A stretch of DNA of 64,000 nucleotides from the NCBI RefSeq assembly GCF_000152865.1, contig NZ_CH672390.1:1054001-1118000 (forward strand), written 5' to 3'. Of this stretch, positions 1-64,000 are shown one piece after another. The notes beneath the pieces are model-generated. The model was given only the letters and a program-made list of their open reading frames with translations, made no database searches and had not been told where the DNA came from. Source of the stretch: Erythrobacter sp. NAP1 (GTDB lineage Bacteria > Pseudomonadota > Alphaproteobacteria > Sphingomonadales > Sphingomonadaceae). The stretch's first letter is position 1; the number at the start of each line of letters is the position of its first letter. The position numbers and the translations under genes are program-made.

Positions 1-1597
1 CCATCTTGATATCTTCGAACGGCAAGCGCCCGCGGCCCGCGGTGCCGGGGCCGTTGACGACATCGCTCATCGCCTGCCGCACGTAGCTCACGTGGTCAGC
101 GGGAAAGTCGACCTGATTGAACCCCTTGGGCGGGGTATCGAGCGTAAGGCGCGGCATGACGTGACGCCCGGTTGCTAGGCGCGCAGAAGTGACCGCCAGT
201 TGCAGAGGGCTTGCGAGGTAATATCCCTGTCCGATCGACGCGTTGACCGTGTCGAAAGGCTGCCACTCGCGGCCGAACTTGTTGAATTTCCAGTCTGGCG
301 TTGGGACCGTGCCGTAGAATTGGCTCATCACCGGGAGCGGAAATTCTTCACCCATCCCGCAGGTGCGCGCCATTTCTGCAACGGCGTCGAAACCGATCTG
401 CTGGGCGAAGTGATAGAAATAGCTGTCGCAGGACTGGTAGATCGCCTTGGCCATGTCGACGCGGCCATGGTTCGACCAGCAATTGAAGAAGCGATTGCCG
501 ATGCGCCGTCCACCGCCACAGGTGATCGCCTCGTCAGGGCTGATTCCGGCTTTCAAGAATGCCATGCAGTGCATCGGCTTGACCGTCGAACCAGGCGGAT
601 AGAGGCCCTTCAGCACCTTGTTGCGCAGCGGGACGCGGGGATCTTCGCGCAGCATCGCGTACTCGACGCTGCCGATGCCGTCAGAAAAGGAATTGGGGTC
701 GAAGCTTGGCATGGAAGCCATGCACAACAGGTCGCCGGTTTCGCAATCCATCACCACGACCGAACCGCTTTCCAGCCCGATCCTGCGAGCGGCGTAGTCT
801 TGCAAAGGCCCGTCGATCGTGAGGCGAACCGGGTCGCCCTGAATGTCGTCGCGGGTTTCAAGGTCGCGTACGATGCGACCGCCCGCAGTGACTTCGACCC
901 GCCGCGCACCGGGAACGCCGCGCAAATCCTGCTCGAACTGCTTTTCCAGTCCGTCCTTCCCGATCTTGTAGCCCGGCGTAAGGAGCAGCGGGTCAGGTGC
1001 CTCGTCATACTCCTCGGACGAAGCGGGACCGACATAACCGATCAGGTGACCGACCGAAGACGCGGTGGGATAGAAGCGCGAAAAGCCCCTCTGCGGGATG
1101 ACACCTTGCATGTCAGGCAGGCGTACGCTGAGCGCAGCGAACTGCTCGTAATCGAGGCCGCTTGCCACTTCCACAGGAGCAAATCCGCGTGCTGCGGCCA
1201 CTTCTGTCTTCAAGTCTGCAATGCGGTCAGCCTCGAGATCGAGCAAGTTGCCGATCTGGTCGATCGTCGCGTCGGCATCGGCCAGGCGCTCCGGGATCAC
1301 GTCGACGCGAAAGTCGGCGCGGTTGGAGGCGAGGGGGGCTCCGTTGCGATCAAGAATCCAGCCACGACGCGGCGGGATCAGTGTCAGGTTGACCCGGTTG
1401 CTTTCGGACTCCAGCCGGTATTTCTCGTTCTCGGCAATCGCGAGATAGCCCATGCGAGCGGCGAGCAGGATACCGATGCCGCCTTGCAGACCCCCAATAA
1501 CAATGGCACGCCGGTCGAATGTATTGCGCAAGGTCGATGCGTTGACCACCGCCGTTGTCTTGAAGCCAGTTTTGCGACGATTGAAAATGCCCATCAT
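1..1597 (-). CDS. mrdA: Penicillin-binding protein 2 (peptidoglycan transpeptidase), 3' end outside window
   Basis: Class B PBP that cross-links peptidoglycan during cell elongation with MreBCD and RodA. Read on the minus strand from ATG at 1597: short cytoplasmic tail, one membrane segment around residues 31-50, a dimerisation/pedestal domain beginning PPRRGWILDRNG near residue 76, then the transpeptidase domain. The active-site motif PPGSTVKP places the nucleophile at about Ser337, and an SxD-type motif follows in QSCDSYFY. 532 codons are present; the window ends at EDIKM, just where the family's KTGTA motif should begin, so roughly 100 or more residues are missing. The start overlaps the mreD stop by 4 nt (ATGA), so it is the last visible gene of an mreBCD-mrdA operon. 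A 488-residue open frame on the other strand here is a shadow. Confidence 0.95.
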   Translation of the reverse strand, partial: MMGIFNRRKTGFKTTAVVNASTLRNTFDRRAIVIGGLQGGIGILLAARMGYLAIAENEKYRLESESNRVNLTLIPPRRGWILDRNGAPLASNRADFRVDVIPERLADADATIDQIGNLLDLEADRIADLKTEVAAARGFAPVEVASGLDYEQFAALSVRLPDMQGVIPQRGFSRFYPTASSVGHLIGYVGPASSEEYDEAPDPLLLTPGYKIGKDGLEKQFEQDLRGVPGARRVEVTAGGRIVRDLETRDDIQGDPVRLTIDGPLQDYAARRIGLESGSVVVMDCETGDLLCMASMPSFDPNSFSDGIGSVEYAMLREDPRVPLRNKVLKGLYPPGSTVKPMHCMAFLKAGISPDEAITCGGGRRIGNRFFNCWSNHGRVDMAKAIYQSCDSYFYHFAQQIGFDAVAEMARTCGMGEEFPLPVMSQFYGTVPTPDWKFNKFGREWQPFDTVNASIGQGYYLASPLQLAVTSARLATGRHVMPRLTLDTPPKGFNQVDFPADHVSYVRQAMSDVVNGPGTAGRGRLPFEDIKM

Positions 1598-2154
1598 CCA
1601 ATCCTGCGCGAACGGGAAAGACGGAAGCGATCAAGCCACGCGATCAAGCGCGCGACCAGCGGATAAATCAGCACGCTAAGCGCGATCTGCGGAAGGATCG
1701 CGAAAAGCACCGTCAATTGGATTGTTGCACCGGAAACCACCATGGCTGCGATGATGTAAAGCACGATCGCTAGACCGGCGGTGAACCAGTCCTGCCAAAA
1801 GCCGCGCCAGGGAAAGCGCGTTTCGATGAGTTCGAGCACGATCATGGTCAATGACCATAGCAAAATTGCGCTGCCGAAGGGCTGACCGCTGAACAGATCG
1901 TCGAATGCGCCGAGCGGTACTCCGACCCAAAGAGGCATCAGGCCCGGACGCATGACCCGCCAGCCGAGGAAGATCAGGAAGCCCAGCGGCGGCAGTATCG
2001 GCATCACATCCGCCAAAGCGTATAGCGGCAGAAGCGATCCGATCATGATTGAGATGTAGTGAACCGAGTTTGCCCGCCAGGGCGAGGTGACACGGTTGAT
2101 ACCGCCGCTACCATAGGCGCGCCTTTGAACTGGCGGATCGAGCCGGTCGATCAA
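1594..2154 (-). CDS. mreD: Rod shape-determining protein MreD
   Basis: Small integral membrane protein of the elongation complex, 186 residues, in the usual MreD range. After a basic N-terminal stretch it has about five hydrophobic segments (GSLLPLYALADVMPILPPLG, then around residues 85-105, 120-145 and 150-175). The family-typical P-x-LPPLG and RP-x-L-x-P stretches near residues 50-75 are recognisable. The start appears to be TTG at 2154, which overlaps the mreC stop as TTGA (4 nt), so translation is probably coupled. The first in-frame ATG inside would cut into the first membrane segment. It lies between mreC and mrdA, the standard alphaproteobacterial order. Confidence 0.9.
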   Translation of the reverse strand: MIDRLDPPVQRRAYGSGGINRVTSPWRANSVHYISIMIGSLLPLYALADVMPILPPLGFLIFLGWRVMRPGLMPLWVGVPLGAFDDLFSGQPFGSAILLWSLTMIVLELIETRFPWRGFWQDWFTAGLAIVLYIIAAMVVSGATIQLTVLFAILPQIALSVLIYPLVARLIAWLDRFRLSRSRRIG

Positions 2155-3056
2155 TTCGCAAGCTCCTCGTCGCTCAGTTCCTCGCTCGCACGTACGCCAG
2201 CCGCTTCGACCGCAGCGGGTTCGTAGATGGGCTCTACTACGACGAAATTGGTCGCTGAAGGCTCTGCAATGAGCTGCGCAATGCCACCATCAGGCGTCAG
2301 CTCGCTCAATACCGCGACCGCAACGCCGGGTCGGTAGTATCCGCCAGCACCACTGGTGACGAAGACATCACCCACTTCAAGAGGATTGAGGCCAAGATTG
2401 ATAAGACGGATGCGCAACAGACCGTCACCGCGGCCTTCGGCAAAGGCGACGGTTTGGTCGGCTGCACGGCGTACCGGAAGAACGCTTTCCGTGTCGGTGA
2501 GAAGCAGCACACGCGAAGACCCACGCGAAGTCTCGAGCACACGCCCGATCACGCCACGCTCGGAATGGACGGGCATGCCTATCTGGACACCATCACTTTG
2601 TCCGACGCCAATATAAGCGAACCGGCGTGCGCTGGATGAGCTTGAGCCCACGAGGCGAGTTGTCGCGATGGCGTCGGCCTGTTGAGTGGCAAGGCCAAGC
2701 AGGGCCTTTAGTCGCCTGTTTTCGGCTTCGACCGCCTTGGCTTCCGCTAACTGGATACGGGCGACCTCCACTTCGTCACGCAGCTGCGCATTCTGGCTGC
2801 CGGCGCGCCAATATCCGGTGATAGTATCCCAGGTGGAGCTTCCGCCGGATCGAACGGTTGCGCTCGCTTCTCCTACGGGCGCTGCGATATCGGTCGCGCC
2901 GCCTCGCAGGGGTTGGAAGGTCGAAGGCTGCCACAGGGAAAGGGCGAGAAGTCCCAGTCCCGCAAGTGCGCCAAGCGTCGCAAGCAGATATCCGGTGAAC
3001 ACCGAATATTGCTGCTTTTTCGAAAAGCTCGATCGACGCGATGATGGCGGCGCCAT
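2151..3056 (-). CDS. mreC: Rod shape-determining protein MreC
   Basis: Bitopic scaffold of the elongasome that links cytoplasmic MreB to periplasmic PBP2. 301 residues: basic N-terminus, one membrane helix at about residues 20-42, a coiled coil at about 85-120 rich in A/E/L/R, then the two beta-barrel subdomains (IGVGQSDGVQIGMPVHSERG and the VLLLTDTESVLPV stretch). The C-terminal tail is acidic (EELSDEELAN). It sits 58 nt downstream of mreB and overlaps mreD by 4 nt. Family and operon position agree. Confidence 0.94.
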   Translation of the reverse strand: MAPPSSRRSSFSKKQQYSVFTGYLLATLGALAGLGLLALSLWQPSTFQPLRGGATDIAAPVGEASATVRSGGSSTWDTITGYWRAGSQNAQLRDEVEVARIQLAEAKAVEAENRRLKALLGLATQQADAIATTRLVGSSSSSARRFAYIGVGQSDGVQIGMPVHSERGVIGRVLETSRGSSRVLLLTDTESVLPVRRAADQTVAFAEGRGDGLLRIRLINLGLNPLEVGDVFVTSGAGGYYRPGVAVAVLSELTPDGGIAQLIAEPSATNFVVVEPIYEPAAVEAAGVRASEELSDEELAN

Positions 3057-3114
3057 GACCTTGCCCCAAGTCCCTTTGTTCGTGTCTCCTGCCGCTTATT
3101 TGCGAGGAGCGAAT

Positions 3115-4158
<1,044 letters not shown>

Positions 4159-4369
4159 TTATGTTTTTCCGTTGCCTTGATTAGGGTAACGAACATTCCG
4201 CTTATGGGGTCCCCGAAAGGTCAGAACGTCCGCAATCCATCCCAAAATTGACGAGACCCGTTGCGCCTAGCGAAAGCTTGTCAAAATTGCTAAAATTTTT
4301 GTTGACTGACCCCCGTATTTTCCCCCGCAGCCCTCGAATTTGCGGCGTGTGACAGCTAGCTTGCGACAA

Positions 4370-6202
4370 ATGCCCCAAATCCGACGCCTTCCAACCGCTC
4401 TTGTGAACCGAATTGCCGCTGGTGAGGTGGTTGAGAGGCCTGCGGCGGCGCTCAAAGAGTTGGTCGAGAACGCCATCGATGCGGGAGCGCGGCGAATCGG
4501 TGTGGTGCTGACAGATGGCGGCCTAACGCGGCTCGAAGTGACGGACGATGGCTGCGGGATGACGCCGGACGAGATGGGGCTGGCACTTGAGCGGCATGCA
4601 ACATCGAAATTGCCTGACGAAGCGATCGAGATGGTCGCGACCCTTGGTTTTCGAGGCGAAGCATTGCCCTCCATTGCGAGTGTTGCTCGTCTGACATTGG
4701 AAAGCAGACCGAAAGGCGCTGCAGATGGATGGCGACGCGTCGTCGATCATGGCGAGACGGTCGAAGATGCTCCTGCTGCACTGCCAGTGGGAACGCGGGT
4801 GAGGGTGGAGCAAATCTTCGCCAAAGTCCCCGCCCGCCGAAAATTTCTGCGCACTCCTCGCAGCGAATACATCGCCTGTCTCGATATCGTGCGGCGCTTG
4901 GCGATGGCGCGGCCAGATATTGCCTTTACTCTAGAGAATGGCGCTGAAGGGAAAATCCGCAAGGCGCTCGCCACTCAGACCGATGAAGGCCTTTCCAATC
5001 GTGTGGCGCAGATCGTCGCGCGCGAATTGAAGGACAATGCTGTCGAGATCGAGCTGGAGCGTGACGGCCCTCACGGCCCGATGCGCCTGAGCGGGCTCGC
5101 CGGTTTGCCAACCTACAACCGCGGTGTGGCCGATCACCAATACCTGTTCGTCAATGGCAGGCCGGTAAAGGATAAGCTTCTCACAGGGGCGGTGCGCGGG
5201 GCCTATTCCGACATGCTCGCGCGTGATCGCCATGCTGTGCTTGCGCTGTTCCTCGACGTGCCTCCTGAAGATGTGGACGTGAACGTCCATCCCGCAAAGA
5301 CCGAAGTGCGGTTTCGCGATTCAACAGGTGTGCGCGGCTTCATCGTTTCAGGACTGAGGCAGGCGCTTGCCACAGGAGACCGGCGTAGCGCGCAGGGACC
5401 CGACCGTGCGGCGATGGAGCGATGGCAAGCTGAGCCGGTTCACGAACCTGCACCAGCGATGCGCTCAATCTTCGAGAGCCGGGATTGGTCTGCGCCGCAA
5501 CAGCGCGTGGCCGAACCGCGCGTCGAATACACACCGCGTCCGGATGCCGCTCTTCCGCAAGGGCGGGCAGAAGAGGCCGCTCCGATCGAGAATGAAGTCG
5601 CCGAATACCCGCTGGGTATCGCTCGCGGGCAGGTCGCGAACACCTATATCGTCGCCGAGAGCAAGGACGCCCTTATCCTTGTCGACCAGCACGCGGCACA
5701 TGAGCGCTTGGTGCTTGAGCGGCTCAAGCGGGCTGGAGCAGGGGAGGCGACGCAGCGTTCTCAAGCGTTGCTCGTGCCGGACGTCGTAGAAATGGATGAA
5801 GCTGACTGCGACCGGCTCGAAGACGCGGCAGAAGGTCTGGCTCGCTTTGGTCTGACGGTCGAGCGCTTCGGACCTGCGGCTATGCTTGTTCGAAGCGTTC
5901 CTTCTGCGATTGCGAAAGCGGATACGGGCAAATTGCTGCGCGATCTGGCTGACGATATTGCCAAGCACGGCAAGCAAGAGGACAGCGGCTCACTGCTCCT
6001 GGCGGAGCGGCTTGAATACGTCCTCGCGACTATGGCCTGTCACGGTTCGGTGAGGGCGGGGCGGGTGCTCAGTGTTGCAGAGATGAATGCGCTGCTGCGC
6101 GAAATGGAAGCAACGCCGCGCTCAGGGCAGTGCAATCACGGCAGGCCAACCTGGGTAAAACTTTCGATGGAAGACGTCGAGAAACTGTTCGGGCGGCACT
6201 GA
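4370..6202 (+). CDS. mutL: DNA mismatch repair protein MutL
   Basis: Couples mismatch recognition by MutS to strand incision. 610 residues from ATG at 4370; the frame also opens with TTG at 4340, but the ATG gives the family-typical IRRLP-x6-IAAGEVVERP N-terminus. GHKL ATPase motifs: ELVENAIDAGA (about residues 33-43), DDGCGM and TLGFRGEALPSIASV. The C-terminal domain carries VDQHAAHERLVLE, the DQHA-x2-E-x4-E metal motif of endonuclease-type MutL, plus ACHGSVRAG and CNHGRPT. The intact motif suggests a MutH-independent repair system, as in most alphaproteobacteria. Stands alone, divergent from mreB. Confidence 0.96.
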   Translation: MPQIRRLPTALVNRIAAGEVVERPAAALKELVENAIDAGARRIGVVLTDGGLTRLEVTDDGCGMTPDEMGLALERHATSKLPDEAIEMVATLGFRGEALPSIASVARLTLESRPKGAADGWRRVVDHGETVEDAPAALPVGTRVRVEQIFAKVPARRKFLRTPRSEYIACLDIVRRLAMARPDIAFTLENGAEGKIRKALATQTDEGLSNRVAQIVARELKDNAVEIELERDGPHGPMRLSGLAGLPTYNRGVADHQYLFVNGRPVKDKLLTGAVRGAYSDMLARDRHAVLALFLDVPPEDVDVNVHPAKTEVRFRDSTGVRGFIVSGLRQALATGDRRSAQGPDRAAMERWQAEPVHEPAPAMRSIFESRDWSAPQQRVAEPRVEYTPRPDAALPQGRAEEAAPIENEVAEYPLGIARGQVANTYIVAESKDALILVDQHAAHERLVLERLKRAGAGEATQRSQALLVPDVVEMDEADCDRLEDAAEGLARFGLTVERFGPAAMLVRSVPSAIAKADTGKLLRDLADDIAKHGKQEDSGSLLLAERLEYVLATMACHGSVRAGRVLSVAEMNALLREMEATPRSGQCNHGRPTWVKLSMEDVEKLFGRH

Positions 6203-6224
6203 CCCGAAGCCAGCACCGCCCGAA
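6188..6224. terminator. Inverted repeat between convergent mutL and DUF1206 gene
   Basis: Arms TTCGGGCGG (6188-6196) and CCGCCCGAA (6216-6224) form a perfect 9-bp stem with a 19-nt loop across the mutL stop codon. AAAA follows on the plus side but there is no long U tract, so this is a weak candidate shared terminator for two convergent genes. Confidence 0.4.
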
Positions 6225-6245
6225 AAGATGTTGGTTGTTGCCTGC

Positions 6246-7055
6246 TTATGCAGTGCGGAACTGCGGCACGCCCTGGTCGCGGTCCAACTCAGGAATAATC
6301 CGATAGCGTGCAAGGATCAGGCTGAAGATGCCAAAGATCAGAAGGCCCGCCGCCGTGATGGTGAAGATCGCGCCCTGACCAGCAAGGTCGGCGAGCGCAT
6401 CACCCAACGTGCGCACTTCTTCTGCGCCGCCCGACATGAAACCAGCCTGGATCAGCGACCAGCCGACGACACCGTAGACTACGCCGCGTGCGCTGAATCC
6501 GATGCCACCAAGTGTGCGAGTGAAATCCGGTGCAGACCCTGAAATGCGCTGCATGAAATCGCCGCTGATGCCCTTCTTGAATTGGACTGCTGCAACAATG
6601 AAGAAGATCAGTCCGAGCACGCCAAGAACTGTTCCGCCAAAGGCCATACTAAGCACGCCCGATGCGGCGGCCTCCGCGCCTCCGCCACCGGAAGTACCAC
6701 CAGACGTGGTCGCGAACTGATAAGCGGAGAGGGCAAGCGCCGCGTGGCCTACGCCCGAGCCGGCGTGGCCAATGCGTTTGGCCCAGCCTTTGGCGTCTGA
6801 ACCATTATTCTCGATGTCGAAAATCGGCGATGCGAAGCGGAATAGCGAGTAGCCGAACAGGCCGATGACCATCAGCCAAAGGATCGCCGTACCTGCGGGA
6901 AAGTCTTCGATCGCCTTGAAGATTCCGTCGGTGCCTTTGCTGATCGCACCAGCGCTCGAGAGGGCGATAAGGCCCAGCATCGAATACAGGATGGCCCGCG
7001 ACAGGTAGCCTGCCCGGACCAGCCAGTTAAACTTTTCGGATTTGTCGACCATCAT
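6246..7055 (-). CDS. DUF1206 domain integral membrane protein
   Basis: 269 residues with six hydrophobic segments arranged as three repeated two-helix units, the layout of DUF1206 proteins. Each unit begins with a G-Y/H-x-(A/S)-R/G-type turn, for example VRAGYLSRAILYSMLG at the start and FSARGVVYGVVGWSLIQAG in the third unit. A Gly/Ser-rich loop (TSGGTSGGGGAEAA) links units two and three. Biochemical role is unknown for the family. Two adjacent ATGs are possible; the first (7055) has GGGA 5-6 nt upstream. Monocistronic, convergent with mutL; 124 nt with nothing recognisable separate it from the next gene upstream. Confidence 0.85.
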   Translation of the reverse strand: MMVDKSEKFNWLVRAGYLSRAILYSMLGLIALSSAGAISKGTDGIFKAIEDFPAGTAILWLMVIGLFGYSLFRFASPIFDIENNGSDAKGWAKRIGHAGSGVGHAALALSAYQFATTSGGTSGGGGAEAAASGVLSMAFGGTVLGVLGLIFFIVAAVQFKKGISGDFMQRISGSAPDFTRTLGGIGFSARGVVYGVVGWSLIQAGFMSGGAEEVRTLGDALADLAGQGAIFTITAAGLLIFGIFSLILARYRIIPELDRDQGVPQFRTA

Positions 7056-7179
7056 GAATTCCCAAGGTTAGCGTCTGAAAACTCTACCCATGGGAAGGGC
7101 AAATAGTTCCCGATCTCGACCGGTGATTGCGACCAGGAACGTTCCGTGCGGGGATGTGAAAGCCAAACTCTCTGGTTGA

Positions 7180-7866
7180 TCAGGCTGCGACTGCGTTGTC
7201 GAAATGGTCCGGGTGTTCGAGCATAAGCTGCGCTAATTCGCTCTGGCTGAGGCGTTTGGGAAAATGGATGCCAGCGAGCCGGCCATTGCTCCATCTGACG
7301 CAGGCGTTGTAGATCTCCAGTCCGCCGATCGCGATCGTGAGCGGGGAGCCCGCACGGGCCTCAATACCATCGATCTGCATACCTCCCATCGATAGGTTGA
7401 CTACACGGACCGTGTGGCAATTACCGGAAATCCAGACTTTCGCGTGGAGCGAGCAGGGAATTCGTACCGAGCGATATGAGTGTTCCGGATCAAAAACGCG
7501 GGCCTGCTCGTCGTTATCAAGCCCGTGGCGATTGCCGTCGCTCCAGGCGACCCGCGCTTGGACGATCTTGTTCTCATCCCAGAAGTAAGAGACGCGGTCG
7601 CCCTTCTTCAGGGGCGTTTCGCATTCTATCATGACGCCCAGATCAGACATGTTGCGTATCATCCCGAGGCGGATACGATTGTTGATGATCAGACAGGCTG
7701 GTCGGAAAGCGGCGAGAAAGCGTCGATTGGCTCGGCGTTCAGTGATCGCGGGCTGACGCGGGCTGATTGCGCGCTCTTGAGGCTCGCTTTCAATCAGCGC
7801 CTCGATCGGATCGACAAACTCGGTGCCCGGTTGTGATTGCGCAGCACCCTCAATGAAAATCGACAT
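7180..7866 (-). CDS. Tandem PilZ-domain protein (putative c-di-GMP effector)
   Basis: 228 residues, soluble, with two PilZ-like beta-barrels. The first begins ERRANRRFLAAF near residue 43 and continues IRNMSDLGVMIECETPLKKG; the second begins YRSVRIPCSLHAKVWI near residue 131 and continues RVVNLSMGGMQIDG. PilZ domains typically bind c-di-GMP through RxxxR and (D/N)xSxxG. Here RRANRR and NMSDLG fit in the first, and R-x3-(I/P) with NLSMGG in the second, which lacks a clear RxxxR. Output partner unknown. Its first 17 nt overlap the end of the small secreted-protein gene upstream (7850-8143), suggesting co-translation. Confidence 0.82.
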   Translation of the reverse strand: MSIFIEGAAQSQPGTEFVDPIEALIESEPQERAISPRQPAITERRANRRFLAAFRPACLIINNRIRLGMIRNMSDLGVMIECETPLKKGDRVSYFWDENKIVQARVAWSDGNRHGLDNDEQARVFDPEHSYRSVRIPCSLHAKVWISGNCHTVRVVNLSMGGMQIDGIEARAGSPLTIAIGGLEIYNACVRWSNGRLAGIHFPKRLSQSELAQLMLEHPDHFDNAVAA

Positions 7867-8143
7867 ATCTAACTTCCCTCCGTTCGCCGTCCGATTGGCT
7901 GACGCTCTCGACCCGGGAGCGTGACCGAGCCACCGATTGGCCCGCTGAATTGGTGGCGATCCTCTCAGAAGTCAGGTCTGACCACTCGATCCTGACCCCT
8001 GAGAGGATCCTCGCCGAAGCGACCACTTGGGTTGCCGTCGAAGCTCGGGAAAACTTCGGTTCATCGGCTTGTTGGGCATTCGCTGCGTTTGGAAACAGCG
8101 CAAATGACGTGGCAAGCAGGGCAATAGTGCATGATCGCTTCAT
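7850..8143 (-). CDS. Small secreted protein of unknown function
   Basis: 97 residues. The N-terminus MKRSCTIALLATSFALFPN, with cleavage likely after ANA-Q, is a convincing Sec signal peptide. The mature part (about 74 residues) has one recognisable stretch, TQVVASARILSGVRIEW, seen in my memory only in small uncharacterised sphingomonad exported proteins. Overlap with the PilZ gene and the shared divergent promoter region with the 8311 regulator suggest one regulatory unit. The start ATG at 8143 is fixed by the signal peptide. I cannot assign a function. Confidence 0.65.
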   Translation of the reverse strand: MKRSCTIALLATSFALFPNAANAQQADEPKFSRASTATQVVASARILSGVRIEWSDLTSERIATNSAGQSVARSRSRVESVSQSDGERREVRYVDFH

Positions 8144-8194
8144 GCCTTCGAAGGTTGCCTTGACTTCACGTCATGAACGAGTTTCTTACCGTTA

Positions 8195-8208
8195 TTGTAA
8201 CGTTACAA
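8195..8208. promoter_or_regulatory. Perfect 14-bp palindrome TTGTAACGTTACAA
   Basis: A perfect dyad centred at 8201.5, in the 167-nt divergent gap between the small secreted-protein gene (start 8143) and the regulator (start 8311). Its size and symmetry suit a homodimeric HTH repressor such as a TetR-type protein. The half-site TGTAAC/GTTACA also occurs at about 8233-8238 and in the ppdK upstream repeat at 25195-25224. Binding protein unknown. Confidence 0.5.
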
Positions 8209-8270
8209 CTGTAGGGAACCCCAGGTTCAGTAGGGCGTTACATCCTCAGATATTCGCCACTCTATAAATA

Positions 8271-8286
8271 CTAACGGCGCGTTAAC
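8271..8286. promoter_or_regulatory. CtrA-like box CTAA-N7-TTAAC
   Basis: CTAA (8271-8274), seven bases, then TTAAC (8282-8286) match the alphaproteobacterial CtrA consensus TTAA-N7-TTAAC in 8 of 9 fixed positions, 24 nt upstream of the regulator start. A TATAAATA stretch at 8263-8270 just before it could be a -10 box. Assignment rests on motif resemblance only. Confidence 0.35.
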
Positions 8287-8310
8287 TTTTATTCTTTGGG
8301 GTGTCAGACT

Positions 8311-10032
8311 ATGAGTGAATCGCAGATCACTCGATTTGACTTTGCACAACAGTTGGGTCTGGAAGCCGCACAGGTGCTTTCAGACCCTCTCTTCAGGCGC
8401 TCTCCGGTGCAAAGCCGGCTGCTTAGGTATTTAGTAGAGGCAAGTGCGCGGGGCGGTCCGGGGCCGACCCAGTATGAAATCGCGGTCGATGGACTGGGCA
8501 AGGATGAGGACTTCGACCTTGCCAATGACAGCTATCCGCGAGTGCAGATTTCGCGTCTGCGGTCGAACCTTGATACATATTACTCTCGCAACGCGCCGCT
8601 GGACGGTCGCCGCATCAGCATCGAGCTTGGCGAATACTTGCTGAAGCTGACCGAGTTTTCCGAGATACCAATTCTGGACGAAGCAAAGGAGCAAGACGCA
8701 CCGGCTCCTGTTGTGGTGCAGGAAGAAATCCCGGTCGTCGAGCCGCGCGCGGAGCCGATGGAAATTCTGGCTCGCCCGGAAACAAAGCCGATCGAACTCG
8801 TCGCCCCGCAAGTGCGGAACAACAGGGTTCTTGTTCTTGCCGCACTGGTCCTCGCGACCGCAGCGCTCGTGTTGGTGGGTGTGCAAGCTTGGCAGAGTGG
8901 ATCGCCAGCACCGAGTGTGGATGCCGATGTGCCCAGCGTGGCGCTATCGATGGATCAGGCTGAGCTCGAAAGCCTACCCCCATCCTTGGCCGCCCTGGCG
9001 GAGCAGTCGCAAGTCGATGCCGACATTCAGCTATCCTACTCGATGGTTTCAAAGCGTCACTTCGAAGACGGCGATATGCCTGCGGATTACAACCTGGAGA
9101 TCCACTTCGATGCTCGCAGTGGCGGCGAAGGCGTTGCGTCCTTGCTCCTCTATACGAGCGAGGGGGAGTTGCTGTTCACCGATCGCATATTGATTGAGCC
9201 CGATGACGAGGCCGCCTTCAAGCGCGATTTCAGAGCCGCGTTGGTCTATGTGACGTCGCCAATTGGCGCGATAGCTCAACACGTCGCGGAGGGCATCACC
9301 GAGGAACCCGCTAGCGCATATCAATGCTTCATTGCTATAGAAGCGCGCCGATCAAATTCGGAGATTCTCGCGGGGCTGGTAGACCAATGCCTTGAGCGTT
9401 TCCCGCAGGATCGGTTTTCATCGTTCATATATGCCAGGCGCGCTCACGCACATTTTCAACAGAGACGCTTAGCGGACGAGCCGATCCGGCGTACTGGGCA
9501 GGGCTGGGCGGATGTCTCGCGAGCGCTCGAGATTGATCGCTTCAACGCTTTTGCCAACTTCACTGCAGCAAAGGTTCAATTAGCCAACGACAATTGCCCG
9601 GCAGCCGCAGGACATATCGAAAGGGCATTTGAAGGGGCGGCCACGTACCCAGCCATGATTGCGGCGCTGGAAGCAGAAGCGAACTCCTGCGCGATCACCA
9701 GAGACGATGACTACCTGTCTTCTCGCCAACTACGCAGCATGGTCTTGCGCAATCCCGCGCCCGATCCGCTTCTCCACATCTACCTGATGCTCGCAGCCCT
9801 CAGCAGCGGGGATGAGGAAAGTGCGCGCCTTTTGGCAGACCGCCCACAAGTCTCCACCCATAGCGGGGCGGAGCATGAGGCGGTTCAGTTGCTAAGCGGC
9901 GCTGTCAAAGACGCCGATTTCGCTCAAGCAAACGACGAAGAATTGCGCGATGCGATCGGGCTCTTCCTCTGGTCGGATAGAGGTGTGGACCGGATTATGG
10001 CAGCGCTCGTCGAGGGGCCGACAACTATCTGA
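8311..10032 (+). CDS. Membrane-anchored winged-helix-like/TPR-type regulator
   Basis: 573 residues from ATG at 8311 (GGGGTG 8-13 nt upstream; a TTG five codons earlier is less likely). The first ~115 residues contain RRSPVQSRLLRYLVE, YEIAVDGLGK, DSYPRVQISRLRSNL and a closing GEYLLKL. This is the N-terminal module of the alphaproteobacterial adenylate-cyclase-like/TolB-TPR regulators. A single membrane helix follows at about residues 178-197 (VLVLAALVLATAALVLVGV). The C-terminal ~370 residues look helical and repeat-like, with Cys pairs in QCFIAIEARRSNSE-VDQCLE and NCPAAAGHIERAF, so likely periplasmic TPR/Sel1-like. I infer a one-component transmembrane regulator. Target unknown; convergent with ychF, with no gap. 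Confidence 0.7.
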   Translation: MSESQITRFDFAQQLGLEAAQVLSDPLFRRSPVQSRLLRYLVEASARGGPGPTQYEIAVDGLGKDEDFDLANDSYPRVQISRLRSNLDTYYSRNAPLDGRRISIELGEYLLKLTEFSEIPILDEAKEQDAPAPVVVQEEIPVVEPRAEPMEILARPETKPIELVAPQVRNNRVLVLAALVLATAALVLVGVQAWQSGSPAPSVDADVPSVALSMDQAELESLPPSLAALAEQSQVDADIQLSYSMVSKRHFEDGDMPADYNLEIHFDARSGGEGVASLLLYTSEGELLFTDRILIEPDDEAAFKRDFRAALVYVTSPIGAIAQHVAEGITEEPASAYQCFIAIEARRSNSEILAGLVDQCLERFPQDRFSSFIYARRAHAHFQQRRLADEPIRRTGQGWADVSRALEIDRFNAFANFTAAKVQLANDNCPAAAGHIERAFEGAATYPAMIAALEAEANSCAITRDDDYLSSRQLRSMVLRNPAPDPLLHIYLMLAALSSGDEESARLLADRPQVSTHSGAEHEAVQLLSGAVKDADFAQANDEELRDAIGLFLWSDRGVDRIMAALVEGPTTI

Positions 10033-11133
10033 TTAGACGTTGAACTTGAACAGCATGATGTCGCCGTCCTTCACGTCGTAATCCTTGCCTTCCTGGCGCA
10101 TTTTTCCCGCTTCCTTAGCACCGGCTTCGCCGCCAAGAGCGATGTAGTCGTCGTAGGCAATGGTCTCGGCACGGATGAAGCCTTTTTCGAAGTCGGTGTG
10201 GATTTCGCCTGCTGCCTGAGGCGCCTTGGCGCCATCCGGGAAGGTCCAAGCGCGCGATTCCTTAGGACCGGCTGTAAAAAAGGTCTTGAGGCCAAGCAGC
10301 GTGTAGCCAGCGCGGATGACGCGTGCGAGACCGCTTTCTTCAAGCCCGAGGCTCTCGAGATACTCCGCCCGATCTTCGGCGGGCATTTCGACCAGCTCGG
10401 CTTCGATGGCTGCGGACACGACGACGGCTTGCGCACCTTCGGCCTCGGCCTTGGCGAAGACGGCTTGGGACAACGCATTGCCGCTTGCGGCCTCATCCTC
10501 TGCGACATTGCAGACATAAAGAACAGGTTTGGCGGTCAGCAGCTGGGCCTGCTTGAGTACGCGCTCTTCCTCGACATCCTTCGGTTCAACAAGCCTTGCA
10601 GGTTTACCGTCCTTCAGCAGCTCTAGCGCCTGCCCAAGCACGCTCGCCATGATCTTGGCTTCCTTGTCGCCCGCTGTCGCGCGCTTCTCCGCGTTCGACA
10701 CGCGCTTCTCGAGGCTTTCGAGGTCAGCGAGCATCAGTTCGGTTTCGACCACTTCAGCATCGGCAATCGGGTCGACCTTGTTGGAGACGTGCTGGATGTC
10801 GTCATCCTCAAAGCAGCGCAGCACGTGGACGATGGCATCGACCTCGCGGATGTTGCCGAGGAACTGGTTGCCCAGACCTTCACCCTGGCTCGCGCCTTTC
10901 ACGAGGCCCGCGATGTCAACGAATGCGAGCTGCGTCGCGATTACCTTCGCGCTCTTTGCGATGGCGGCGATCTTGTCGAGGCGTTCGTCTGGAACGGCGA
11001 CCTGGCCGACATTCGGCTCGATCGTGCAGAACGGATAGTTCGCGGCCTGCGCGGCCTGCGTTTCGGTGAGTGCATTGAATAGAGTGGACTTGCCGACATT
11101 GGGCAGGCCCACGATCCCGCAACGGAAACCCAT
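10033..11133 (-). CDS. ychF: Redox-regulated ATPase/translation-associated GTPase-family protein YchF
   Basis: Obg-family P-loop NTPase that prefers ATP and associates with ribosomes and stress responses. 366 residues from ATG at 11133, preceded by GAAAGAG; the frame extends 34 codons upstream without family similarity. N-terminal G domain: GIVGLPNVGKSTLFNAL (G1), FVDIAGLVKGASQGEGLGNQ (G3) and the YchF-type NVAE (G4 equivalent). The C-terminal TGS-like domain ends FKFNV, which is conserved. It is often next to pth, as here, though three other genes intervene (pth at 13290-13859). Confidence 0.96.
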   Translation of the reverse strand: MGFRCGIVGLPNVGKSTLFNALTETQAAQAANYPFCTIEPNVGQVAVPDERLDKIAAIAKSAKVIATQLAFVDIAGLVKGASQGEGLGNQFLGNIREVDAIVHVLRCFEDDDIQHVSNKVDPIADAEVVETELMLADLESLEKRVSNAEKRATAGDKEAKIMASVLGQALELLKDGKPARLVEPKDVEEERVLKQAQLLTAKPVLYVCNVAEDEAASGNALSQAVFAKAEAEGAQAVVVSAAIEAELVEMPAEDRAEYLESLGLEESGLARVIRAGYTLLGLKTFFTAGPKESRAWTFPDGAKAPQAAGEIHTDFEKGFIRAETIAYDDYIALGGEAGAKEAGKMRQEGKDYDVKDGDIMLFKFNV

Positions 11134-11216
11134 GGGTACTCTTTCATGAAAAGCGACGTTGGAAGGCCCGCGCCTTAGCGCCGCCGCGCTCGCTTGACCA
11201 GAGTACAAAACGGGTT

Positions 11217-11248
11217 GGGGCGCATCCCCGACCAAAGGAATGCGCCCC
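11217..11248 (-). terminator. Terminator-like hairpin after the PEP-CTERM gene
   Basis: GGGGCGCAT (11217-11225) and ATGCGCCCC (11240-11248) form a perfect 9-bp stem with a 14-nt loop, lying just downstream of the leftward PEP-CTERM gene. On the minus strand it is followed within 7 nt by GTTTTG, a short U tract. Confidence 0.5.
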
Positions 11249-11279
11249 TCGAAGACTCACAAGGAGTGTTCAGTGTGTC

Positions 11280-11501
11280 TTAGTCAGACTTTTTGCGTCG
11301 CTTGGTCAGCATGAATGCTGCCGCGCCCGCGCCAAAAAGGATCATGCTCGAAGGTTCGGGGACCGGAGTGCCACCGGACGATCCGCCTGAGCTGCTGACA
11401 GGTTCATCCTTGGGAGGCCATTTCAGGGCGTGTGCCGGAGCCGCCGCAAGAGCAAGCGCCGCAAACACAATCAAAGCATGGATAAAACTAAACTGACGCA
11501 T
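11280..11501 (-). CDS. Small PEP-CTERM sorting-domain protein
   Basis: 73 residues. A Sec signal peptide (MRQFSFIHALIVFAALALAA, cleavage near AHA) is followed by a short Ser/Gly-rich spacer and a canonical C-terminal sorting signal: VPEPSS, a hydrophobic helix MILFGAGAAAFMLT and a basic tail KRRKK. PEP-CTERM proteins are handled by exosortase and are tied to exopolysaccharide or envelope assembly. No exosortase is in this window. The mature spacer is only about 25 residues, so the protein is almost entirely targeting signals. Start set by the signal peptide. Confidence 0.82.
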   Translation of the reverse strand: MRQFSFIHALIVFAALALAAAPAHALKWPPKDEPVSSSGGSSGGTPVPEPSSMILFGAGAAAFMLTKRRKKSD

Positions 11502-11635
11502 CGTTCGCGGCCCCCATCAAGTTCTTTCGAGAACCGGGTTATCGAATAGCGCCGATGCTGTCTCGCCACTTGGAGACAATGTTTCATTATGGCGCGATTT
11601 CTCACAACGCCTTAACCAAGAGGTCTGACACGCGC

Positions 11636-12631
11636 TCAGGCGTTGTGCACGGCCTTGATCCAAGGGCCATAGCCGGATTCGCCAAGCCATCCGAGCTGTG
11701 CTTGCGCCGATGCTTCATTGATGGCGAGTTGCGGTTTGAGGCCGGGATGCACCGCGCGGCGGATCGGGCGCGTGCCTGCGGGCATCGCGATGATCTCTGC
11801 CATTGCGTTGGGCACGTCCATCGGATCGGTGTTTCCGCCGCCGCCCGAACGCTGGGCGAGGGAGGCAAGGAGTGCGGCATAGCCTGCCGTGTGAGCACCG
11901 TCGGCCCTTGCGAGCAGCTCCATCGTGTTCGCGTTCGAGTTTTCCCAGATTTTGGTCGGATAGCCGCCCGGTTCGATAATCGTGACCTCGATGCCATGCG
12001 GAACCAGTTCGTAGGCGAGCTGTTCGCTCATCGCTTCAAGAGCGAATTTCGTCGGCGAATACTGGCCGATTGCAGGCGCTATGACGCGGCCTAGCTGCGA
12101 GGTGACATTGATAATGAGCCCGCTCTTCGCTTCCCGCATTGCGGGCAGGACCGCGCGCGCCATGCGGTGTGGACCGTATACGTTCGTGTCGAACATATGG
12201 TGGGTTGCCTTCATGTCCTGAACTTCGACCGGGCCGCCATAGGAAATCCCCGCATTGTTGATCAGAACGTCGATCGGGCCTCCTGCGATTTCCATCGCTT
12301 CTGCCACTCCTGCTGCCACCTGCTCATCGGAGGTGACGTCGATCTCGATGATATGCAGATCGAGGCCCTCCGCTTCGGCGAGCGCCATGAGTTCAGCCGC
12401 TTCAGCACGAGGGAGGTTGCGCATGGTTGCGAACACCTTGGCGCCCTTGCGAGCATAATCCTCTGCGGCAAGGCGCCCGAAGCCGCTCGAACAGCCGGTG
12501 ATGAGCACGCTCTTGCCGCTCATGTCGGTTGTTCCTTCGACTACGTCATCAAGCGCCAGAGAGGCTGTTGCAGTGAGCGCGCCGGTTGCGGCGGCTCCGG
12601 CAAGAAGGGTGCGGCGGTTGATATTGGTCAT
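11636..12631 (-). CDS. SDR-family oxidoreductase with Tat-like leader
   Basis: 331 residues. N-terminus NRRTLLAGAAATGAL resembles a twin-arginine signal, unusual for a Rossmann dehydrogenase and pointing to periplasmic export of a folded, NAD(P)-loaded enzyme. The core is a classical short-chain dehydrogenase: GCSSGFGRLAAEDYARKG (nucleotide binding), LINNAGISYGG, and a catalytic Tyr/Lys in GQYSPTKFALE. Substrate unknown. It ends 26 nt downstream of an unrelated repeat-free gap and is separated from the next gene upstream by 61 nt on the same strand. Confidence 0.85.
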   Translation of the reverse strand: MTNINRRTLLAGAAATGALTATASLALDDVVEGTTDMSGKSVLITGCSSGFGRLAAEDYARKGAKVFATMRNLPRAEAAELMALAEAEGLDLHIIEIDVTSDEQVAAGVAEAMEIAGGPIDVLINNAGISYGGPVEVQDMKATHHMFDTNVYGPHRMARAVLPAMREAKSGLIINVTSQLGRVIAPAIGQYSPTKFALEAMSEQLAYELVPHGIEVTIIEPGGYPTKIWENSNANTMELLARADGAHTAGYAALLASLAQRSGGGGNTDPMDVPNAMAEIIAMPAGTRPIRRAVHPGLKPQLAINEASAQAQLGWLGESGYGPWIKAVHNA

Positions 12632-12692
12632 GGGGTTCTCTCCGAAGCTTTGTCTCGCGACGATAGGCTGCCGCCGCGACGCCCTGCAAGAC

Positions 12693-13271
12693 TTATCGGG
12701 AGATCACGATTGATGCAGCAGCAAGAAGATAGAGCCCATTAAGACCGATCATTGCGATTAGCGCGCCCGGCTTGGTTTTTGCCCGAAGCGCGAGGAAGAT
12801 CGGGAGAAAGAAGATCAGCAAGAACGCGGCAAGCACGATCGCAAAGACGACCGGTTGCGTAGCGACCGAACTGCTTCTTCCCATTAGGAACAGGAAAAAT
12901 GTGATGAGCACCAGAACGGACGTGACGCCGAGCGAGTAGCGCCGCTTTTCCATGAACCAGTCGTCGAGTGATATTCCCGGTTCGAAGCTCTCCGGGAAGA
13001 CGAAGGATGCCGCGACGTAGAACGCAAAGGTATAGACCAATCCGATGAACAGCACAGGAGCGTCAGCTCCCACGATGTCGCGGACCTCATAAAAGCTTTC
13101 TAGCAAGATCGAGGTAAGAACCAGGATGAAAAGCACCAGCAGCGGGGTCAGCCATCCGATGGTGAATTCTCCCCTGCGCCGCATCGCAACCGAGAGACCC
13201 TGCGCCATGTCTGCCAGCGCCAGTCCAACCGGGATCGCCAGGAACAGGACGACGTAGTCGAAGCCTTCCAT
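12693..13271 (-). CDS. Six-helix membrane protein, paralogue of the 61208-61783 gene
   Basis: 192 residues with six predicted helices. Distinctive parts are FTIGWLTPLLVLFIL after helix 1 and FAFYVAASFVFPESFEPGIS after helix 3, followed by D-D-W-F. The same features occur in the protein at 61208-61783 (FTIGWLTPLFAVFVM, SSYYLAARLVFPSDPEAFTD, DDHF), so the two are paralogues. I do not recognise a characterised family. ATG at 13271; 18 nt downstream of pth on the same strand, so probably co-transcribed with it. Confidence 0.72.
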   Translation of the reverse strand: MEGFDYVVLFLAIPVGLALADMAQGLSVAMRRRGEFTIGWLTPLLVLFILVLTSILLESFYEVRDIVGADAPVLFIGLVYTFAFYVAASFVFPESFEPGISLDDWFMEKRRYSLGVTSVLVLITFFLFLMGRSSSVATQPVVFAIVLAAFLLIFFLPIFLALRAKTKPGALIAMIGLNGLYLLAAASIVISR

Positions 13272-13289
13272 TATCGTCTTCTCGCCCTC

Positions 13290-13859
13290 TTAGTCCTGAA
13301 GTCTCATGGCAACGTCGCTCATGAAGCGGGGGTCGTCGCCCTTTGCCAGCCATTCAGCCTCGGCTCCGATGGCACCTAGCATGGCTGCAAGATCGTCCTG
13401 CTCGGATTTTGCATAATTGCCAAGCACATAACCGCTTACCCGGTCCTTGTGACCCGGATGGCCAATCCCGATACGCACGCGGCGAAAATCGGGGCCGAGA
13501 TGCTTGTCGATTGAGCGAAGGCCATTGTGGCCTGCCGTCCCGCCGCCTTGTTTGACCTTGACCTTGAATGGCGCAAGGTCGAGCTCGTCATGAAACACGG
13601 TGAGCGCGTCGAGGTCGAGCTTGTAGAAGCGGATCGCTTCGCCCACGCTGCGACCGCTTTCGTTCATGAAAGTCGCTGGCTTGAGCAGCAGAACCTTCTG
13701 CGTTCCGATACGGCCTTCTTGTACCCAGCCAGAGAACTTCTTCTGGATGGGGCCGAAGTCGTACATGTCCGCGATGACGTCGAGCACCATGAAGCCGACA
13801 TTGTGACGGTGGAGCGCGTATTTGGGTCCGGGATTACCAAGGCCTGTCCAGATCTGCAT
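13290..13859 (-). CDS. pth: Peptidyl-tRNA hydrolase
   Basis: Releases tRNA from peptidyl-tRNA that drops off the ribosome. 189 residues from ATG at 13859, giving MQIWTGLGNPGPKYALHRHN, with the substrate-binding Asn9 and catalytic His19; FHDELDLAPF provides the catalytic Asp, and GGGTAGHNGLRSI and RVRIGIGHPG are further signatures. Length fits the family. An upstream in-frame extension of 20 codons lacks similarity. Divergent from the 13951 gene. In many related genomes rplY directly precedes pth; here rplY lies 0.6 kb away with one plus-strand gene between. Confidence 0.96.
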   Translation of the reverse strand: MQIWTGLGNPGPKYALHRHNVGFMVLDVIADMYDFGPIQKKFSGWVQEGRIGTQKVLLLKPATFMNESGRSVGEAIRFYKLDLDALTVFHDELDLAPFKVKVKQGGGTAGHNGLRSIDKHLGPDFRRVRIGIGHPGHKDRVSGYVLGNYAKSEQDDLAAMLGAIGAEAEWLAKGDDPRFMSDVAMRLQD

Positions 13860-13950
13860 GGTCAGCGCCTCTAGCGCCCCCGCGTCGGCTTGGCGAGGGG
13901 AGGGTACCCCTCTAGGCAAACGAAAATTGTGTGCTAATCATCTCCTCGTC

Positions 13951-14367
13951 ATGCCTGAACGTCTTCGACCCATGTTGGCCAGAGCGCGCACGGCCAGTGA
14001 AGCGGGAGATCACCGCGCAGCTGCACGTGGCTATTACGAAGCCGCTGACAAAGCGCGCAGCGTGGAGCTTCTGGGTGAATTGGCTTTTTGTCTCAGGCAC
14101 GGCGCGCAACATTCGATCGAGAATGACCAATTGCGACTGGCGCTTGACGCTGCCGAGGAAGCAATGTCGGTTTACGAGCAGACCGAGACCGACAAGAGCC
14201 TCAATTTCGCCAACACCGCCCGCTTGATCGCGCTTGCGATGGAGGGAATGGAAAGGTCACATGAGGCCCGCCCGTATTGGGAAGAAGCACGCGATATTTA
14301 CGACATCAACGGGGTAAAGGCCGGGGTGGACGAGTGCGATGCTCATCTGTCTGCCGCGACTGACTGA
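13951..14367 (+). CDS. Small helical protein of unknown function (TPR-like)
   Basis: 138 residues from ATG at 13951 (no strong ribosome-binding site; TTG at 13927 is an alternative). Entirely helical and soluble with TPR-like packing: ARTASEAGDHRAAARGYYEA, LGELAFCLRHGAQ, ALDAAEEAMSVYEQ and MERSHEARPYWEEARDIYD resemble successive helix pairs. Probably a protein-protein interaction or chaperone-like scaffold; partners unknown. It lies alone on the plus strand between leftward pth and rplY, breaking the common rplY-pth pairing. Confidence 0.65.
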   Translation: MPERLRPMLARARTASEAGDHRAAARGYYEAADKARSVELLGELAFCLRHGAQHSIENDQLRLALDAAEEAMSVYEQTETDKSLNFANTARLIALAMEGMERSHEARPYWEEARDIYDINGVKAGVDECDAHLSAATD

Positions 14368-14382
14368 CCCGCACATCTGACC

Positions 14383-14420
14383 CAAAAAGCAAAACGCCGG
14401 ACTGGTTTCCCAGCCCGGCG
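14383..14420 (-). terminator. Intrinsic terminator of rplY
   Basis: On the minus strand an 11-bp stem (CGCCGGGCTGG with CCAGTCCGGCG, one wobble/mismatch) closed by a GAAA tetraloop is followed by TTTTGCTTTTT, 30 nt past the rplY stop. Strong Rho-independent terminator. Confidence 0.85.
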
Positions 14421-14450
14421 CCTTGGTGATTTGGTTCATTCGACCGGAGC

Positions 14451-15137
14451 TTATTCGCTCTTGTCTTCCTGTTCCTGGGCAGCGTCTGCATCTTCACCCT
14501 GCTCGGTAGCGGGGACTGCATCTGCTTCGACGTCTTCGCTCTCGGCACCTTCTTCTTCGCTCTTCTTGAGAGCCGACGGTGCGACGAGAGTTGCGATGGT
14601 GAAGTCACGATCGGTGATCGAGCTCACGCTGCCTTCGGGCAGGTTAACTTCGCTGATGTGGATCGAGTCGCCAACTTCCTTGCCTTCGACCGAGATTTCG
14701 ATCTCGCCAGGGATCTTGTCAGCTTCGCAGATCAGGTCGAGCTCGTGACGGACAACGTTGAGCACGCCGCCCTTCTTGAGGCCCGGCGACTGCTCTTCGC
14801 CAACGAATACGACTGGGATCTGAACCTCGACCTTCGCGTCGCGCGAAAGGCGGAAAAAGTCCGCATGCGTCGGGCGATCGGTGACGGGATGCAGAGCGAC
14901 ATCCTTGGGAAGCGTGCGGATGGTTTCACCGCCGACTTCGATCTTCACGATGGAGTTCATGAAGTGACCGGTCATCAGTTGCTTGACCAGTTCCTTTTCC
15001 TCGACGTGGATCGTCGTTGGTTCTTCCTTGCCGCCGTAAATTACAGCGGGGACCCGACCTTCGCGGCGAAGTGCACGGGAGGCTCCCTTGCCTGCCCGTT
15101 CGCGCGCTTCGGCGGGCAATGTGAGAGCGTCGCTCAT
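14451..15137 (-). CDS. rplY: 50S ribosomal protein L25 (CTC/general stress form)
   Basis: 5S rRNA-binding ribosomal protein. 228 residues: L25 domain at 1-95 ([25 protein letters not shown]), then the longer CTC-type C-terminal domain ([34 protein letters not shown]). A very acidic, low-complexity tail ([20 protein letters not shown]) ends the protein. Such tails are typical of alphaproteobacterial L25. Monocistronic: own terminator downstream and 120 nt of upstream non-coding sequence. Confidence 0.95.
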
Positions 15138-15257
15138 AGCAGTGCCTTTCGAATACGTGTTTGATTAAGTGTCTTACGGCGCGCCGCCTCCAGGGATGAC
15201 CAGAACGCCGAAGGCCGCGCAAATACAGGTTGCGGGCCAAAACACAAGCCCAAATGC

Positions 15258-16148
15258 CTAGTTGTTAAGGCGCGTCACTGTGAAACCGCGCGCTTCGAGC
15301 ATCGCGGCAAGACCGTCAGGACCAATGAGGTGAGCCGTGCCAACTGCAACCAGCGGCCTTTCGTCAGCCTGAAGGCTTTGTACCAGAGGTTCGATCCAGT
15401 CTTCATTGCGGCCCACCAGCAGGGCGTCTCGCAATTCAGGATCTGCCATGATGCCGGTCTTTGTGGCTTCCTCAAGCACCGCAAGATCACCTGCGATCCA
15501 GGCGCGCATCAACTTGCCCGGCTCATCGCGGCTCGCAGCCCATTCACGCACGGTCCCTTCGAGTAGGTCGCGTTGATCCTCTTCGGCAAGCTGGTCGAAC
15601 ACGCCGAGTTGGCCGGCGGCGGTCTCGAAACCGCGCACTTCACGCTGCGCGAAATCACGGATGAGTGCGCGATCGACGCCATTGCCGGGGTCACCGTTTG
15701 CATCGACCCGCGAAAGCATGATGGCGGCGGCCCAGCTCTCGGTGTCTGCGAAATCGCCAGCCGGAAAATCCGAGCGCGCTATCATCGTGGCGAGCGGTTC
15801 GCGCAGGTCCTCTTCCACCCGATCGTTCAACGGGCCGAGCCCTTCGGTGCCAGCGAGCTCCCCAAATGTGAGCGCAATCTGCGCTCGATTTTCGAGCTCA
15901 GCCACTTCCACCCACAGGTAATCTGCGTCTGCGACAAGACTTTCGATTGTCTGCGTACGCCACGATACGCCATCGGGGAGGGCGTGGATGGTGCCCAGCA
16001 TCCATCCCTCGACCTCCCCGTCGGCATTGGCGATTTCGTAGACCAGCGGATTGACGCCGGGGAAATCGACCGCTTCCTCGCGCTCGGCGCACGCTGTCAG
16101 AGACAGCGCGAAACCGAGCGCGAAGGCGGCGAACATGCGCGAGAGCAT
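15258..16148 (-). CDS. TraB/GumN family lipoprotein
   Basis: 296 residues. The N-terminus ends in LSLTAC, a lipobox, so it is probably a membrane-anchored periplasmic lipoprotein. The core has the TraB/GumN (Tiki-like) signature GWMLGTIHALPDGVSW near residues 48-63, a conserved Glu in LWVEVAELEN, and C-terminal VAVGTAHLIGPDGLAAMLEARG. Family members related to Tiki are metal-dependent proteases or hydrolases; activity here is unproven. Start ATG at 16148 overlaps the upstream paralogue's stop by 1 nt (TAATG), so the two are translationally coupled. Confidence 0.85.
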   Translation of the reverse strand: MLSRMFAAFALGFALSLTACAEREEAVDFPGVNPLVYEIANADGEVEGWMLGTIHALPDGVSWRTQTIESLVADADYLWVEVAELENRAQIALTFGELAGTEGLGPLNDRVEEDLREPLATMIARSDFPAGDFADTESWAAAIMLSRVDANGDPGNGVDRALIRDFAQREVRGFETAAGQLGVFDQLAEEDQRDLLEGTVREWAASRDEPGKLMRAWIAGDLAVLEEATKTGIMADPELRDALLVGRNEDWIEPLVQSLQADERPLVAVGTAHLIGPDGLAAMLEARGFTVTRLNN

Positions 16149-17077
16149 TACTGGATGCGCTCTGCCGTCAGGTCATATTTGGTGAGGTAGTCCTGCACAC
16201 TCATCTCCCCCGCAAGATGGCCTGCTCCGACTGCAACAAAAACCGTGCCGGGCTCGTCCATGCGAGCGTCAATCCACTCGGCCCAGTTGGCGTTGCGCTC
16301 GTACAAAAGTGCTTCGGCAAGCTCCGGGCTTTCGCTCATGCTTTCGTTCATGGTTTCGGCAAGCCCGTCCGCATCGCCCTTGATCCACGAATCCACCATT
16401 GTGTCGATCATGGTCTTGACCTCCTCGACGCCTTCAACGGTCGACATCAGGAGCTTGAGCTGCTCATCCTGAGGCAAAGAGTCGAAAATGCCGAGCTGGA
16501 ATTCGACCGTCTCAAGGGCGTCCTTCGACGTGTCACCCGCCTTGGCGATGATCACCTTATCGACACCGGAAGCGGGGTCATAGCCGTTCGCCATCAGCGG
16601 CAGGAATGTGAGCGTGACGCTTGCCATCCAGGGCTTGAACGGATCGAACGCCGCCTCGGGAACGCCGAGCCCCGCGAGCGCGGCCTCGTACTGCGCGGTT
16701 TGCTCTTCATCGAGAAGCGAGCGCAGCGTCGTGCCCGGTTCGAGCATGCCCATCTGCATGGCAAGCTGCTGAGACTTTGCTTCGTTCTCAGGCGACTCCA
16801 TCAGTTCAGTGACAACGAGATCGGACGAGGAAAGGGCTGCGTCGATCTCGGCGTCGTACCACTGGAGCTCTTTGGGCAGGATGTGGACCGTGCCGAAGAG
16901 ATAGATCGTGGTGTCCTCGTCGCTGACTTTCCAGAGCGCGGGGCCCTCGGGTCCGGCGGGGAGAACAGTTTCAGCCTCCGCTTGCGCGGTTTCCATGTGA
17001 GCATCAGCCAGCGCCGGTGACGCGGCGATAAGGGCAAGGCTTGCTGCGGCGGTGGGTAGGAGATGTGCAAGTTTCAT
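16148..17077 (-). CDS. TraB/GumN family secreted protein
   Basis: 309 residues, with a Sec signal peptide (LLPTAAASLALIAASPALAD) rather than a lipobox. TraB/GumN motifs: IYLFGTVHILPKELQW, LVVTELMESPEN, and C-terminal VFVAVGAGHLAGEMSVQDYL. Tandem paralogue of the next gene downstream. The pair differ in anchoring: one soluble, one lipidated. It follows the XRE/membrane-protein cluster by 87 nt on the same strand, so could be read through from it, though no evidence shows this directly. Confidence 0.86.
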   Translation of the reverse strand: MKLAHLLPTAAASLALIAASPALADAHMETAQAEAETVLPAGPEGPALWKVSDEDTTIYLFGTVHILPKELQWYDAEIDAALSSSDLVVTELMESPENEAKSQQLAMQMGMLEPGTTLRSLLDEEQTAQYEAALAGLGVPEAAFDPFKPWMASVTLTFLPLMANGYDPASGVDKVIIAKAGDTSKDALETVEFQLGIFDSLPQDEQLKLLMSTVEGVEEVKTMIDTMVDSWIKGDADGLAETMNESMSESPELAEALLYERNANWAEWIDARMDEPGTVFVAVGAGHLAGEMSVQDYLTKYDLTAERIQ

Positions 17078-17164
17078 GTATGCGATCCTTTCAGTGGGGT
17101 AAGTTGAGGCAGTATCAATTGATGGAATGTCATTGTGGTTCGTCGTGGCTCAGAGCTACCAGCG

Positions 17165-17821
17165 TCATGATACCTTCCTGTACATGTTTGCGGCGACCGA
17201 GACGGCCACAGTAGCGACAAACATGATCATAAGGTCAGGCTCGGGCGCGAAACCGCCGCGGTGAGCGATCCACCAGAGGGGTGCGCCAAGGCCGAAGAAC
17301 TGGAAGCCGATCGTCTCACCGAACTCCATCTCGCCGCGCTCAAGCTCGTCCATGTTGACGCGGTTGAAATAGACTAGCGCGGGCATTCCAATCAGCCAGA
17401 CCGCGCCAAGGAACAGGGCGATCCATTGCGGGATAGGGCCGTTCGACCAGAACTCGATCCCCTCAAGGCTGTCTCCGCGAATGACGAAAGGCAGCATAAT
17501 CACGACTACGAAAGTCATGAGGAAAAACATGAGCTTGCCCATTCGACGTGCGCGAGGCGTGTCGGGATCGCCATCACGTAGGCTAGGTGAGCGGCGGTAG
17601 GCGTAAACCAGGATCGGTACACCGCCACCGATGCAGACTAAGCATACCAGCAAAGCAGGGATGGAAAGCGTCTCTCGCAATAGGACGACCCCAAGGCCCA
17701 CAAGGCCGCCATAAAGAAGGCCGATGCCAGCGCCAGCAATCATGGCAGTGCCGAGCTGTTGCTTGAGCATCGTAAGCAGGCCGAGCGGAGCATCTGCGTC
17801 GTGTTCGGTTTTGTCGTTCAT
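17165..17821 (-). CDS. DE-motif membrane protein 1 of cluster
   Basis: 218 residues from ATG at 17821, which overlaps the upstream gene's stop by 4 nt (ATGA). Six hydrophobic segments. The signature NMDELERGEMEFGETIGFQF follows helix 4, and the next stretch GAPLWWIAHRGGF-PEPDLMIMF is closely matched in the neighbouring gene product (APIWWMGWRAEVF-PQPDVMILF). The two are clear tandem duplicates. Last gene of a leftward cluster with one XRE regulator. I know no function for this family. Confidence 0.75.
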   Translation of the reverse strand: MNDKTEHDADAPLGLLTMLKQQLGTAMIAGAGIGLLYGGLVGLGVVLLRETLSIPALLVCLVCIGGGVPILVYAYRRSPSLRDGDPDTPRARRMGKLMFFLMTFVVVIMLPFVIRGDSLEGIEFWSNGPIPQWIALFLGAVWLIGMPALVYFNRVNMDELERGEMEFGETIGFQFFGLGAPLWWIAHRGGFAPEPDLMIMFVATVAVSVAANMYRKVS

Positions 17822-18471
17822 GATGAGCGCTTCCAAAGGGTTGCGATGGAGGAAATCACGCCGGTGACGATAAAGAGGATCATCACGTCGGGCTGCGGGA
17901 AGACTTCGGCGCGCCAGCCCATCCACCAGATCGGAGCGGCGTAGCCGAAGACCTGAAAACCGACCATCATTCCGAAGTCACCAGCAGCACGGCCATGCTC
18001 GTCAGAGTTGCGGCGTCCGAAAAGGATGAGGAAAGGCATGGCGATCGCCCAGATCGAAATGGCGGTGATCGCGGGCCAGAAGGGCATCGGGCCGTTACTG
18101 AAGAGGATTTCCGTCGCCCGCTGCTCGCTGTCGGACAGAATGATCGGGAAGGCGGTTGCTATTCCCACTCCGACGACAGCGACCAGCAGCCAGCGGATCC
18201 GGTTGCCACGCGCGGTGTGCGGCTCTCCCATCGTGAAATCGGGGAACCAACGCCAACAAAAATAGCCCGAGACAGCGACAATTGGAGTGCCAATCACGAC
18301 GAACAGGATGTCGCTTGTGTCGCCGCCATTGAGAAGGTTTTTCAACCCTACGCCGACCAGAATTCCGCCGATCAAAACGACGGTCAAAAGGACTGACCAG
18401 CCAATCAGATGCAGCCAGTAGCGTGTGTGCGAGAACTCTGCTTCTTCTTCGAATTGGTCGGGGGTGGTCAT
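17818..18471 (-). CDS. DE-motif membrane protein 2 of cluster
   Basis: 217 residues from ATG at 18471 (the open frame extends upstream by 28 codons of non-homologous sequence). Six hydrophobic segments; signature NSDEHGRAAGDFGMMVGFQV followed by YAAPIWWMGWRAEVFPQPDV, as in the downstream tandem duplicate. N-terminal acidic stretch FEEEAEF precedes the first helix. 59 nt after the previous gene of the cluster, same strand. Confidence 0.75.
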   Translation of the reverse strand: MTTPDQFEEEAEFSHTRYWLHLIGWSVLLTVVLIGGILVGVGLKNLLNGGDTSDILFVVIGTPIVAVSGYFCWRWFPDFTMGEPHTARGNRIRWLLVAVVGVGIATAFPIILSDSEQRATEILFSNGPMPFWPAITAISIWAIAMPFLILFGRRNSDEHGRAAGDFGMMVGFQVFGYAAPIWWMGWRAEVFPQPDVMILFIVTGVISSIATLWKRSS

Positions 18472-18530
18472 TGAAAAACTCTCATTGGGGTCTGCGATTG
18501 CAACCGGATGTTCTGGATGGGGTCGAATGA

Positions 18531-19154
18531 TCACCCGGCGCGCTTTGCGGCCCACATTCCTAGGAATGTGAACATCACGACGAGGAACAGCGCGAAGTGA
18601 TTAATAGGCGGCAAGAGCGATCCTGAGGCGGCGATTGCCCAGGCAAGATACCCATAAATGTACAGGTTGAACGCCCAGTAGGCCGCATCCCTGGTCGACT
18701 TGCGCTCGAAATCGTCGATGTCGCGCTCTCGAAGAATGCCCAGCGGAAGACCCAAGCCGACGGTGACGAACAGCAGCAAACCTGCCTCGAAACGGGTCAG
18801 CGAAAAGTCGCCTTCGATGAAGCGGTCGGTCACTCCGTTGGTGACAAAATAGAAGCTCGTCGCTGCTCCCAAGATTACACATAACAGGAGGACGAGCTGC
18901 GACCTGCCGGTTTTGCTTGAAAGTGAGGGCGGATCAAAGTTTCCGATCCGCAGCGACCAGATCAACGCCGCTAGACCAACAGCAACCGTTGTACCTATGA
19001 CAGCCGCTCCGCGAAGGTCGATCCCGCGTTCGGCGAAGACGACTACTCCAGCACCAGCGCCACCAACGGCGATGCAAACACCAAGGTAAAACAGCACCTG
19101 ACCCAGAAACGGGCGCGCGGCTCCGTTGTCTTCGATCTCATCAGGCTTCGTCAT
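18531..19154 (-). CDS. DE-motif membrane protein 3 of cluster
   Basis: 207 residues from ATG at 19154, inside the end of the XRE gene (14-nt overlap). About six helices. The signature is RDIDDFERKSTRDAAYWAFN after helix 4, then a final helix pair ending MWAAKRAG. More divergent than members 1 and 2 but same layout. Its start within the regulator gene ties it to XRE expression. Confidence 0.73.
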   Translation of the reverse strand: MTKPDEIEDNGAARPFLGQVLFYLGVCIAVGGAGAGVVVFAERGIDLRGAAVIGTTVAVGLAALIWSLRIGNFDPPSLSSKTGRSQLVLLLCVILGAATSFYFVTNGVTDRFIEGDFSLTRFEAGLLLFVTVGLGLPLGILRERDIDDFERKSTRDAAYWAFNLYIYGYLAWAIAASGSLLPPINHFALFLVVMFTFLGMWAAKRAG

Positions 19155-19335
19155 CGAAAATCTCCTCGATGCCCATCTCGAACAGACGGGCAATACGGAA
19201 TGCCAGCGGCAGGGAAGGGTCGTGCTTGCCAGTCTCGATCGCGTTCACCGCCTGGCGAGACACGTCGAGACGCCCGGCAAGTTCGGCCTGGGACCAATCG
19301 CGCTCAGCGCGCAGCACTTTGAGGCGGTTCTTCAT
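19141..19335 (-). CDS. XRE-family helix-turn-helix regulator of the membrane-protein cluster
   Basis: 64-residue single-domain HTH_3 protein. LRAERDWSQAELAGRLDVSR followed by QAVNAIETGKHDPSLPLAFR is a textbook XRE helix-turn-helix. The ending LFEMGIEEIFDDEA is typical of the small YgzD/YozG-like group (COG1476). It overlaps both neighbours: its start overlaps the 19332 gene's stop by 4 nt, and its end overlaps the 18531 gene by 14 nt. In other bacteria this small XRE type is often encoded beside multi-helix membrane proteins. It is therefore likely to control, or be sequestered by, the surrounding membrane proteins (inference). Confidence 0.88.
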   Translation of the reverse strand: MKNRLKVLRAERDWSQAELAGRLDVSRQAVNAIETGKHDPSLPLAFRIARLFEMGIEEIFDDEA

Positions 19336-19793
19336 GCGCGGCGCGCCTCGATTGCGTCTGAGATCCAGGCGAAGGCGTAGCCTGCGTGGAAAGCCAGCAC
19401 GGTGAAGGAGGCGAGCGTGCGGGCATCGGTGAAGAACAGCGAGAAGGTATCGCGGGTAGGCTCACCCTCTGGGTTGCTAAGCGCGAAGCCGGCCGAATAG
19501 GACACATCGAATATGTCGAGCGTGAAAGCCGCAAAAAGGTAGATTGCGAGGCTTGCGAGCGCCCAGCGATAGCCAACTGTGACCATCCCATGGAAATAGT
19601 CGTCGACCCGGTGCGCCCAGAGACCGGCAACAAGCCCGCCAACAGCGCCGCCAAGTGCCCAAGCAAACACGATCGAGTCGCTACCGATAAACGCATTCGC
19701 GAAATTGACGATCGAGCAGGCGGCTCCGAACCAGATCACCTTGTACTGGTAGCTGCGCTGATGTTCGTCGATTGCATAAGGATCGTAGGGCAT
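19332..19793 (-). CDS. DE-motif membrane protein 4 of cluster
   Basis: 153 residues, four hydrophobic segments. The signature is HRVDDYFHGMVTVGYRWALA between helices 2 and 3. N-terminal MPYDPYAIDEHQRSYQYKVI resembles the N-terminus of member 6 (MRYDPKVPGEYERSRAYDLQ), supporting common origin. Start ATG at 19793 overlaps the upstream stop by 1 nt (TGATG); its stop overlaps the XRE start by 4 nt. Confidence 0.73.
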   Translation of the reverse strand: MPYDPYAIDEHQRSYQYKVIWFGAACSIVNFANAFIGSDSIVFAWALGGAVGGLVAGLWAHRVDDYFHGMVTVGYRWALASLAIYLFAAFTLDIFDVSYSAGFALSNPEGEPTRDTFSLFFTDARTLASFTVLAFHAGYAFAWISDAIEARRA

Positions 19794-20170
19794 CAGACAC
19801 CTCCCCGCAGACGCTTCCAGAAAAGACCGATGTAGAAGGCGACAATTGCGAGGCCGACAGCCATGATCGGCTCGAAGTCCTGGCGGCGCTCACCGGCGGT
19901 CATGCCGTCATAGGCTCCCTCGAGAGCGGGGAGGCCGAAGACAAGCAGCAGCAGCGCGGCAAAGGCAAGGCTGGCCGCCGAGGTCCACAGACCGCGCGTG
20001 TACTCATCAGCATTGCGGGTGAAGAGCATCATCCAGCAGCATGCGACCGTGACGGACGAGGTGAACGTAGCGAGCGCATCCGACGCACCGGTGAGGCTTA
20101 GAGCGATGACTGCAAGAAGCGATACGAGCCCGGTCCAACCGGCTGCCATAAAGATGTTTGCTTTATTCAT
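19793..20170 (-). CDS. DE-motif membrane protein 5 of cluster
   Basis: 125 residues from ATG at 20170, overlapping the upstream stop by 8 nt. Four hydrophobic segments; signature FTRNADEYTRGLWTSAASLA after helix 2. The last helix (PIMAVGLAIVAFYIGLFW) ends in KRLRGG, the positive cytoplasmic tail also seen in members 7 and 8. Confidence 0.73.
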   Translation of the reverse strand: MNKANIFMAAGWTGLVSLLAVIALSLTGASDALATFTSSVTVACCWMMLFTRNADEYTRGLWTSAASLAFAALLLLVFGLPALEGAYDGMTAGERRQDFEPIMAVGLAIVAFYIGLFWKRLRGGV

Positions 20171-20582
20171 TGCCGCTAAATCCTTCACGCAAGCGACCCG
20201 CGACGAGCGCGAGATTGTATGCTGATGCAATGAGCGCGATCGCCATCGTTGCCTCGATTTGCGGAAACCAGTCGCGAACGAAGGGGAAAAGACGAAGCAT
20301 CGCCACGAGACCGGCCACTGCCAACCCCCAACTCGCCGCAGCCAAGTGCTGGCGTTGAACGAATTCGTCTGTGTCCGCGAGCGTTCCAAGGGGCCAGGCG
20401 AGCGACATTGCCGCACAAATGGCTGGGACAAAGGCCAGTTCACTGAGGCCCGCATTACCTAGGCCGCCTGCGATGAAAATCTCGGATCCAAGCCACAGCA
20501 ACGACGCGGGGAGGCCAATCCATTGAAGATCGTAAGCGCGAGAACGTTCGTACTCGCCGGGTACTTTCGGATCGTATCGCAT
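20163..20582 (-). CDS. DE-motif membrane protein 6 of cluster
   Basis: 139 residues from ATG at 20582, which shares 1 nt with the upstream stop (TGATG). Four hydrophobic segments; signature DTDEFVQRQHLAAASWGLAV after helix 2, nearly identical in its core (DEFVQR) to member 7. The N-terminal MRYDPKVPGEYERSRAYDLQ resembles member 4. Ends LVAGRLREGFSGNE. Confidence 0.74.
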   Translation of the reverse strand: MRYDPKVPGEYERSRAYDLQWIGLPASLLWLGSEIFIAGGLGNAGLSELAFVPAICAAMSLAWPLGTLADTDEFVQRQHLAAASWGLAVAGLVAMLRLFPFVRDWFPQIEATMAIALIASAYNLALVAGRLREGFSGNE

Positions 20583-20959
20583 CAAATGTCTCCCCGCAGA
20601 CGCATAGTTGCCAAAGGCAGGTGGAAGGCGAGCGAGATGAGAGCGAAGCCGAGCACTGGGGAGACCTCCAGATTGCTGCGGATTGGCTCTATCTCGAGAA
20701 GGGCAAGAACCCCTACCACTGCGCATGCAATTGTGGCCGAGCGTCCTATCAGCCGCTGGACGAACTCGTCGTGCAAGCTGATAAAGACAAGACCTATCAG
20801 CGTACCCGACATAATTGCGACGGCGACGCTCTGAAGTGCTTCCAGAGCGGGAACAAACACTGTTGCGATGACGAGAATAGTGTCGAGAAGACCGATCCAG
20901 AGCGTATTGAACGCGGCACTGCGATCGTTTTCGGTGGTGTGGAGTGGGGACTTGGTCAT
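20582..20959 (-). CDS. DE-motif membrane protein 7 of cluster
   Basis: 125 residues, four hydrophobic segments, signature SLHDEFVQRLIGRSATIACA after helix 2, ending LATMRLRGDI. Starts at ATG 20959, 80 nt after the previous gene of the cluster. That gap (20960-21039) is the largest inside the cluster and could hold a promoter; I see no convincing boxes. Confidence 0.73.
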   Translation of the reverse strand: MTKSPLHTTENDRSAAFNTLWIGLLDTILVIATVFVPALEALQSVAVAIMSGTLIGLVFISLHDEFVQRLIGRSATIACAVVGVLALLEIEPIRSNLEVSPVLGFALISLAFHLPLATMRLRGDI

Positions 20960-21039
20960 CGCGTTGTTACTCTCTCGATAAGCACTCGGCCTGCCGGCTT
21001 TGACCGTAAGGAAGACCGCGGCGATTGAATTCGGATGGA

Positions 21040-21444
21040 TCAGGCTTTGCCTCGCTTACGCTTGAACAGATATCCGATGTAGAAACCGCTCGCCGCGATG
21101 TAGAAGGTGAACCGCTTGTCGGATGTGGCTTCCCACATGCTGAATTCGAAACGATCGGCCATGTCGGCGATGATCGGGATGAAGGCCGTCCAGAGGGTGA
21201 CTGCCAGCATTCCGCCAACTGCGCCCGCATAAGCGAGGCCGCGCTGGAACTCGTCATACTGCTTGTCCGCCAAGATGATGCTCAAAGAGATGATGATGAA
21301 ACTCGTAGTCACGACGGGCGTCTCCCCATCGTCCGAAAGCCCAATCAGGACCCAGCCAAGCGCTGTCATGATAACGCCGGTCACGGCCGCCCAATTGAGC
21401 ACTTTGGCCTTGTCTTCATGGGACATTGGTTTGCGCCAGTACAT
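21040..21444 (-). CDS. DE-motif membrane protein 8 of cluster (first gene)
   Basis: 134 residues, four hydrophobic segments; signature KQYDEFQRGLAYAGAVGGML after helix 2; ends GYLFKRKRGKA with a strongly basic tail. First gene of the leftward array. The first methionine could instead be the one seven codons in (MSHEDKAK). It is separated from the UrrA-family gene upstream by a 104-nt gap with a long inverted repeat. Confidence 0.73.
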   Translation of the reverse strand: MYWRKPMSHEDKAKVLNWAAVTGVIMTALGWVLIGLSDDGETPVVTTSFIIISLSIILADKQYDEFQRGLAYAGAVGGMLAVTLWTAFIPIIADMADRFEFSMWEATSDKRFTFYIAASGFYIGYLFKRKRGKA

Positions 21445-21482
21445 AGTCAGTCAGCCTCTGGGTGGATTGAAAAGAAGGGGGT

Positions 21483-21539
21483 GGCCGCTCTCGCTCGTCC
21501 GGTAATTCGGGGTTCGACCCGGATTTCGCGAGAGCGGCC
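21483..21539 (-). terminator. 12-bp inverted repeat (terminator-like) after UrrA-family gene
   Basis: Perfect arms GGCCGCTCTCGC (21483-21494) and GCGAGAGCGGCC (21528-21539) with a 33-nt loop that contains a small secondary GGG-TTCGA-CCC hairpin. On the minus strand it is 10 nt past the UrrA-family stop and is followed by a C/T-rich run ending CTTCTTTTC. Most likely a terminator separating urrA from the membrane-protein cluster. Confidence 0.5.
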
Positions 21540-21548
21540 TAGCCAGCA

Positions 21549-21911
21549 TCATGCGCCTGGAGTTGCCGCTTCCGATGCTGGGTTGGAGGTGTTGGCAGCG
21601 AAGCGAGCGCGCTCCGCATTGGCCTGTGCAACCGCAACGCGGACCTCGGTTTGAGCTGCGGCGAGAGCGCTGCTGCGGCATTCGCGCTCAAGGCGGATCG
21701 AGGCGCTGTCGCGGCCACCGTTCCGGCACATCTGGTTGATTTTGGTGCGAACACGGTCGTCGAGGCGGGTAACGCCGTCGCGGGTCGTGAGGTCGAGATC
21801 CTTGTGATCGATGACCTCTTCGAACTCGGTCGAGTTGACAGGGGTAGCCGATGCAGCGGCGGGGATGGCGAGAGCTGCAGCAGCGGCGGCGAAGATGATG
21901 GAATTGCGCAT
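21549..21911 (-). CDS. UrrA-family secreted protein
   Basis: 120 residues. Signal peptide IIFAAAAAALAIPAAASA, cleaved before TPVN. The mature part has the UrrA pattern: a (D/N)HKDLDLTTRDGVTRLDDRV segment, then two cysteines (QMCRNGG and RECRSSAL) and a helical A/V-rich tail. UrrA proteins are small uncharacterised exported proteins common in sphingomonads; the name comes from a surface-response locus, and the role is not settled. Preceded by a good sigma-70-type promoter with direct repeats (separate entry). Confidence 0.78.
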   Translation of the reverse strand: MRNSIIFAAAAAALAIPAAASATPVNSTEFEEVIDHKDLDLTTRDGVTRLDDRVRTKINQMCRNGGRDSASIRLERECRSSALAAAQTEVRVAVAQANAERARFAANTSNPASEAATPGA

Positions 21912-21977
21912 TTTGATGTTCTCCTGGGGAGGAAATGTTGAACTGGTTTGTCACAACAACCTTCCGGAATGTCAGGT

Positions 21978-22047
21978 TGCCCTTACTTTATGTCGCGATT
22001 CGCTGACCATGTCAACATGACCTTACATTTGGTCATGCTGACCTTAC
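21978..22047 (-). promoter_or_regulatory. Direct repeats GTAAGGTCA around the urrA promoter
   Basis: TGACCTTAC on the plus strand (GTAAGGTCA on the minus) occurs at 22018-22026 and 22039-22047, exactly 21 bp apart, about two helical turns on one DNA face. A variant TGCCCTTAC lies at 21978-21986, next to the -10 box. The two perfect copies sit just upstream of the -35 box, as expected for an activator. The first also belongs to a CATGACC...GGTCATG dyad (22016-22037). Regulator unknown. Confidence 0.5.
21987..22015 (-). promoter_or_regulatory. Sigma-70-type promoter of the UrrA-family gene
   Basis: On the minus strand TTGACA (22015-22010), a 17-nt spacer, then CATAAA (21992-21987). Perfect -35 and spacing; -10 matches 4 of 6. 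It lies 75 nt upstream of the UrrA-family start. Confidence 0.6.
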
Positions 22048-22161
22048 GAAACCCGCAGAAATGAGCGGTTTTGGGGTGTGCAAAACTGGCTGATGCTGCG
22101 CTGCGGCATTGACCCCGCATGGGCCTTAAGCCATGGCCGCGCCATGGAATCGGAGACCAAA

Positions 22162-23088
22162 ATGGCGCTGGACGAATCGGGTTCGCGAACCCGCGATCCG
22201 CGCACGTCCTTTCAGGACATGATCTTGACGCTGCACGACTTCTGGTCTGCCAATGGCTGCGTCATTTTGCAGCCCTATGATATGCGGATGGGGGCGGGCA
22301 CGTTTCACACCGCGACCACGCTGCGCGCGCTTGGTCCGGAGCCGTGGAATGCCGCTTTCGTACAGCCTTGTCGCCGCCCGACCGACGGGCGCTACGGTGA
22401 AAATCCCAATCGGCTCCAGCACTATTATCAGTATCAGGTGATCCTGAAGCCATCGCCCGGCGACATTCAGGAACTCTATCTCGACAGCCTCAAGGCAATC
22501 GGGATCGACCCGCTCAAACACGATATCCGCTTTGTCGAGGACGACTGGGAATCGCCCACGCTTGGCGCTTGGGGTTTGGGCTGGGAGGTCTGGTGCGATG
22601 GGATGGAAGTTACCCAGTTCACCTATTTCCAGCAGATGGGCGGCTTCGACTGCAAGCCGGTTGCTGGCGAGCTTACCTACGGGCTCGAACGCCTCGCCAT
22701 GTACATCCAGGGCGTCGACAACGTTTACGAGCTGAACTTCAACGGCCGCGGCACATCGTATGGCGAGGTTTTCCTCGAAAACGAAAAGCAGATGTCGAAG
22801 TGGAACTTCGAAGTCGCCGACACCGACGGCCTTTTCGATCTCTTTGCCAAGGCCGAGGCTGAGTGCCGCAACGCGCTCGACAATGACGTGCCTATTGCCG
22901 CCTATGAGCAGGCGATCGAGGCGAGCCACGTCTTCAACCTGTTGCAAGCGCGCGGCGTGATCAGTGTTCAGGAGCGCGCGAGCTATATGGGCCGCGTACG
23001 CGATCTGGCTCGCTCTTCATGCGAGAAATACGCCGAACTCATGCGGCCCCGGTGGGAAGCGCAATATCCGGATTGGAGCCTCGTCTGA
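22162..23088 (+). CDS. glyQ: Glycyl-tRNA synthetase alpha subunit
   Basis: Catalytic subunit of the alpha2beta2 GlyRS. I place the start at ATG 22162 because GGAG (22152-22155) lies 6 nt upstream; the frame also offers ATGs at 22078 and 22144. 308 residues, the family length. Signature stretches: [20 protein letters not shown] near the N-terminus, [40 protein letters not shown], and [12 protein letters not shown]. The stop overlaps the glyS start by 1 nt (TGATG). Confidence 0.96.
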
Positions 23089-25139
23089 TGGCCGATTTCC
23101 TGCTCGAATTGCGCTGCGAGGAAATTCCGGCGCGCATGCAAGCCGGTGCGCGCAAGGAACTCGACAAGCTGTTCCGCCGCGAGATGGAAGCCGCCGGTGT
23201 CGCGGTTGGTAATCTCACCATCTTCTCGACGCCGCGCCGCCTTGCGCTGATTGCGCGGGACTTGCCAAAAGAAACCGAAGCCGTTCGCGAGGAGGCCAAG
23301 GGCCCTCCGGTCGGCGCCCCAGATCAAGCCGTCGACGGGTTCTGCCGCAAGAACGGCGTCACCCGCGAGAGCCTCGAAGAACGCGAGGTCAAGGGCCGCG
23401 CGACCTGGTTCGCGGTGATCGAGAAACCGGGTCAGGCTGTCGCCGACCTGCTGGCCGCAGCGATCCCCGCGATCATCAGCGATTTTTCATGGCCCAAGTC
23501 GATGCGCTGGGGCGATGCCTCGATCAGCAGCGAAAGCACGCGCTGGGTCCGCCCGCTTTCCGGCATCGTTGCGCTGCTTGACGGCGAGGTTGTGCCTTGC
23601 GTCACCGACGGCATGGCCAGCGGCCGGGTCACGATGGGCCACCGCTTCCACTCGGACGGCGGCATCCCGATCGACGACGCCGACGACTACGCACCGCGCC
23701 TTCGCGACGAGTACGTGATCGTCGACCACGAGGAACGCGCGAACATCATCCGCGAGGGTGCGAGTAATGCGGCTGCGGACGCTGGCCTCAAGCTGGTCGA
23801 AGACGAAGGGCTGGTGATCGAGAACGCCGGCCTCACCGAATGGCCCGTGCCGCTGCTTGGCCGGTTCGACGAAGCATTCCTCGACGTGCCGCCGGAGGTC
23901 ATCCAGCTGACCGCCCGCGTGAACCAGAAGTATTTTGTGTGCGAGGATGCGGATGGCGAGCTCGCAAATGCCTTCATCTGCACCGCGAATATCGCTTCGG
24001 TCGATCCGACGGGGGTGGTCGACGGCAACCGTAAGGTCCTCGCCGCGCGTCTGGCCGATGCGCGGTTCTTCTGGGAACTCGACCAGAAGAAAACGCTCGC
24101 CGAGCACGCCAAGGGACTGGAGCGGATCACCTTCCACGAGAAGCTGGGCACGGTGGCCGACAAGGTGGACCGGGTCGCGAAGCTGGCCTCATGGCTCGTT
24201 TTCGACGCTAAGGAGCCGAATGGCGATCACCAGCTCACCCGGACTGCCGCAGAGCTGAGCAAGGCAGATCTCGTGACCGAGATGGTCGGCGAATTCCCTG
24301 AGTTGCAGGGTCTCATGGGTGGCTATTACGCTCAGAAGGAAGGCCAACCGCAGGAAGTCGCAGACGCTGTTCGCGATCACTACAAGCCGGTAGGGCAGGG
24401 CGATGATGTACCGACCGCCCCCACGACCGTCGCGGTAAGTCTCGCGGATAAGCTCGACAACCTGCTGAGCTTTTTCAAGATCGACATTCTTCCGACTGGT
24501 TCGAAGGATCCCTTCGCGCTTCGCCGCGCCGCGCTCGGATACATCCGGCTTGTGCAGGCCAACGGCTTGAAGCTGTCTCTGGACCAGGTGGTCCACGCTT
24601 GGGACAGCCAGCCGAACCAGTCTCTTGCTGAAAAGCTGACCGAGTTCCTGCACGACCGCCTCGCGGTGCAGCTTCGCGATGAAGGGGTGCGGCACGACTT
24701 CATCCGAGCATCGCGTGACTGGTCGGGCAGCATCGACATGCGCATCGACCGCGTAGAAGCGCGGGCTAGGGCGCTGACCCGATTCCTGGGCAGCGACGAT
24801 GGCACCAACCTCCTCGCCGGCTACAAACGCGCAGCCAACATCCTCAAGAAAGAAGAGTGGGAGGCGAAAGAGGTTTCCTACTCGCCCGAACCTGCCGAAA
24901 AGGCTCTCATCGACGCGATCAATGCTGCCGCGCCAAAAGCCGCTGCGGCGGTCAATGAAGAGCGCTTTGAGGATGCGATGGCCGCGCTTGCTACTCTGCG
25001 CGCGCCTATCGACGCTTTCTTCGACGAGGTGACGGTGAATGACGATAACGAGAACAAACGCGCCGCTCGTCTCGACTTGCTCGCCCGCTTCACTTCAGCC
25101 GTTGGCCAAGTCGCCGATTTCAGCCGGATCGAAGGCTGA
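23088..25139 (+). CDS. glyS: Glycyl-tRNA synthetase beta subunit
   Basis: tRNA-recognition subunit of alpha2beta2 GlyRS, 683 residues from ATG at 23088. Begins [20 protein letters not shown], the family N-terminus. The HD-like core includes FHEKLGTVADKVDRV and LTKADLVTEMVGEFPELQGL-type sequence (here LSKADLVTEMVGEFPELQGL), and the C-terminus has the anticodon-binding-like region ending FSRIEG. Coupled to glyQ; no gap. Confidence 0.96.
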   Translation: MADFLLELRCEEIPARMQAGARKELDKLFRREMEAAGVAVGNLTIFSTPRRLALIARDLPKETEAVREEAKGPPVGAPDQAVDGFCRKNGVTRESLEEREVKGRATWFAVIEKPGQAVADLLAAAIPAIISDFSWPKSMRWGDASISSESTRWVRPLSGIVALLDGEVVPCVTDGMASGRVTMGHRFHSDGGIPIDDADDYAPRLRDEYVIVDHEERANIIREGASNAAADAGLKLVEDEGLVIENAGLTEWPVPLLGRFDEAFLDVPPEVIQLTARVNQKYFVCEDADGELANAFICTANIASVDPTGVVDGNRKVLAARLADARFFWELDQKKTLAEHAKGLERITFHEKLGTVADKVDRVAKLASWLVFDAKEPNGDHQLTRTAAELSKADLVTEMVGEFPELQGLMGGYYAQKEGQPQEVADAVRDHYKPVGQGDDVPTAPTTVAVSLADKLDNLLSFFKIDILPTGSKDPFALRRAALGYIRLVQANGLKLSLDQVVHAWDSQPNQSLAEKLTEFLHDRLAVQLRDEGVRHDFIRASRDWSGSIDMRIDRVEARARALTRFLGSDDGTNLLAGYKRAANILKKEEWEAKEVSYSPEPAEKALIDAINAAAPKAAAAVNEERFEDAMAALATLRAPIDAFFDEVTVNDDNENKRAARLDLLARFTSAVGQVADFSRIEG

Positions 25140-25193
25140 ACCCATGGCGGTTTCGGACCTTTTCGCGAAGCTGCCGGTTTTTCTCTCAGGACC

Positions 25194-25226
25194 GTGTAAC
25201 ATGCGGTCCATGTTACCCTGTAACAC
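25194..25226. promoter_or_regulatory. 8-bp inverted repeat plus extra half-site upstream of ppdK
   Basis: GTAACATG (25196-25203) and CATGTTAC (25209-25216) form a perfect dyad with a 5-nt spacer. A further TGTAACA (25219-25225) repeats the left half-site. It ends 22 nt before the ppdK start, so a bound protein would block transcription or the leader could pair; an operator is the simplest reading. Confidence 0.5.
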
Positions 25227-25247
25227 GACCCCACAAAGGGCCTCTCT

Positions 25248-27914
25248 ATGACCACCACCGTCTACCCCTTCGGCGGAGCCGCCGCTCACGATGACCCCCG
25301 CCAGCGGGACAAGACGATCACGGGGGGCAAGGGTGCAAACCTCGCGGAGATGGCCTCGATCGGTCTGCCGGTCCCACCCGGTTTCACAATCACCACCGAG
25401 GAAAGCGTGCGCTACCTTCAGGGCGGTGAGGAGTTCCGCGACGAACTGCGAGGCGAAGTCACAAACGCGCTCGCTCATATCGAGGCATCGGTGGGTAAGA
25501 CCTTCGGCAATGCAGCCGACCCCCTGCTGGTCTCGGTCCGCTCGGGCGCGCGGGTGTCGATGCCGGGGATGATGGACACCGTGCTGAACCTTGGCCTTAA
25601 CGACGACACGGTCGAGGGTCTCGCGAAGACCAGCGAAGACGAACGCTTCGCCTGGGACAGCTATCGCCGCTTCATCCAGATGTACTCGGACGTTGTGCTC
25701 GGCCTTGATCACGGCCTGTTCGAAGAGGCGCTGGAAATCGTCAAGGAAGACAACGGCTTCTACAACGACACCGAACTCAGCGCCGACGACTGGCGCGGGA
25801 TCGTCGGACAGTTCAAGGGCATCGTTGACGAAGAGCTTGGCAAGCCGTTCCCGCAGGATGTGAATGAACAGCTATGGGGCGCAATCCGGGCGGTGTTCGA
25901 CAGCTGGGACAGCGACCGCGCCAAGGTCTATCGCCGCCTGAACGACATCCCCGCCGACTGGGGCACGGCGGTAAACGTGCAGGCGATGGTGTTCGGCAAC
26001 ATGGGCGAAACGAGCGCCACCGGCGTCGCCTTCACCCGCGATCCTGCAACTGGCGAGCGCGCCTATTACGGCGAATACCTCATCAACGCACAGGGCGAGG
26101 ACGTCGTCGCCGGCATCCGCACGCCGCAATACCTGACCAAGGCTGCGCGTGAGGCGGCGGGGGCAAAGCCGCTTTCGATGGAAGAGGCAATGCCAGATGC
26201 TTATGGAGAGCTTGCCCGCGTGTTCGACCTGCTTGAGGGTCACTACAAGGACATGCAGGACATCGAGTTCACCGTGGAACGCGGCAAGCTCTGGATGCTT
26301 CAGACCCGCAGCGGCAAGCGCACGGCAAAGGCAGCGCTCAAGATGGCGGTCGATATGGAAGGCGAAGGCCTGATCGACCGAGAAGAAGCGGTGCGGCGCG
26401 TCGACCCGATGGCGCTGGATCAACTGCTCCACCCAACGCTTGATCCTGAAGCACCGCGCGATGTGCTTGTCACCGGCCTGCCTGCGTCGCCGGGCGCGGC
26501 TGCCGGAAAGATCGTGCTCGACGCCGACACCGCCGAGCAATGGGCGAACCGCGGTGACAAGGTCATCCTCGTGCGCGTCGAGACCAGCCCGGAAGACATC
26601 CACGGCATGCACGCGGCACAAGGCATCCTGACGGCGCGCGGTGGCATGACTTCACACGCTGCGGTTGTCGCGCGCGGAATGGGCCGTCCGTGCGTTTCAG
26701 GCGCGAGCGGCGTATCGATCGACCGCAAGAGCCGGACGCTTCGGATTGGCAATTCCGAGATGAAAGAGGGTGACGAGATCACCCTTGATGGCGCAAATGG
26801 CCAAGTGATGATGGGCATCGTGCCCACGGTCGAGCCCGAGCTTGCAGGCGACTTCGGCACACTGATGGAATGGGCCGACGCGCTGCGCCGGATGAAGGTG
26901 CGCACCAACGCCGAAACGCCCGCCGACTGCGCGATGGCGCGGCAGTTCGGCGCGGAAGGCATTGGCCTGTGCCGGACCGAGCACATGTTCTTCGACGCTT
27001 CGCGTATCAGCGCGGTGCGCCAGATGATCCTTGCTGAGGACGAGCGGGGGCGTCGCAAGGCACTCGACTTGCTGCTGCCCGAACAGCGCGCGGACTTCAC
27101 CTCAATCTTCGAGGCGATGGCAGGGCTTCCCTGTACGATCCGCCTGCTCGATCCGCCGCTTCACGAGTTCCTGCCGACGCAGGACGCTGAGTTTGAAGAG
27201 CTTGCCGATGCAACGGGGCTGGGCGTCGATCACCTCAAGCGCCGCGCAGGGGAGCTGCACGAGTTCAACCCGATGCTCGGCCACCGCGGGTGCCGCCTGG
27301 GGATCACCTATCCCGAGATCTACGAGATGCAGGCGCGCGCAATCTTCGAGGCGGCATGCGACGTCGCTGCTTCAAGCGGTGAAGCTCCGATCCCCGAAGT
27401 GATGATCCCGCTCGTCGCGACCAAGCGCGAACTTCAGCTTCTGCGCGCTCTGGTCGACAAGGTTGCGGCCGAGGTGTTCGAGGAAAAGGGCGCGAGCGTT
27501 GAGTATCTCGTGGGCACCATGATCGAACTTCCGCGCGCTGCCCTGATGGCCGGTGAGATCGCCGAAGAAGGCGCGTTCTTCAGCTTTGGCACGAACGATC
27601 TGACCCAAACCACGCTGGGCGTTAGCCGCGACGATTCGGCGCGCTTCCTCGCTCCCTATGTCGAGAAGGGCATCTTTCCGCGCGATCCGTTCGTCAGTCT
27701 CGACATCGACGGTGTCGGTCAGTTGGTCGAGCTTGCGGCAGAGCGGGGCAGGGCGACCCGGGCCGACATCAAGCTTGGCATCTGCGGCGAGCATGGCGGC
27801 GACCCGGCTTCGATTGCGTTCTGCGAAAAGGTCGGCCTCGACTATGTCAGCGCCTCACCGTACCGCGTTCCGATTGCTCGTCTCGCGGCGGCTCAGGCTG
27901 CGCTGAAAGCCTAG
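25248..27914 (+). CDS. ppdK: Pyruvate, phosphate dikinase
   Basis: Interconverts pyruvate + ATP + Pi and PEP + AMP + PPi. 888 residues, full length. N-terminal ATP-grasp domain (ITGGKGANLAEMASIGLPVP; SVRSGARVSMPGMMDTVLNL), central phosphohistidine domain (ARGGMTSHAAVVARGMGRPC, catalytic His), and C-terminal PEP/pyruvate TIM barrel (GIGLCRTEHMFF, FGTNDLTQTTLGVSRDD, ICGEHGGDP with the catalytic Cys region). Preceded by a 108-nt gap with a dyad operator candidate. Gives PEP for gluconeogenesis without PEP synthase. Confidence 0.97.
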   Translation: MTTTVYPFGGAAAHDDPRQRDKTITGGKGANLAEMASIGLPVPPGFTITTEESVRYLQGGEEFRDELRGEVTNALAHIEASVGKTFGNAADPLLVSVRSGARVSMPGMMDTVLNLGLNDDTVEGLAKTSEDERFAWDSYRRFIQMYSDVVLGLDHGLFEEALEIVKEDNGFYNDTELSADDWRGIVGQFKGIVDEELGKPFPQDVNEQLWGAIRAVFDSWDSDRAKVYRRLNDIPADWGTAVNVQAMVFGNMGETSATGVAFTRDPATGERAYYGEYLINAQGEDVVAGIRTPQYLTKAAREAAGAKPLSMEEAMPDAYGELARVFDLLEGHYKDMQDIEFTVERGKLWMLQTRSGKRTAKAALKMAVDMEGEGLIDREEAVRRVDPMALDQLLHPTLDPEAPRDVLVTGLPASPGAAAGKIVLDADTAEQWANRGDKVILVRVETSPEDIHGMHAAQGILTARGGMTSHAAVVARGMGRPCVSGASGVSIDRKSRTLRIGNSEMKEGDEITLDGANGQVMMGIVPTVEPELAGDFGTLMEWADALRRMKVRTNAETPADCAMARQFGAEGIGLCRTEHMFFDASRISAVRQMILAEDERGRRKALDLLLPEQRADFTSIFEAMAGLPCTIRLLDPPLHEFLPTQDAEFEELADATGLGVDHLKRRAGELHEFNPMLGHRGCRLGITYPEIYEMQARAIFEAACDVAASSGEAPIPEVMIPLVATKRELQLLRALVDKVAAEVFEEKGASVEYLVGTMIELPRAALMAGEIAEEGAFFSFGTNDLTQTTLGVSRDDSARFLAPYVEKGIFPRDPFVSLDIDGVGQLVELAAERGRATRADIKLGICGEHGGDPASIAFCEKVGLDYVSASPYRVPIARLAAAQAALKA

Positions 27915-28666
27915 CGCCAACCCGTCAGAACGAGGATTTCGAAGGTCTCGGTGACTTTGCCATCCTCGTCACGCATCACATCGAACTCCGCCCTTGCACG
28001 GGCCAGCCAGTCGCGGGTCAGGGGCGGGGCGGGGGTCGTGAGCGAGCGGGTAAGGCCGTGGTCTCGCAGGTCCTCGATCATCCGCTCAAACGATCCGAAG
28101 CGGACCTTGAGAGGATAGCTGTCCACCACCTGCCGCTTGAACATGGCGCGCTCCATCAGGCCGGTTGCCCCACGCAAGTCGACAAGCGGGTGCGTGCGAG
28201 CAGCGGGCCGGTCACCATCAGCTGCAAGGGCAATGCGGCGCAGTGAAGGTAGAGAGCCTGCTCCAGGAAGGGCAGTGAGAAAGAGGCCACCTTCGGCAAG
28301 TGCATTGCGCGAATGGATCAGCGCGCCGGGAAGGTCGTTTACGGTGCCAAGGCCAAGCAAGTGGACGATGAGGTCGTGGGCTTCAAATCCGCTCGGGCGT
28401 TCTTCGTCGAACTCGCCAAGGCGGGCCAGCTTGCATTTGGTCCCATCAGCTTGGAGTGCACTCGCGAGACTGCCCGTCATGTCGCCTACCAGAAGAGCCC
28501 GCTGCGCCTCGAAGCGCATAAAAGCAAGGCGGTCCTCAATGTCTTCGCACATCGCGTCGAGGATGTAACTGGCCGGCTCCGCGCCGCGCTGACGTGACCT
28601 TGCGCGAGCCCACTTGGCGGCGGCTTGTCTGCGGTCGAAGATGCGGGGAACTTGTGTCGAAGTCAT
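27911..28666 (-). CDS. SAM-dependent methyltransferase-like protein (BioC/NDUFAF5-like)
   Basis: 251 residues from ATG at 28666 (the frame continues upstream by 27 codons over the comF promoter region). N-terminus VPRIFDRRQAAAKWARARSR resembles NDUFAF5/BioC-like proteins (IFDR...RRRRDRA). A Rossmann-like core follows (ALLVGDMTGSLASALQ; HDLIVHLLGLGTVNDLPGAL; LAEGGLFLTALPGAGSLPSL). The glycine motif is poor (VGDMTGS), so SAM binding is inferred. It ends overlapping ppdK by 4 nt (convergent) and is divergent from comF. Confidence 0.75.
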   Translation of the reverse strand: MTSTQVPRIFDRRQAAAKWARARSRQRGAEPASYILDAMCEDIEDRLAFMRFEAQRALLVGDMTGSLASALQADGTKCKLARLGEFDEERPSGFEAHDLIVHLLGLGTVNDLPGALIHSRNALAEGGLFLTALPGAGSLPSLRRIALAADGDRPAARTHPLVDLRGATGLMERAMFKRQVVDSYPLKVRFGSFERMIEDLRDHGLTRSLTTPAPPLTRDWLARARAEFDVMRDEDGKVTETFEILVLTGWR

Positions 28667-28721
28667 CGCGCGACCCCTGCCGCGCTTGTGTCCGGTGCGC
28701 AAGAGGTGCAATCTGATCGCG

Positions 28722-29558
28722 ATGGGGTGGAGGTCGCAACTCAGCACCAGTCTGAAAGAAGGGCTGAGCCCGGTGGTCGACCTCGTCTACCCGCCGCGAT
28801 GTCCGCTGTGTGGTACGGCGCTTGCCTCGCAAGGTGGGCTCTGCAGCGAATGCTGGGGCGATATCGAGGTACTGGGCGAACCTGCTTGCTCTGGCTGCCA
28901 GCGCCCGATGGGCTCCGCTGCTGCGAGTGCGTCGGACCACTGCTTTGCTTGTGTTAGCGAGCCTCCGCTGCACGACGGGATCATCGCCGCTAGCCTCTAC
29001 AATGATGCCTCGCGCAAATTGATCCTCGCATTCAAACACGGCGGCAAGATCGCAATCGCGCCCTTACTGGCGGGCCTTATCGCAGCGAGGATGGCGCCCA
29101 ATGATGGGGAACTGCCGTTACTTGTCCCGGTGCCGCTCCATCGCTGGCGACTCTGGTCACGCGGTTTCAACCAGGCGGCGTTGCTCGCAACCGAGTTGTC
29201 GAGGCGCGGGAAGGGCGAGTTGCTCGTAGATGGCCTCAACCGCTCCAAGCGGACACCAAGCCTTGGAGGGCTGGGGATCGAGGAACGCGCCGATGCATTG
29301 CGTGGGGCCATCGAAGTGCGTGCAAACGCGAAAGGATCAATCACGGGTCGGAATGTGATCCTTGTCGACGATGTCCTAACAAGCGGTGCGACGAGCGATG
29401 CCTGCACGAAGGCGCTGCTCGATGCGGGCGCTGTTTCGGTCCGCATCGCCTGCTTCGCACGCGTGGTTGATGGCAGCGGGTTGGGGCAAGACCGGAATCG
29501 CAACCCGGAGCAAAAAAGCGAAACGCCCGAGGCCATGAAGACCCCGGGCGCCACGTGA
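28722..29558 (+). CDS. comF: ComF-family phosphoribosyltransferase-like protein
   Basis: 278 residues from ATG at 28722. Two N-terminal CxxC-type zinc pairs (CPLCG, CSECW, CSGCQ, CFAC), then a type-I phosphoribosyltransferase fold with PVPLHRWRLWSRGFNQAALL and the PRPP-loop VILVDDVLTSGATSDAC. ComF/GntX proteins act in DNA uptake or Fe-S/gluconate functions; which applies here is not clear. The final ~15 codons (TPEAMKTPGAT) overlap a hairpin that acts as a terminator on the opposite strand. Confidence 0.9.
   Translation: MGWRSQLSTSLKEGLSPVVDLVYPPRCPLCGTALASQGGLCSECWGDIEVLGEPACSGCQRPMGSAAASASDHCFACVSEPPLHDGIIAASLYNDASRKLILAFKHGGKIAIAPLLAGLIAARMAPNDGELPLLVPVPLHRWRLWSRGFNQAALLATELSRRGKGELLVDGLNRSKRTPSLGGLGIEERADALRGAIEVRANAKGSITGRNVILVDDVLTSGATSDACTKALLDAGAVSVRIACFARVVDGSGLGQDRNRNPEQKSETPEAMKTPGAT
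29512..29550 (-). terminator. Strong minus-strand terminator overlapping the comF 3' end
   Basis: On the minus strand a 9-bp stem with one mismatch (CGCCCGGGG, 29550-29542, with CCTCGGGCG, 29532-29524) and 9-nt loop is followed by TTTCGCTTTTTT. No minus-strand protein gene lies upstream up to 36 kb, so it should end a non-coding RNA read leftward from the comF-hisI gap. Confidence 0.65.
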
Positions 29559-29564
29559 CGAAAT

Positions 29565-29691
29565 GGTTCAGATCCGCTCTAATGAGCTCAGATAGCGACC
29601 CCCTAACTTCGCTATCAGGACCTTGTCCCTCATCGTTCAATCGACCAGTCCAACACCCCGCTGTTGGCTTTGATCGACCACCCCCTGAACC
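29565..29691 (-). ncRNA. Candidate structured small RNA in the comF-hisI gap
   Basis: The 127-nt segment is closed by a perfect 7-bp stem (GGTTCAG 29565-29571 with CTGAACC 29685-29691). Inside are an 8-bp perfect hairpin GATAGCGA/TCGCTATC (29591-29598 with 29609-29616), a 6-bp hairpin CCAACA/TGTTGG near 29651-29664, and a small GGAC-AAG-GTCC hairpin. TGGTCGAT occurs twice on the minus strand around the CCAACA hairpin. A minus-strand terminator follows 15 nt downstream, so transcription is probably leftward. I do not recognise it as 6S, tmRNA, RNase P or SRP RNA. Confidence 0.5.
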
Positions 29692-29896
29692 TGGCACTTA
29701 CGCGCCGGTGTTCGGTGGAAGAGCGCCGAAACGCTCAATGGCCTCGTTGTTCCACTCAAGTTCATCTTTCGGAAGTCGAAACCTGAGCTTTGTCCTATTT
29801 TGATCCGCATATGTTGTTATCGTGCAACATTCTATCGCATGGGACGAACCGCTTGTCGCTGCTATGGGCACATTCCAACTTTCTCGGAGACGATTC

Positions 29897-30295
29897 TTGC
29901 CTGACCCCGACGCATTATCCACCCAGCAGATCGAGCAGGGTAGCCGCTTTGCACCCAAGTTCGACGCGTCAGGATTGCTCGCATCGGTGGTCATCGATTC
30001 GCGCACTAAAGAGGTCTTGGTGATCGCCTTCATGAATGCCGATGCGCTTCAAAAGACGAGGGAGACCGGCAAAGTGCACTTCTGGTCGCGGTCGAGGTCT
30101 TCGCTTTGGATGAAGGGCGAGACCTCAGGGAATGTTCTGTCGGTCGATGAGATACGGGTCGATTGCGATCAGGATGCGCTGGTTATTTATGCGACGCCCG
30201 CTGGTCCGACCTGTCATACGGGTGAGACCAGCTGCTTTTACCGAAAGCTCGATTTGTCGGCCCCGGACGGGTCTGCCCTGTCCCGGCTCGCTTAG
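29897..30295 (+). CDS. hisI: Phosphoribosyl-AMP cyclohydrolase
   Basis: Third step of histidine biosynthesis, opening the adenine ring of PR-AMP. 132 residues if read from TTG at 29897, which has GGAGA (29886-29890) 6 nt upstream; ATG at 29864 and GTG at 29822 are in-frame alternatives without such sites. Motifs: LVIAFMNADALQKTRETGKV, HFWSRSRSSLWMKGETSGN, metal-binding DEIRVDCDQDALV, and zinc Cys in GPTCHTGETSC. No fused HisE domain, as usual in alphaproteobacteria. The rest of the his pathway is not nearby. Confidence 0.93.
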   Translation: MPDPDALSTQQIEQGSRFAPKFDASGLLASVVIDSRTKEVLVIAFMNADALQKTRETGKVHFWSRSRSSLWMKGETSGNVLSVDEIRVDCDQDALVIYATPAGPTCHTGETSCFYRKLDLSAPDGSALSRLA

Positions 30296-30320
30296 TGGGT
30301 GACTTCCCGTCAGCGTGAGG

Positions 30321-30340
30321 CCTTGACGTTCACGTAAAGG
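30321..30340 (+). promoter_or_regulatory. 20-bp dyad, probable MerR-family operator
   Basis: CCTTGACGT (30321-30329), TC, ACGTAAAGG (30332-30340): the arms match in 8 of 9 positions. It lies 18 nt before the MerR-family gene. TT-ACGT--ACGT-AA resembles operators of LiuR/PsrA-type MerR regulators of acyl-CoA metabolism as I recall them. Autoregulation is likely. It also contains TTGACG, a possible -35 box. Confidence 0.5.
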
Positions 30341-30357
30341 TAAAGTAGCCATCGGAA

Positions 30358-30843
30358 ATGGCTTCTGCACCTGAACAAAAGACCGCCGCCACCGCCAAGG
30401 GGGCTTCGTCGAATTCCGCGAGCGAGGGGCAGCGTCGTAACGGCGCGCATCTCGATCGGCCCGACAAACTTGAGCGCGAACAGTTCTCGATCTCGGACCT
30501 TACGTCGGAATTCGGCTGCACAGCACGCGCTCTCCGCTTTTACGAGGATGAGGGGCTTATCAGTCCTGCACGCGTGGGCTTGACCCGCGTCTATTCAAAG
30601 CGGGATCGCGCACGCCTCGCTTGGATCATGCGCGCGAAGAACGTGGGGTTCAGCCTCACCGAAATTCGCGAGATGATCGACCTTTACGACCTTGATGACG
30701 GGCGTGTCGAACAGCGCCGTGTCACGGTCGAGAAGTGCAAAGCGCACATCGCCAAGCTCAAAGCGCAGCGCGCCGACATCGACAGCTCGATCAAGGAACT
30801 CACCGGCTTCGTCAGCGAGATTGAACAGCTCAATCTCGGCTGA
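30358..30843 (+). CDS. MerR-family transcriptional regulator (LiuR/PsrA-like)
   Basis: 161 residues. A disordered N-terminal ~40 residues (Ala/Ser/Glu-rich) precedes the winged HTH: FSISDLTSEFGCTARALRFY then EDEGLISPARVGLTRVYSKR, the MerR DNA-binding signature. A dimerisation coiled coil follows (RVTVEKCKAHIAKLKAQRAD to LTGFVSEIEQLN). No metal-binding Cys cluster, so not a metal sensor; this form regulates fatty- or branched-chain acyl-CoA genes. The acyl-CoA dehydrogenase 54 nt downstream supports that. Preceded by a dyad operator. Confidence 0.9.
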   Translation: MASAPEQKTAATAKGASSNSASEGQRRNGAHLDRPDKLEREQFSISDLTSEFGCTARALRFYEDEGLISPARVGLTRVYSKRDRARLAWIMRAKNVGFSLTEIREMIDLYDLDDGRVEQRRVTVEKCKAHIAKLKAQRADIDSSIKELTGFVSEIEQLNLG

Positions 30844-30897
30844 CCTCACTGACACTTTGCTTTTACCTCAAAAACGCTCAGCACAAGGGATCAACTG

Positions 30898-32703
30898 ATG
30901 CCAACCTACACAGCCCCCACTCGCGACACGCGCTTCGTCGTCAATGAAATGCTCGACCTTGCAAGCTACGGAAACCTTCCGGGCTTCGAAAACGCGACCA
31001 CCGACATGATCGACACCGTGGTCAACGAAGCGGGCAAGTTCTGTTCGGAAGTCCTCGCTCCGATCAACCAGGCTGGGGATGAGCACGGTTGCACCCGTCA
31101 CGAGGATGGCAGCGTCACTACCCCTCCGGGCTTCAAGGAAGCCTACGACGCCTATGTCGAAGCGGGTTGGGGCACACTGGCGAAACCTGAAGAATTCGGC
31201 GGCCAGAACTTGCCTCACGTGCTTGGCTTTGTAGTTGAAGAGTTTACCGCTGCCGCCAACCAGGCTTTCGGGATGTATCCCGGCCTCACTAATGGTGCGA
31301 CTGCCGCGATCGAAGCTGCCGGTTCGCAGGAGCAGAAGGAAACCTACCTTCCCAAGATGATCTCGGGCGAGTGGTCCGGCACGATGAACCTGACCGAGCC
31401 GCATTGCGGCACCGACCTCGGCATGATCCGCACCAAGGCCGAACCGCAGGCCGATGGCAGCTTCAAAATCACCGGCACCAAGATCTTCATTTCCGCTGGT
31501 GAACACGACCTCACCAGCAACATCATTCACCTCGTTCTCGCAAAGACCCCGGGCGCTCCCGACAGCGCGAAGGGCATCTCGCTCTTCATCGTGCCGAAGT
31601 ACATTCTCGACGAGAACGGCGAACCGGGCGAGCGTAATGGTGTCGTCTGCGGCTCCATCGAGAAGAAGATGGGCATCCACGGCAACTCGACCTGCGTGCT
31701 CAACTACGACGAAGCCACCGGCTACATGGTCGGCGAGGAGAACAAAGGCCTTGCCGCGATGTTCGTGATGATGAACGCCGCGCGCCTCGGTGTCGGTATT
31801 CAGGGTCTCGCGCAGGCAGAGGTTTCGTATCAGAACGGCGTCAACTACGCTCTCGACCGTCGTCAGGGCCGCGCTCTCACCGGTCCGGCTGACAAGGATT
31901 CAAAAGCCGACCCGATCTTCGTTCACCCCGACGTTCGCCGGATGCTGATGGACGCCAAGGTATTCAACGAAGGCATGCGTGCACTGTGCCTGTGGGGCGC
32001 GCTTCAGGTTGACTTGACGCATAAGGCCCAGACCGAAGAAGAGCGCCAGCTCGCCGATGACCTCATCGGCTTGATGACCCCGGTCATCAAGGGTTATGGC
32101 ACCGACAAGGGCTACGACATCGCCAACAACATGCAGCAAGTCTATGGCGGCCACGGCTACATTAGCGAGTGGGGCATGGAGCAGTTCGTGCGCGACGCGC
32201 GTATCGCGATGATCTACGAAGGCACCAACGGCGTGCAGGCGATGGACCTTTGCGGTCGCAAGCTTGCCAGCAAGGGTGGCCGCGCAATCCAGGCCTTCTT
32301 CAAGATGCTCGACGACGAGATTTCGGAAGCCAAGGGCAATGAAGCTCTCGCTCCGCTCGCCGAAAAACTCGAAAAGGCATTGGGTGAGCAGAAGCAGGCG
32401 ACCATGTGGTTCATGCAGAATGCAATGGCGAACCCTAACCACCTCGGCGCGGGCGCGCACCACTACATGCACATCATGGGCATCGTGACGCTCGGCTTCT
32501 TCTGGCTCAAGATGGCCAAGGTCGCACAGGCGACTTTGGAAGCCGGGACCGAAGATAAAGCGTTCTATGAGGCAAAAATGACGTCTGCGTCCTATTATGC
32601 AGAGCGCTTTTTGCCCGATGCAGGGGCTCTGCGGCGCAAGCTTGAAGCTGGCAGCGACAATTTGATGGCGCTCCCGGAAGAGGCATTTGCCACCGCAGCT
32701 TGA
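30898..32703 (+). CDS. Acyl-CoA dehydrogenase, large (DmdC/AcdA-like) form
   Basis: FAD enzyme that oxidises acyl-CoA to enoyl-CoA. 601 residues, the longer subgroup with an extra C-terminal helical domain. N-terminal VNEMLDLASY, FAD/substrate motifs MNLTEPHCGTDLGMIRTKAE and KITGTKIFISAGEHDL, and C-terminal active-site region MQQVYGGHGYISEWGMEQFV with the catalytic Glu (YISE), then ARIAMIYEGTNGVQAMDLCG. Substrate may be 3-methylthiopropionyl-CoA or a medium/long acyl-CoA; sequence alone does not decide. Shares orientation and a short gap with the MerR gene. Ends in a strong terminator. Confidence 0.93.
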   Translation: MPTYTAPTRDTRFVVNEMLDLASYGNLPGFENATTDMIDTVVNEAGKFCSEVLAPINQAGDEHGCTRHEDGSVTTPPGFKEAYDAYVEAGWGTLAKPEEFGGQNLPHVLGFVVEEFTAAANQAFGMYPGLTNGATAAIEAAGSQEQKETYLPKMISGEWSGTMNLTEPHCGTDLGMIRTKAEPQADGSFKITGTKIFISAGEHDLTSNIIHLVLAKTPGAPDSAKGISLFIVPKYILDENGEPGERNGVVCGSIEKKMGIHGNSTCVLNYDEATGYMVGEENKGLAAMFVMMNAARLGVGIQGLAQAEVSYQNGVNYALDRRQGRALTGPADKDSKADPIFVHPDVRRMLMDAKVFNEGMRALCLWGALQVDLTHKAQTEEERQLADDLIGLMTPVIKGYGTDKGYDIANNMQQVYGGHGYISEWGMEQFVRDARIAMIYEGTNGVQAMDLCGRKLASKGGRAIQAFFKMLDDEISEAKGNEALAPLAEKLEKALGEQKQATMWFMQNAMANPNHLGAGAHHYMHIMGIVTLGFFWLKMAKVAQATLEAGTEDKAFYEAKMTSASYYAERFLPDAGALRRKLEAGSDNLMALPEEAFATAA

Positions 32704-32724
32704 CGGATTACTGAAGTCGTCACC

Positions 32725-32761
32725 GAGGTCCGGTTCTGGGGGGAACCGGACCTCTTCTTTT
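32725..32761 (+). terminator. Intrinsic terminator of the acyl-CoA dehydrogenase gene
   Basis: Perfect 12-bp stem GAGGTCCGGTTC (32725-32736) with GAACCGGACCTC (32743-32754), 6-nt loop TGGGGG, then TTCTTTT. 22 nt past the stop. Confidence 0.92.
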
Positions 32762-33082
32762 GTCCGCTGAGCAGGCGAGCTTCCACTAGATTTGGCGAGT
32801 CCGTTGCTGACCGCGAGGATAGACGGGCTCTCGTCGGCAGAACGAAATACTCGAAGCTGAGTCGAGGGTTCTAGGATCGATTCAACCTTAGCCAGTGATA
32901 GGCTGAGGGCCATGAATTCAAAAGCTATGAACAGACAAGTAAGTTAATGACAGTTAAAAATGGCTCCATTCGCAAATGAATTTGGCTAATAAGTCTGTAT
33001 TATGACTGCCAAAATTGTTGTCGCCTCCGTCCAATACTGAAAAACTATTTGAAACGACGATTGCGGTCGATGGGAGGAACCT
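32762..33082. other. Non-coding, AT-rich leader before the C25/propeller gene
   Basis: No convincing gene. The second half (about 32930-33060) is markedly AT-rich compared with the flanks, containing runs such as TAATAAGTCTGTATTATGAC, and should contain the promoter of the gene at 33083. I could not assign a -35/-10 pair with good spacing. A strong ribosome-binding site, GGGAGGA (33072-33078), ends it. The AT drop could also reflect recent acquisition. Confidence 0.5.
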
Positions 33083-36082
33083 ATGGCTGATATCGTCAAG
33101 CAGATTATGGACCGCTATGCTGGCTTTTCTTTGAAGTCCGGCGATGATGCTGACATCAATTCCCTTACCTATCTTGATTTCGAGGAGCCTGAAGATCAGC
33201 CGCCTATTGGTGGCCGTCTTGTTCTGGTCTTAGTGGAATCGCGTATCCTTGATGCGATCGATGGAGAGACGCCGGATCAAGATCTGCTCTCGCGGCTCGA
33301 AAGGTTTAAAGGAGATCTTCGAGCGGAGGGAATGCATACCCGCTTCATCCGTGCCGATCTCTACGATGGTGTCGATCATAAAGATGGTCTGACTCTTCTC
33401 GCCCTGCGCCGTTTCCTGATCGACATTCGGGAAGCATTCCCGAGGTTTGAGGGCGTGGTGCTTGTTGGTTCTTTCCCCGAAGCATCGCTTGTCCGCCGGT
33501 GGTCCTGGGCCTCTCCGCACGGAAATGCCAGTCCTCCCTGGACCGGCGGTACGCCCCACCTGACGATCGTGCCGGAATCGGTTTCGCGTCGCTCCGAGAT
33601 CGTTCTTGCGGATCTGACAGGTCAGTGGGAGCGGCTGTATCACAAGGAAGTTGAGATCGAGGCCTGGCTGGCCAATGCCACCAGCGACATGGGAGACGGT
33701 TGGCGCAACGGAGAGACGATCCTGGACTGCACCTTTACCTCGAACGACTACAAGGCCGGCAAGCTGACGTTCAAGGATTGCTTCTACGTTGACGATGCGA
33801 ACTTCACGGTGCTCAGGCGTGACGATAATGCCAATCCGCAGCTTATTGTGAGAGTGCGCACTCCGCTGCCTCATCCCGAAGTTGCGCCCGAGGATCGCAG
33901 CTCGGTCAACGTTACAGCACGACCGGATATCAGCGTGTCGAGGATCGATGCGAGCAACATTGCCTATGATCCTAGTGCGCGGAAGCAAGGCACCAACGGG
34001 GAACGTTTCGTCGACCCTCAGGGCGATCCGAATGTGGTTCCAAGCACAGATCCCAATTTGGTGCCAGCAAACCAGCGCGCCATGTTCACTTCGTTCAATC
34101 CATTGCTCGAGCGCCGTCTGTACAATCAATACTTTGATCGAAATCACCGCTTCCGAATTGGCGGTTGGTCACATCATGAATTGCAGGCTGGTGTCATCTC
34201 CGGGACTTCCGACTTTTCGGCGGCGAACTATCTCGGCGTTCTCAAAGAGGCGGCAACAAACTTCGGTCGCGATGTTACGGTCGATCAGGCAAGTCCCAAG
34301 GACTATGTCGATTTCCTCAAGACACCTCCCGCGTTCAAGTACATCATCGCCCACTCGAACTGGCAAATATCAGAGTTCGATGGGGACTACGAACCTGATG
34401 AGTTGCAATCCGCATGCGGCGGCACTCCCTTTCGTTGGAAATACGAAAGCGGCGCTTTTCGACCTAGCTTCGAAGGCCAGGGTAAGATCGTCGATTGGAC
34501 GATCCACCGCACTTTGTTCCAACATGGAACAAACAAGGATGCTCCGGGCTGCCTGATGATTCACGGCGGCTGCGACGTAAATACCGTAGAAGGCACGCAC
34601 AGCCACACTCACGATAGCAAGTATTACGCGCCGTGGCAGAATGCCGAAGGAATCCTGTTCGGATCGAGCGCGGTTGCGCTTTTGTCGCGCGCAAAAACCT
34701 TCAATGACGCACCGAGAGGTATGGGCGCCGGGCTTGGTACAGGAACACGGGCAAACTTCGGCAACGCCTGGCGGCATTATTACGATTTGCAAGCGGGCGA
34801 TGCGGCGCTGGCACCTGTGGTCGTCCAGAACAAGCGCGCGTATTTCTGGAGCATCACGGGCGATTGGACCTTGCGGCTCAGCAACAAGAACGGTCTCGGT
34901 CTACTTTCTCTCGAAGGAAGCGAGATCAGGGACGAGGTGATCCATCCGACTCAGGCGTGGATCGGTGCCTGGAACTTCGATTCTTCACGTGATCGCCACA
35001 AAGGCACAGGGAACTATGACGGCTCGGGCCAGGATAGCATAGCCGTACAGAGTGACTGGGGCATAGCGATAGTCAAGCACGATGGCACGCGATGGACCGC
35101 TCTCACAGTTGCCGAAAGAGATACTTGGTTCGGCCAGTGGCGCTGGGATGCGACAGTAAACCGGGGGCGCGATTCGATCAGAGCTACCGGTCATCTGACC
35201 GACAGGAGGCGCGACCAACTGCTTGTGACGAGTTCGTGGGGCATGGGCGTCTTGAGCCAGTCTGGTAATAGTATGACGTCGACCCGGACCTATGAATCGG
35301 GCACTCGGATCGGGGGCTGGGTCTATGATGTCGCGAAAACTGTTCATCGAGGCATCGGAGATTTCGACGGTGATGGTCATGACGAGGTGCTCGTCTCAAG
35401 CGGTTGGGGCATCGGCTTGCTTTCGCTCGAACACAATCGCGACATTGCTATGCACAAAACGGGTGACCGATTGGGATCATGGGTGCTCGACAGCTCGCGC
35501 AACCGGGTCGTTAGCATCGCGGATTTCGACGGGGATGGCAGCGACGAGATCATGATCCGGAGCGACTGGGGTATCGGCATTCTGAAACACGCAAATGGCG
35601 GCCTCAAATCCATCGCCATGCATGCTTGGGACAGTGATCTTGGAAATGGTTGCATCCTAAGCAACCGAAGCCAGTTCCGTCACACTGGACGTTTTCTTGG
35701 CGGAAACCAAGATGCAATGATCCTCGCACAAAACGATGCCTGGTTCATCCTGAAACTGTCCAACGATCGCCTGACGGTGGCCGCGAAGCTTTCCGAGGGC
35801 GAGCGTTATGGCGGATGGCGATTCAATCCTGCGCAAAACTACTCTCGCGCCGCGGTACGAATGCGCGGAAACGACAAGCATCAGATCGTGGTGAACAGTC
35901 GTTGGGGTATCGGCGTGCTCGAAGTCGATGAAAGCAGACCGACTGTCTGCCACGCACTGCACCCTTATGATGACGTGCTAGGAAACTGGCATCTGACCCA
36001 GACCGACTACATCGCCGGCCCGTGCAAAACTTCCGCAGCAAGCGATGCCGAGACTCTTATGATATGGAAACGACGCCCATAG
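33083..36082 (+). CDS. C25-like (gingipain/caspase-fold) protein with seven-bladed FG-GAP propeller
   Basis: 999 residues; no signal peptide or membrane helix. Residues ~40-145 look like a C25 lead subdomain: LLSRLERFKGDLRAEGM and EGVVLVGSFPEASLVRRWSW. A likely catalytic pair lies further on: His424 in YIIAHSNWQIS and Cys497 in MIHGGCDVNTVEG, followed by GILFGSSAVALLSRAKTF, as in clan CD peptidases. From about residue 593 to the end are seven ~50-residue repeats, each ending near xSxWGIGxL (SDWGIAIV, SSWGMGVL, SGWGIGLL, SDWGIGIL, SRWGIGVL and two degenerate copies). DFDGDGHDE and DFDGDGSDE are FG-GAP/VCBS calcium loops; the last strand (LGNWHL...MIWK) would close a propeller. Protease activity is inferred. 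Orphan: terminator-bounded upstream, cysK convergent downstream. Confidence 0.65.
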   Translation: MADIVKQIMDRYAGFSLKSGDDADINSLTYLDFEEPEDQPPIGGRLVLVLVESRILDAIDGETPDQDLLSRLERFKGDLRAEGMHTRFIRADLYDGVDHKDGLTLLALRRFLIDIREAFPRFEGVVLVGSFPEASLVRRWSWASPHGNASPPWTGGTPHLTIVPESVSRRSEIVLADLTGQWERLYHKEVEIEAWLANATSDMGDGWRNGETILDCTFTSNDYKAGKLTFKDCFYVDDANFTVLRRDDNANPQLIVRVRTPLPHPEVAPEDRSSVNVTARPDISVSRIDASNIAYDPSARKQGTNGERFVDPQGDPNVVPSTDPNLVPANQRAMFTSFNPLLERRLYNQYFDRNHRFRIGGWSHHELQAGVISGTSDFSAANYLGVLKEAATNFGRDVTVDQASPKDYVDFLKTPPAFKYIIAHSNWQISEFDGDYEPDELQSACGGTPFRWKYESGAFRPSFEGQGKIVDWTIHRTLFQHGTNKDAPGCLMIHGGCDVNTVEGTHSHTHDSKYYAPWQNAEGILFGSSAVALLSRAKTFNDAPRGMGAGLGTGTRANFGNAWRHYYDLQAGDAALAPVVVQNKRAYFWSITGDWTLRLSNKNGLGLLSLEGSEIRDEVIHPTQAWIGAWNFDSSRDRHKGTGNYDGSGQDSIAVQSDWGIAIVKHDGTRWTALTVAERDTWFGQWRWDATVNRGRDSIRATGHLTDRRRDQLLVTSSWGMGVLSQSGNSMTSTRTYESGTRIGGWVYDVAKTVHRGIGDFDGDGHDEVLVSSGWGIGLLSLEHNRDIAMHKTGDRLGSWVLDSSRNRVVSIADFDGDGSDEIMIRSDWGIGILKHANGGLKSIAMHAWDSDLGNGCILSNRSQFRHTGRFLGGNQDAMILAQNDAWFILKLSNDRLTVAAKLSEGERYGGWRFNPAQNYSRAAVRMRGNDKHQIVVNSRWGIGVLEVDESRPTVCHALHPYDDVLGNWHLTQTDYIAGPCKTSAASDAETLMIWKRRP

Positions 36083-36112
36083 GACGGCCTTGCTGGTGCG
36101 AGGCTTCTCGAC

Positions 36113-37029
<917 letters not shown>

Positions 37030-37033
<4 letters not shown>

Positions 37034-38394
37034 GTTGTCTGGCCTCCTGCGGATTTCTGTTCTGTTTGTTCTTCTAGCAGATCGGAATTGTCTGTCAGAT
37101 CATTTGGCGGATCAAAGGTTTTCGTAGTTCTGAGTACGGGGAATATTCGGCTCCAGGCGGCAACGGTTACAATTGCGCCCACTCCGCCTGCGACCACGGC
37201 CGCGACGGGACCGACCAAAAAGGCGAGTGTACCGGAGAAAAAGTCACCGCCTTCATTGGACGCGCTGATAGTGAGGAGCGATACTGAAGAGACGCGTCCG
37301 CGCTTGTCGTCTGGTGTGTGCAATTGGATCAGAGACTGGCGGATATAGACGCTGAACATGTCAGCCGCGCCCACGATAAACAGCATCGCGAGACTGAGCG
37401 GCATGGAGGTCGACAGACCAAAGACGATTGTCGCAACGCCAAAGATGGCGACCGCCCAAAGCATCTTCGGGCCGACATTGCTCTCAATTGGTCGGAAGGA
37501 GAACCACGCTGCCGTAAGTGCAGCGCCGACCGCTGGCGCCATGGCAAGCTGGCTCAGGCCCGTTTCGCCAACTTGCAAGATATCGCGGGCATAAACTGGG
37601 AAAAGCGCAGTCGCTCCGGCGAGGAAGACTGCGAACAGGTCTAGCGTAATGGCGCCCAGAACCATCTTGTTCTTCACCACGTAGCGCATCCCGTCGACGA
37701 TTGCTCCGATGGGTCTCTGGTCTTTTCGAACGGCGGGTTGCGGCACCTTGCCGATCATGGTGAGCGCGATCATCGAGATTACGAACAGACCCGTTGCAAC
37801 GGCATAGGGAAGGGCAGGCTCGATTGCGTAGAGGTACCCGCCGAGCGCCGGCCCGCCGATCATGCCGACCTGCCAGGCGATGGATGACAGGGCGATGGCG
37901 GTCGGCAGGATCGCCTTTGGCACGAGATTGGGGGCGAGCGCCGAAAGAGCAGGACCAGCAAAGCCACGCGCGACACCGAGGACGATGGCAATACCATAGA
38001 GGACTGGAAGGCCGATCTCTCCCGTCCACGTCGTCCAGCCAAGCGCCGCGGCACAGAGCAACTGCAGGAACACCGTTAACCTCGCTAGCGAGCGACGGTC
38101 AAACCGGTCGGCGGCCAAGCCGGAAAAGGGCGTTAGGACAAACAGCGGCAGGAATTGCAGCAGGCCAATCAGCGCGAGTTGCCCCGACGCCTCGGCAATG
38201 CTCATGCCGCCATCGCGTGCGATATTGTACGTCTGCCAACCGATGATCAGCAGCATCGCGTACTGCGCGAGCGTCATCGCAAGGCGGCTGAGCCAATAGC
38301 AACGGAAATTGTGCACCCTGAACGGGTGCGTCTGGCTCGATGTTTCGGCGATAGTCACGAAGCGCCCAATGACAGGCGCACCGCTCGCTGCCAA
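37030..38394 (-). CDS. MFS transporter (EntS/DHA3-like)
   Basis: 454 residues, 10-12 hydrophobic segments. N-terminal [20 protein letters not shown] and the loop [16 protein letters not shown] (MFS motif A-like) match the EntS/enterobactin-exporter-like branch. Cytoplasmic loop after helix 6 around [21 protein letters not shown]-terminal ~35 residues are polar and acidic ([20 protein letters not shown]). The frame opens with TTG at 38394 without a ribosome-binding site; GTG at 38358 is an alternative. Substrate unknown; coupled to cysK. Confidence 0.86.
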
Positions 38395-38432
38395 GCGAGG
38401 GCTGCTAATGTCCCGTGAAGAAGCGGTTTAGA

Positions 38433-38771
38433 TCAGCGGTTGCGGCGCAGGCGCGGGTTAGGCTGCAGCGTGTCGATAATTGCGACAAAATCGTCGAGGC
38501 GGATGATGCGTTCGAACTGGAAGCCGGCGCGCTCGTCGCGGGTCCAAATGACGTAAGCTTCGATCCGACCCACCACCGGAAGGCGAATGATAACCCGGTC
38601 GCCGCGGCTGAGTGAATGCGCGTCGTCGACCATAAAGCCATGCGCAGAGATGTTGCAGACATGAAGATTGAGGTCGCCATTCGAAAAATGCTCGACAATC
38701 ACCGGAAAGTCGACAGGGTGCCGCGCAGCCCTGCGCAGGTCCGTTACACTCAGATTAGCTCCTGCCGTCAC
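38433..38771 (-). CDS. Single-domain PilZ protein
   Basis: 112 residues from GTG at 38771, chosen because GGAGGG lies 8 nt upstream; the frame also opens with TTG at 38795. The PilZ core: RRAARHPVDFPVIVEHF (RxxxR present), CNISAHGFMVDD (variant of DxSxxG, here N-I-S-A-H-G), RVIIRLPVVGRIEAYVIWTR. Likely a c-di-GMP adaptor. Stands alone between MFS and tyrS, same strand. Confidence 0.82.
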   Translation of the reverse strand: MTAGANLSVTDLRRAARHPVDFPVIVEHFSNGDLNLHVCNISAHGFMVDDAHSLSRGDRVIIRLPVVGRIEAYVIWTRDERAGFQFERIIRLDDFVAIIDTLQPNPRLRRNR

Positions 38772-38908
38772 AGTCGGCGCCCTCCATATTCTCAACTGCT
38801 CACCCCGCGTGAGCCATCACCCCTAATGCTGGGTAAAGGCTGACATTTGGTAAAGGCGGTCGGGACCCCGTTTGTCAAAGCGACTAACGGTGACTGACTG
38901 AGGACTGT

Positions 38909-40135
38909 CTAGCGGCTGAGGAGACCGTGCTTCTTCTTGCCAAGGCTGAGCTTGACGCTTGCGCCATCGGCGATCTCAATCAGAGAGCCCGGATCGCTGA
39001 CTGGCTCGCCATCGAGTTTGACCGCGCCCTCCGCGATCTTGCGCTTGGCTTCGCCATTGCTGGCAGTGAAGCCAATCTGCGTCAGGATCGCTCCAATGCG
39101 CATGCCATCGCCTCCGACGCTGAGGGTAGGCAAGTCTTCACCCGCGCCGCCGCCAGCGAAGGTAGCATTGGCGGTTTCCTCGGCAGCCCTGGCTGCAGCT
39201 TCACCGCGAACCATCGCGGTCACGGCATTGGCCAGCACAACCTTGGCATCGTTGATCTCAGCGCCTTCAAGCTTTTCAAGGCGTGCGATCTCATCGAGCG
39301 AAATATCGGTGAACAGCCGCAGGAACTTGCCAACGTCGCGATCGTCAGTGTTCCGCCAATATTGCCAAAAATCGTAGGCGGGCAACGCGTCCTCATTCAG
39401 CCAGATCGCGCCGTCCACCGACTTGCCCATCTTCGCGCCATCAGCGCGCGTAATGAGCGGGGCGGTGACACCGTAGACTTCGCGCTGGTCGATCCGGCGA
39501 TTGAGTTCGATCCCATTGACGATGTTGCCCCACTGATCGCTGCCGCCAAGCTGGAGCTGGCAATCGTAGTCACGCGCCAGCACCAGAAAGTCGTAAGCCT
39601 GCATGATCATGTAGTTGAATTCGAGGAAGCTGAGGGGCTGCTCGCGATCGAGCCGCAGCTTCACCGAATCGAATGTCAGCATCCGGTTGATCGTGAAGTG
39701 CGGCCCCACATCTCGCAGCATTTCAATGTAGCCAAGCTCGCTCAGCCAATCGTCATTGTTGATCAGAAGTGCGCCGGTCTTGCTGTCATCGAAATCGAGG
39801 ATCCGTTCAAAGCTGCCCTTTATCCCCTCGATATTGCTCGCGAGGCGTTCCTCGGTCAGCATCGTCCGGGTTTCATCCTTGCCTGAGGGATCACCGACCT
39901 TCGCAGTCCCGCCGCCCATGATGACAATGGGTCGGTGGCCTGCCTGCTGAAGGCGCTTCAAAAGCATGATCGAGGCGAGATTGCCGATATGCAGTGACGA
40001 TGCCGTCGGGTCGAAGCCGACGTACCCCGTCACAACCTTCTTGGTGACGAGCTGATCCAGCGCGCCGGGATCGGTGATCTGATGAAGGTGGCCGCGCTCT
40101 TCGAGCAGACGCAGAAGGTCGGATTCGTAAGTCAT
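38909..40135 (-). CDS. tyrS: Tyrosyl-tRNA synthetase
   Basis: Class I synthetase charging tRNA-Tyr. 408 residues. HIGH-type motif FDPTASSLHIGN at 41-52, GGSDQWGNI at 197-205 in the active site, KMSKS-type KMGKS at 235-239, and a C-terminal S4 RNA-binding domain (GGDGMRIGAILTQIGFTASN to GKKKHGLLSR). Divergent from the DOMON-like gene. Confidence 0.97.
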   Translation of the reverse strand: MTYESDLLRLLEERGHLHQITDPGALDQLVTKKVVTGYVGFDPTASSLHIGNLASIMLLKRLQQAGHRPIVIMGGGTAKVGDPSGKDETRTMLTEERLASNIEGIKGSFERILDFDDSKTGALLINNDDWLSELGYIEMLRDVGPHFTINRMLTFDSVKLRLDREQPLSFLEFNYMIMQAYDFLVLARDYDCQLQLGGSDQWGNIVNGIELNRRIDQREVYGVTAPLITRADGAKMGKSVDGAIWLNEDALPAYDFWQYWRNTDDRDVGKFLRLFTDISLDEIARLEKLEGAEINDAKVVLANAVTAMVRGEAAARAAEETANATFAGGGAGEDLPTLSVGGDGMRIGAILTQIGFTASNGEAKRKIAEGAVKLDGEPVSDPGSLIEIADGASVKLSLGKKKHGLLSR

Positions 40136-40210
40136 GCGCCGCGCTTAACAGTGGGGAGGGTTGCTTGGAAGTGGCTTGCTCGCATGGGTGCAGTGAGCCA
40201 TGGAAAAGCC

Positions 40211-40741
40211 ATGCGACCACTCATGCTCCACCGCACCTGCGACCTTGGCCCGATCCGGGCTGTGACCGCCGATCTCAAGCCGACCGATGTTGGCTGCGAG
40301 GCCGAATTCCGGCTCGAAGGGAAGGTCGACGCCATCCGTCTTCCTGAACCGGGACCGTCAGTGCGCACCGATGATCTCTGGAAGACGACCTGCTTTGAAA
40401 TCTTCTGGCAACCAATTGGCGGAACATACTACCGCGAGTTCAACCTGTCGCCCTCGAGCCGCTGGGCGGCTTATGACTTCGATGCATTCCGCGAAGGTAT
40501 GCGAGATGCACCCGTCGATGCGATTTCGTTGAGCCATGCAAGGGCAAGCGCAAATGGAGTAGGGGAGCTTGTACTCAAAGCGAGAATTGCGAGCGACCTT
40601 CCCACACCTGCCCAAGTGGCACTTAACGCTATCGTCGAGCACGAGGATGGGACATTGCAATTCTGGGCACTGGCATTCCCACCTGGGAAGGCCGAGTTTC
40701 ATTCAGAAGCCTGTCGCCAACTGATCGTGGACAGAGACTAG
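40211..40741 (+). CDS. DOMON-like domain protein
   Basis: 176 residues from ATG at 40211 (ATG at 40184 also possible). The fold is beta-rich with GCEAEFRLEGKVDAIRLPEP, then RTDDLWKTTCFEIFWQPIGG, EFNLSPSSRWAAYDFDAFRE and LALNAIVEHEDGTLQFWAL-like sequence (here VALNAIVEHEDGTLQFWALA). This matches the cytoplasmic DOMON-like family (cd09627-type), whose ligand is unknown. No signal peptide. Convergent with TspO (4-nt overlap), divergent from tyrS. Confidence 0.82.
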   Translation: MRPLMLHRTCDLGPIRAVTADLKPTDVGCEAEFRLEGKVDAIRLPEPGPSVRTDDLWKTTCFEIFWQPIGGTYYREFNLSPSSRWAAYDFDAFREGMRDAPVDAISLSHARASANGVGELVLKARIASDLPTPAQVALNAIVEHEDGTLQFWALAFPPGKAEFHSEACRQLIVDRD

Positions 40742-41229
40742 GCTTCTTCCGCGCGCCCACCAAAGGGGCCGTTCAGTCGGACAACTTCGTAATTGATCGC
40801 CTGCGCGAAACAGGTCCAGATGATGTAGGGCAGGATCAGCCAGGCAGCGAAACTCGACACCGGTTCCAGAATGAAGGCCAGCGCGATGCATGAGGCGATC
40901 AGCAGCCAGTTCTCGTAGAAGGACCAGTCAGGCCGCTTGAACTTGAAGAAAAGCGGTGACCACAGGAAATGCAGTACTGCGTTGACCGAAAACGCGGCTG
41001 CGACCGCATAATACTGTCCTGCGCTATCCGCTTCGGTGAGCCCGATATAGAGTGCCCATCCAGCCAGCCCCAGGATGATTGTCCACGCAGGACCAAATGC
41101 CCAACCGGGTGGCTGAAACCAGGGCTTGTCAAGATTGTGATACCACTCGCTCAGGTCGGTGAGCAGGCCGCCTGCTATGTTCAGGCCAAGGCCATAGAGG
41201 ATCGCGAAGGTGAGGGCGGTGTAGTCCAT
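40738..41229 (-). CDS. tspO: TspO/MBR family tryptophan-rich sensory protein
   Basis: Five-helix membrane protein binding tetrapyrroles, part of oxygen/light stress signalling in alphaproteobacteria. 163 residues, with LDKPWFQPPGWAFGPAWTII, the family's most diagnostic stretch, and the conserved NAVLHFLWSPLFFKFKRPDW and WLILPYIIWTCFAQAINYEV. Slightly long N-terminus (LTDLSEWYH). Divergent from namZ, with 96 nt between. Confidence 0.93.
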   Translation of the reverse strand: MDYTALTFAILYGLGLNIAGGLLTDLSEWYHNLDKPWFQPPGWAFGPAWTIILGLAGWALYIGLTEADSAGQYYAVAAAFSVNAVLHFLWSPLFFKFKRPDWSFYENWLLIASCIALAFILEPVSSFAAWLILPYIIWTCFAQAINYEVVRLNGPFGGRAEEA

Positions 41230-41325
41230 GATGATACAAGCGTTTCGATAGACGATCCGTTCCGCGCAGGCAAAGCGAGTTACGAGCGCTTGCCTTTGAC
41301 AGAAGCCTGTTCCAACGCTTTCGCC

Positions 41326-42552
41326 ATGGCCAACTCAGTCCAATTCGGCATCGACCGTTTGCTCGCATCTCCTGACCTGATCGCCCAGCTCGGCGACCGC
41401 CGGGTCGCACTCGTCGCACATCCGGCGAGCGTCACCGCTGATCTCACGCACAGTCTGGATGCGCTTATCACGGCAGGAGTGAATGTCAGCAGCGCCTTCG
41501 GGCCGCAGCATGGGCTGAAAGGCGACAAACAGGACAACATGGTTGAGACTGCCGATGAGATGGATGCGCAATACGGCATCCCCATCTTCAGCCTTTACGG
41601 AGAAGTGCGCCGGCCCACAGGGCAGATGATGTCGAGCGCGGATGTATTTCTGTTTGATCTTCAGGACCTTGGCTGCCGCATCTACACTTTTGTTACAACG
41701 CTGCTCTACCTCCTTGAAGAAGCGGAAAAGCACGGCAAGGAAGTGTGGGTTCTCGACCGCCCCAATCCAGCGGGCCGTCCGGTCGAGGGCACATTGCTGG
41801 TGCCGGGGCAAGAAAGTTTTGTCGGTGCCGCACCCATGCCCATGCGCCATGGTCTCACTTTGGGTGAGATGGGTCATTGGTTCGTGGAGCATTTCAACCT
41901 CGACGTGGCGTACAAGGTGATCGCCATGGAAGGCTGGCAGCCTGACGCCGGCGATGGATCGGTAGCAAGCGGCTTTGGCTGGCCGGCTTCACGCATCTGG
42001 ATCAACCCGTCTCCCAATGCGGCTAGCGTCAACATGGCGCGCTGCTACGCTGGGACTGTCATGCTTGAAGGCACGACGCTGTCGGAAGGGCGCGGCACAA
42101 CCCGGCCACTCGAGGTCCTGTTTGGAGCGCCTGACGTTGACGCAAAAGCCGTGGCGGCTGAGATGCTCGCCTTCGCGCCTGACTGGTGCAGTGGCGTCAG
42201 GATGCGCGATTGCTGGTTCGAGCCGACTTTTCACAAGCATGCGGGTAAACTGTGCAATGCGCTGATGCTGCATGCCGAAGGGCCTGACTACGATCACGAC
42301 GCTTTCAAGCCCTGGCGTATGCAGGCACTCGCCTTCAAAGCCATTCGGCGGTTGTACCCCGACTACGACCTATGGCGTGATTTCCCCTATGAGTACGAGC
42401 TCGACCGTCTAGCAATTGACGTGATCAATGGCGGCCCAGCTTTGCGCGAATGGGTCGACAACCCCGACGCCTCGCCGCACGATCTCGACAATGCAGCCTC
42501 ACACGATGAAGCGGCATGGGTGCAGGCCGTGCGCGGACACTTGCTCTACTGA
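41326..42552 (+). CDS. namZ: NamZ-like exo-beta-N-acetylmuramidase (DUF1343)
   Basis: 408 residues from ATG at 41326; the frame is open much further upstream but that part is antisense to tspO. FGIDRLLASPDLIAQLGDRR, ALVAHPASVTADLTHSLDAL, SAFGPQHGLKGDKQDN, IFSLYGEVRRPTGQMM, VWVLDRPNPAGRPVEG, LSEGRGTTRPLEVLFGAP and FEPTFHKHAGKLCNALMLH are all family landmarks. Family members remove terminal N-acetylmuramic acid from peptidoglycan fragments (recycling). No signal peptide seen, so possibly cytosolic. The GNAT gene follows after 9 nt. Confidence 0.9.
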   Translation: MANSVQFGIDRLLASPDLIAQLGDRRVALVAHPASVTADLTHSLDALITAGVNVSSAFGPQHGLKGDKQDNMVETADEMDAQYGIPIFSLYGEVRRPTGQMMSSADVFLFDLQDLGCRIYTFVTTLLYLLEEAEKHGKEVWVLDRPNPAGRPVEGTLLVPGQESFVGAAPMPMRHGLTLGEMGHWFVEHFNLDVAYKVIAMEGWQPDAGDGSVASGFGWPASRIWINPSPNAASVNMARCYAGTVMLEGTTLSEGRGTTRPLEVLFGAPDVDAKAVAAEMLAFAPDWCSGVRMRDCWFEPTFHKHAGKLCNALMLHAEGPDYDHDAFKPWRMQALAFKAIRRLYPDYDLWRDFPYEYELDRLAIDVINGGPALREWVDNPDASPHDLDNAASHDEAAWVQAVRGHLLY

Positions 42553-42561
42553 TCTCGCTTG

Positions 42562-43056
42562 ATGGATGAAGCCTGTCTCCTGCGCTCGGAAAGGCTCACA
42601 TTGATGCCTTTGCAGCAGGGTGACCAAGCATTCGTCGAACGATTGCTCCAGTGCGAACTGGTGCGTCGCTATCTCGGAGGTCCTTTGGATTCAAACGAGC
42701 TTGGACCGACCTTCGCGAGATATCTGGATCTTGCAGCCAACCACTACGTGTGGGCCGTCCGCGATGTTGCGGCTGCGGGAGATCCAATTGGGCTGGTTTT
42801 CCTCGACCGGCATAAGCGACTCGATGCGCCCGAACTGTCATTCCAGTTCGACGCCGGATCATGGGGCCAAGGCTACGCGTTTGAAGCTTGCTCAACAGCA
42901 AAGCATTTTGCTCGGCAAAATTCGGGAGCATCGCGGATCGTTGCCGAAACCCAGTCGGTAAATTGCCGCTCGGTCGCGCTTCTGCATCGCCTCGGCTTCA
43001 AGGAGATGGAACGCCTGATTAGGTTCGGAGAATTGCAGAGCGTTTTCGTGGCCTGA
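42562..43056 (+). CDS. GNAT-family N-acetyltransferase (RimJ/RimL-like)
   Basis: 164 residues from ATG at 42562 (TTG at 42559 adjacent). Core: SERLTLMPLQQGDQAFVERL at the N-terminus; PIGLVFLDRHKRLD; acetyl-CoA loop FDAGSWGQGYAFEACSTAKH (variant of Q/RxxGxG/A); VAETQSVNCRSVALLHRLGF, the RimJ-type motif with N-x2-S. Substrate unknown. Nine nt after namZ, so probably co-transcribed. Confidence 0.85.
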   Translation: MDEACLLRSERLTLMPLQQGDQAFVERLLQCELVRRYLGGPLDSNELGPTFARYLDLAANHYVWAVRDVAAAGDPIGLVFLDRHKRLDAPELSFQFDAGSWGQGYAFEACSTAKHFARQNSGASRIVAETQSVNCRSVALLHRLGFKEMERLIRFGELQSVFVA

Positions 43057-43083
43057 CACAGAAAACGGAAAGGCAGAAAGCGT

Positions 43084-43515
43084 CTACTCTTCGAACGACG
43101 GCGGCGCCTGTGCCGGGATTACGCCGGGCGCATTTTCGCTAGGAAGCGGAAGAGGTCGGATATCGTCCGGATCGCCCATCATGACCATAACGGAGCACCC
43201 ATCCTGCTGCCTGTGCAATGCATAGATTGCGAGTGGTTTGTCAGGGGACGCAGGTTCGCGTGAAAAGAATGGCGACTGCCCCGAAGCCTCACGCGCCTGA
43301 ATGACGCGATCGTTGCAGCTTTCGTCACGCTGCGAGCGCTCGAGGATCTGCGCGAGGTTGTTATCCTCCTCAAGCGCATCCTCAATTGTGCGCCAACGCT
43401 CAGGCGGAGTTGTGTAGGCTGGATTGTCGAGCGCAGCCGGTCCGGGAGCCGCAAATTCGGGTTCACCAGCACCTATCAAGGCGACTGCTACCATCGGAAC
43501 AAGCACGATGCGCAT
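43084..43515 (-). CDS. Secreted protein of unknown function
   Basis: 143 residues. ATG at 43515 is preferred over GTG at 43518 because AGGGAGA lies 6 nt upstream. N-terminus MRIVLVPMVAVALIGAG is a short signal peptide. Mature part polar, with two cysteines (DESCND and DGCSV), likely a disulfide, and a Pro-rich acidic tail (APGVIPAQAPPSFEE). I do not recognise a family. Convergent with the GNAT gene; 60 nt after the VWA gene's stop is 43575, so it lies just downstream of it on the same strand. Confidence 0.6.
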   Translation of the reverse strand: MRIVLVPMVAVALIGAGEPEFAAPGPAALDNPAYTTPPERWRTIEDALEEDNNLAQILERSQRDESCNDRVIQAREASGQSPFFSREPASPDKPLAIYALHRQQDGCSVMVMMGDPDDIRPLPLPSENAPGVIPAQAPPSFEE

Positions 43516-43575
43516 CACAAATCTCCCTTTCCTGCCAGCGCTGTAGCAGAAAAGAGACGTTCTCGCGAGTGCGGC

Positions 43576-44760
43576 TCAATGACCCTGTTTGCGGCTGAGT
43601 TCGCGCATCGCACCGTCCAGCCCCTCAAGCGTCAGCGGGAACATGCGATCGTTGACCAGCTCTTTGAGGATCTTGGTCGACTGCGAATAGCCCCACTGCT
43701 TTTCGGGCACCGGGTTGAGCCAGACGGTCGCCGGATAGGTGTCGGTGACACGCTTCATCCAGATGCCGCCAGCTTCCTCGTTCATGTGCTCAACGCTGCC
43801 ACCGGCATGTGTGATTTCATATGGGCTCATCGCGGCATCGCCGACGAAGACGACCTTGTAATCGTGGCCATATTTGTGAAGCACGTCCCAAGTCTTCGTA
43901 CGCTCCTGCCAGCGCCGCTTGTTGTCCTTCCAGACGCCCTCGTAGAGGCAATTGTGGAAGTAGAAGAATTCAAGGTTCTTGAACTCCGCCGTCGCAGCGC
44001 TGAAGAGCTCTTCGACCAGCTTGATGAAGGGGTCCATTGATCCGCCAACATCGAGAAACAGCAGCAGCTTTACCGCGTTGCGGCGTTCTGCTCGCATGTG
44101 AATGTCGAGCCAGCCCTGCTTTGCGGTTCCTTCGATGGTCGCATCGAGATCGAGTTGATCTTGAGCGCCCTCGCGCGCAAAACGGCGCAGGCGACGAAGC
44201 GCCATCTTGATGTTGCGGGTACCAAGCTCCTTGGTGTTGTCGAGGTTCTTGAACTCGCGCTTTTCCCAGACCTTGACCGCGCGCTTGTGGCGGCTTTCTC
44301 CGCCGATCCGCACGCCCTCCGGGTTGTAGCCTGAATTGCCGAAGGGTGACGTGCCGCCTGTGCCTATCCACTTGTTGCCACCTTCGTGGCGCTTTTCCTG
44401 TTCCTCGAGCCGCTTCTTCAGCGTCTCCATCAGCTCGTCCCAGTCGCCGAGCTTTTCGATCTCGGCCATCTCTTCCTCGGACAGGAATTTTTCGGCGACC
44501 GCTTTCAGCCAATCCTCGGGCACATCGACAGGGTTCTGACCGTAATCGGTCATGATGCCCTTGAAGACTTTGTGGAACACTTGGTCGAACTTATCGAGCA
44601 TCCCTTCGTCCTTCACGAACGTTGCGCGCGACAGGTAATAGAAAGCCTCAGGCGTCTGCTCGATCACGTCTTTGTCGAGCGCCTCAAGCAGCGTGAGGTG
44701 TTCCTTGAAGCTCGCGCCGATCCCGGCTTCGCGCAGTTCGTCCATGAAGTTGAAAAACAT
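43576..44760 (-). CDS. CoxE-like VWA-domain protein
   Basis: 394 residues. The N-terminal helical part (FMDELREAGIGASFKEHLTL to EQEKRHEGGNKW) is the CoxE-type region. A VWA-like domain follows with a MIDAS variant LLFLDVGGSMDPF (DxGxS), AEFKNLEFFYFHNCLYEGVW, and VVFVGDAAMSPYEI. Such proteins pair with MoxR AAA+ ATPases in metal-insertion or complex-assembly chaperone systems. Its MoxR partner is at 46301-47170, but an opposite-strand chemoreceptor gene lies between. Confidence 0.88.
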   Translation of the reverse strand: MFFNFMDELREAGIGASFKEHLTLLEALDKDVIEQTPEAFYYLSRATFVKDEGMLDKFDQVFHKVFKGIMTDYGQNPVDVPEDWLKAVAEKFLSEEEMAEIEKLGDWDELMETLKKRLEEQEKRHEGGNKWIGTGGTSPFGNSGYNPEGVRIGGESRHKRAVKVWEKREFKNLDNTKELGTRNIKMALRRLRRFAREGAQDQLDLDATIEGTAKQGWLDIHMRAERRNAVKLLLFLDVGGSMDPFIKLVEELFSAATAEFKNLEFFYFHNCLYEGVWKDNKRRWQERTKTWDVLHKYGHDYKVVFVGDAAMSPYEITHAGGSVEHMNEEAGGIWMKRVTDTYPATVWLNPVPEKQWGYSQSTKILKELVNDRMFPLTLEGLDGAMRELSRKQGH

Positions 44761-44825
44761 GGCCGTGGTCTAAACGCGATTTTTCCGCGTTTCCAGTCCC
44801 ATGAATGCCATCCTCGGCCAATCCC

Positions 44826-44841
44826 TTAAACCTTCGCTAAC
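44826..44841 (+). promoter_or_regulatory. CtrA-like box upstream of the chemoreceptor gene
   Basis: TTAA (44826-44829), seven bases, CTAAC (44837-44841): 8 of 9 fixed positions of TTAA-N7-TTAAC, 43 nt before the start. CtrA often controls motility/chemotaxis genes in alphaproteobacteria. Motif resemblance only. Confidence 0.35.
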
Positions 44842-44884
44842 CATATCGGAGTTAGGGCGAGGGCATACAGGGGACCAACTTATT

Positions 44885-46285
44885 ATGAAGCCAGTAGAAC
44901 TCGACACCGCAACCGCATCTGCGCTGGACAAGATCCCGGAGAAATGCGGGGCTGTTACCGTCGGATGCACCGACGTTGCAGGCATTGTCGAAAAGGTCAT
45001 CACATCATCCGAAACACTGCGCGCCGAGCACGAGGCTTTGCGCGGGACGGTGACTGCGCTTGAAGCGGACCAAACCAAGGTTGCCGAAGCAAGCGATGAA
45101 GCGCGGCTTCTATCCGAACGCGCGATTGAGCGTCTGGGCGAGGGTACTAGGCTGATCCAGTCGTCGCTGGGACAGATCGGTTCGCTCCTCGACCTTGTCG
45201 ATGCGCTGGGCCAACACGTGACCAGCTTTTCGGCCGCAATGGAGCAGGTGCGCCGCAGCGCTCAGGATATCGATGATATCGCCGAGACCACCAACATCCT
45301 CGCGCTCAACGCGACGATCGAGGCGATGCGTGCGGGCGATGCAGGGCGAACCTTTGCCGTCGTTGCGAGCGAAGTGAAAAGCCTTGCAAACGACACCCGT
45401 AAGGCAACCGAGGAAATCGCACATACGATCGACGCACTTGGCGATGAAGCATCGCAGGTTATCGGGCGGATCGAAGAAGGCTCGAAAGCCAGCTCTGAAG
45501 CAAAGGCTTCTGTGGCCCGCATCGAGAGCACGATTTCGAGCGTTGGCGACCTTGTTGAAGAGGTGGACAAACAGAACGATGTGATCGCCCGTTCGACCGG
45601 GACGATTTCGAGCCACGTGGATGCAGTGCAGCAGGTGCTGACCAGCTTCGACACCGCAGCTCGCGAAAATGAAAGCCAGCTCCAGGGCGCGCACAAGCGC
45701 ATGGAAGATCTGGAAATGACCGCCAGCGATATGTTCGACAGCCTGGTTCAGGCCGGTCTAAGCCCGCAGGACAGCATCATGGTTGAGCGTGCGCAAGAAA
45801 TCGCGCGCGAGGTTGCGAAAGCGACCGAAGACGCCATCGCCACCGGCGAAATCAGCATGGCGCAAGTCTTTGACCAGGATTACGAACTTATCGAAGGAAG
45901 CAATCCTAAGCGCTACCGCACCGGCCTCACTGATTGGGCGATGCGCCACTGGCAGCCCAAGCTCGACGCGACCAAGGCCTCGCACGGCGACATCATCGCG
46001 GCGGCCTGTACTGACACCAAGGGCTATCTTCCGACGCACCTGAGCGAAATGTCGCGCGAGCCCACCGGCGATGTCGTTCACGACACCAAGTACTGCCGCA
46101 ACGGGCGACTGATGATGTACCCGATCGACCGCAAGGCGAAGGTCAGCACTGCGCCATATATGATGGCTGTCTATCGCCAGGAAGGCGACGGACGTGAATA
46201 TCAGGTGGTCCGCAACGTATACGTGCCGCTGATCATCAACGGCCGCCGCTGGGGCGATTTCGAGGTCGCTTACAGCTTTCGGTAA
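44885..46285 (+). CDS. Soluble methyl-accepting chemotaxis-type protein with C-terminal sensor-like domain
   Basis: 466 residues from ATG at 44885; no membrane helix. N-terminal half is a receptor signalling coiled coil with the hairpin tip [20 protein letters not shown] and [21 protein letters not shown]-terminal ~150 residues (from [20 protein letters not shown]) look like a globular, Cache-like domain: [41 protein letters not shown]. Sensor placement at the C-terminus is the reverse of classical receptors. Lies on the plus strand between the VWA and MoxR genes. CtrA-like box upstream. Confidence 0.82.
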
Positions 46286-46293
46286 AGCTCCGG

Positions 46294-46310
46294 CCCGAGC
46301 TTAGCTCGGG
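46294..46310. terminator. Hairpin between the convergent chemoreceptor and MoxR genes
   Basis: CCCGAGC-TTA-GCTCGGG, a perfect 7-bp stem with 3-nt loop, spanning the MoxR stop codon and 8 nt after the chemoreceptor stop. No clear U tract on either side; possible bidirectional terminator. Confidence 0.35.
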
Positions 46311-47170
46311 TTACGGCGCGCCATGAATGCAAGGCGTTCGAACAGCATCACGTCCTGTTCGTTCTTGAGGAGGGCACCGTGTAGCGGCGGGATCGCGCTG
46401 TTAGGGTTCGCGTCCTGAAGGACTTCCAGCGGCATGTCCTCGTTCAACAGAAGTTTGAGCCAGTCGAGCAGCTCGCTGGTCGAGGGCTTCTTCTTCAGAC
46501 CTGGCACTTCGCGCAGTTCGTAGAAGATATCCATCGCCTTCTTGACCAACGTCTTCTGGATGCCGGGATAGTGCACGTCGATGATCGACTGCATCGTTTC
46601 GCGGTCGGGAAACTTGATATAGTGGAAGAAGCAGCGGCGCAGGAATGCGTCGGGCAGTTCCTTCTCGTTGTTCGAAGTGATCACGACGATCGGGCGTTCC
46701 TTTGCCTCGATCCGTTCCTGCGTTTCGTAAACGTCGAAGCTCATGCGATCGAGCTCCTGTAGAAGGTCGTTCGGAAACTCGATGTCGGCCTTGTCGATCT
46801 CGTCGATCAGCAAGACGGGCAGCTCCTCTGAGGTGAAGGCTTCCCAGAGTTTGCCTTTCTTGATGTAGTTCCGGATATCGTGAACGCGCTCTTCGCCCAG
46901 CTGGCCGTCGCGCAGGCGTGCAACCGCATCATATTCGTAAAGACCCTGCTGCGCCTTGGTGGTCGACTTGACGTTCCACTCAATAAGCGGGGCACCGATA
47001 GCCTTTGAGATCTCATGCGCGAGAACGGTCTTGCCGGTTCCCGGTTCACCTTTGACCAGCAGCGGACGGCGCAGCGTCACTGCGGCGTTGACGGCAACCT
47101 TTAGATCTTCGGTCGCGATATAGTCGCTGGTGCCTTCAAAACGCTGCTGCTCGGTGCTCTCTTCGGTCAT
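46301..47170 (-). CDS. MoxR-family AAA+ ATPase
   Basis: 289 residues from ATG at 47170, which has AAGGGA 6 nt upstream (the frame opens at 47191). Walker A GEPGTGKTVLAHEI, Walker B PVLLIDEIDKADIEF, sensor 1 PIVVITSNNEKELPDAFLRR. Chaperone ATPase that works with VWA partners; the CoxE-like VWA gene lies beyond the chemoreceptor gene on the same strand. It is very likely that the two once formed one operon. Confidence 0.93.
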   Translation of the reverse strand: MTEESTEQQRFEGTSDYIATEDLKVAVNAAVTLRRPLLVKGEPGTGKTVLAHEISKAIGAPLIEWNVKSTTKAQQGLYEYDAVARLRDGQLGEERVHDIRNYIKKGKLWEAFTSEELPVLLIDEIDKADIEFPNDLLQELDRMSFDVYETQERIEAKERPIVVITSNNEKELPDAFLRRCFFHYIKFPDRETMQSIIDVHYPGIQKTLVKKAMDIFYELREVPGLKKKPSTSELLDWLKLLLNEDMPLEVLQDANPNSAIPPLHGALLKNEQDVMLFERLAFMARRNPS

Positions 47171-47289
47171 CGGTTTCCCTTCAAAACGCATTTATTTGTG
47201 CGCCGCGATAAGAGACGTGGCCTCGGCGCGCAAGGGGGGAAGGGGACTGCCAGGCCCAGCGAGCAGTCCACGCATCCGGTATCGAGTGG

Positions 47290-47865
47290 TCAGGCTAGCG
47301 CCTCTATTTCATCGGCTTTCTTCTTGAGCGCGCGCGCGCCGATCCAGTTGGCGAGAGCAACAAGAGCAAAGATCCCGAAGGTGATCGCTGCAGGTCCCGC
47401 AGCCCCTTCGATAGCGCGGAGCCAGCCCGTCACTTCGGCAACCCTTGATGTCACGGCATAGTAGAACAGGATAACTCCAGGCATCAGTGGCGCGAGGTAC
47501 CAGCGCGGCACATCGCGTAGTGCTTCATATTGACGCTGATACTGGCGGCGCAGGTGCACAAGGCACGCATCTTCCGGACGGCGATCAAGATTGCTCGCGC
47601 GGCGCTTAAGGCCGACCATAACCACGATTGCGCCGCCGACTGTGAGCAGGGCTGAAAGCGTGATCAGCAATTCATCGCGCATGAATGCGCCGATTGCCAT
47701 TCCTGCGAACAGCAGGATCACCAGCGTGCCTGCAGCGTATTCGGTGATGTTGCGAAACCGGATCCGGCGCTCAAACTTGCCGATGCGAGCAGCGCAATCG
47801 GAAGGCGCGCTGAAAGATGCGTCGCTATTCTGGCTGTCCCAGCCGGGCATTGGTGGTCGGGTCAT
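47290..47865 (-). CDS. Membrane protein coupled to an ECF sigma factor
   Basis: 191 residues. An N-terminal soluble stretch (DCAARIGKFERRIRFRN), two helices at about 43-85 (AAGTLVILLFAGMAIGAF and a second), a charged middle (QYQRQYEALRDVPRWYL), then two more helices. Four in all. Its start overlaps the sigma-factor stop by 4 nt. Placement right after an ECF sigma gene suggests an anti-sigma-like or signalling role, but I see no zinc-binding anti-sigma (HxxxCxxC) motif. Confidence 0.7.
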   Translation of the reverse strand: MTRPPMPGWDSQNSDASFSAPSDCAARIGKFERRIRFRNITEYAAGTLVILLFAGMAIGAFMRDELLITLSALLTVGGAIVVMVGLKRRASNLDRRPEDACLVHLRRQYQRQYEALRDVPRWYLAPLMPGVILFYYAVTSRVAEVTGWLRAIEGAAGPAAITFGIFALVALANWIGARALKKKADEIEALA

Positions 47866-48374
47866 GAAGGATCTCCTAGTTCAAAATGGCCTGCAAGCAG
47901 CGCCTTGATGCGATGCACACGCGTTGCGACCGCGCCTGAGGACAGGCCGGTGATTTCGGAAATGTCTGAAGCGCTCTCGCCTTCGAGCCACAGGATAATA
48001 ACCTGAGCATCAAGCGCAGGGAGCCGCCGGATCAGTTCCGCGACTTGCTCCAGAACGAGGTTTTCAGCTGCATCGGCTTCAGGATTGGCCGCGTCCGGGA
48101 GAGCATCGATTTCATCGAGCGGGATTTTCGTCGGTCCGCGCATCGCCTTTGCGACATGATCGGCAGCGACATTGTGCGCGACGCGGTAGACCCAGGTCTT
48201 GATGGTACAGTCGCCATTGAACCGGGCAAGGCTCGACCACAAAGCGCAGTGCATCTCTTGTTCGAGATCGCGCGCCTTGTCCGCATTGCGTTCGACAGCG
48301 CGAGCGAGGCGGGCAAGCGCTGGCGCAAATTCTTCGCCTGCTTGCCGGTAAAGAGTGTCTGCGTCTTGTGTCAT
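47862..48374 (-). CDS. ECF-type RNA polymerase sigma factor
   Basis: 170 residues. Sigma region 2 around EQEMHCALWSSLARFNGDCT and KTWVYRVAHNVAADHVAKAM; region 4 HTH near the end, LIRRLPALDAQVIILWLEGE then SASDISEITGLSSGAVATRV, the recognition helix. Target promoters unknown. Overlaps the downstream membrane protein gene by 4 nt, the usual partner arrangement. Confidence 0.9.
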   Translation of the reverse strand: MTQDADTLYRQAGEEFAPALARLARAVERNADKARDLEQEMHCALWSSLARFNGDCTIKTWVYRVAHNVAADHVAKAMRGPTKIPLDEIDALPDAANPEADAAENLVLEQVAELIRRLPALDAQVIILWLEGESASDISEITGLSSGAVATRVHRIKALLAGHFELGDPS

Positions 48375-48438
48375 ACCCCCTTAGTCCAGCGGCACGCGGA
48401 TTTCTTACACGCCGGGGGCAGATTTGGCTGACTGCCGG

Positions 48439-48810
48439 TCAGAGCCGCGTGCTTGCCCCCAGGCAAACGAATGCCAATTGCCCCACCAGTACGAGGATTG
48501 TCGCCACCTTCCAGCCCGTGCCCGCATCCTTCATCCCGCGCTCCCAAGTCCACATGCCAAGCGCGCCGGTTATCAGGCTTGATACTGCGATCGTGATCCA
48601 ACCCGATTGCCCTGCGAGCACCACGAACACCATTGTAAGCAGCAACAGCTGGATCAAGAATGCGGCCGCGAACCAGGCGATGGGTATTGGCCGATATTTC
48701 GCGTCGGGAATATGCCAGTCGGGAAGGGCGCTATCCGGGCGAGAGACGCGCCGGTCGCCCGCGTAAATGTCCTCTTCTCGAGGATTGGGATACTTGCCCT
48801 TATCCGCCAT
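48439..48810 (-). CDS. Small membrane protein downstream of parE
   Basis: 123 residues from ATG at 48810, which shares 1 nt with the parE stop (TGATG). N-terminal polar stretch (KYPNPREEDIYAGDRRVSRP) is conspicuously charged. Two or three hydrophobic segments (AWFAAAFLIQLLLLTMVFVV, GWITIAVSSLITGALGMW, ATILVLVGQLAFVCLGAS) follow. No family recognised. Co-translation with parE is likely. Confidence 0.62.
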   Translation of the reverse strand: MADKGKYPNPREEDIYAGDRRVSRPDSALPDWHIPDAKYRPIPIAWFAAAFLIQLLLLTMVFVVLAGQSGWITIAVSSLITGALGMWTWERGMKDAGTGWKVATILVLVGQLAFVCLGASTRL

Positions 48811-50798
48811 CACGCATCGATCATGTCGCGGTCCATCTCGCCCGCGCGGTTCTGGATGAAATTGAAGCGGTGTTCGGGGTTCTTACCCATCAGTTGGTCT
48901 ACGAGGACTTTGACGCCCGCTCTGTCCTCGAACTCCTGCGGGAGCGTGATTCGGACGAGGCTGCGCGTCTCTGGATGCATCGTTGTTTCGCGCAATTGCT
49001 GTGGGTTCATCTCGCCAAGACCCTTGAAGCGCGCGACATCGACTTTCTTGCCCTTGAACACCGTCTCTTCCAACTCCGCGCGGTGCGCGTCGTCGCGGGC
49101 GTAGCGGCTCTCCTTGCCTGCGGTGAGGCGGTAAAGCGGAGGCTGAGCGAGGAAAAGGTGCCCCTTGCGAACGACTTCGGGCATCTCCTGGAAGAAGAAC
49201 GTCATCAAGAGCGTCGCGATGTGCGCGCCATCAACATCGGCGTCGGTCATGATGATGATACGGTCATACCGCAGGCTTTCCGGATCGCAATCTTTGCGGG
49301 TGCCGCATCCCATGGCGAGCGTCAGATCGGCGATTTCAGAGTTCGCGCGGATCTTGTCGGCGGTTGCGGATGCGACATTCAGGATCTTGCCGCGGATTGG
49401 GAGAATCGCCTGAGTTTTGCGGTCGCGTGCTTGCTTGGCGCTGCCGCCTGCCGAGTCCCCTTCGACGATGAAGAGTTCGGTCTCGCGCTCCCCTTCGCCC
49501 GAGCAATCGGTGAGCTTTCCGGGCAGGCGCAGCTTCTTCGCATTGGTCGCGGTCTTGCGCTTGATCTCGCGCTCTTGCTTGCGCTTGAGACGCTCATCCA
49601 TGCGCTCCATCACTTCGCCCAGCAGCGCCTTACCCCGATCCATATTGTCGGTGAGGAAGTGATCAAAGTGATCGCGCACCGCCGCTTCGACGAGGCGAGC
49701 GGCTTCGGGCGATGTCAGGCGGTCCTTTGTCTGCGACTGAAACTGCGGATCGCGGATGAAGACACTCAGCATCACCTCGGCGCCGGTCATCACGTCGTCA
49801 GCCGTAATGTCCTTGGCTTTCTTGGTGCCGGTCAGCTCTCCGAAAGCCCGCAGGCCCTTGGTCAGGGCCCCGCGAACGCCCTGCTCATGCGTTCCGCCAT
49901 CAGGCGTCGGGACCGTATTACAATACCAGCTGGTCGAGCCGTCCGAGTAGAGCGGCCACGCAATGGCCCACTCGACGCTGCCCTGACCGATGCCGTCCTT
50001 TTCGGGAAACTCCTGTTTTCCAGTAAAGGGCTGGGCGGTGACGCATTCGCGCTGTCCGACCTGTTCGGCAAGGTGGTCGGCGAGCCCGCCAGGAAACTTG
50101 AAGGTGGCCTCTGCCGGTACATCGTCGCTGGTAAGGCTTTCTGCGCATTTCCAACGGATTTCCACCCCAGCAAACAGATATGCCTTGGAGCGAGCGAGTT
50201 TGAAAAGGCGGTGCGGTTTGAACTGGCGGTCGCCGAAAATCTCGGTGTCTGGCGTAAATGTGACTGTCGTCCCGCGGCGGTTTGGTGCTGCGCCGACTAC
50301 CTCGATGGGACCTTGCGTGTGACCCTTTGCGAATTCCTGGGCGTAAAGTTGCTTGTCGCGGGCGACTTCGACGCGGGTGTGTGAGGACAGCGCGTTGACC
50401 ACACTGACGCCCACACCGTGAAGGCCGCCACTGGTGGCGTAGGCCTTTCCCGAGAATTTGCCCCCTGAGTGAAGCGTCGTCAGGATCACTTCGAGGGTCG
50501 ATTTGCCCGGATACTTGGGGTGCTCGTCGACCGGAATACCGCGACCATTGTCCGAAATGCTGAGACGATTGCCTTCCTCAAGCCGCACCTCGATCCGTGA
50601 AGCATGGCCTGCGACCGCTTCGTCCATCGAGTTGTCGAGGACTTCTGCCGCCAGGTGGTGCAGGGCGCGATCGTCGGTGCCGCCGATATACATGCCGGGA
50701 CGGCGCCGCACGGGCTCCAGTCCCTCAAGGACTTCGATGGAGGAAGAGTCATAATCGCCAGAGGTGGTCGGCGTGTTTTCAAACAGGTCGTCGGACAT
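48810..50798 (-). CDS. parE: DNA topoisomerase IV subunit B
   Basis: ATPase subunit that, with ParC, decatenates chromosomes. 662 residues from ATG at 50798. GHKL: EVLDNSMDEAVAGHA, DNGRGIPVDEHPKYPGKS, TSGGLHGVGVSVVNAL. TOPRIM: FIVEGDSAGGSAKQARDR and IIMTDADVDGAHIATLL. C-terminus RFKGLGEMNPQQLRETTMHP. Its length and the absence of the GyrB insert favour ParE over GyrB. A 574-residue opposite-strand frame over it is a shadow. Confidence 0.93.
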   Translation of the reverse strand: MSDDLFENTPTTSGDYDSSSIEVLEGLEPVRRRPGMYIGGTDDRALHHLAAEVLDNSMDEAVAGHASRIEVRLEEGNRLSISDNGRGIPVDEHPKYPGKSTLEVILTTLHSGGKFSGKAYATSGGLHGVGVSVVNALSSHTRVEVARDKQLYAQEFAKGHTQGPIEVVGAAPNRRGTTVTFTPDTEIFGDRQFKPHRLFKLARSKAYLFAGVEIRWKCAESLTSDDVPAEATFKFPGGLADHLAEQVGQRECVTAQPFTGKQEFPEKDGIGQGSVEWAIAWPLYSDGSTSWYCNTVPTPDGGTHEQGVRGALTKGLRAFGELTGTKKAKDITADDVMTGAEVMLSVFIRDPQFQSQTKDRLTSPEAARLVEAAVRDHFDHFLTDNMDRGKALLGEVMERMDERLKRKQEREIKRKTATNAKKLRLPGKLTDCSGEGERETELFIVEGDSAGGSAKQARDRKTQAILPIRGKILNVASATADKIRANSEIADLTLAMGCGTRKDCDPESLRYDRIIIMTDADVDGAHIATLLMTFFFQEMPEVVRKGHLFLAQPPLYRLTAGKESRYARDDAHRAELEETVFKGKKVDVARFKGLGEMNPQQLRETTMHPETRSLVRITLPQEFEDRAGVKVLVDQLMGKNPEHRFNFIQNRAGEMDRDMIDA

Positions 50799-50862
50799 GC
50801 TTCCGATATAGGGACGAGTGCCCACCGCTCACAAGCAGGGGCACACCCGTTTTGCGCCGCTT

Positions 50863-52074
50863 TTAGTTCCCAAAGCTGCGCGGAGCCGCATCGACAGCGA
50901 TAACCTGGTTGCCGCGCACTTCTCGAACCTCGAGCGCACGCTGTGCAACACCGCTACGAGCGAAGCGGAACGGGCCGTCGACGCCGAGGAAGCCACCGCG
51001 ATCATAGAGGCGATTGGTGGGGAAATCGTCGCCCACTTCCCAATCCTGAGCGATGCGCAGCGTCAGCAGCACGGCATCATAGCCGAGCGTCGCGATGCGA
51101 TATGGCTTTGCCCCGAAGCGCGCTTCGTAGCTGTCCGCAAATCGACGGAACCGCGTGTCGGAAACGGCAGAAAACAGGGCTCCGTTCACGGTCGATGACT
51201 GAGTGATCGCGGCTTCACCGCTCCACAATTCAGTTCCGAGCAGGCGAGTGCCTTCGGCGCCCTGGCTGCGGATCTGACCTGCGGCCTGAATGGCGAGGCG
51301 CGCACCATCGGCGATCAGAACGGTGTCGTATCCACCCGACTGACGCAGGCGCTGCGCAGCGCCGACAATTGAGGTGTTACCGCGAGCATAACGTTCAAAC
51401 CTGACCAGATTGCCGCCGTAATCGCGCAGGGAGTTCTGCAAGGCATTGTAGGAACGTTGCCCATAATCGCCCTCGGGCAACAGAGCTGCGAAGCTGTTTG
51501 ATCCATTGCGGCGCGCATATTCGACCGAGCGACGGATCGATTGTTCGGGAATATGTCCCATCACGAAAACATCTGCGCTGGCAACGCTCGAATCGTTCGA
51601 GAATGCGATAGCTGGGACATTGGCTGGCCGCGCTGCAGACTGGACGGCGGGCACGTTGTCCGCGAGAAGAGGCCCGAGGATCAACCGATTGCCATCGGCG
51701 ATCGCCTGGCGCGCAGCGGCTGCCGCGCCGCCAGAGGTATCGTACGTGGTGATGCGCAGATTGTTTGCGTTGGTGTCGATCAGCGCCATCGTGGTTGCGT
51801 TGGCAAGAGACTGTCCGACTTCCGAGGCGGACCCGCCCATTGGCACCAGCAAAGCGACACGGTGACGGGTTGCGTCGGTTGGCAGCGCGGTCTGGCTTGG
51901 CTGCGGGGTCGGAGTTGTCGATGGCGTTGTTGAAACCGTCTCGGTCTTGGGAATGACCTGACAGCCTGCAAGCAGCATCGCTGTAGCCACCATCGCGGCA
52001 TTGCGACGGTTGAACGCCTTCAGGACCTTGCGTGATCCATCCGCAAGGAAATTGGTGCCAAACATACGCTTCAT
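50863..52074 (-). CDS. Penicillin-binding protein activator (LpoA-like lipoprotein)
   Basis: 403 residues. The lipobox MLLAGCQ (Cys at about 38) follows an unusually long N-terminal segment, so the true start may be a later ATG (for example MVATAMLLAGC). The periplasmic-binding-protein-like core: HRVALLVPMGGSASEVGQSL, LILGPLLADNVPAVQSAARP, PVAIAFSNDSSVASADVFVM-type sequence (here PAIAFSNDSSV), RIATLGYDAVLLTLRIAQDW. This is the YraM/LpoA-like family that stimulates a bifunctional PBP. Divergent from rsmI, the conserved arrangement. Confidence 0.85.
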   Translation of the reverse strand: MKRMFGTNFLADGSRKVLKAFNRRNAAMVATAMLLAGCQVIPKTETVSTTPSTTPTPQPSQTALPTDATRHRVALLVPMGGSASEVGQSLANATTMALIDTNANNLRITTYDTSGGAAAAARQAIADGNRLILGPLLADNVPAVQSAARPANVPAIAFSNDSSVASADVFVMGHIPEQSIRRSVEYARRNGSNSFAALLPEGDYGQRSYNALQNSLRDYGGNLVRFERYARGNTSIVGAAQRLRQSGGYDTVLIADGARLAIQAAGQIRSQGAEGTRLLGTELWSGEAAITQSSTVNGALFSAVSDTRFRRFADSYEARFGAKPYRIATLGYDAVLLTLRIAQDWEVGDDFPTNRLYDRGGFLGVDGPFRFARSGVAQRALEVREVRGNQVIAVDAAPRSFGN

Positions 52075-52115
52075 TCTTGCCGACCCCTCATCGCTTCTCC
52101 AAGGATGCGGCCCTC

Positions 52116-52973
52116 ATGAGCACGCACAATCCTGAATCAGCCAAAACCGAATTGCTTGATCCCGGTCTCTATATAGTCGCGACCCCGATTGGCAATCTTG
52201 GCGATATAACGATGCGTGCGCTCGACGTGTTGCGCCGGGTAGCCGTGATCGCCTGCGAAGACACGCGGGTGACCGGAAAATTGCTCAAGGCGTATGACAT
52301 CAAGACCCGCATGCAGCGCTATGATGACCACGCCTCAGCCGAGGTGCGGGAGCGATTAATCGAACTGGCGCGAAGGGAACCGATTGCGCTTGTAAGCGAT
52401 GCGGGAACGCCTCTGGTCTCCGACCCGGGTTATCGGCTTGTGCGTGAGGCTCGCGAAGCTGAGATCGAGGTGACAACGCTGCCGGGGGCCTGCGCTGCCA
52501 TTTCCGGGCTTACGCTTTCGGGATTGCCTAACGATCGCTTCCTTTTCGCCGGTTTCCTGCCCGTCAAAGAGAAAGCGCGCGGTGATGTGCTAGCTGAATT
52601 GGCAAGCGTGAGCGTAACTTTGATCTTCTATGAAACCGGGCCTCGGCTCGAGCGGTCGTTGCGAGCAATTGCCGAAGTCTGGCCCACGCGCGAGGTGGCG
52701 GTGGCTCGCGAACTTACCAAGCTGCACGAAGAATGCCGGAGCGGCACTCCGGGCGAATTGGCCGAACATTACGAAGCGCATCCTCCGAAGGGCGAGATTG
52801 TGCTGCTGGTGGGGCCGCCCGGGGAAACACTCAGCGATGCTGACCCCGACCAGCTGTTGCGCGACGCATTGAAAACCATGAGCGCCAGCAAGGCTGCCGG
52901 TATGGTCTCAAAGTCGACCGGGATTGATCGCCAATCGCTATACGCCCGCGCTGTGGAGCTCCGCGGCGAATGA
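52116..52973 (+). CDS. rsmI: 16S rRNA (cytidine(1402)-2'-O)-methyltransferase
   Basis: Methylates C1402 in the decoding centre. 285 residues from ATG at 52116. LYIVATPIGNLGDITMRALD, VIACEDTRVTGKLL, LVSDAGTPLVSDPGYRLVRE, LPGACAAISGLTLSGLPNDR, FYETGPRLERSLRAIAE are family signatures. Stop overlaps yraN start by 4 nt. The rsmI-yraN-gshB order is common in alphaproteobacteria. Confidence 0.96.
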   Translation: MSTHNPESAKTELLDPGLYIVATPIGNLGDITMRALDVLRRVAVIACEDTRVTGKLLKAYDIKTRMQRYDDHASAEVRERLIELARREPIALVSDAGTPLVSDPGYRLVREAREAEIEVTTLPGACAAISGLTLSGLPNDRFLFAGFLPVKEKARGDVLAELASVSVTLIFYETGPRLERSLRAIAEVWPTREVAVARELTKLHEECRSGTPGELAEHYEAHPPKGEIVLLVGPPGETLSDADPDQLLRDALKTMSASKAAGMVSKSTGIDRQSLYARAVELRGE

Positions 52974-53326
52974 ATGAAAAGCGCGTAGTTGCCGACCGAA
53001 AGGGGCGTGAGGCGGAAGCACAGGCCGCGCAATGGCTGATGCAGCAAGGCTTCGAAGTGCTCGCCGAAAGGCGCAAGACCAAGCTCGGCGAGATTGACTT
53101 GATCGCCCGAAAGAAGGGCTTGGTTGCGTTTGTCGAGGTAAAGTGGCGAAAGCGCAGCAGTGATCTCGACACCGCCATCGATGAACGCCGCCTAGCGCGG
53201 GTCGCCGCGGCGGTCGAGATGGTCGCACACGAATACGCAATGCCGGAAGACGATATCCGCATCGACGTGATCCTGCTTGCGCCCGGAAGCAAGCCCCGCC
53301 ACATCGAAAACGCCTGGATGCCTTAG
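52970..53326 (+). CDS. yraN: YraN/UPF0102 endonuclease-like protein
   Basis: 118 residues. DRKGREAEAQAAQWLMQQGF then TKLGEIDLIARKKGLVAFVE and VKWRKR give the Holliday-junction-resolvase-like nuclease fold with acidic D/E and K residues (E-x-D-L, V-E-V-K). Activity not demonstrated for most members. Coupled to rsmI; gshB follows after 8 nt. Confidence 0.92.
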   Translation: MNEKRVVADRKGREAEAQAAQWLMQQGFEVLAERRKTKLGEIDLIARKKGLVAFVEVKWRKRSSDLDTAIDERRLARVAAAVEMVAHEYAMPEDDIRIDVILLAPGSKPRHIENAWMP

Positions 53327-53334
53327 GAAGTTTT

Positions 53335-54297
53335 ATGAGCCTCAAAATCGCAGTCCAGATGGACCCAATCGAAAACATCAATATCAAAGGCGACAGTTCG
53401 TTTGCCCTAATGCTTGCGGCACAGGAGCGCGGGTACGAGGTTTTCGAGTATCATGTCGAAAGCCTGACACTTGATGCGAATGACCGCCTTATCGCGGAAT
53501 GCTTTCCTGTGAAGGTGCAACGCGTCGAAGGCGACCACTTCGAAAAGGGCGAGGCCCAGCGCCTTGATCTCGGGCGCGATATCGACGTCGTGTTGATGCG
53601 ACAGGATCCGCCGTTCCACATGGGCTATATCACCGCGACACATATGCTCGAGCGCATTCAGGCAGAGACACTGGTCGTTAACGACCCTGCCAATGTTCGC
53701 AACGCCCCCGAAAAGGTGATGGTCCTCGACTATCGCCGCTTCATGCCGCCAACGCTGGTCACTCGCTCAGTCGACGAGGTGAAGCGCTTCATGAAGGAAC
53801 ATGGAGCGGTCGTTGTGAAGCCAATCCACGGTAATGGCGGCAAGGCCATTTTCCGCGTTCCGGAGAGCGGCGACAATCTCACCGCATTGTTCGAAGTTTT
53901 CAATCAAACCTGGCCCGAACCGCACATGGTCCAACCCTTCCTTCCCGAAGTGGCAGAAGGGGACAAGCGTATCGTCTTGATCGATGGCGAAATTGCAGGT
54001 GCTATCAACAGGATACCGGGGGAAGGTGAGTTCCGTTCGAATCTCGCCATGGGTGGAAGCGCGGAAGCAACAACCCTGACCGACCGAGAGGTCGAAATTT
54101 GCGAGGCCATGGGCCCCGAACTCAAGCGACTTGGCCTGACTTTCGTGGGCATTGACGTGATTGGAGGTAAGTATCTCACCGAGATCAACGTCACTTCACC
54201 CACCGGGATCGTCGCAATTTCCAACTTTGACGGGACCGATCTCGCCGGAATGATCTGGGACGCGATCGAAGCGCGCTTGGCGGCCCGGCGCACTTAG
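53335..54297 (+). CDS. gshB: Glutathione synthase
   Basis: ATP-grasp ligase joining gamma-glutamylcysteine and glycine. 320 residues. KIAVQMDPIENINIKGDSSF at the N-terminus; VLMRQDPPFHMGYITATHML; VVVKPIHGNGGKAIFRV; GDKRIVLIDGEIAGAINRIP; EINVTSPTGIVAISNFDG. All are diagnostic. Convergent with xerC, overlapping by 4 nt. Confidence 0.96.
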   Translation: MSLKIAVQMDPIENINIKGDSSFALMLAAQERGYEVFEYHVESLTLDANDRLIAECFPVKVQRVEGDHFEKGEAQRLDLGRDIDVVLMRQDPPFHMGYITATHMLERIQAETLVVNDPANVRNAPEKVMVLDYRRFMPPTLVTRSVDEVKRFMKEHGAVVVKPIHGNGGKAIFRVPESGDNLTALFEVFNQTWPEPHMVQPFLPEVAEGDKRIVLIDGEIAGAINRIPGEGEFRSNLAMGGSAEATTLTDREVEICEAMGPELKRLGLTFVGIDVIGGKYLTEINVTSPTGIVAISNFDGTDLAGMIWDAIEARLAARRT

Positions 54298-55193
54298 CCC
54301 TTTTTTGCGCGCGGGTGCGCGCCGCGATAAGTTTCCAGCAGGCTGGCCGCGTCGACCTTGGTATAAATTTGGGTCGAACCAAGCGAGGCATGGCCGAGCA
54401 ATTCCTGCAGACTCCGAAGATCCGCACCAGCCCCCAAAAGATGAGTGGCGAACGAGTGGCGAAGCGCGTGCGGGGTTGCGGTGTCGGGAAGGCCGAGAGC
54501 GCGCCGTGCTCTTGCCATCGCTTTCTGCACCATTCCTGCGGAAAGTGGTCCACCTTTGGCTCCGCGAAACAGCGGCTCGTGCGTGGGGAGGGGCCACGGG
54601 CACGCGTTTGCATACTCTGCCACCGCCTCACGCGTGATTGGTAGGATCGGGACCAAGCGCTGCTTGCCGCCCTTGCCGGTGACTTGCAACGTTTCGCCAA
54701 GCACAGCATCGCGGCCTTCCAATGACAACGCCTCGGCAATGCGCAGGCCGCTTCCATACATTAGGAGCAGGACCGCACGGTCGCGTGCTCCAATCCAGTC
54801 TTCGCTAGCGGTTCCGTCAATGAGATCAGCGATGTTGACCGCTTCATCGGGTGTTACTGGGCGGGGAAGACCTTTCTTGAGGCGCGGCCCGCAAAGGCGC
54901 GGTGCCGAAGGGTCGGGATCACCGGCTTCAGAGCGAGCATATGCGATCAAAGCTTTCAGGGCCGACAGTTCGCGCGCTGCGCTCGAATTGGAGAGCCCTT
55001 GCGCGCGCCGGCTAGCAAGGTGGCTTCGCAAATCGTGCGCTTCGACCGCCGCGACGTCGTGCCACGTGCTAAGGTCTCTCGCTCTGAGCAACCGCCGCGC
55101 AGCGCCGACATAGGCTCGGACAGTGTGAGGACTTCTGCGCCTCGCATCAGCAAGGTGCGACTGCCACTGACCTATTAGAGCCGCCTCGCTCAC
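54294..55193 (-). CDS. xerC: Tyrosine recombinase XerC
   Basis: Resolves chromosome dimers at dif with XerD. 299 residues from GTG at 55193 (overlaps hemW stop as GTGA). All catalytic residues are visible: Arg151 (GSGLRIAEAL), Lys174 (VTGKGGKQR), His242/Arg245 (PHALRHSFATHLLG), His268 (LLGHASLGST), Tyr277 (QIYTKV). Family length; housekeeping recombinase, not a phage integrase. Confidence 0.93.
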   Translation of the reverse strand: MSEAALIGQWQSHLADARRRSPHTVRAYVGAARRLLRARDLSTWHDVAAVEAHDLRSHLASRRAQGLSNSSAARELSALKALIAYARSEAGDPDPSAPRLCGPRLKKGLPRPVTPDEAVNIADLIDGTASEDWIGARDRAVLLLMYGSGLRIAEALSLEGRDAVLGETLQVTGKGGKQRLVPILPITREAVAEYANACPWPLPTHEPLFRGAKGGPLSAGMVQKAMARARRALGLPDTATPHALRHSFATHLLGAGADLRSLQELLGHASLGSTQIYTKVDAASLLETYRGAHPRAKKG

Positions 55194-56341
55194 GCCTGCA
55201 CCAGTGCTTCGGCAAGCAAGTCGCCCAGGACCGCGTCAAGGACTGGGCGCCCGGCATCGGTAAGTCCAATGCGCTCGTCTTCCTGCCAGATCAGGCCGAT
55301 GTCCTTCAGGTGCTTGAGTTTGCCTGCATCGACCATTTCGCCGCGATCCTGCCGAAAACGCGCCTCCAAGGCCGACAGGTCGACCCCTTCAACGAGCCTT
55401 AGCCCCATCATCAAGGCCTCGGACGCCGCTTCCTTCGGGTCCAGAAGACGCTGCTCCGAAATGCCGTGCGCTCTTTCGTTCACCGCCTTGAGAAAATTCT
55501 CCGGCTTTTTGTGCCTCACGGTAGCGAACCCGCCACGTCGGCCATGGGCACCTGGACCAACGCCTGCGTAATCCTGGTACCGCCAATAAGTGAGATTGTG
55601 GCGGCTTTCGTCATCTGGGTGCGCGTGATTGCTGGTTTCATATGCTGGCAATCCTGCAGCCGATGTGAGGGACTGCGTGAGTGCAAACAGCTCTGCTGCC
55701 TCGTCATTGTCCAGCGGAGCAAATCGCCCAAGGCGAACGTCAGTTTCGAAACGCGTGCCGGGCTCAATCGTGAGCTGATAAAGCGACATATGCGAGGTGC
55801 CGAACGATAGTGCCCTTGTGAGTTGCGCTTCCCATTGCTCAGCAGTTTGGTCGGGCAGGGCATAGATCAGGTCAAAACTGACACGCGCAAAATGAGCCTG
55901 CGCAACGTCAAGCGCTCCGATCGCCTCCTGCGCGCCATGAAGTCGCCCAAGCCAGCGTAGGGTCTTGTCGTCAAGCGACTGCACTCCAAGTGACACGCGA
56001 TTGATGCCAGCCGACGCAAGCGCGGCGAAGTTGGCCGCCTCTACCGACGAGGGGTTGGCTTCAAGAGTGATCTCGATCTCGGGTGCAAAGCCCCAGAGTT
56101 TCTCTGCTTCGTTCAGCAAAGCTGAAACCAGTTTGGGCGGCATCAGCGACGGGGTCCCGCCTCCAAAAAAGATCGAAGTCAGTTTCTCATAGCCTCCTTC
56201 ACGCGCCTCAGCGCGCAAGTCGGCAATGAGCGCGCGTTCCCACAGGTCGATGTCCACGCTCTCGCGAACATGCGAGTTGAAGTCGCAATAGGGGCATTTC
56301 TTCGCGCAGAAGGGCCAGTGGATGTAGAGGGCGCGTGCCAA
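55190..56341 (-). CDS. hemW: Radical SAM heme chaperone HemW
   Basis: 383 residues. Radical SAM cluster Cys12-Cys16-Cys19 (WPFCAKKCPYCDFN), FFGGGTPSLM, NPSSVEAANFAALASAGINR, VSLGVQSLDDKTLRWLGR. The Cys pattern CxxxCxxC with no extra Cys right after matches HemW rather than HemN. Usually follows rph-rdgB in related genomes; here a CAP-domain gene on the other strand separates them. Confidence 0.93.
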   Translation of the reverse strand: MARALYIHWPFCAKKCPYCDFNSHVRESVDIDLWERALIADLRAEAREGGYEKLTSIFFGGGTPSLMPPKLVSALLNEAEKLWGFAPEIEITLEANPSSVEAANFAALASAGINRVSLGVQSLDDKTLRWLGRLHGAQEAIGALDVAQAHFARVSFDLIYALPDQTAEQWEAQLTRALSFGTSHMSLYQLTIEPGTRFETDVRLGRFAPLDNDEAAELFALTQSLTSAAGLPAYETSNHAHPDDESRHNLTYWRYQDYAGVGPGAHGRRGGFATVRHKKPENFLKAVNERAHGISEQRLLDPKEAASEALMMGLRLVEGVDLSALEARFRQDRGEMVDAGKLKHLKDIGLIWQEDERIGLTDAGRPVLDAVLGDLLAEALVQA

Positions 56342-56388
56342 GGGTTTTGTCAGTCTTTCCGTAACGCTTGCAGGGCATTCTTTAGGCT

Positions 56389-56916
56389 ATGAAAGTTCGT
56401 GCGACAATTATCGGTCTTGCAAGTAGCCTTGGCATTTTCGCCTCTGTGCCCGCTCAAGCGGATGAACGCATTTGGCTGGTCGCTCACAACGCTGAACGAG
56501 CCGAATTTGGCGTCGCGCCGCTCGAATGGTCACGCAGGCTAGAAGGCGAAGCGCTCGAATGGGCCCAAACGCTCGCGAGAGAAGGGCGGATTCGGCATTC
56601 ATCTCCGGACAAAAGGGGCGGCGCTGGCGAGAACCTTTGGATGGGAACGGCGGGCTACTTCACCCCGCAGCAGATGATCGCTCATTTTGCGGCGGAGAAG
56701 CAGCATTTCCGGGCGGGCGATTTCCCGCAGGTCTCGCGGACGGGAAACTGGGCCGATGTTGGGCACTACACCCAGATCGTCTGGGCTACCACGCGCGAGG
56801 TCGGCTGTGCCACAGCACGCGGCGCGCGTTTCGATGTGCTTGTTTGCCGCTATTGGCCAGCTGGGAATCTGATGGGTGCCCGGATTGCACCGCGCGACAA
56901 CATAGCCCGGCGCTAG
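56389..56916 (+). CDS. Secreted CAP-domain (SCP/PR-1) protein
   Basis: 175 residues. Signal peptide IIGLASSLGIFASVPAQADE. CAP fold motifs: LVAHNAERAEFGVAPLEWSR (active-site-like His), GGAGENLWMGTAGYF, NWADVGHYTQIVWATTREVG, CRYWPAGNLMGARI; both CAP1/CAP2 signatures are intact. Role in bacteria varies. Sits on the plus strand between rdgB and hemW, overlapping rdgB's end by 4 nt. Confidence 0.88.
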   Translation: MKVRATIIGLASSLGIFASVPAQADERIWLVAHNAERAEFGVAPLEWSRRLEGEALEWAQTLAREGRIRHSSPDKRGGAGENLWMGTAGYFTPQQMIAHFAAEKQHFRAGDFPQVSRTGNWADVGHYTQIVWATTREVGCATARGARFDVLVCRYWPAGNLMGARIAPRDNIARR

Positions 56917-57548
56917 ACGCCGAACTGATCCGCAACCAGCTTGGCAAACGCGTCGGCGCGGTGAGAGATCGCGTGCTTTTCCGAAGGATCGATCTCAGCG
57001 AAAGTTTGATCGCCATCGCGTGCCGACGGAACGAAGACCGGATCGTAGCCAAAGCCCATTTCGCCGCGCGGAGGCCATGTTAGCGAGCCGGGGCATTTGC
57101 CTTCATAGACAGCATGCTCACCGTCCGGCCAAGCAACCGCTAGAACGCAGTGGAATGCGGCTGTGCGATCTGTGTCGGGGCCAAGCTGCTGCAGCATCCC
57201 CTCGACCTTGCCCATCGCCATGTACCAGTCGCGGCCCGGATCGCCCTCGAACCATTGCCTTTCAGCCCAATCGGCGGTGTAAACGCCGGGGCGTCCGCCA
57301 AGCGCATCGACACTTAGGCCGCTGTCGTCTGCCAAGGCAGCAAGCCCGGAGGCTTCGGCAGCTGAGCGCGCCTTGATCAGCGCGTTCTGGGCGAAGGTGG
57401 TGCCCGTCTCAGGCGGCTCCGGCAGACCCAGTGAGCCTGCCGAAATGCACTTCATCCCGTACGGATCGAGCAACGCCGAAATCTCTTTCAGCTTGCCCGG
57501 ATTGTGTGTCGCGATGACGAGCGATCCACCTCCGAGCTTGCGGCTCAC
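56913..57548 (-). CDS. rdgB: RdgB/HAM1 non-canonical purine NTP pyrophosphatase
   Basis: Hydrolyses ITP/dITP/XTP to keep them out of nucleic acids. 211 residues from GTG at 57548, which overlaps the rph stop as GTGA; the open frame continues upstream only inside rph. [80 protein letters not shown]. All family signatures present. Confidence 0.95.
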
Positions 57549-58258
57549 TTCACCGCGTCCAACTGCGCCTTGAAGATCGCATCGCAACCAATGTTGGCAA
57601 GACGCAAGAGGCGCAGCAGGCCTTCCTCGTCATAGGTCGCGCCTTCAGCGGTCGCCTGAACTTCGGCGATCTGGCCGCCATCGATGAGTACGAAGTTGGC
57701 GTCTGCGTCGGCGCTCGAGTCTTCATCATAGTCGAGGTCGAGCACAGGGGTGCCCTCAAAAATGCCGCAGGAGATAGCAGCGACCTGCCCGGTGATCGGG
57801 TCTTCCTTGATCGCACCTTCAGCCATCAGCTTGCTGACTGCGAGGCGAAGGGCCACCCAAGCGCCCGAGATCGAGGCCGTGCGCGTGCCGCCATCGGCCT
57901 GGATCACGTCGCAATCGAGAGTGATCTGACGCTCGCCAAGCTTTTGCAGGTCAACCACTGCGCGCAGGGATCGACCGATCAGGCGCTGAATTTCCTGCGT
58001 GCGGCCCGACTGCTTTCCACGTGCCGCCTCGCGCGATCCGCGGGTGTGCGTGGCGCGTGGGAGCATCGAATACTCGCCCGTAACCCAGCCTTCGCCCTTG
58101 CCGCGCAGCCATGGCGGGATCCGTTCTTCGACGCTCGCGGTGCACAGCACCTTGGTGTCGCCGAAGCTGATGAGGCACGATCCCTCGGCATGCTTGGTGT
58201 AGCCGGTCTCGATTGTGATAGTGCGCATTTCGTCTGCGCTACGTCCTGAAGGGCGCAT
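57545..58258 (-). CDS. rph: Ribonuclease PH
   Basis: 3'-to-5' phosphorolytic exoribonuclease that trims tRNA 3' ends. 237 residues from ATG at 58258 (frame extends 38 codons upstream across the hrcA promoter without similarity). [80 protein letters not shown]. Divergent from hrcA; 81 nt between. Confidence 0.96.
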
Positions 58259-58339
58259 TAGGTACTCCGTATGTCTGTGTTGCGGGCCAAGTGGCACCCC
58301 AGGCTTGTCGCCGCAAGCGCAAAGACTAAGATTACCCCT

Positions 58340-59380
58340 ATGGCATCCCCACCGATCACCGAATTGACGCAAAGAGCACGCGAGATTTTCAGGCGCGTGG
58401 TCGAAGAATACATCGACAGCGGTCAGCCGGTGGGCTCAAAGACGCTCGCAAGCGATGGTGCGCTCAACTTGTCGCCAGCCTCTATCCGCTCGGTGCTGGC
58501 CGAGCTTGAGGGGCTAGGCTTGCTCGCCGCGCCTCATACCAGTGCGGGCAGGATGCCGACCGATGCTGGCCTGCGCATATTCGTCGATGGGATGATGCGC
58601 GTTGCCGAACCGAGCGCCGAAGAGCGCGCACAGATCGAAGCGCGGCTTGCGGAAGGCGGACCTGTAGAACAGGCGCTTCAGAAGACGAGCGCGCTCTTGT
58701 CTGAGCTTTCGGGCGCGGCAGGCATGGTCATGGTCCCGACGCGCGAACAGCGGCTTGCCCAGTTCAGCCTCGTCAGCCTTGGACAGGGCAGAGCGCTTGC
58801 GGTGCTGGTGGGCGAGGATGGCGGGGTCGAGAACCGTGTGCTCGACCTCGATCCGGCAGCGACAGGCTCGCTCGAAGCGGCGAGCAATTACATTACCTCG
58901 CGACTTGCCGGTCGCACGCTTGCCGAAGCGGCGCAGGCGATGCGGGCGGAAATCAAGTCCGGCAAGTCGCAGTTGGATGATGCGAGCCGCGATCTTGTTG
59001 AGCGCGGACTTGCCGTGTGGAGCGCAGATGCGGACGAACGGCCTGTCCTGATCGTTCGCGGTGCTGCAAACCTCCTCGACGAAGCCGCGATGGGTGATAT
59101 CGAGCGTGTCCGCTCGCTCCTTGATGACCTTGAGAACAAGCAGTCCGTCGCACAGCTCCTCGAGAGCGCCCGCGAGGCCGACGCGACCCGTATTTTTATT
59201 GGTGCAGAGAATCGCTTGTTCGGTCTATCGGGCTCTTCCGTCATCGCTTCGCCCTATCGCGACATGGAAGGTCGCGTGGTCGGGGTGCTCGGTGTGATTG
59301 GGCCCACGCGCTTGAATTACGCGCGCGTGGTCCCCATGGTGGACCTAACGGCCCGTTCACTGGGCAAACTGATCGCTTAA
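58340..59380 (+). CDS. hrcA: Heat-inducible transcription repressor HrcA
   Basis: Represses CIRCE-controlled chaperone genes (usually groESL in alphaproteobacteria). 346 residues from ATG at 58340. Winged helix: [63 protein letters not shown]-like C-terminal half with [20 protein letters not shown] and [20 protein letters not shown]. No CIRCE element was visible at hrcA, grpE or dnaK. grpE follows after 18 nt. Confidence 0.96.
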
Positions 59381-59398
59381 TCAGGAAAACCAAAAGAC

Positions 59399-59986
59399 AT
59401 GATCGACAACGATAAGCCGCAGGTGGATGCGGCAGCTGAAGAAGAATTGAAGGGTGTGCCCGAGGAATTCCTCGATGATGGCAGCGAAGATGAGAGCGAA
59501 GGTGAGGGCGCTCTGGGTGAGGCGCTTGAGGCGCTTCGCGGCGACCTTGAGGCTGCCAAGCAGGATGTCCTTTACGCGCGCGCTGAAACACAGAACGTTC
59601 GCCGCCGTGCTGAGAAGGACATTGCCGATGCGCGCAACTATGCGGCGACAGGCTTTGCCCGCGATATCCTGAGCGTGTGGGACAATCTCAGCCGCGCGGT
59701 CGATGCGATACCTGACAGCTTGCGCGAAGACGACAAGATGAAAGGTCTCGTCACCGGCATCGAGGCGACCCAGCGTGAGCTTGAAAAGGTTTTCAAGCAG
59801 CACGGCGTTGAGCGCGTGGCCGCTGTCGGCCTGCCGCTCGATCCCAACCAGCACCAGGCGATGATGGAAATCCCCTCGGCCGATCACGAGCCGGGCACGG
59901 TGATTCAAGAAATGCAGTCGGGCTGGATGATCAAGGACCGCCTGCTGCGCCCCGCAATGGTGGGCGTCGCTAAAAAGGCGGACTGA
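59399..59986 (+). CDS. grpE: Co-chaperone GrpE
   Basis: Nucleotide exchange factor of DnaK. 195 residues. Acidic N-terminal tail (EFLDDGSEDESEGEGALGEA), long coiled coil (LRGDLEAAKQDVLYARAETQ NVRRRAEKDI region), four-helix bundle and beta-wing (HGVERVAAVGLPLDPNQHQA, EPGTVIQEMQSGWMIKDRLL, RPAMVGVAK). Runs from hrcA as an hrcA-grpE operon. dnaK is 3.6 kb further on behind unrelated genes. Confidence 0.96.
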   Translation: MIDNDKPQVDAAAEEELKGVPEEFLDDGSEDESEGEGALGEALEALRGDLEAAKQDVLYARAETQNVRRRAEKDIADARNYAATGFARDILSVWDNLSRAVDAIPDSLREDDKMKGLVTGIEATQRELEKVFKQHGVERVAAVGLPLDPNQHQAMMEIPSADHEPGTVIQEMQSGWMIKDRLLRPAMVGVAKKAD

Positions 59987-59993
59987 TCAATAC

Positions 59994-60488
59994 TCAGATC
60001 GTCAATACCATCTGCAAATTGCACCGTGAGTAGGGCGTGGACCATTTGTCCTCGCTCGAAAGCGGGGTGAAGCCCTTGCGTTTGTAGAGCGCGGTCGCGG
60101 CCTGAAGCTTGTCGTTCGTTTCGAGCCACAGGTGGTCCATACCTCTCTCACGAGCGGCTTCGATCAGATGGTCGATAATCGCGCTGGCAATTCCGCGTCC
60201 CTGGTGGTCGGGGTCGGTCGCCATCTTGATGATTTCTCCCCAGCGGCCCTCGCCGGATGGCGGACGATGCGCGGGGATTAGCGCTCCTGTGCCGACAACT
60301 TTGCCATCGCATTCTGCGACTGCGATAGCGCCGCCAGGGTCCATGATTGTCTCTTGTGGATGCTCCAGCTGGCGACGATCCTCGTCCTCGACGCCGAAGT
60401 CCGCCTCAATCCAGCGTAGATTGAGCGCCGCAAATGCCTCTGCATCGCTGGAGCGGAATTCGCGGATCAGAATGGCAGGCTCGCTCAC
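59994..60488 (-). CDS. GNAT-family N-acetyltransferase
   Basis: 164 residues from GTG at 60488, which overlaps the crotonase stop by 4 nt (GTGA). ILIREFRSSDAEAFAALNLR at the N-terminus; WGEIIKMATDPDHQGRGIAS is the acetyl-CoA loop (HQGRGIA); LWLETNDKLQAATALYKRKG FTPL is the C-terminal motif. Substrate unknown; paired with crotonase. Confidence 0.88.
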   Translation of the reverse strand: MSEPAILIREFRSSDAEAFAALNLRWIEADFGVEDEDRRQLEHPQETIMDPGGAIAVAECDGKVVGTGALIPAHRPPSGEGRWGEIIKMATDPDHQGRGIASAIIDHLIEAARERGMDHLWLETNDKLQAATALYKRKGFTPLSSEDKWSTPYSRCNLQMVLTI

Positions 60489-61153
60489 CCGAAGTCCGGC
60501 AGCGGGCTTGCCTCGATATCGGCAACCAACTGCTTGTTCATGGCGGACTTGTTGGCGTGGAATGCGCCGGGATTGAGTTTTTTCAGTTCGGCCAATGTTT
60601 TGGCGATGGTCTCTTCGACTTCGTCCGGGCCGACCACAAGGTCGAAGTAACCGACTTCGCGCGCTTCGGAAGGCGAGAACATCTGCGATGTGGCCACCGC
60701 CTTGCGCCCGGTCGAATTCAGTCGCGCGCCACCAAGGATCATCGGATAGATTGGGAGCGCCATCCCGATCGCACTTTCATTCATGCCGGTCACGAAGTTG
60801 CCTTCGGTGCCGATGGCGCGATCGCTCGCGAGCATCAGGAAGGCGCCCATCGGATAGGCATGCCCCTCGCAAAGGGTGACGACCGGGGCAGGGTGCCGCA
60901 AGATCGCGAGCAGCGCGTCCTTGCCCCCCTGAAGCTGCGCGGTTGCCGCTTCCGGTCCAGCTGCGAAACCCTTCAGGTCGAAGCCTGCGGAAAAAATCCC
61001 TTTGCGCCCGCGAATGGCAACCGGTGCCTGATTCTGCGCACACTCGGCCAGCGCCGCAACGAGGGCATCAAGCTTTTCCTTGTTGAGCGCATTTACCTTG
61101 CCATCGTCCATGGTCAGGATGTGCGAGCCATCAAGAGTGGAATGGGTGATCAT
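60485..61153 (-). CDS. Crotonase/enoyl-CoA hydratase-family protein
   Basis: 222 residues, short for the family (about 250-260), lacking part of the C-terminal trimerisation helices. VAIRGRKGIFSAGFDLKGFA is the first oxyanion-hole loop; CEGHAYPMGAFLMLASDRAI the second, with GTEGNFVTGMNESAIGMALP. The catalytic Glu of hydratases is not obvious, so isomerase or other acyl-CoA activity is possible. Coupled to the GNAT gene. Confidence 0.86.
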   Translation of the reverse strand: MITHSTLDGSHILTMDDGKVNALNKEKLDALVAALAECAQNQAPVAIRGRKGIFSAGFDLKGFAAGPEAATAQLQGGKDALLAILRHPAPVVTLCEGHAYPMGAFLMLASDRAIGTEGNFVTGMNESAIGMALPIYPMILGGARLNSTGRKAVATSQMFSPSEAREVGYFDLVVGPDEVEETIAKTLAELKKLNPGAFHANKSAMNKQLVADIEASPLPDFG

Positions 61154-61207
61154 GTCTGAGTGCTTTCTGCGTGTCGTTAGGTGGCGCCGGGGCGGGTTCT
61201 GATTTGC

Positions 61208-61783
61208 TTAGAATACGAGATAAAGCGCCAGGTACCGAATGTTGAGTGCGCTGAGAATTGCGATGTTTTGCCAGTCTTTCTTGCAGAACATTCCGGCTGC
61301 CATCAGAACTAGCAGGATTACAGTCAGGACGATGCTCACGGGGTTGCCAGCTATTGCTGCGAGGCCCGACTGTGAGGTTATGTATGCCCATTGCACGATG
61401 ACGAGCGCGATCAGGATGCCCAAGACCACACGGCGCACCCGGTAGAAGTGATCGTCGAGGTCGGTGAAGGCCTCGGGGTCCGACGGGAAAACGAGCCGCG
61501 CTGCAAGATAATAGGACGATGCAAAAGCCGTTACGCCGACGATCGTTGCCGGCGAGACATTGATGAGTTCGCGGATCGCCCAAGCGAACATCCAGAAACT
61601 CATGAGGTCGAGCATAACAAAGACCGCAAAAAGCGGAGTCAGCCAGCCTATGGTGAACCGCTCATGCGCTGCATCCCGCGCAAACTTGTACTCCATCGCC
61701 CGGCCAAGCCCTGCGAGCAACTCGACCATCGAGAGACCAAGCACGAGCGCGTAGAGCACAAAGACGAACTCGAAGTCGTTCAT
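61208..61783 (-). CDS. Six-helix membrane protein, paralogue of the 12693-13271 gene
   Basis: 191 residues, six helices. FTIGWLTPLFAVFVMLDLMS and SSYYLAARLVFPSDPEAFTD match the paralogue at 12693, with DDHF in place of DDWF. Family uncharacterised to my knowledge. 54 nt upstream of the crotonase gene on the same strand, which may be an operon. Confidence 0.72.
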   Translation of the reverse strand: MNDFEFVFVLYALVLGLSMVELLAGLGRAMEYKFARDAAHERFTIGWLTPLFAVFVMLDLMSFWMFAWAIRELINVSPATIVGVTAFASSYYLAARLVFPSDPEAFTDLDDHFYRVRRVVLGILIALVIVQWAYITSQSGLAAIAGNPVSIVLTVILLVLMAAGMFCKKDWQNIAILSALNIRYLALYLVF

Positions 61784-61834
61784 CGCTAGAACTTACAGTT
61801 TTGCGTTCTGACTGCGTGTTATTGCGCAGACCGC

Positions 61835-62311
61835 TTACTGGCCACCTAGCTCGGAGATATTGAGCTGCGCATCATGATATTGGCCCTGCTCATATGAGCC
61901 GATCCAGATTTCATAATCGCCGCTCTGTGCTGGTCCGAAGACAACCGAGGGGTTTTGCCCTTCGCTGCCATCGTCGTTGCAGTACCAGTTGCCGTCCGGC
62001 GCATTGATCACGAGGACGGTGTCCTCATCGGAAGTCGCCGAAATGTAGAGTGGGAAGGCGTTGGGGCTCTCGTCTGCGGTAAAGCTGAGGCGCACGTCGG
62101 GATCTTCGGAAATGTAACCGACGCATCCGTCAATCGCTTCGCTTGCGTCGATGTCGCCGCCCGACGTGACGCTGACCGTGCGAGGGTCGTCCTCAAAGTT
62201 AGCCGACAAGGTGACAGTGCCCGAGTTAGGATCGCCGAAGATGTTCTGGGCGAGAGCCGTGCCCGACACGCCAAGTGCAACAGTCGCAAGAGCGATGGAA
62301 ATGCGTTTCAT
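61835..62311 (-). CDS. Secreted protein, pre-peptidase-like beta fold
   Basis: 158 residues from ATG at 62311. Signal peptide ISIALATVALGVSGTALAQN. The mature beta-rich domain (LSANFEDDPRTVSVTSGGDI, GCVGYISEDPDVRLSFTADE, DTVLVINAPDGNWYCNDDGS, SGDYEIWIGSYEQGQYHDAQ) resembles the PPC-like beta-sandwich seen at the end of secreted peptidases; here it stands alone. Two Cys could form a disulfide. Ligand unknown. Confidence 0.7.
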   Translation of the reverse strand: MKRISIALATVALGVSGTALAQNIFGDPNSGTVTLSANFEDDPRTVSVTSGGDIDASEAIDGCVGYISEDPDVRLSFTADESPNAFPLYISATSDEDTVLVINAPDGNWYCNDDGSEGQNPSVVFGPAQSGDYEIWIGSYEQGQYHDAQLNISELGGQ

Positions 62312-62395
62312 GAAATTACCCCTCCAAAGCGGCGCCAATCGGGCGCAGCGTCATCCTGTTCATCTTAGCCCGATTAATGGGGGCTTGGCCACTCG

Positions 62396-62893
62396 CTATC
62401 TCGGCAGCGTGGCACCGTCGAACTTGACAAGGACGTCGTAAGCTTCCTTGTCGGCAACGCCCGCTACCTTGACTCCGTGGCGCAGCCAGAAAGCGTGCTT
62501 CACAATCTCTGCCTGTTGTTCAATGCCATACTTCTTGAAAGGCTGTCCGGGCTTCAGACTGTAGTCGTAGCGGCAAAACGGGTGCCGGTTGAGGATCAGG
62601 TACCAGTCGCCGCGCATCTGTGTCTGCCAGACATGCGTAAGCTCATGGATCAGTAGGCCCTGCCGCAGAATGTTCACGCTCGAAAAGTCGTCACAATAGG
62701 CGCTGCCTTCCGGATGGAAGTGCACGTGCCCGCGCGGTGCCATCGTCACCTTCCTGGGCTGGAACGGAAACCACTTGCGCCGCCTGATCTGGACAGAGCC
62801 GTAATCGATAGCGTCACCAAAAACGGTGCGCGCAATCTCGACTTCGCCGGAAGTCAGGTGACGCTCGCCGCCCACCGGGCAGGCGGGCAGCAA
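62396..62893 (-). CDS. Putative zinc metallopeptidase-like protein (HExxH; Vgr-related)
   Basis: 165 residues from TTG at 62893 (GGGGA just upstream). ILRQGLLIHELTHVWQTQMR carries HELTH (HExxH). The remainder (VQIRRRKWFPFQPRKVTMAP, HVHFHPEGSAYCDDFSSVNI, GIEQQAEIVKHAFWLRHGVK with a possible third-ligand Glu in EQQAE) resembles the sphingomonad proteins annotated as Vgr-related. No signal peptide. Protease activity unproven. Confidence 0.72.
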   Translation of the reverse strand: MLPACPVGGERHLTSGEVEIARTVFGDAIDYGSVQIRRRKWFPFQPRKVTMAPRGHVHFHPEGSAYCDDFSSVNILRQGLLIHELTHVWQTQMRGDWYLILNRHPFCRYDYSLKPGQPFKKYGIEQQAEIVKHAFWLRHGVKVAGVADKEAYDVLVKFDGATLPR

Positions 62894-62925
62894 AGCGTCC
62901 CCTTTATCTAGCGAGGGCTGTTCGT

Positions 62926-63405
62926 TCAGCGCTCTTCCCCGGCGGCGCGAACTTCTGCGTCGAACTTGTGAGTCTTGCCGCCCGAAACCGTAAGAGTGAC
63001 TTCAGTGGTGTCACCCGGCTGAAGATCAGGCGATACGCCCATTGCCATGACGTGATAGTCGCCCGGTTTGAATTCGACCGTGGTCCCGTTCTTCACCGGG
63101 ATCGGCAGCGCTTCCATCATCTGCACTTCGAAATCATATTCGCCGAACTGGTGCATGACTGCGCTTTCGGCCCCTTCGACCGACACGCGGCCAAGCGAGA
63201 AGGCACGGTCGCCGTCATAGGAAAAATCGAAATAGATCGCTGCCGGATTGCCCGAAACAGGGGCGAGAACCATGCGCGGATTTTCAATCGTGACGCCTTC
63301 GATAACGCCTTCGGGCGCGGTTTCTTCGACGACTTCGGCTTCTCCGCCGCAAGCCGCAAGGGCCATGCTTCCTGCCAGTACAAGCCCGAATGCTGCCCGT
63401 TTCAT
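62926..63405 (-). CDS. PCu(A)C-type copper chaperone lipoprotein
   Basis: 159 residues from ATG at 63405 (GGGAG 6 nt upstream). Signal with lipobox (AGSMALAACGGE), so likely a lipoprotein. Copper motif of the H-M-x10-M-x21-H-x-M type: MHQFGEYDFEVQMMEALPIP and GDYHVMAMGVSPDLQPGDTT. Periplasmic copper delivery to cytochrome oxidase in the family. Monocistronic, divergent from dnaK. Confidence 0.86.
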   Translation of the reverse strand: MKRAAFGLVLAGSMALAACGGEAEVVEETAPEGVIEGVTIENPRMVLAPVSGNPAAIYFDFSYDGDRAFSLGRVSVEGAESAVMHQFGEYDFEVQMMEALPIPVKNGTTVEFKPGDYHVMAMGVSPDLQPGDTTEVTLTVSGGKTHKFDAEVRAAGEER

Positions 63406-63440
63406 CGCTACTCCCGTCATATTATTGCTCATTATTGTAA

Positions 63441-64000
<560 letters not shown>

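What the first reader, a model, noticed from the sequence alone, without database searches (positions are those of the whole stretch)
33083..36082. Orphan 999-residue protein fusing a gingipain/caspase-like domain to a seven-bladed FG-GAP-type propeller
Seen: a C25-style N-terminal region (LVGSFPEASL), a plausible His424/Cys497 dyad (AHSN; HGGCDVN) followed by GILFGSSAVALLSR, then seven ~50-residue repeats ending near SxWGIGxL with two DFDGDGxDE loops and a closing partial blade. Known: C25 and other clan CD peptidases use a His-Cys dyad; FG-GAP/VCBS repeats fold as propellers and bind Ca. Inferred: a calcium-loaded propeller that recognises a substrate and directs a cytosolic or non-classically secreted protease. 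No signal peptide, membrane helix or partner gene is visible, and the leader is unusually AT-rich. I have not seen this architecture described.
Basis: partly seen in the sequence, partly recalled or inferred. Interest (0 to 1): 0.78.

Follow-up and report, generated by a model that had tools for sequence, protein, structure and literature searches.

The report
Protease fused to lectin-like propeller
A rare bacterial gene encodes what looks, by predicted fold, like an unrecognised relative of the gingipain and caspase protein-cutting enzymes joined to a seven-bladed propeller resembling a mushroom sugar-binding protein, which suggests a cutter that is tethered to its target by the propeller.

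Summary
The ORF at 33083-36082 (999 aa) is intact and under purifying selection (dN/dS about 0.06 against a same-genus orthologue). It is not an orphan: forty loci encode relatives of its first 600 residues. None of 32 members scanned matches a curated Pfam or NCBIfam family credibly. His424 is kept in 39 of 39 rows that reach it, Cys497 in 41 of 41. AlphaFold2 on 37 rows (mean pLDDT 86), searched with Foldseek, gives the mushroom lectin PVL as best hit and gingipain RgpB as the only caspase-like fold among the 50 hits shown. Comparison with true C25 sequences is not significant, so I call it C25-like, not C25. The whole architecture also occurs in two Chitinophagaceae genomes and a myxobacterial MAG; the same propeller type sits on an S8 subtilase and on an HExxHxxGxxH protein. 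Best reading: a clan-CD-type cysteine peptidase docked to its target by a PVL/integrin-like propeller, patchily transferred between bacteria. Activity, ligand and substrate are unknown, and the sugar-binding Asn known from PVL relatives is missing from this copy.

The parts
33083..36082 (+). CDS, 999 aa: C25-like cysteine peptidase domain plus seven-bladed FG-GAP/PVL-like propeller
33072..33077 (+). GGGAGG, likely ribosome-binding site 5 bases before the ATG
   Evidence: sequence; inference
32725..32754 (+). 13-bp-stem terminator-like hairpin between the upstream gene and this one; suggests a separate transcript
   Evidence: consensus match only
32920..33082 (+). AT-rich leader (38.7% GC) that presumably holds the promoter; no sigma-70 consensus site found
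33083..34882 (+). C25-like domain, residues 1-600
33128..33163 (+). degenerate form of the DxDxDGxxE loop found at the start of most relatives
34352..34354 (+). His424, invariant (39 of 39 rows that reach it), just after predicted strand 418-422
34571..34573 (+). Cys497, invariant (41 of 41), just after predicted strand 490-494
34859..34879 (+). GDWTLRL motif near the end of the domain; in 36 of 40 relatives the open frame ends within 16 residues of the match
34883..34951 (+). linker, residues 601-623, pLDDT under 50
34952..36079 (+). propeller, residues 624-999: six four-stranded blades (638-678, 698-738, 754-792, 808-848, 864-904, 920-961) and a closing blade made of 975-996 with 624-633
   Evidence: blade limits read from predicted strands
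35360..35386 (+). DFDGDGHDE calcium-type loop, residues 760-768
35522..35548 (+). DFDGDGSDE calcium-type loop, residues 814-822
32001..36250 (.). block 95-99.6% identical to genome G1341 in steps of 250 bases, with flanks at 64-95% (median 84%): recent exchange between species

Best explanation
The protein is a cysteine peptidase of the caspase/gingipain (clan CD) fold, from a family absent from Pfam and NCBIfam, joined by a flexible linker to a PVL/integrin-like seven-bladed propeller. His424 and Cys497 form the catalytic dyad (inferred from invariance and position). The propeller, held by calcium in two canonical loops (inferred), binds a ligand (a glycan, or a glycosylated or plain protein partner) and so concentrates the peptidase on its substrate. 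Most relatives whose start can be read carry an export-signal-like leader and an N-terminal calcium loop; this branch has lost both, so the protein is probably made in the cytosol and acts there or after cell lysis. The gene moves patchily: 2 of 114 genomes of the genus carry it, and its closest relatives outside the genus are in Bacteroidota. Shown by calls: intact gene under purifying selection, fold resemblance of the model, invariant dyad, repeats, patchy distribution, recent exchange. Inferred: proteolytic activity, ligand binding, calcium binding, location, purpose.
For: His424 39 of 39 and Cys497 41 of 41 rows. Both follow predicted beta strands, as the dyad does in gingipain R (PMC4357240 section 13). 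Foldseek hits to RgpB at E 6.2e-7 and to PVL at E 1.2e-9. dN 0.0030, dS 0.0505 between the window gene and its orthologue in G1341. Same architecture in L012 (44% identity over the first domain), L062 (41% over residues 3-975 of the L012 query) and L020. The propeller type recurs on a PF00082 subtilase (L067) and on a protein with HEALHQQGYRH (L116). GC3 is 0.62 against 0.73-0.77 in three nearby genes; 2 of 114 genus genomes carry the gene.
Against: No activity data. hhalign against 21 PF01364 proteins is not significant (probability 0.6-1.7%, E 0.03-0.095); for the C-terminal half 15 of 100 column shuffles scored as high or higher. The RgpB superposition has a high rmsd (9.9-11.1 A over 744-756 columns including gaps) and 8-9% identity, and the table does not print which part of the model is aligned. 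I had no coordinates, so the His-Cys distance was not measured. The Asn/Asp needed for GlcNAc binding in AAL2 has no counterpart at W-7 or W-8 in the 6 inter-blade segments that the script listed for this copy, against 7 of 7 Asn in L067. The third carrier of the propeller outside the C25-like proteins (L066) is not a recognised peptidase.
Confidence: 0.6

Rival explanations
1. Chimerolectin used in defence: a protein stored in the cytosol that, after the cell is eaten or lysed, binds glycans of a grazer or competitor through the propeller and then cuts nearby proteins, working like the fungal lectin-protease MOA.
For: The best fold matches are PVL and AAL2, mushroom GlcNAc lectins. No export leader seen in this branch. 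MOA is a chimerolectin and a Ca2+/Mn2+-dependent protease (abstract) and is tabled among fungal defence proteins with nematodes as target (passages). The gene is patchy and exchanged between species.
Against: The GlcNAc-contacting Asn/Asp is absent at the expected place in this copy. By sequence the propeller's weak PDB hits are YesX and integrins, not PVL, and other Foldseek hits near the top are ordinary protein-binding propellers such as DDB1. No toxicity evidence; the neighbouring genes look like housekeeping genes by eye.
Confidence: 0.15
2. Extracellular nutrient protease released by an unknown route; the propeller anchors it to particles or to the cell surface.
For: 29 of 29 rows with a canonical calcium loop have a signal-like leader. 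L020 has a leader and a pAdhesive_15 tail. L116 looks like a lipoprotein (motif recalled). The L012 gene sits beside a DUF6055-CBM_3 gene.
Against: The window, L077, L012 and L062 show no such leader, and their loss of the N-terminal calcium loop would fit a calcium-poor place.
Confidence: 0.2
3. Non-catalytic scaffold: the caspase-like fold is kept for binding only.
For: The family is far from every known peptidase family by sequence.
Against: His and Cys are invariant across relatives from at least seven phyla, which a pseudo-enzyme would not need.
Confidence: 0.05

Closest known systems
Gingipain R (RgpB), peptidase family C25, PDB 4ief and 1cvr
   Same: Foldseek match E 6.2e-7 and 1.5e-6; His and Cys after two core strands; by eye a similar order of motifs as in the C25 consensus
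   Different: No PF01364 match in 32 members; profile comparison not significant; no large prodomain before the fold; GDW in place of GDP in most members; a propeller in place of the Ig-like domain
Psathyrella velutina lectin (PVL) and AAL2, seven-bladed GlcNAc lectins
   Same: Best Foldseek hits; blades of four strands, closing blade made of both ends, calcium-type loops, and a G-x-Trp segment between blades
   Different: 13-16% identity and TM 0.55-0.57 on the target; not found by sequence; GlcNAc-binding Asn/Asp absent at the expected place in this copy
Marasmius oreades agglutinin (MOA), fungal chimerolectin
   Same: Cysteine protease joined to a lectin-type domain in one chain (abstract)
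   Different: Papain-like protease and a lectin domain usually of RicinB type in such proteins (passages); fungal; unrelated folds
Prokaryotic metacaspases with WD40 repeats (family C14B)
   Same: Caspase-fold peptidase combined with a propeller-type repeat domain (passages of PMC3501461)
   Different: Only FG-GAP models match here; RgpB is the only caspase-like fold among the 50 hits shown; 'FG-GAP', 'gingipain' and 'propeller' do not occur in that paper's main text

Membership tests
Peptidase family C25 (PF01364) | Match to the family's profile | tested here: not met
   No hit in the window protein or in any of 32 members; the same model rang in 27 of 30 Chitinophagaceae genomes
Peptidase family C25 (PF01364) | Sequence-profile similarity to bona fide members | tested here: inconclusive
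   hhalign E 0.03-0.095, probability 0.6-1.7%; for the C-terminal half 15 of 100 shuffles did as well
Peptidase family C25 (PF01364) | Gingipain-type fold | tested here: met
   4ief_D and 1cvr, TM 0.57 and 0.55 on the target, rmsd 9.9 and 11.1 A, on a model of mean pLDDT 86
Clan CD cysteine peptidases | His and Cys dyad after two core strands, conserved | tested here: met
   His424 39 of 39, Cys497 41 of 41; strands 418-422 and 490-494. Their distance in the model was not measured
Clan CD cysteine peptidases | Peptidase activity after a defined P1 residue | not testable with these tools
   needs purified protein
Metacaspase/orthocaspase (C14B) | Match to the caspase-domain profile | tested here: not met
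   Pfam scan at E up to 10 lists only two FG-GAP models
FG-GAP propeller (PF01839) | Score over the gathering cut-off | tested here: met
   26.8 bits against 22.1
PVL-type lectin | Seven-bladed propeller with four strands per blade | tested here: met
   predicted strands; PVL is the top Foldseek hit; closure inferred from strand order
PVL-type lectin | Asn/Asp in the inter-blade segment that bonds GlcNAc | tested here: not met
   0 of 6 listed segments have Asn/Asp at W-7 or W-8; L067 has Asn at W-7 in 7 of 7. The equivalence of W-7 here to W-8 in AAL2 is my inference, and Asp lies one to three places nearer the Trp position in four blades
PVL-type lectin | Sugar binding | not testable with these tools
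   needs a glycan array

The most novel reading that the evidence does not exclude
The WGIG-type propeller is a bacterial protease-pairing module, fused to cysteine (C25-like), serine (S8) and probably metallo (HExxHxxGxxH) peptidases. In the window's branch it makes a cytosolic, horizontally exchanged lectin-protease chimera, a bacterial counterpart of fungal MOA, whose peptidase half founds a new clan CD family spread over at least seven phyla besides the window's own.
Probability: 0.15. Interest if true: 0.82.

Novelty: new variant of a known kind. Interest (0 to 1): 0.6.

Why it matters
It reveals a broadly distributed caspase/gingipain-fold family that Pfam and NCBIfam do not recognise, with an alignment that makes its dyad and substrate preference directly testable. 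It also shows a propeller built like fungal and animal adhesion propellers combined with more than one peptidase class. If active, it would add a bacterial case to the natural lectin-protease chimeras.

Tried and rejected
Structure prediction from the single sequence failed (mean pLDDT 31.7). Scans of genome contigs and viral contigs with exact peptides of the window protein found no relative, nor did three further viral-contig scans. Plasmids and phages gave no match; the one plasmid match at E = 4 was rejected as chance. Weak first-domain hits in G1117 and G824 (E 7.2e-4 and 3.3e-3) were rejected: 55-62 residues, one with a stop. Generic FG-GAP proteins in three genomes of the class and L117 (GH16 with FG-GAP) were set aside as another propeller type; they also score with the blade HMM, but much lower (E 8.8e-12 to 3.1e-7 against 9.8e-38 for L116). 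A weak hit in G1204 (E 9.7e-6) was not followed. hhalign of the family against C25 in local, global and half-domain form gave no significant link. The viral fold library returned propeller-type and mostly unnamed or uncharacterised proteins, not followed. My first alignment used wrong reading frames for some GC-rich loci and was replaced. Papers: searches showed no description of this architecture, judged from their listings; the library holds open-licence papers only, so this is no proof of absence from print. The names of the two flanking genes are read from their sequences by eye, not from a family search.
Full report
WHAT IS THERE. The window holds an intact ORF at 33083-36082, 999 codons, ATG start, with GGGAGG five bases upstream; the genome has one copy. 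A terminator-like hairpin with a 13-bp stem at 32725-32754 lies between it and the gene upstream, which reads by eye as an acyl-CoA dehydrogenase; no sigma-70 consensus promoter was found. Downstream it converges with a gene at 36113-37033 that reads as a cysteine synthase (both names by eye). By Pfam the protein matches only FG-GAP repeats (PF01839 26.8 bits, cut-off 22.1). NCBIfam gave one weak match far below its cut-off, and phmmer found nothing in the PDB.

NOT AN ORPHAN. Searches with the exact sequence failed, and samples of 397 genomes of the family, 385 of the class and 398 of the phylum gave no credible second copy of the first domain. A motif-steered pattern search of genome contigs (84,980 species) matched 81 stretches, of which 40 encode relatives by tblastn, with E-values from 1e-119 to 2e-11. 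Each match lies in one open frame. Most loci are Planctomycetota or Armatimonadota MAGs; others are labelled Bacteroidota, Myxococcota, Bdellovibrionota, Lentisphaerota and Verrucomicrobiota, and one is a Geobacteraceae MAG. In 36 of 40 the open frame ends within 16 residues of the match, near the GDWTLRL motif, so this is mostly a free-standing domain of about 600 residues.

THE CATALYTIC PAIR. In the alignment of the window with the 40 relatives, His424 is kept in 39 of 39 rows that reach it (two fragments start after it) and Cys497 in 41 of 41. Gly496, Arg536, Pro544, Gly560, Trp589, Gly593 and Asp594 are also invariant.

FAMILY STATUS. I scanned 32 members (the window plus 31 of 40 relatives) against Pfam and NCBIfam at E up to 1. 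No peptidase family appears; in Pfam the only names that recur are weak EF-hand models (best E 0.014), and in NCBIfam none recurs (best E 0.038). A profile of these 32 finds nothing credible in the PDB by sequence (best E 1.4). I aligned 21 of the 43 PF01364 places found in 30 Chitinophagaceae genomes. Profile-profile comparison gave E 0.03-0.095 with probability 0.6-1.7% over 55-57 columns; a global run aligned only 8 columns; for the C-terminal half 15 of 100 column shuffles scored as high or higher. By eye the order of motifs agrees with the C25 consensus, but that is not a test.

FOLD. AlphaFold2 on 37 rows (the window plus 36 of 40 loci) gave mean pLDDT 86.2 and pTM 0.73; the only segment of three or more residues below 50 is 601-623. 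Foldseek against the PDB reports 220 hits at E <= 0.001, of which 50 were shown. The top is PVL (2bwm, E 1.2e-9, TM 0.57 on the target, 15% identity), with AAL2 close behind (4tqm, 6.0e-9). Other high ranks are chains of a Photorhabdus Tc complex, DDB1 and BBSome proteins, that is, large propeller proteins. Gingipain RgpB (4ief_D, 6.2e-7; 1cvr, 1.5e-6) is the only caspase-like fold among those shown. Its rmsd is large (9.9-11.1 A over gapped alignments), and the table prints no aligned ranges, so the assignment of RgpB to the first domain and of PVL to the second is inferred. His424 and Cys497 each follow a predicted strand (418-422 and 490-494), as the dyad of gingipain R does (PMC4357240, section 13 read). 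The strands fit six four-stranded blades and a seventh made of 624-633 with 975-996.

THE PROPELLER. A blade HMM from L067 and L012 (13 blades, window not included) finds five blades in the window protein at i-E <= 1.6e-10 (whole E 3.5e-64); 11 of 200 shuffles gave any hit, best 0.065. In AAL2, a PVL relative, GlcNAc is held by an Asn/Asp, a GG-Trp segment and a His; the Asn counterparts were needed for binding (PMC4483166, passages read). In the bacterial family the matching segment is NGTRFGGW. The script gives Asn at W-7 in 7 of 7 segments of L067 and in 4 of 7 listed segments of L012 (one listed segment is mis-picked; the true one, read by eye, also has Asn); L020, L062 and L066 are mixed, with some mis-picked segments. 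In the window and in its orthologue none of the 6 listed segments has Asn or Asp at W-7 or W-8, and the seventh blade has no Trp. In four blades an Asp lies nearer the Trp position, so a shifted contact is not excluded. The lectin-like scaffold is there, but the known sugar contact is not at its usual place in this copy. By sequence the propeller profile's PDB hits are short and weak (YesX 9.7e-4, integrin alpha-V 1.6e-3) and do not include PVL.

OTHER CARRIERS OF THE SAME PROPELLER. Two-domain relatives: L012 (Chitinophaga MAG), L062 (genome G1129, 41% over residues 3-975 of the L012 query) and L020 (Myxococcota MAG, with a pAdhesive_15 tail). The propeller without the C25-like domain is joined to a PF00082 subtilase in G101, to an 805-aa protein with HEALHQQGYRH in G1574 (L116; the metallopeptidase reading of that motif is recalled, Pfam gave none) and to an 1812-aa protein of unknown kind in G1320. 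The sample is small: of these three, two look like peptidases. The two-domain architecture is rare: 2 of 195 Chitinophagaceae genomes (L012 and L062; two more have propeller-only matches), 1 of 79 genomes of the L012 genus (its own) and 1 of 207 genomes of the L020 phylum (its own; two more have propeller-only matches).

LEADER AND CALCIUM LOOP. Of 44 rows examined, 29 have a canonical DxDxDG loop before the fold, and all 29 have a hydrophobic leader upstream (best 12-residue average at least 1.47). Of the 15 others, the window, L077, L012 and L062 show neither (the window and L077 start too close to the fold to hold a leader; L012 scores 1.12 and L062 1.27); L049 has a near-canonical loop behind a long N-terminal extension; ten cannot be judged (seven start inside the domain, three have unreadable N-termini). 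The score gap is narrow and the method is a heuristic, not a signal-peptide predictor. The four form one clade (100/100); whether L020 shares the same fusion event is not settled (two changes on the tree, one origin not ruled out). Loss of leader and calcium loop together suggests a cytosolic protein (inference).

TRANSFER AND SELECTION. Two of 114 genomes of the genus carry the gene, the window's own included. Between them, positions 32501-36000 are 97-99.6% identical in steps of 250 bases, while the flanks outside 32001-36250 are at 64-95% (median 84%); the protein is 99.3% identical with dN 0.0030 and dS 0.0505. So a block was recently exchanged and is under purifying selection. I took the region from 7 genus genomes: one has the gene, and in six the flanking genes are conserved but the gene is absent. 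Three of the six slots were read: one holds a TPR-CHAT protein, and two hold a penicillin-amidase-type protein, one of them with further genes; the other three, shorter, were not read. GC3 is 0.62 against 0.75, 0.77 and 0.73 in three nearby genes. The nearest relatives by tree path outside the genus are L012 and L062 of the Chitinophagaceae, so transfer between phyla is likely; its direction is not known.

HOW IT MOST LIKELY WORKS. A cysteine peptidase is tethered by a linker to a propeller that docks on a ligand; calcium in two DFDGDG loops holds the propeller. Peptidase activity is inferred from the invariant dyad and the fold, docking from the nearest folds and from the recurrence of the module on other peptidases. 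The defence reading is modelled on MOA, a chimerolectin and Ca2+/Mn2+-dependent protease (PMC8244254, abstract; PMC6272156, passages); it is possible but untested.

PAPERS. A survey of prokaryotic caspase homologues (PMC3501461) does not contain 'FG-GAP', 'gingipain' or 'propeller' in its main text. A review of chimerolectins (PMC12355970) was searched by terms; the 12 passages shown of 13 describe no bacterial protease-propeller of this kind. Of PMC4357240 I saw passages and section 13, of PMC4483166 and PMC6272156 passages, of PMC8244254 the abstract and outline. All other papers were seen only as search listings (one search listed none).

VERDICT. A real and well-built new variant: a new clan-CD-like family plus a lectin-like propeller, not a new principle. 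Interest 0.6.

Noticed in passing
L079:2073-5123 (-), same slot as window 32703-36113: In another genome of the genus the slot between the two flanking genes holds a TPR-CHAT protein (PF12770; CHAT as a caspase-type fold is recalled). In two further genomes (L078, L081) it holds a penicillin-amidase-type protein (PF01804). The slot looks like a site of variable content.
   Followed up: partly
L068:1841-3940 (-): The Oligoflexia genome of L049 carries a second, 699-aa member of the C25-like family with a leader and a canonical calcium loop.
   Followed up: partly
L065:8977-10674 (-): Directly beside the full-length homologue in G1129 lies a PF00082 subtilase gene, the same peptidase class that is fused to the propeller in G101.
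   Followed up: no
L012:3139-7377 (-): Divergent neighbour of the Chitinophaga homologue: secreted-looking DUF6055 protein with CBM_3 and a sub-threshold F5/F8-type match.
   Followed up: no
L066:3018-8456 (+): 1812-aa protein of unknown kind that ends in the same WGIG propeller, behind another large protein of unknown kind.
   Followed up: no
L043:77-1636 (+): A family member with a C-terminal extension of about 250 residues that matches no Pfam family at E 0.001.
   Followed up: no
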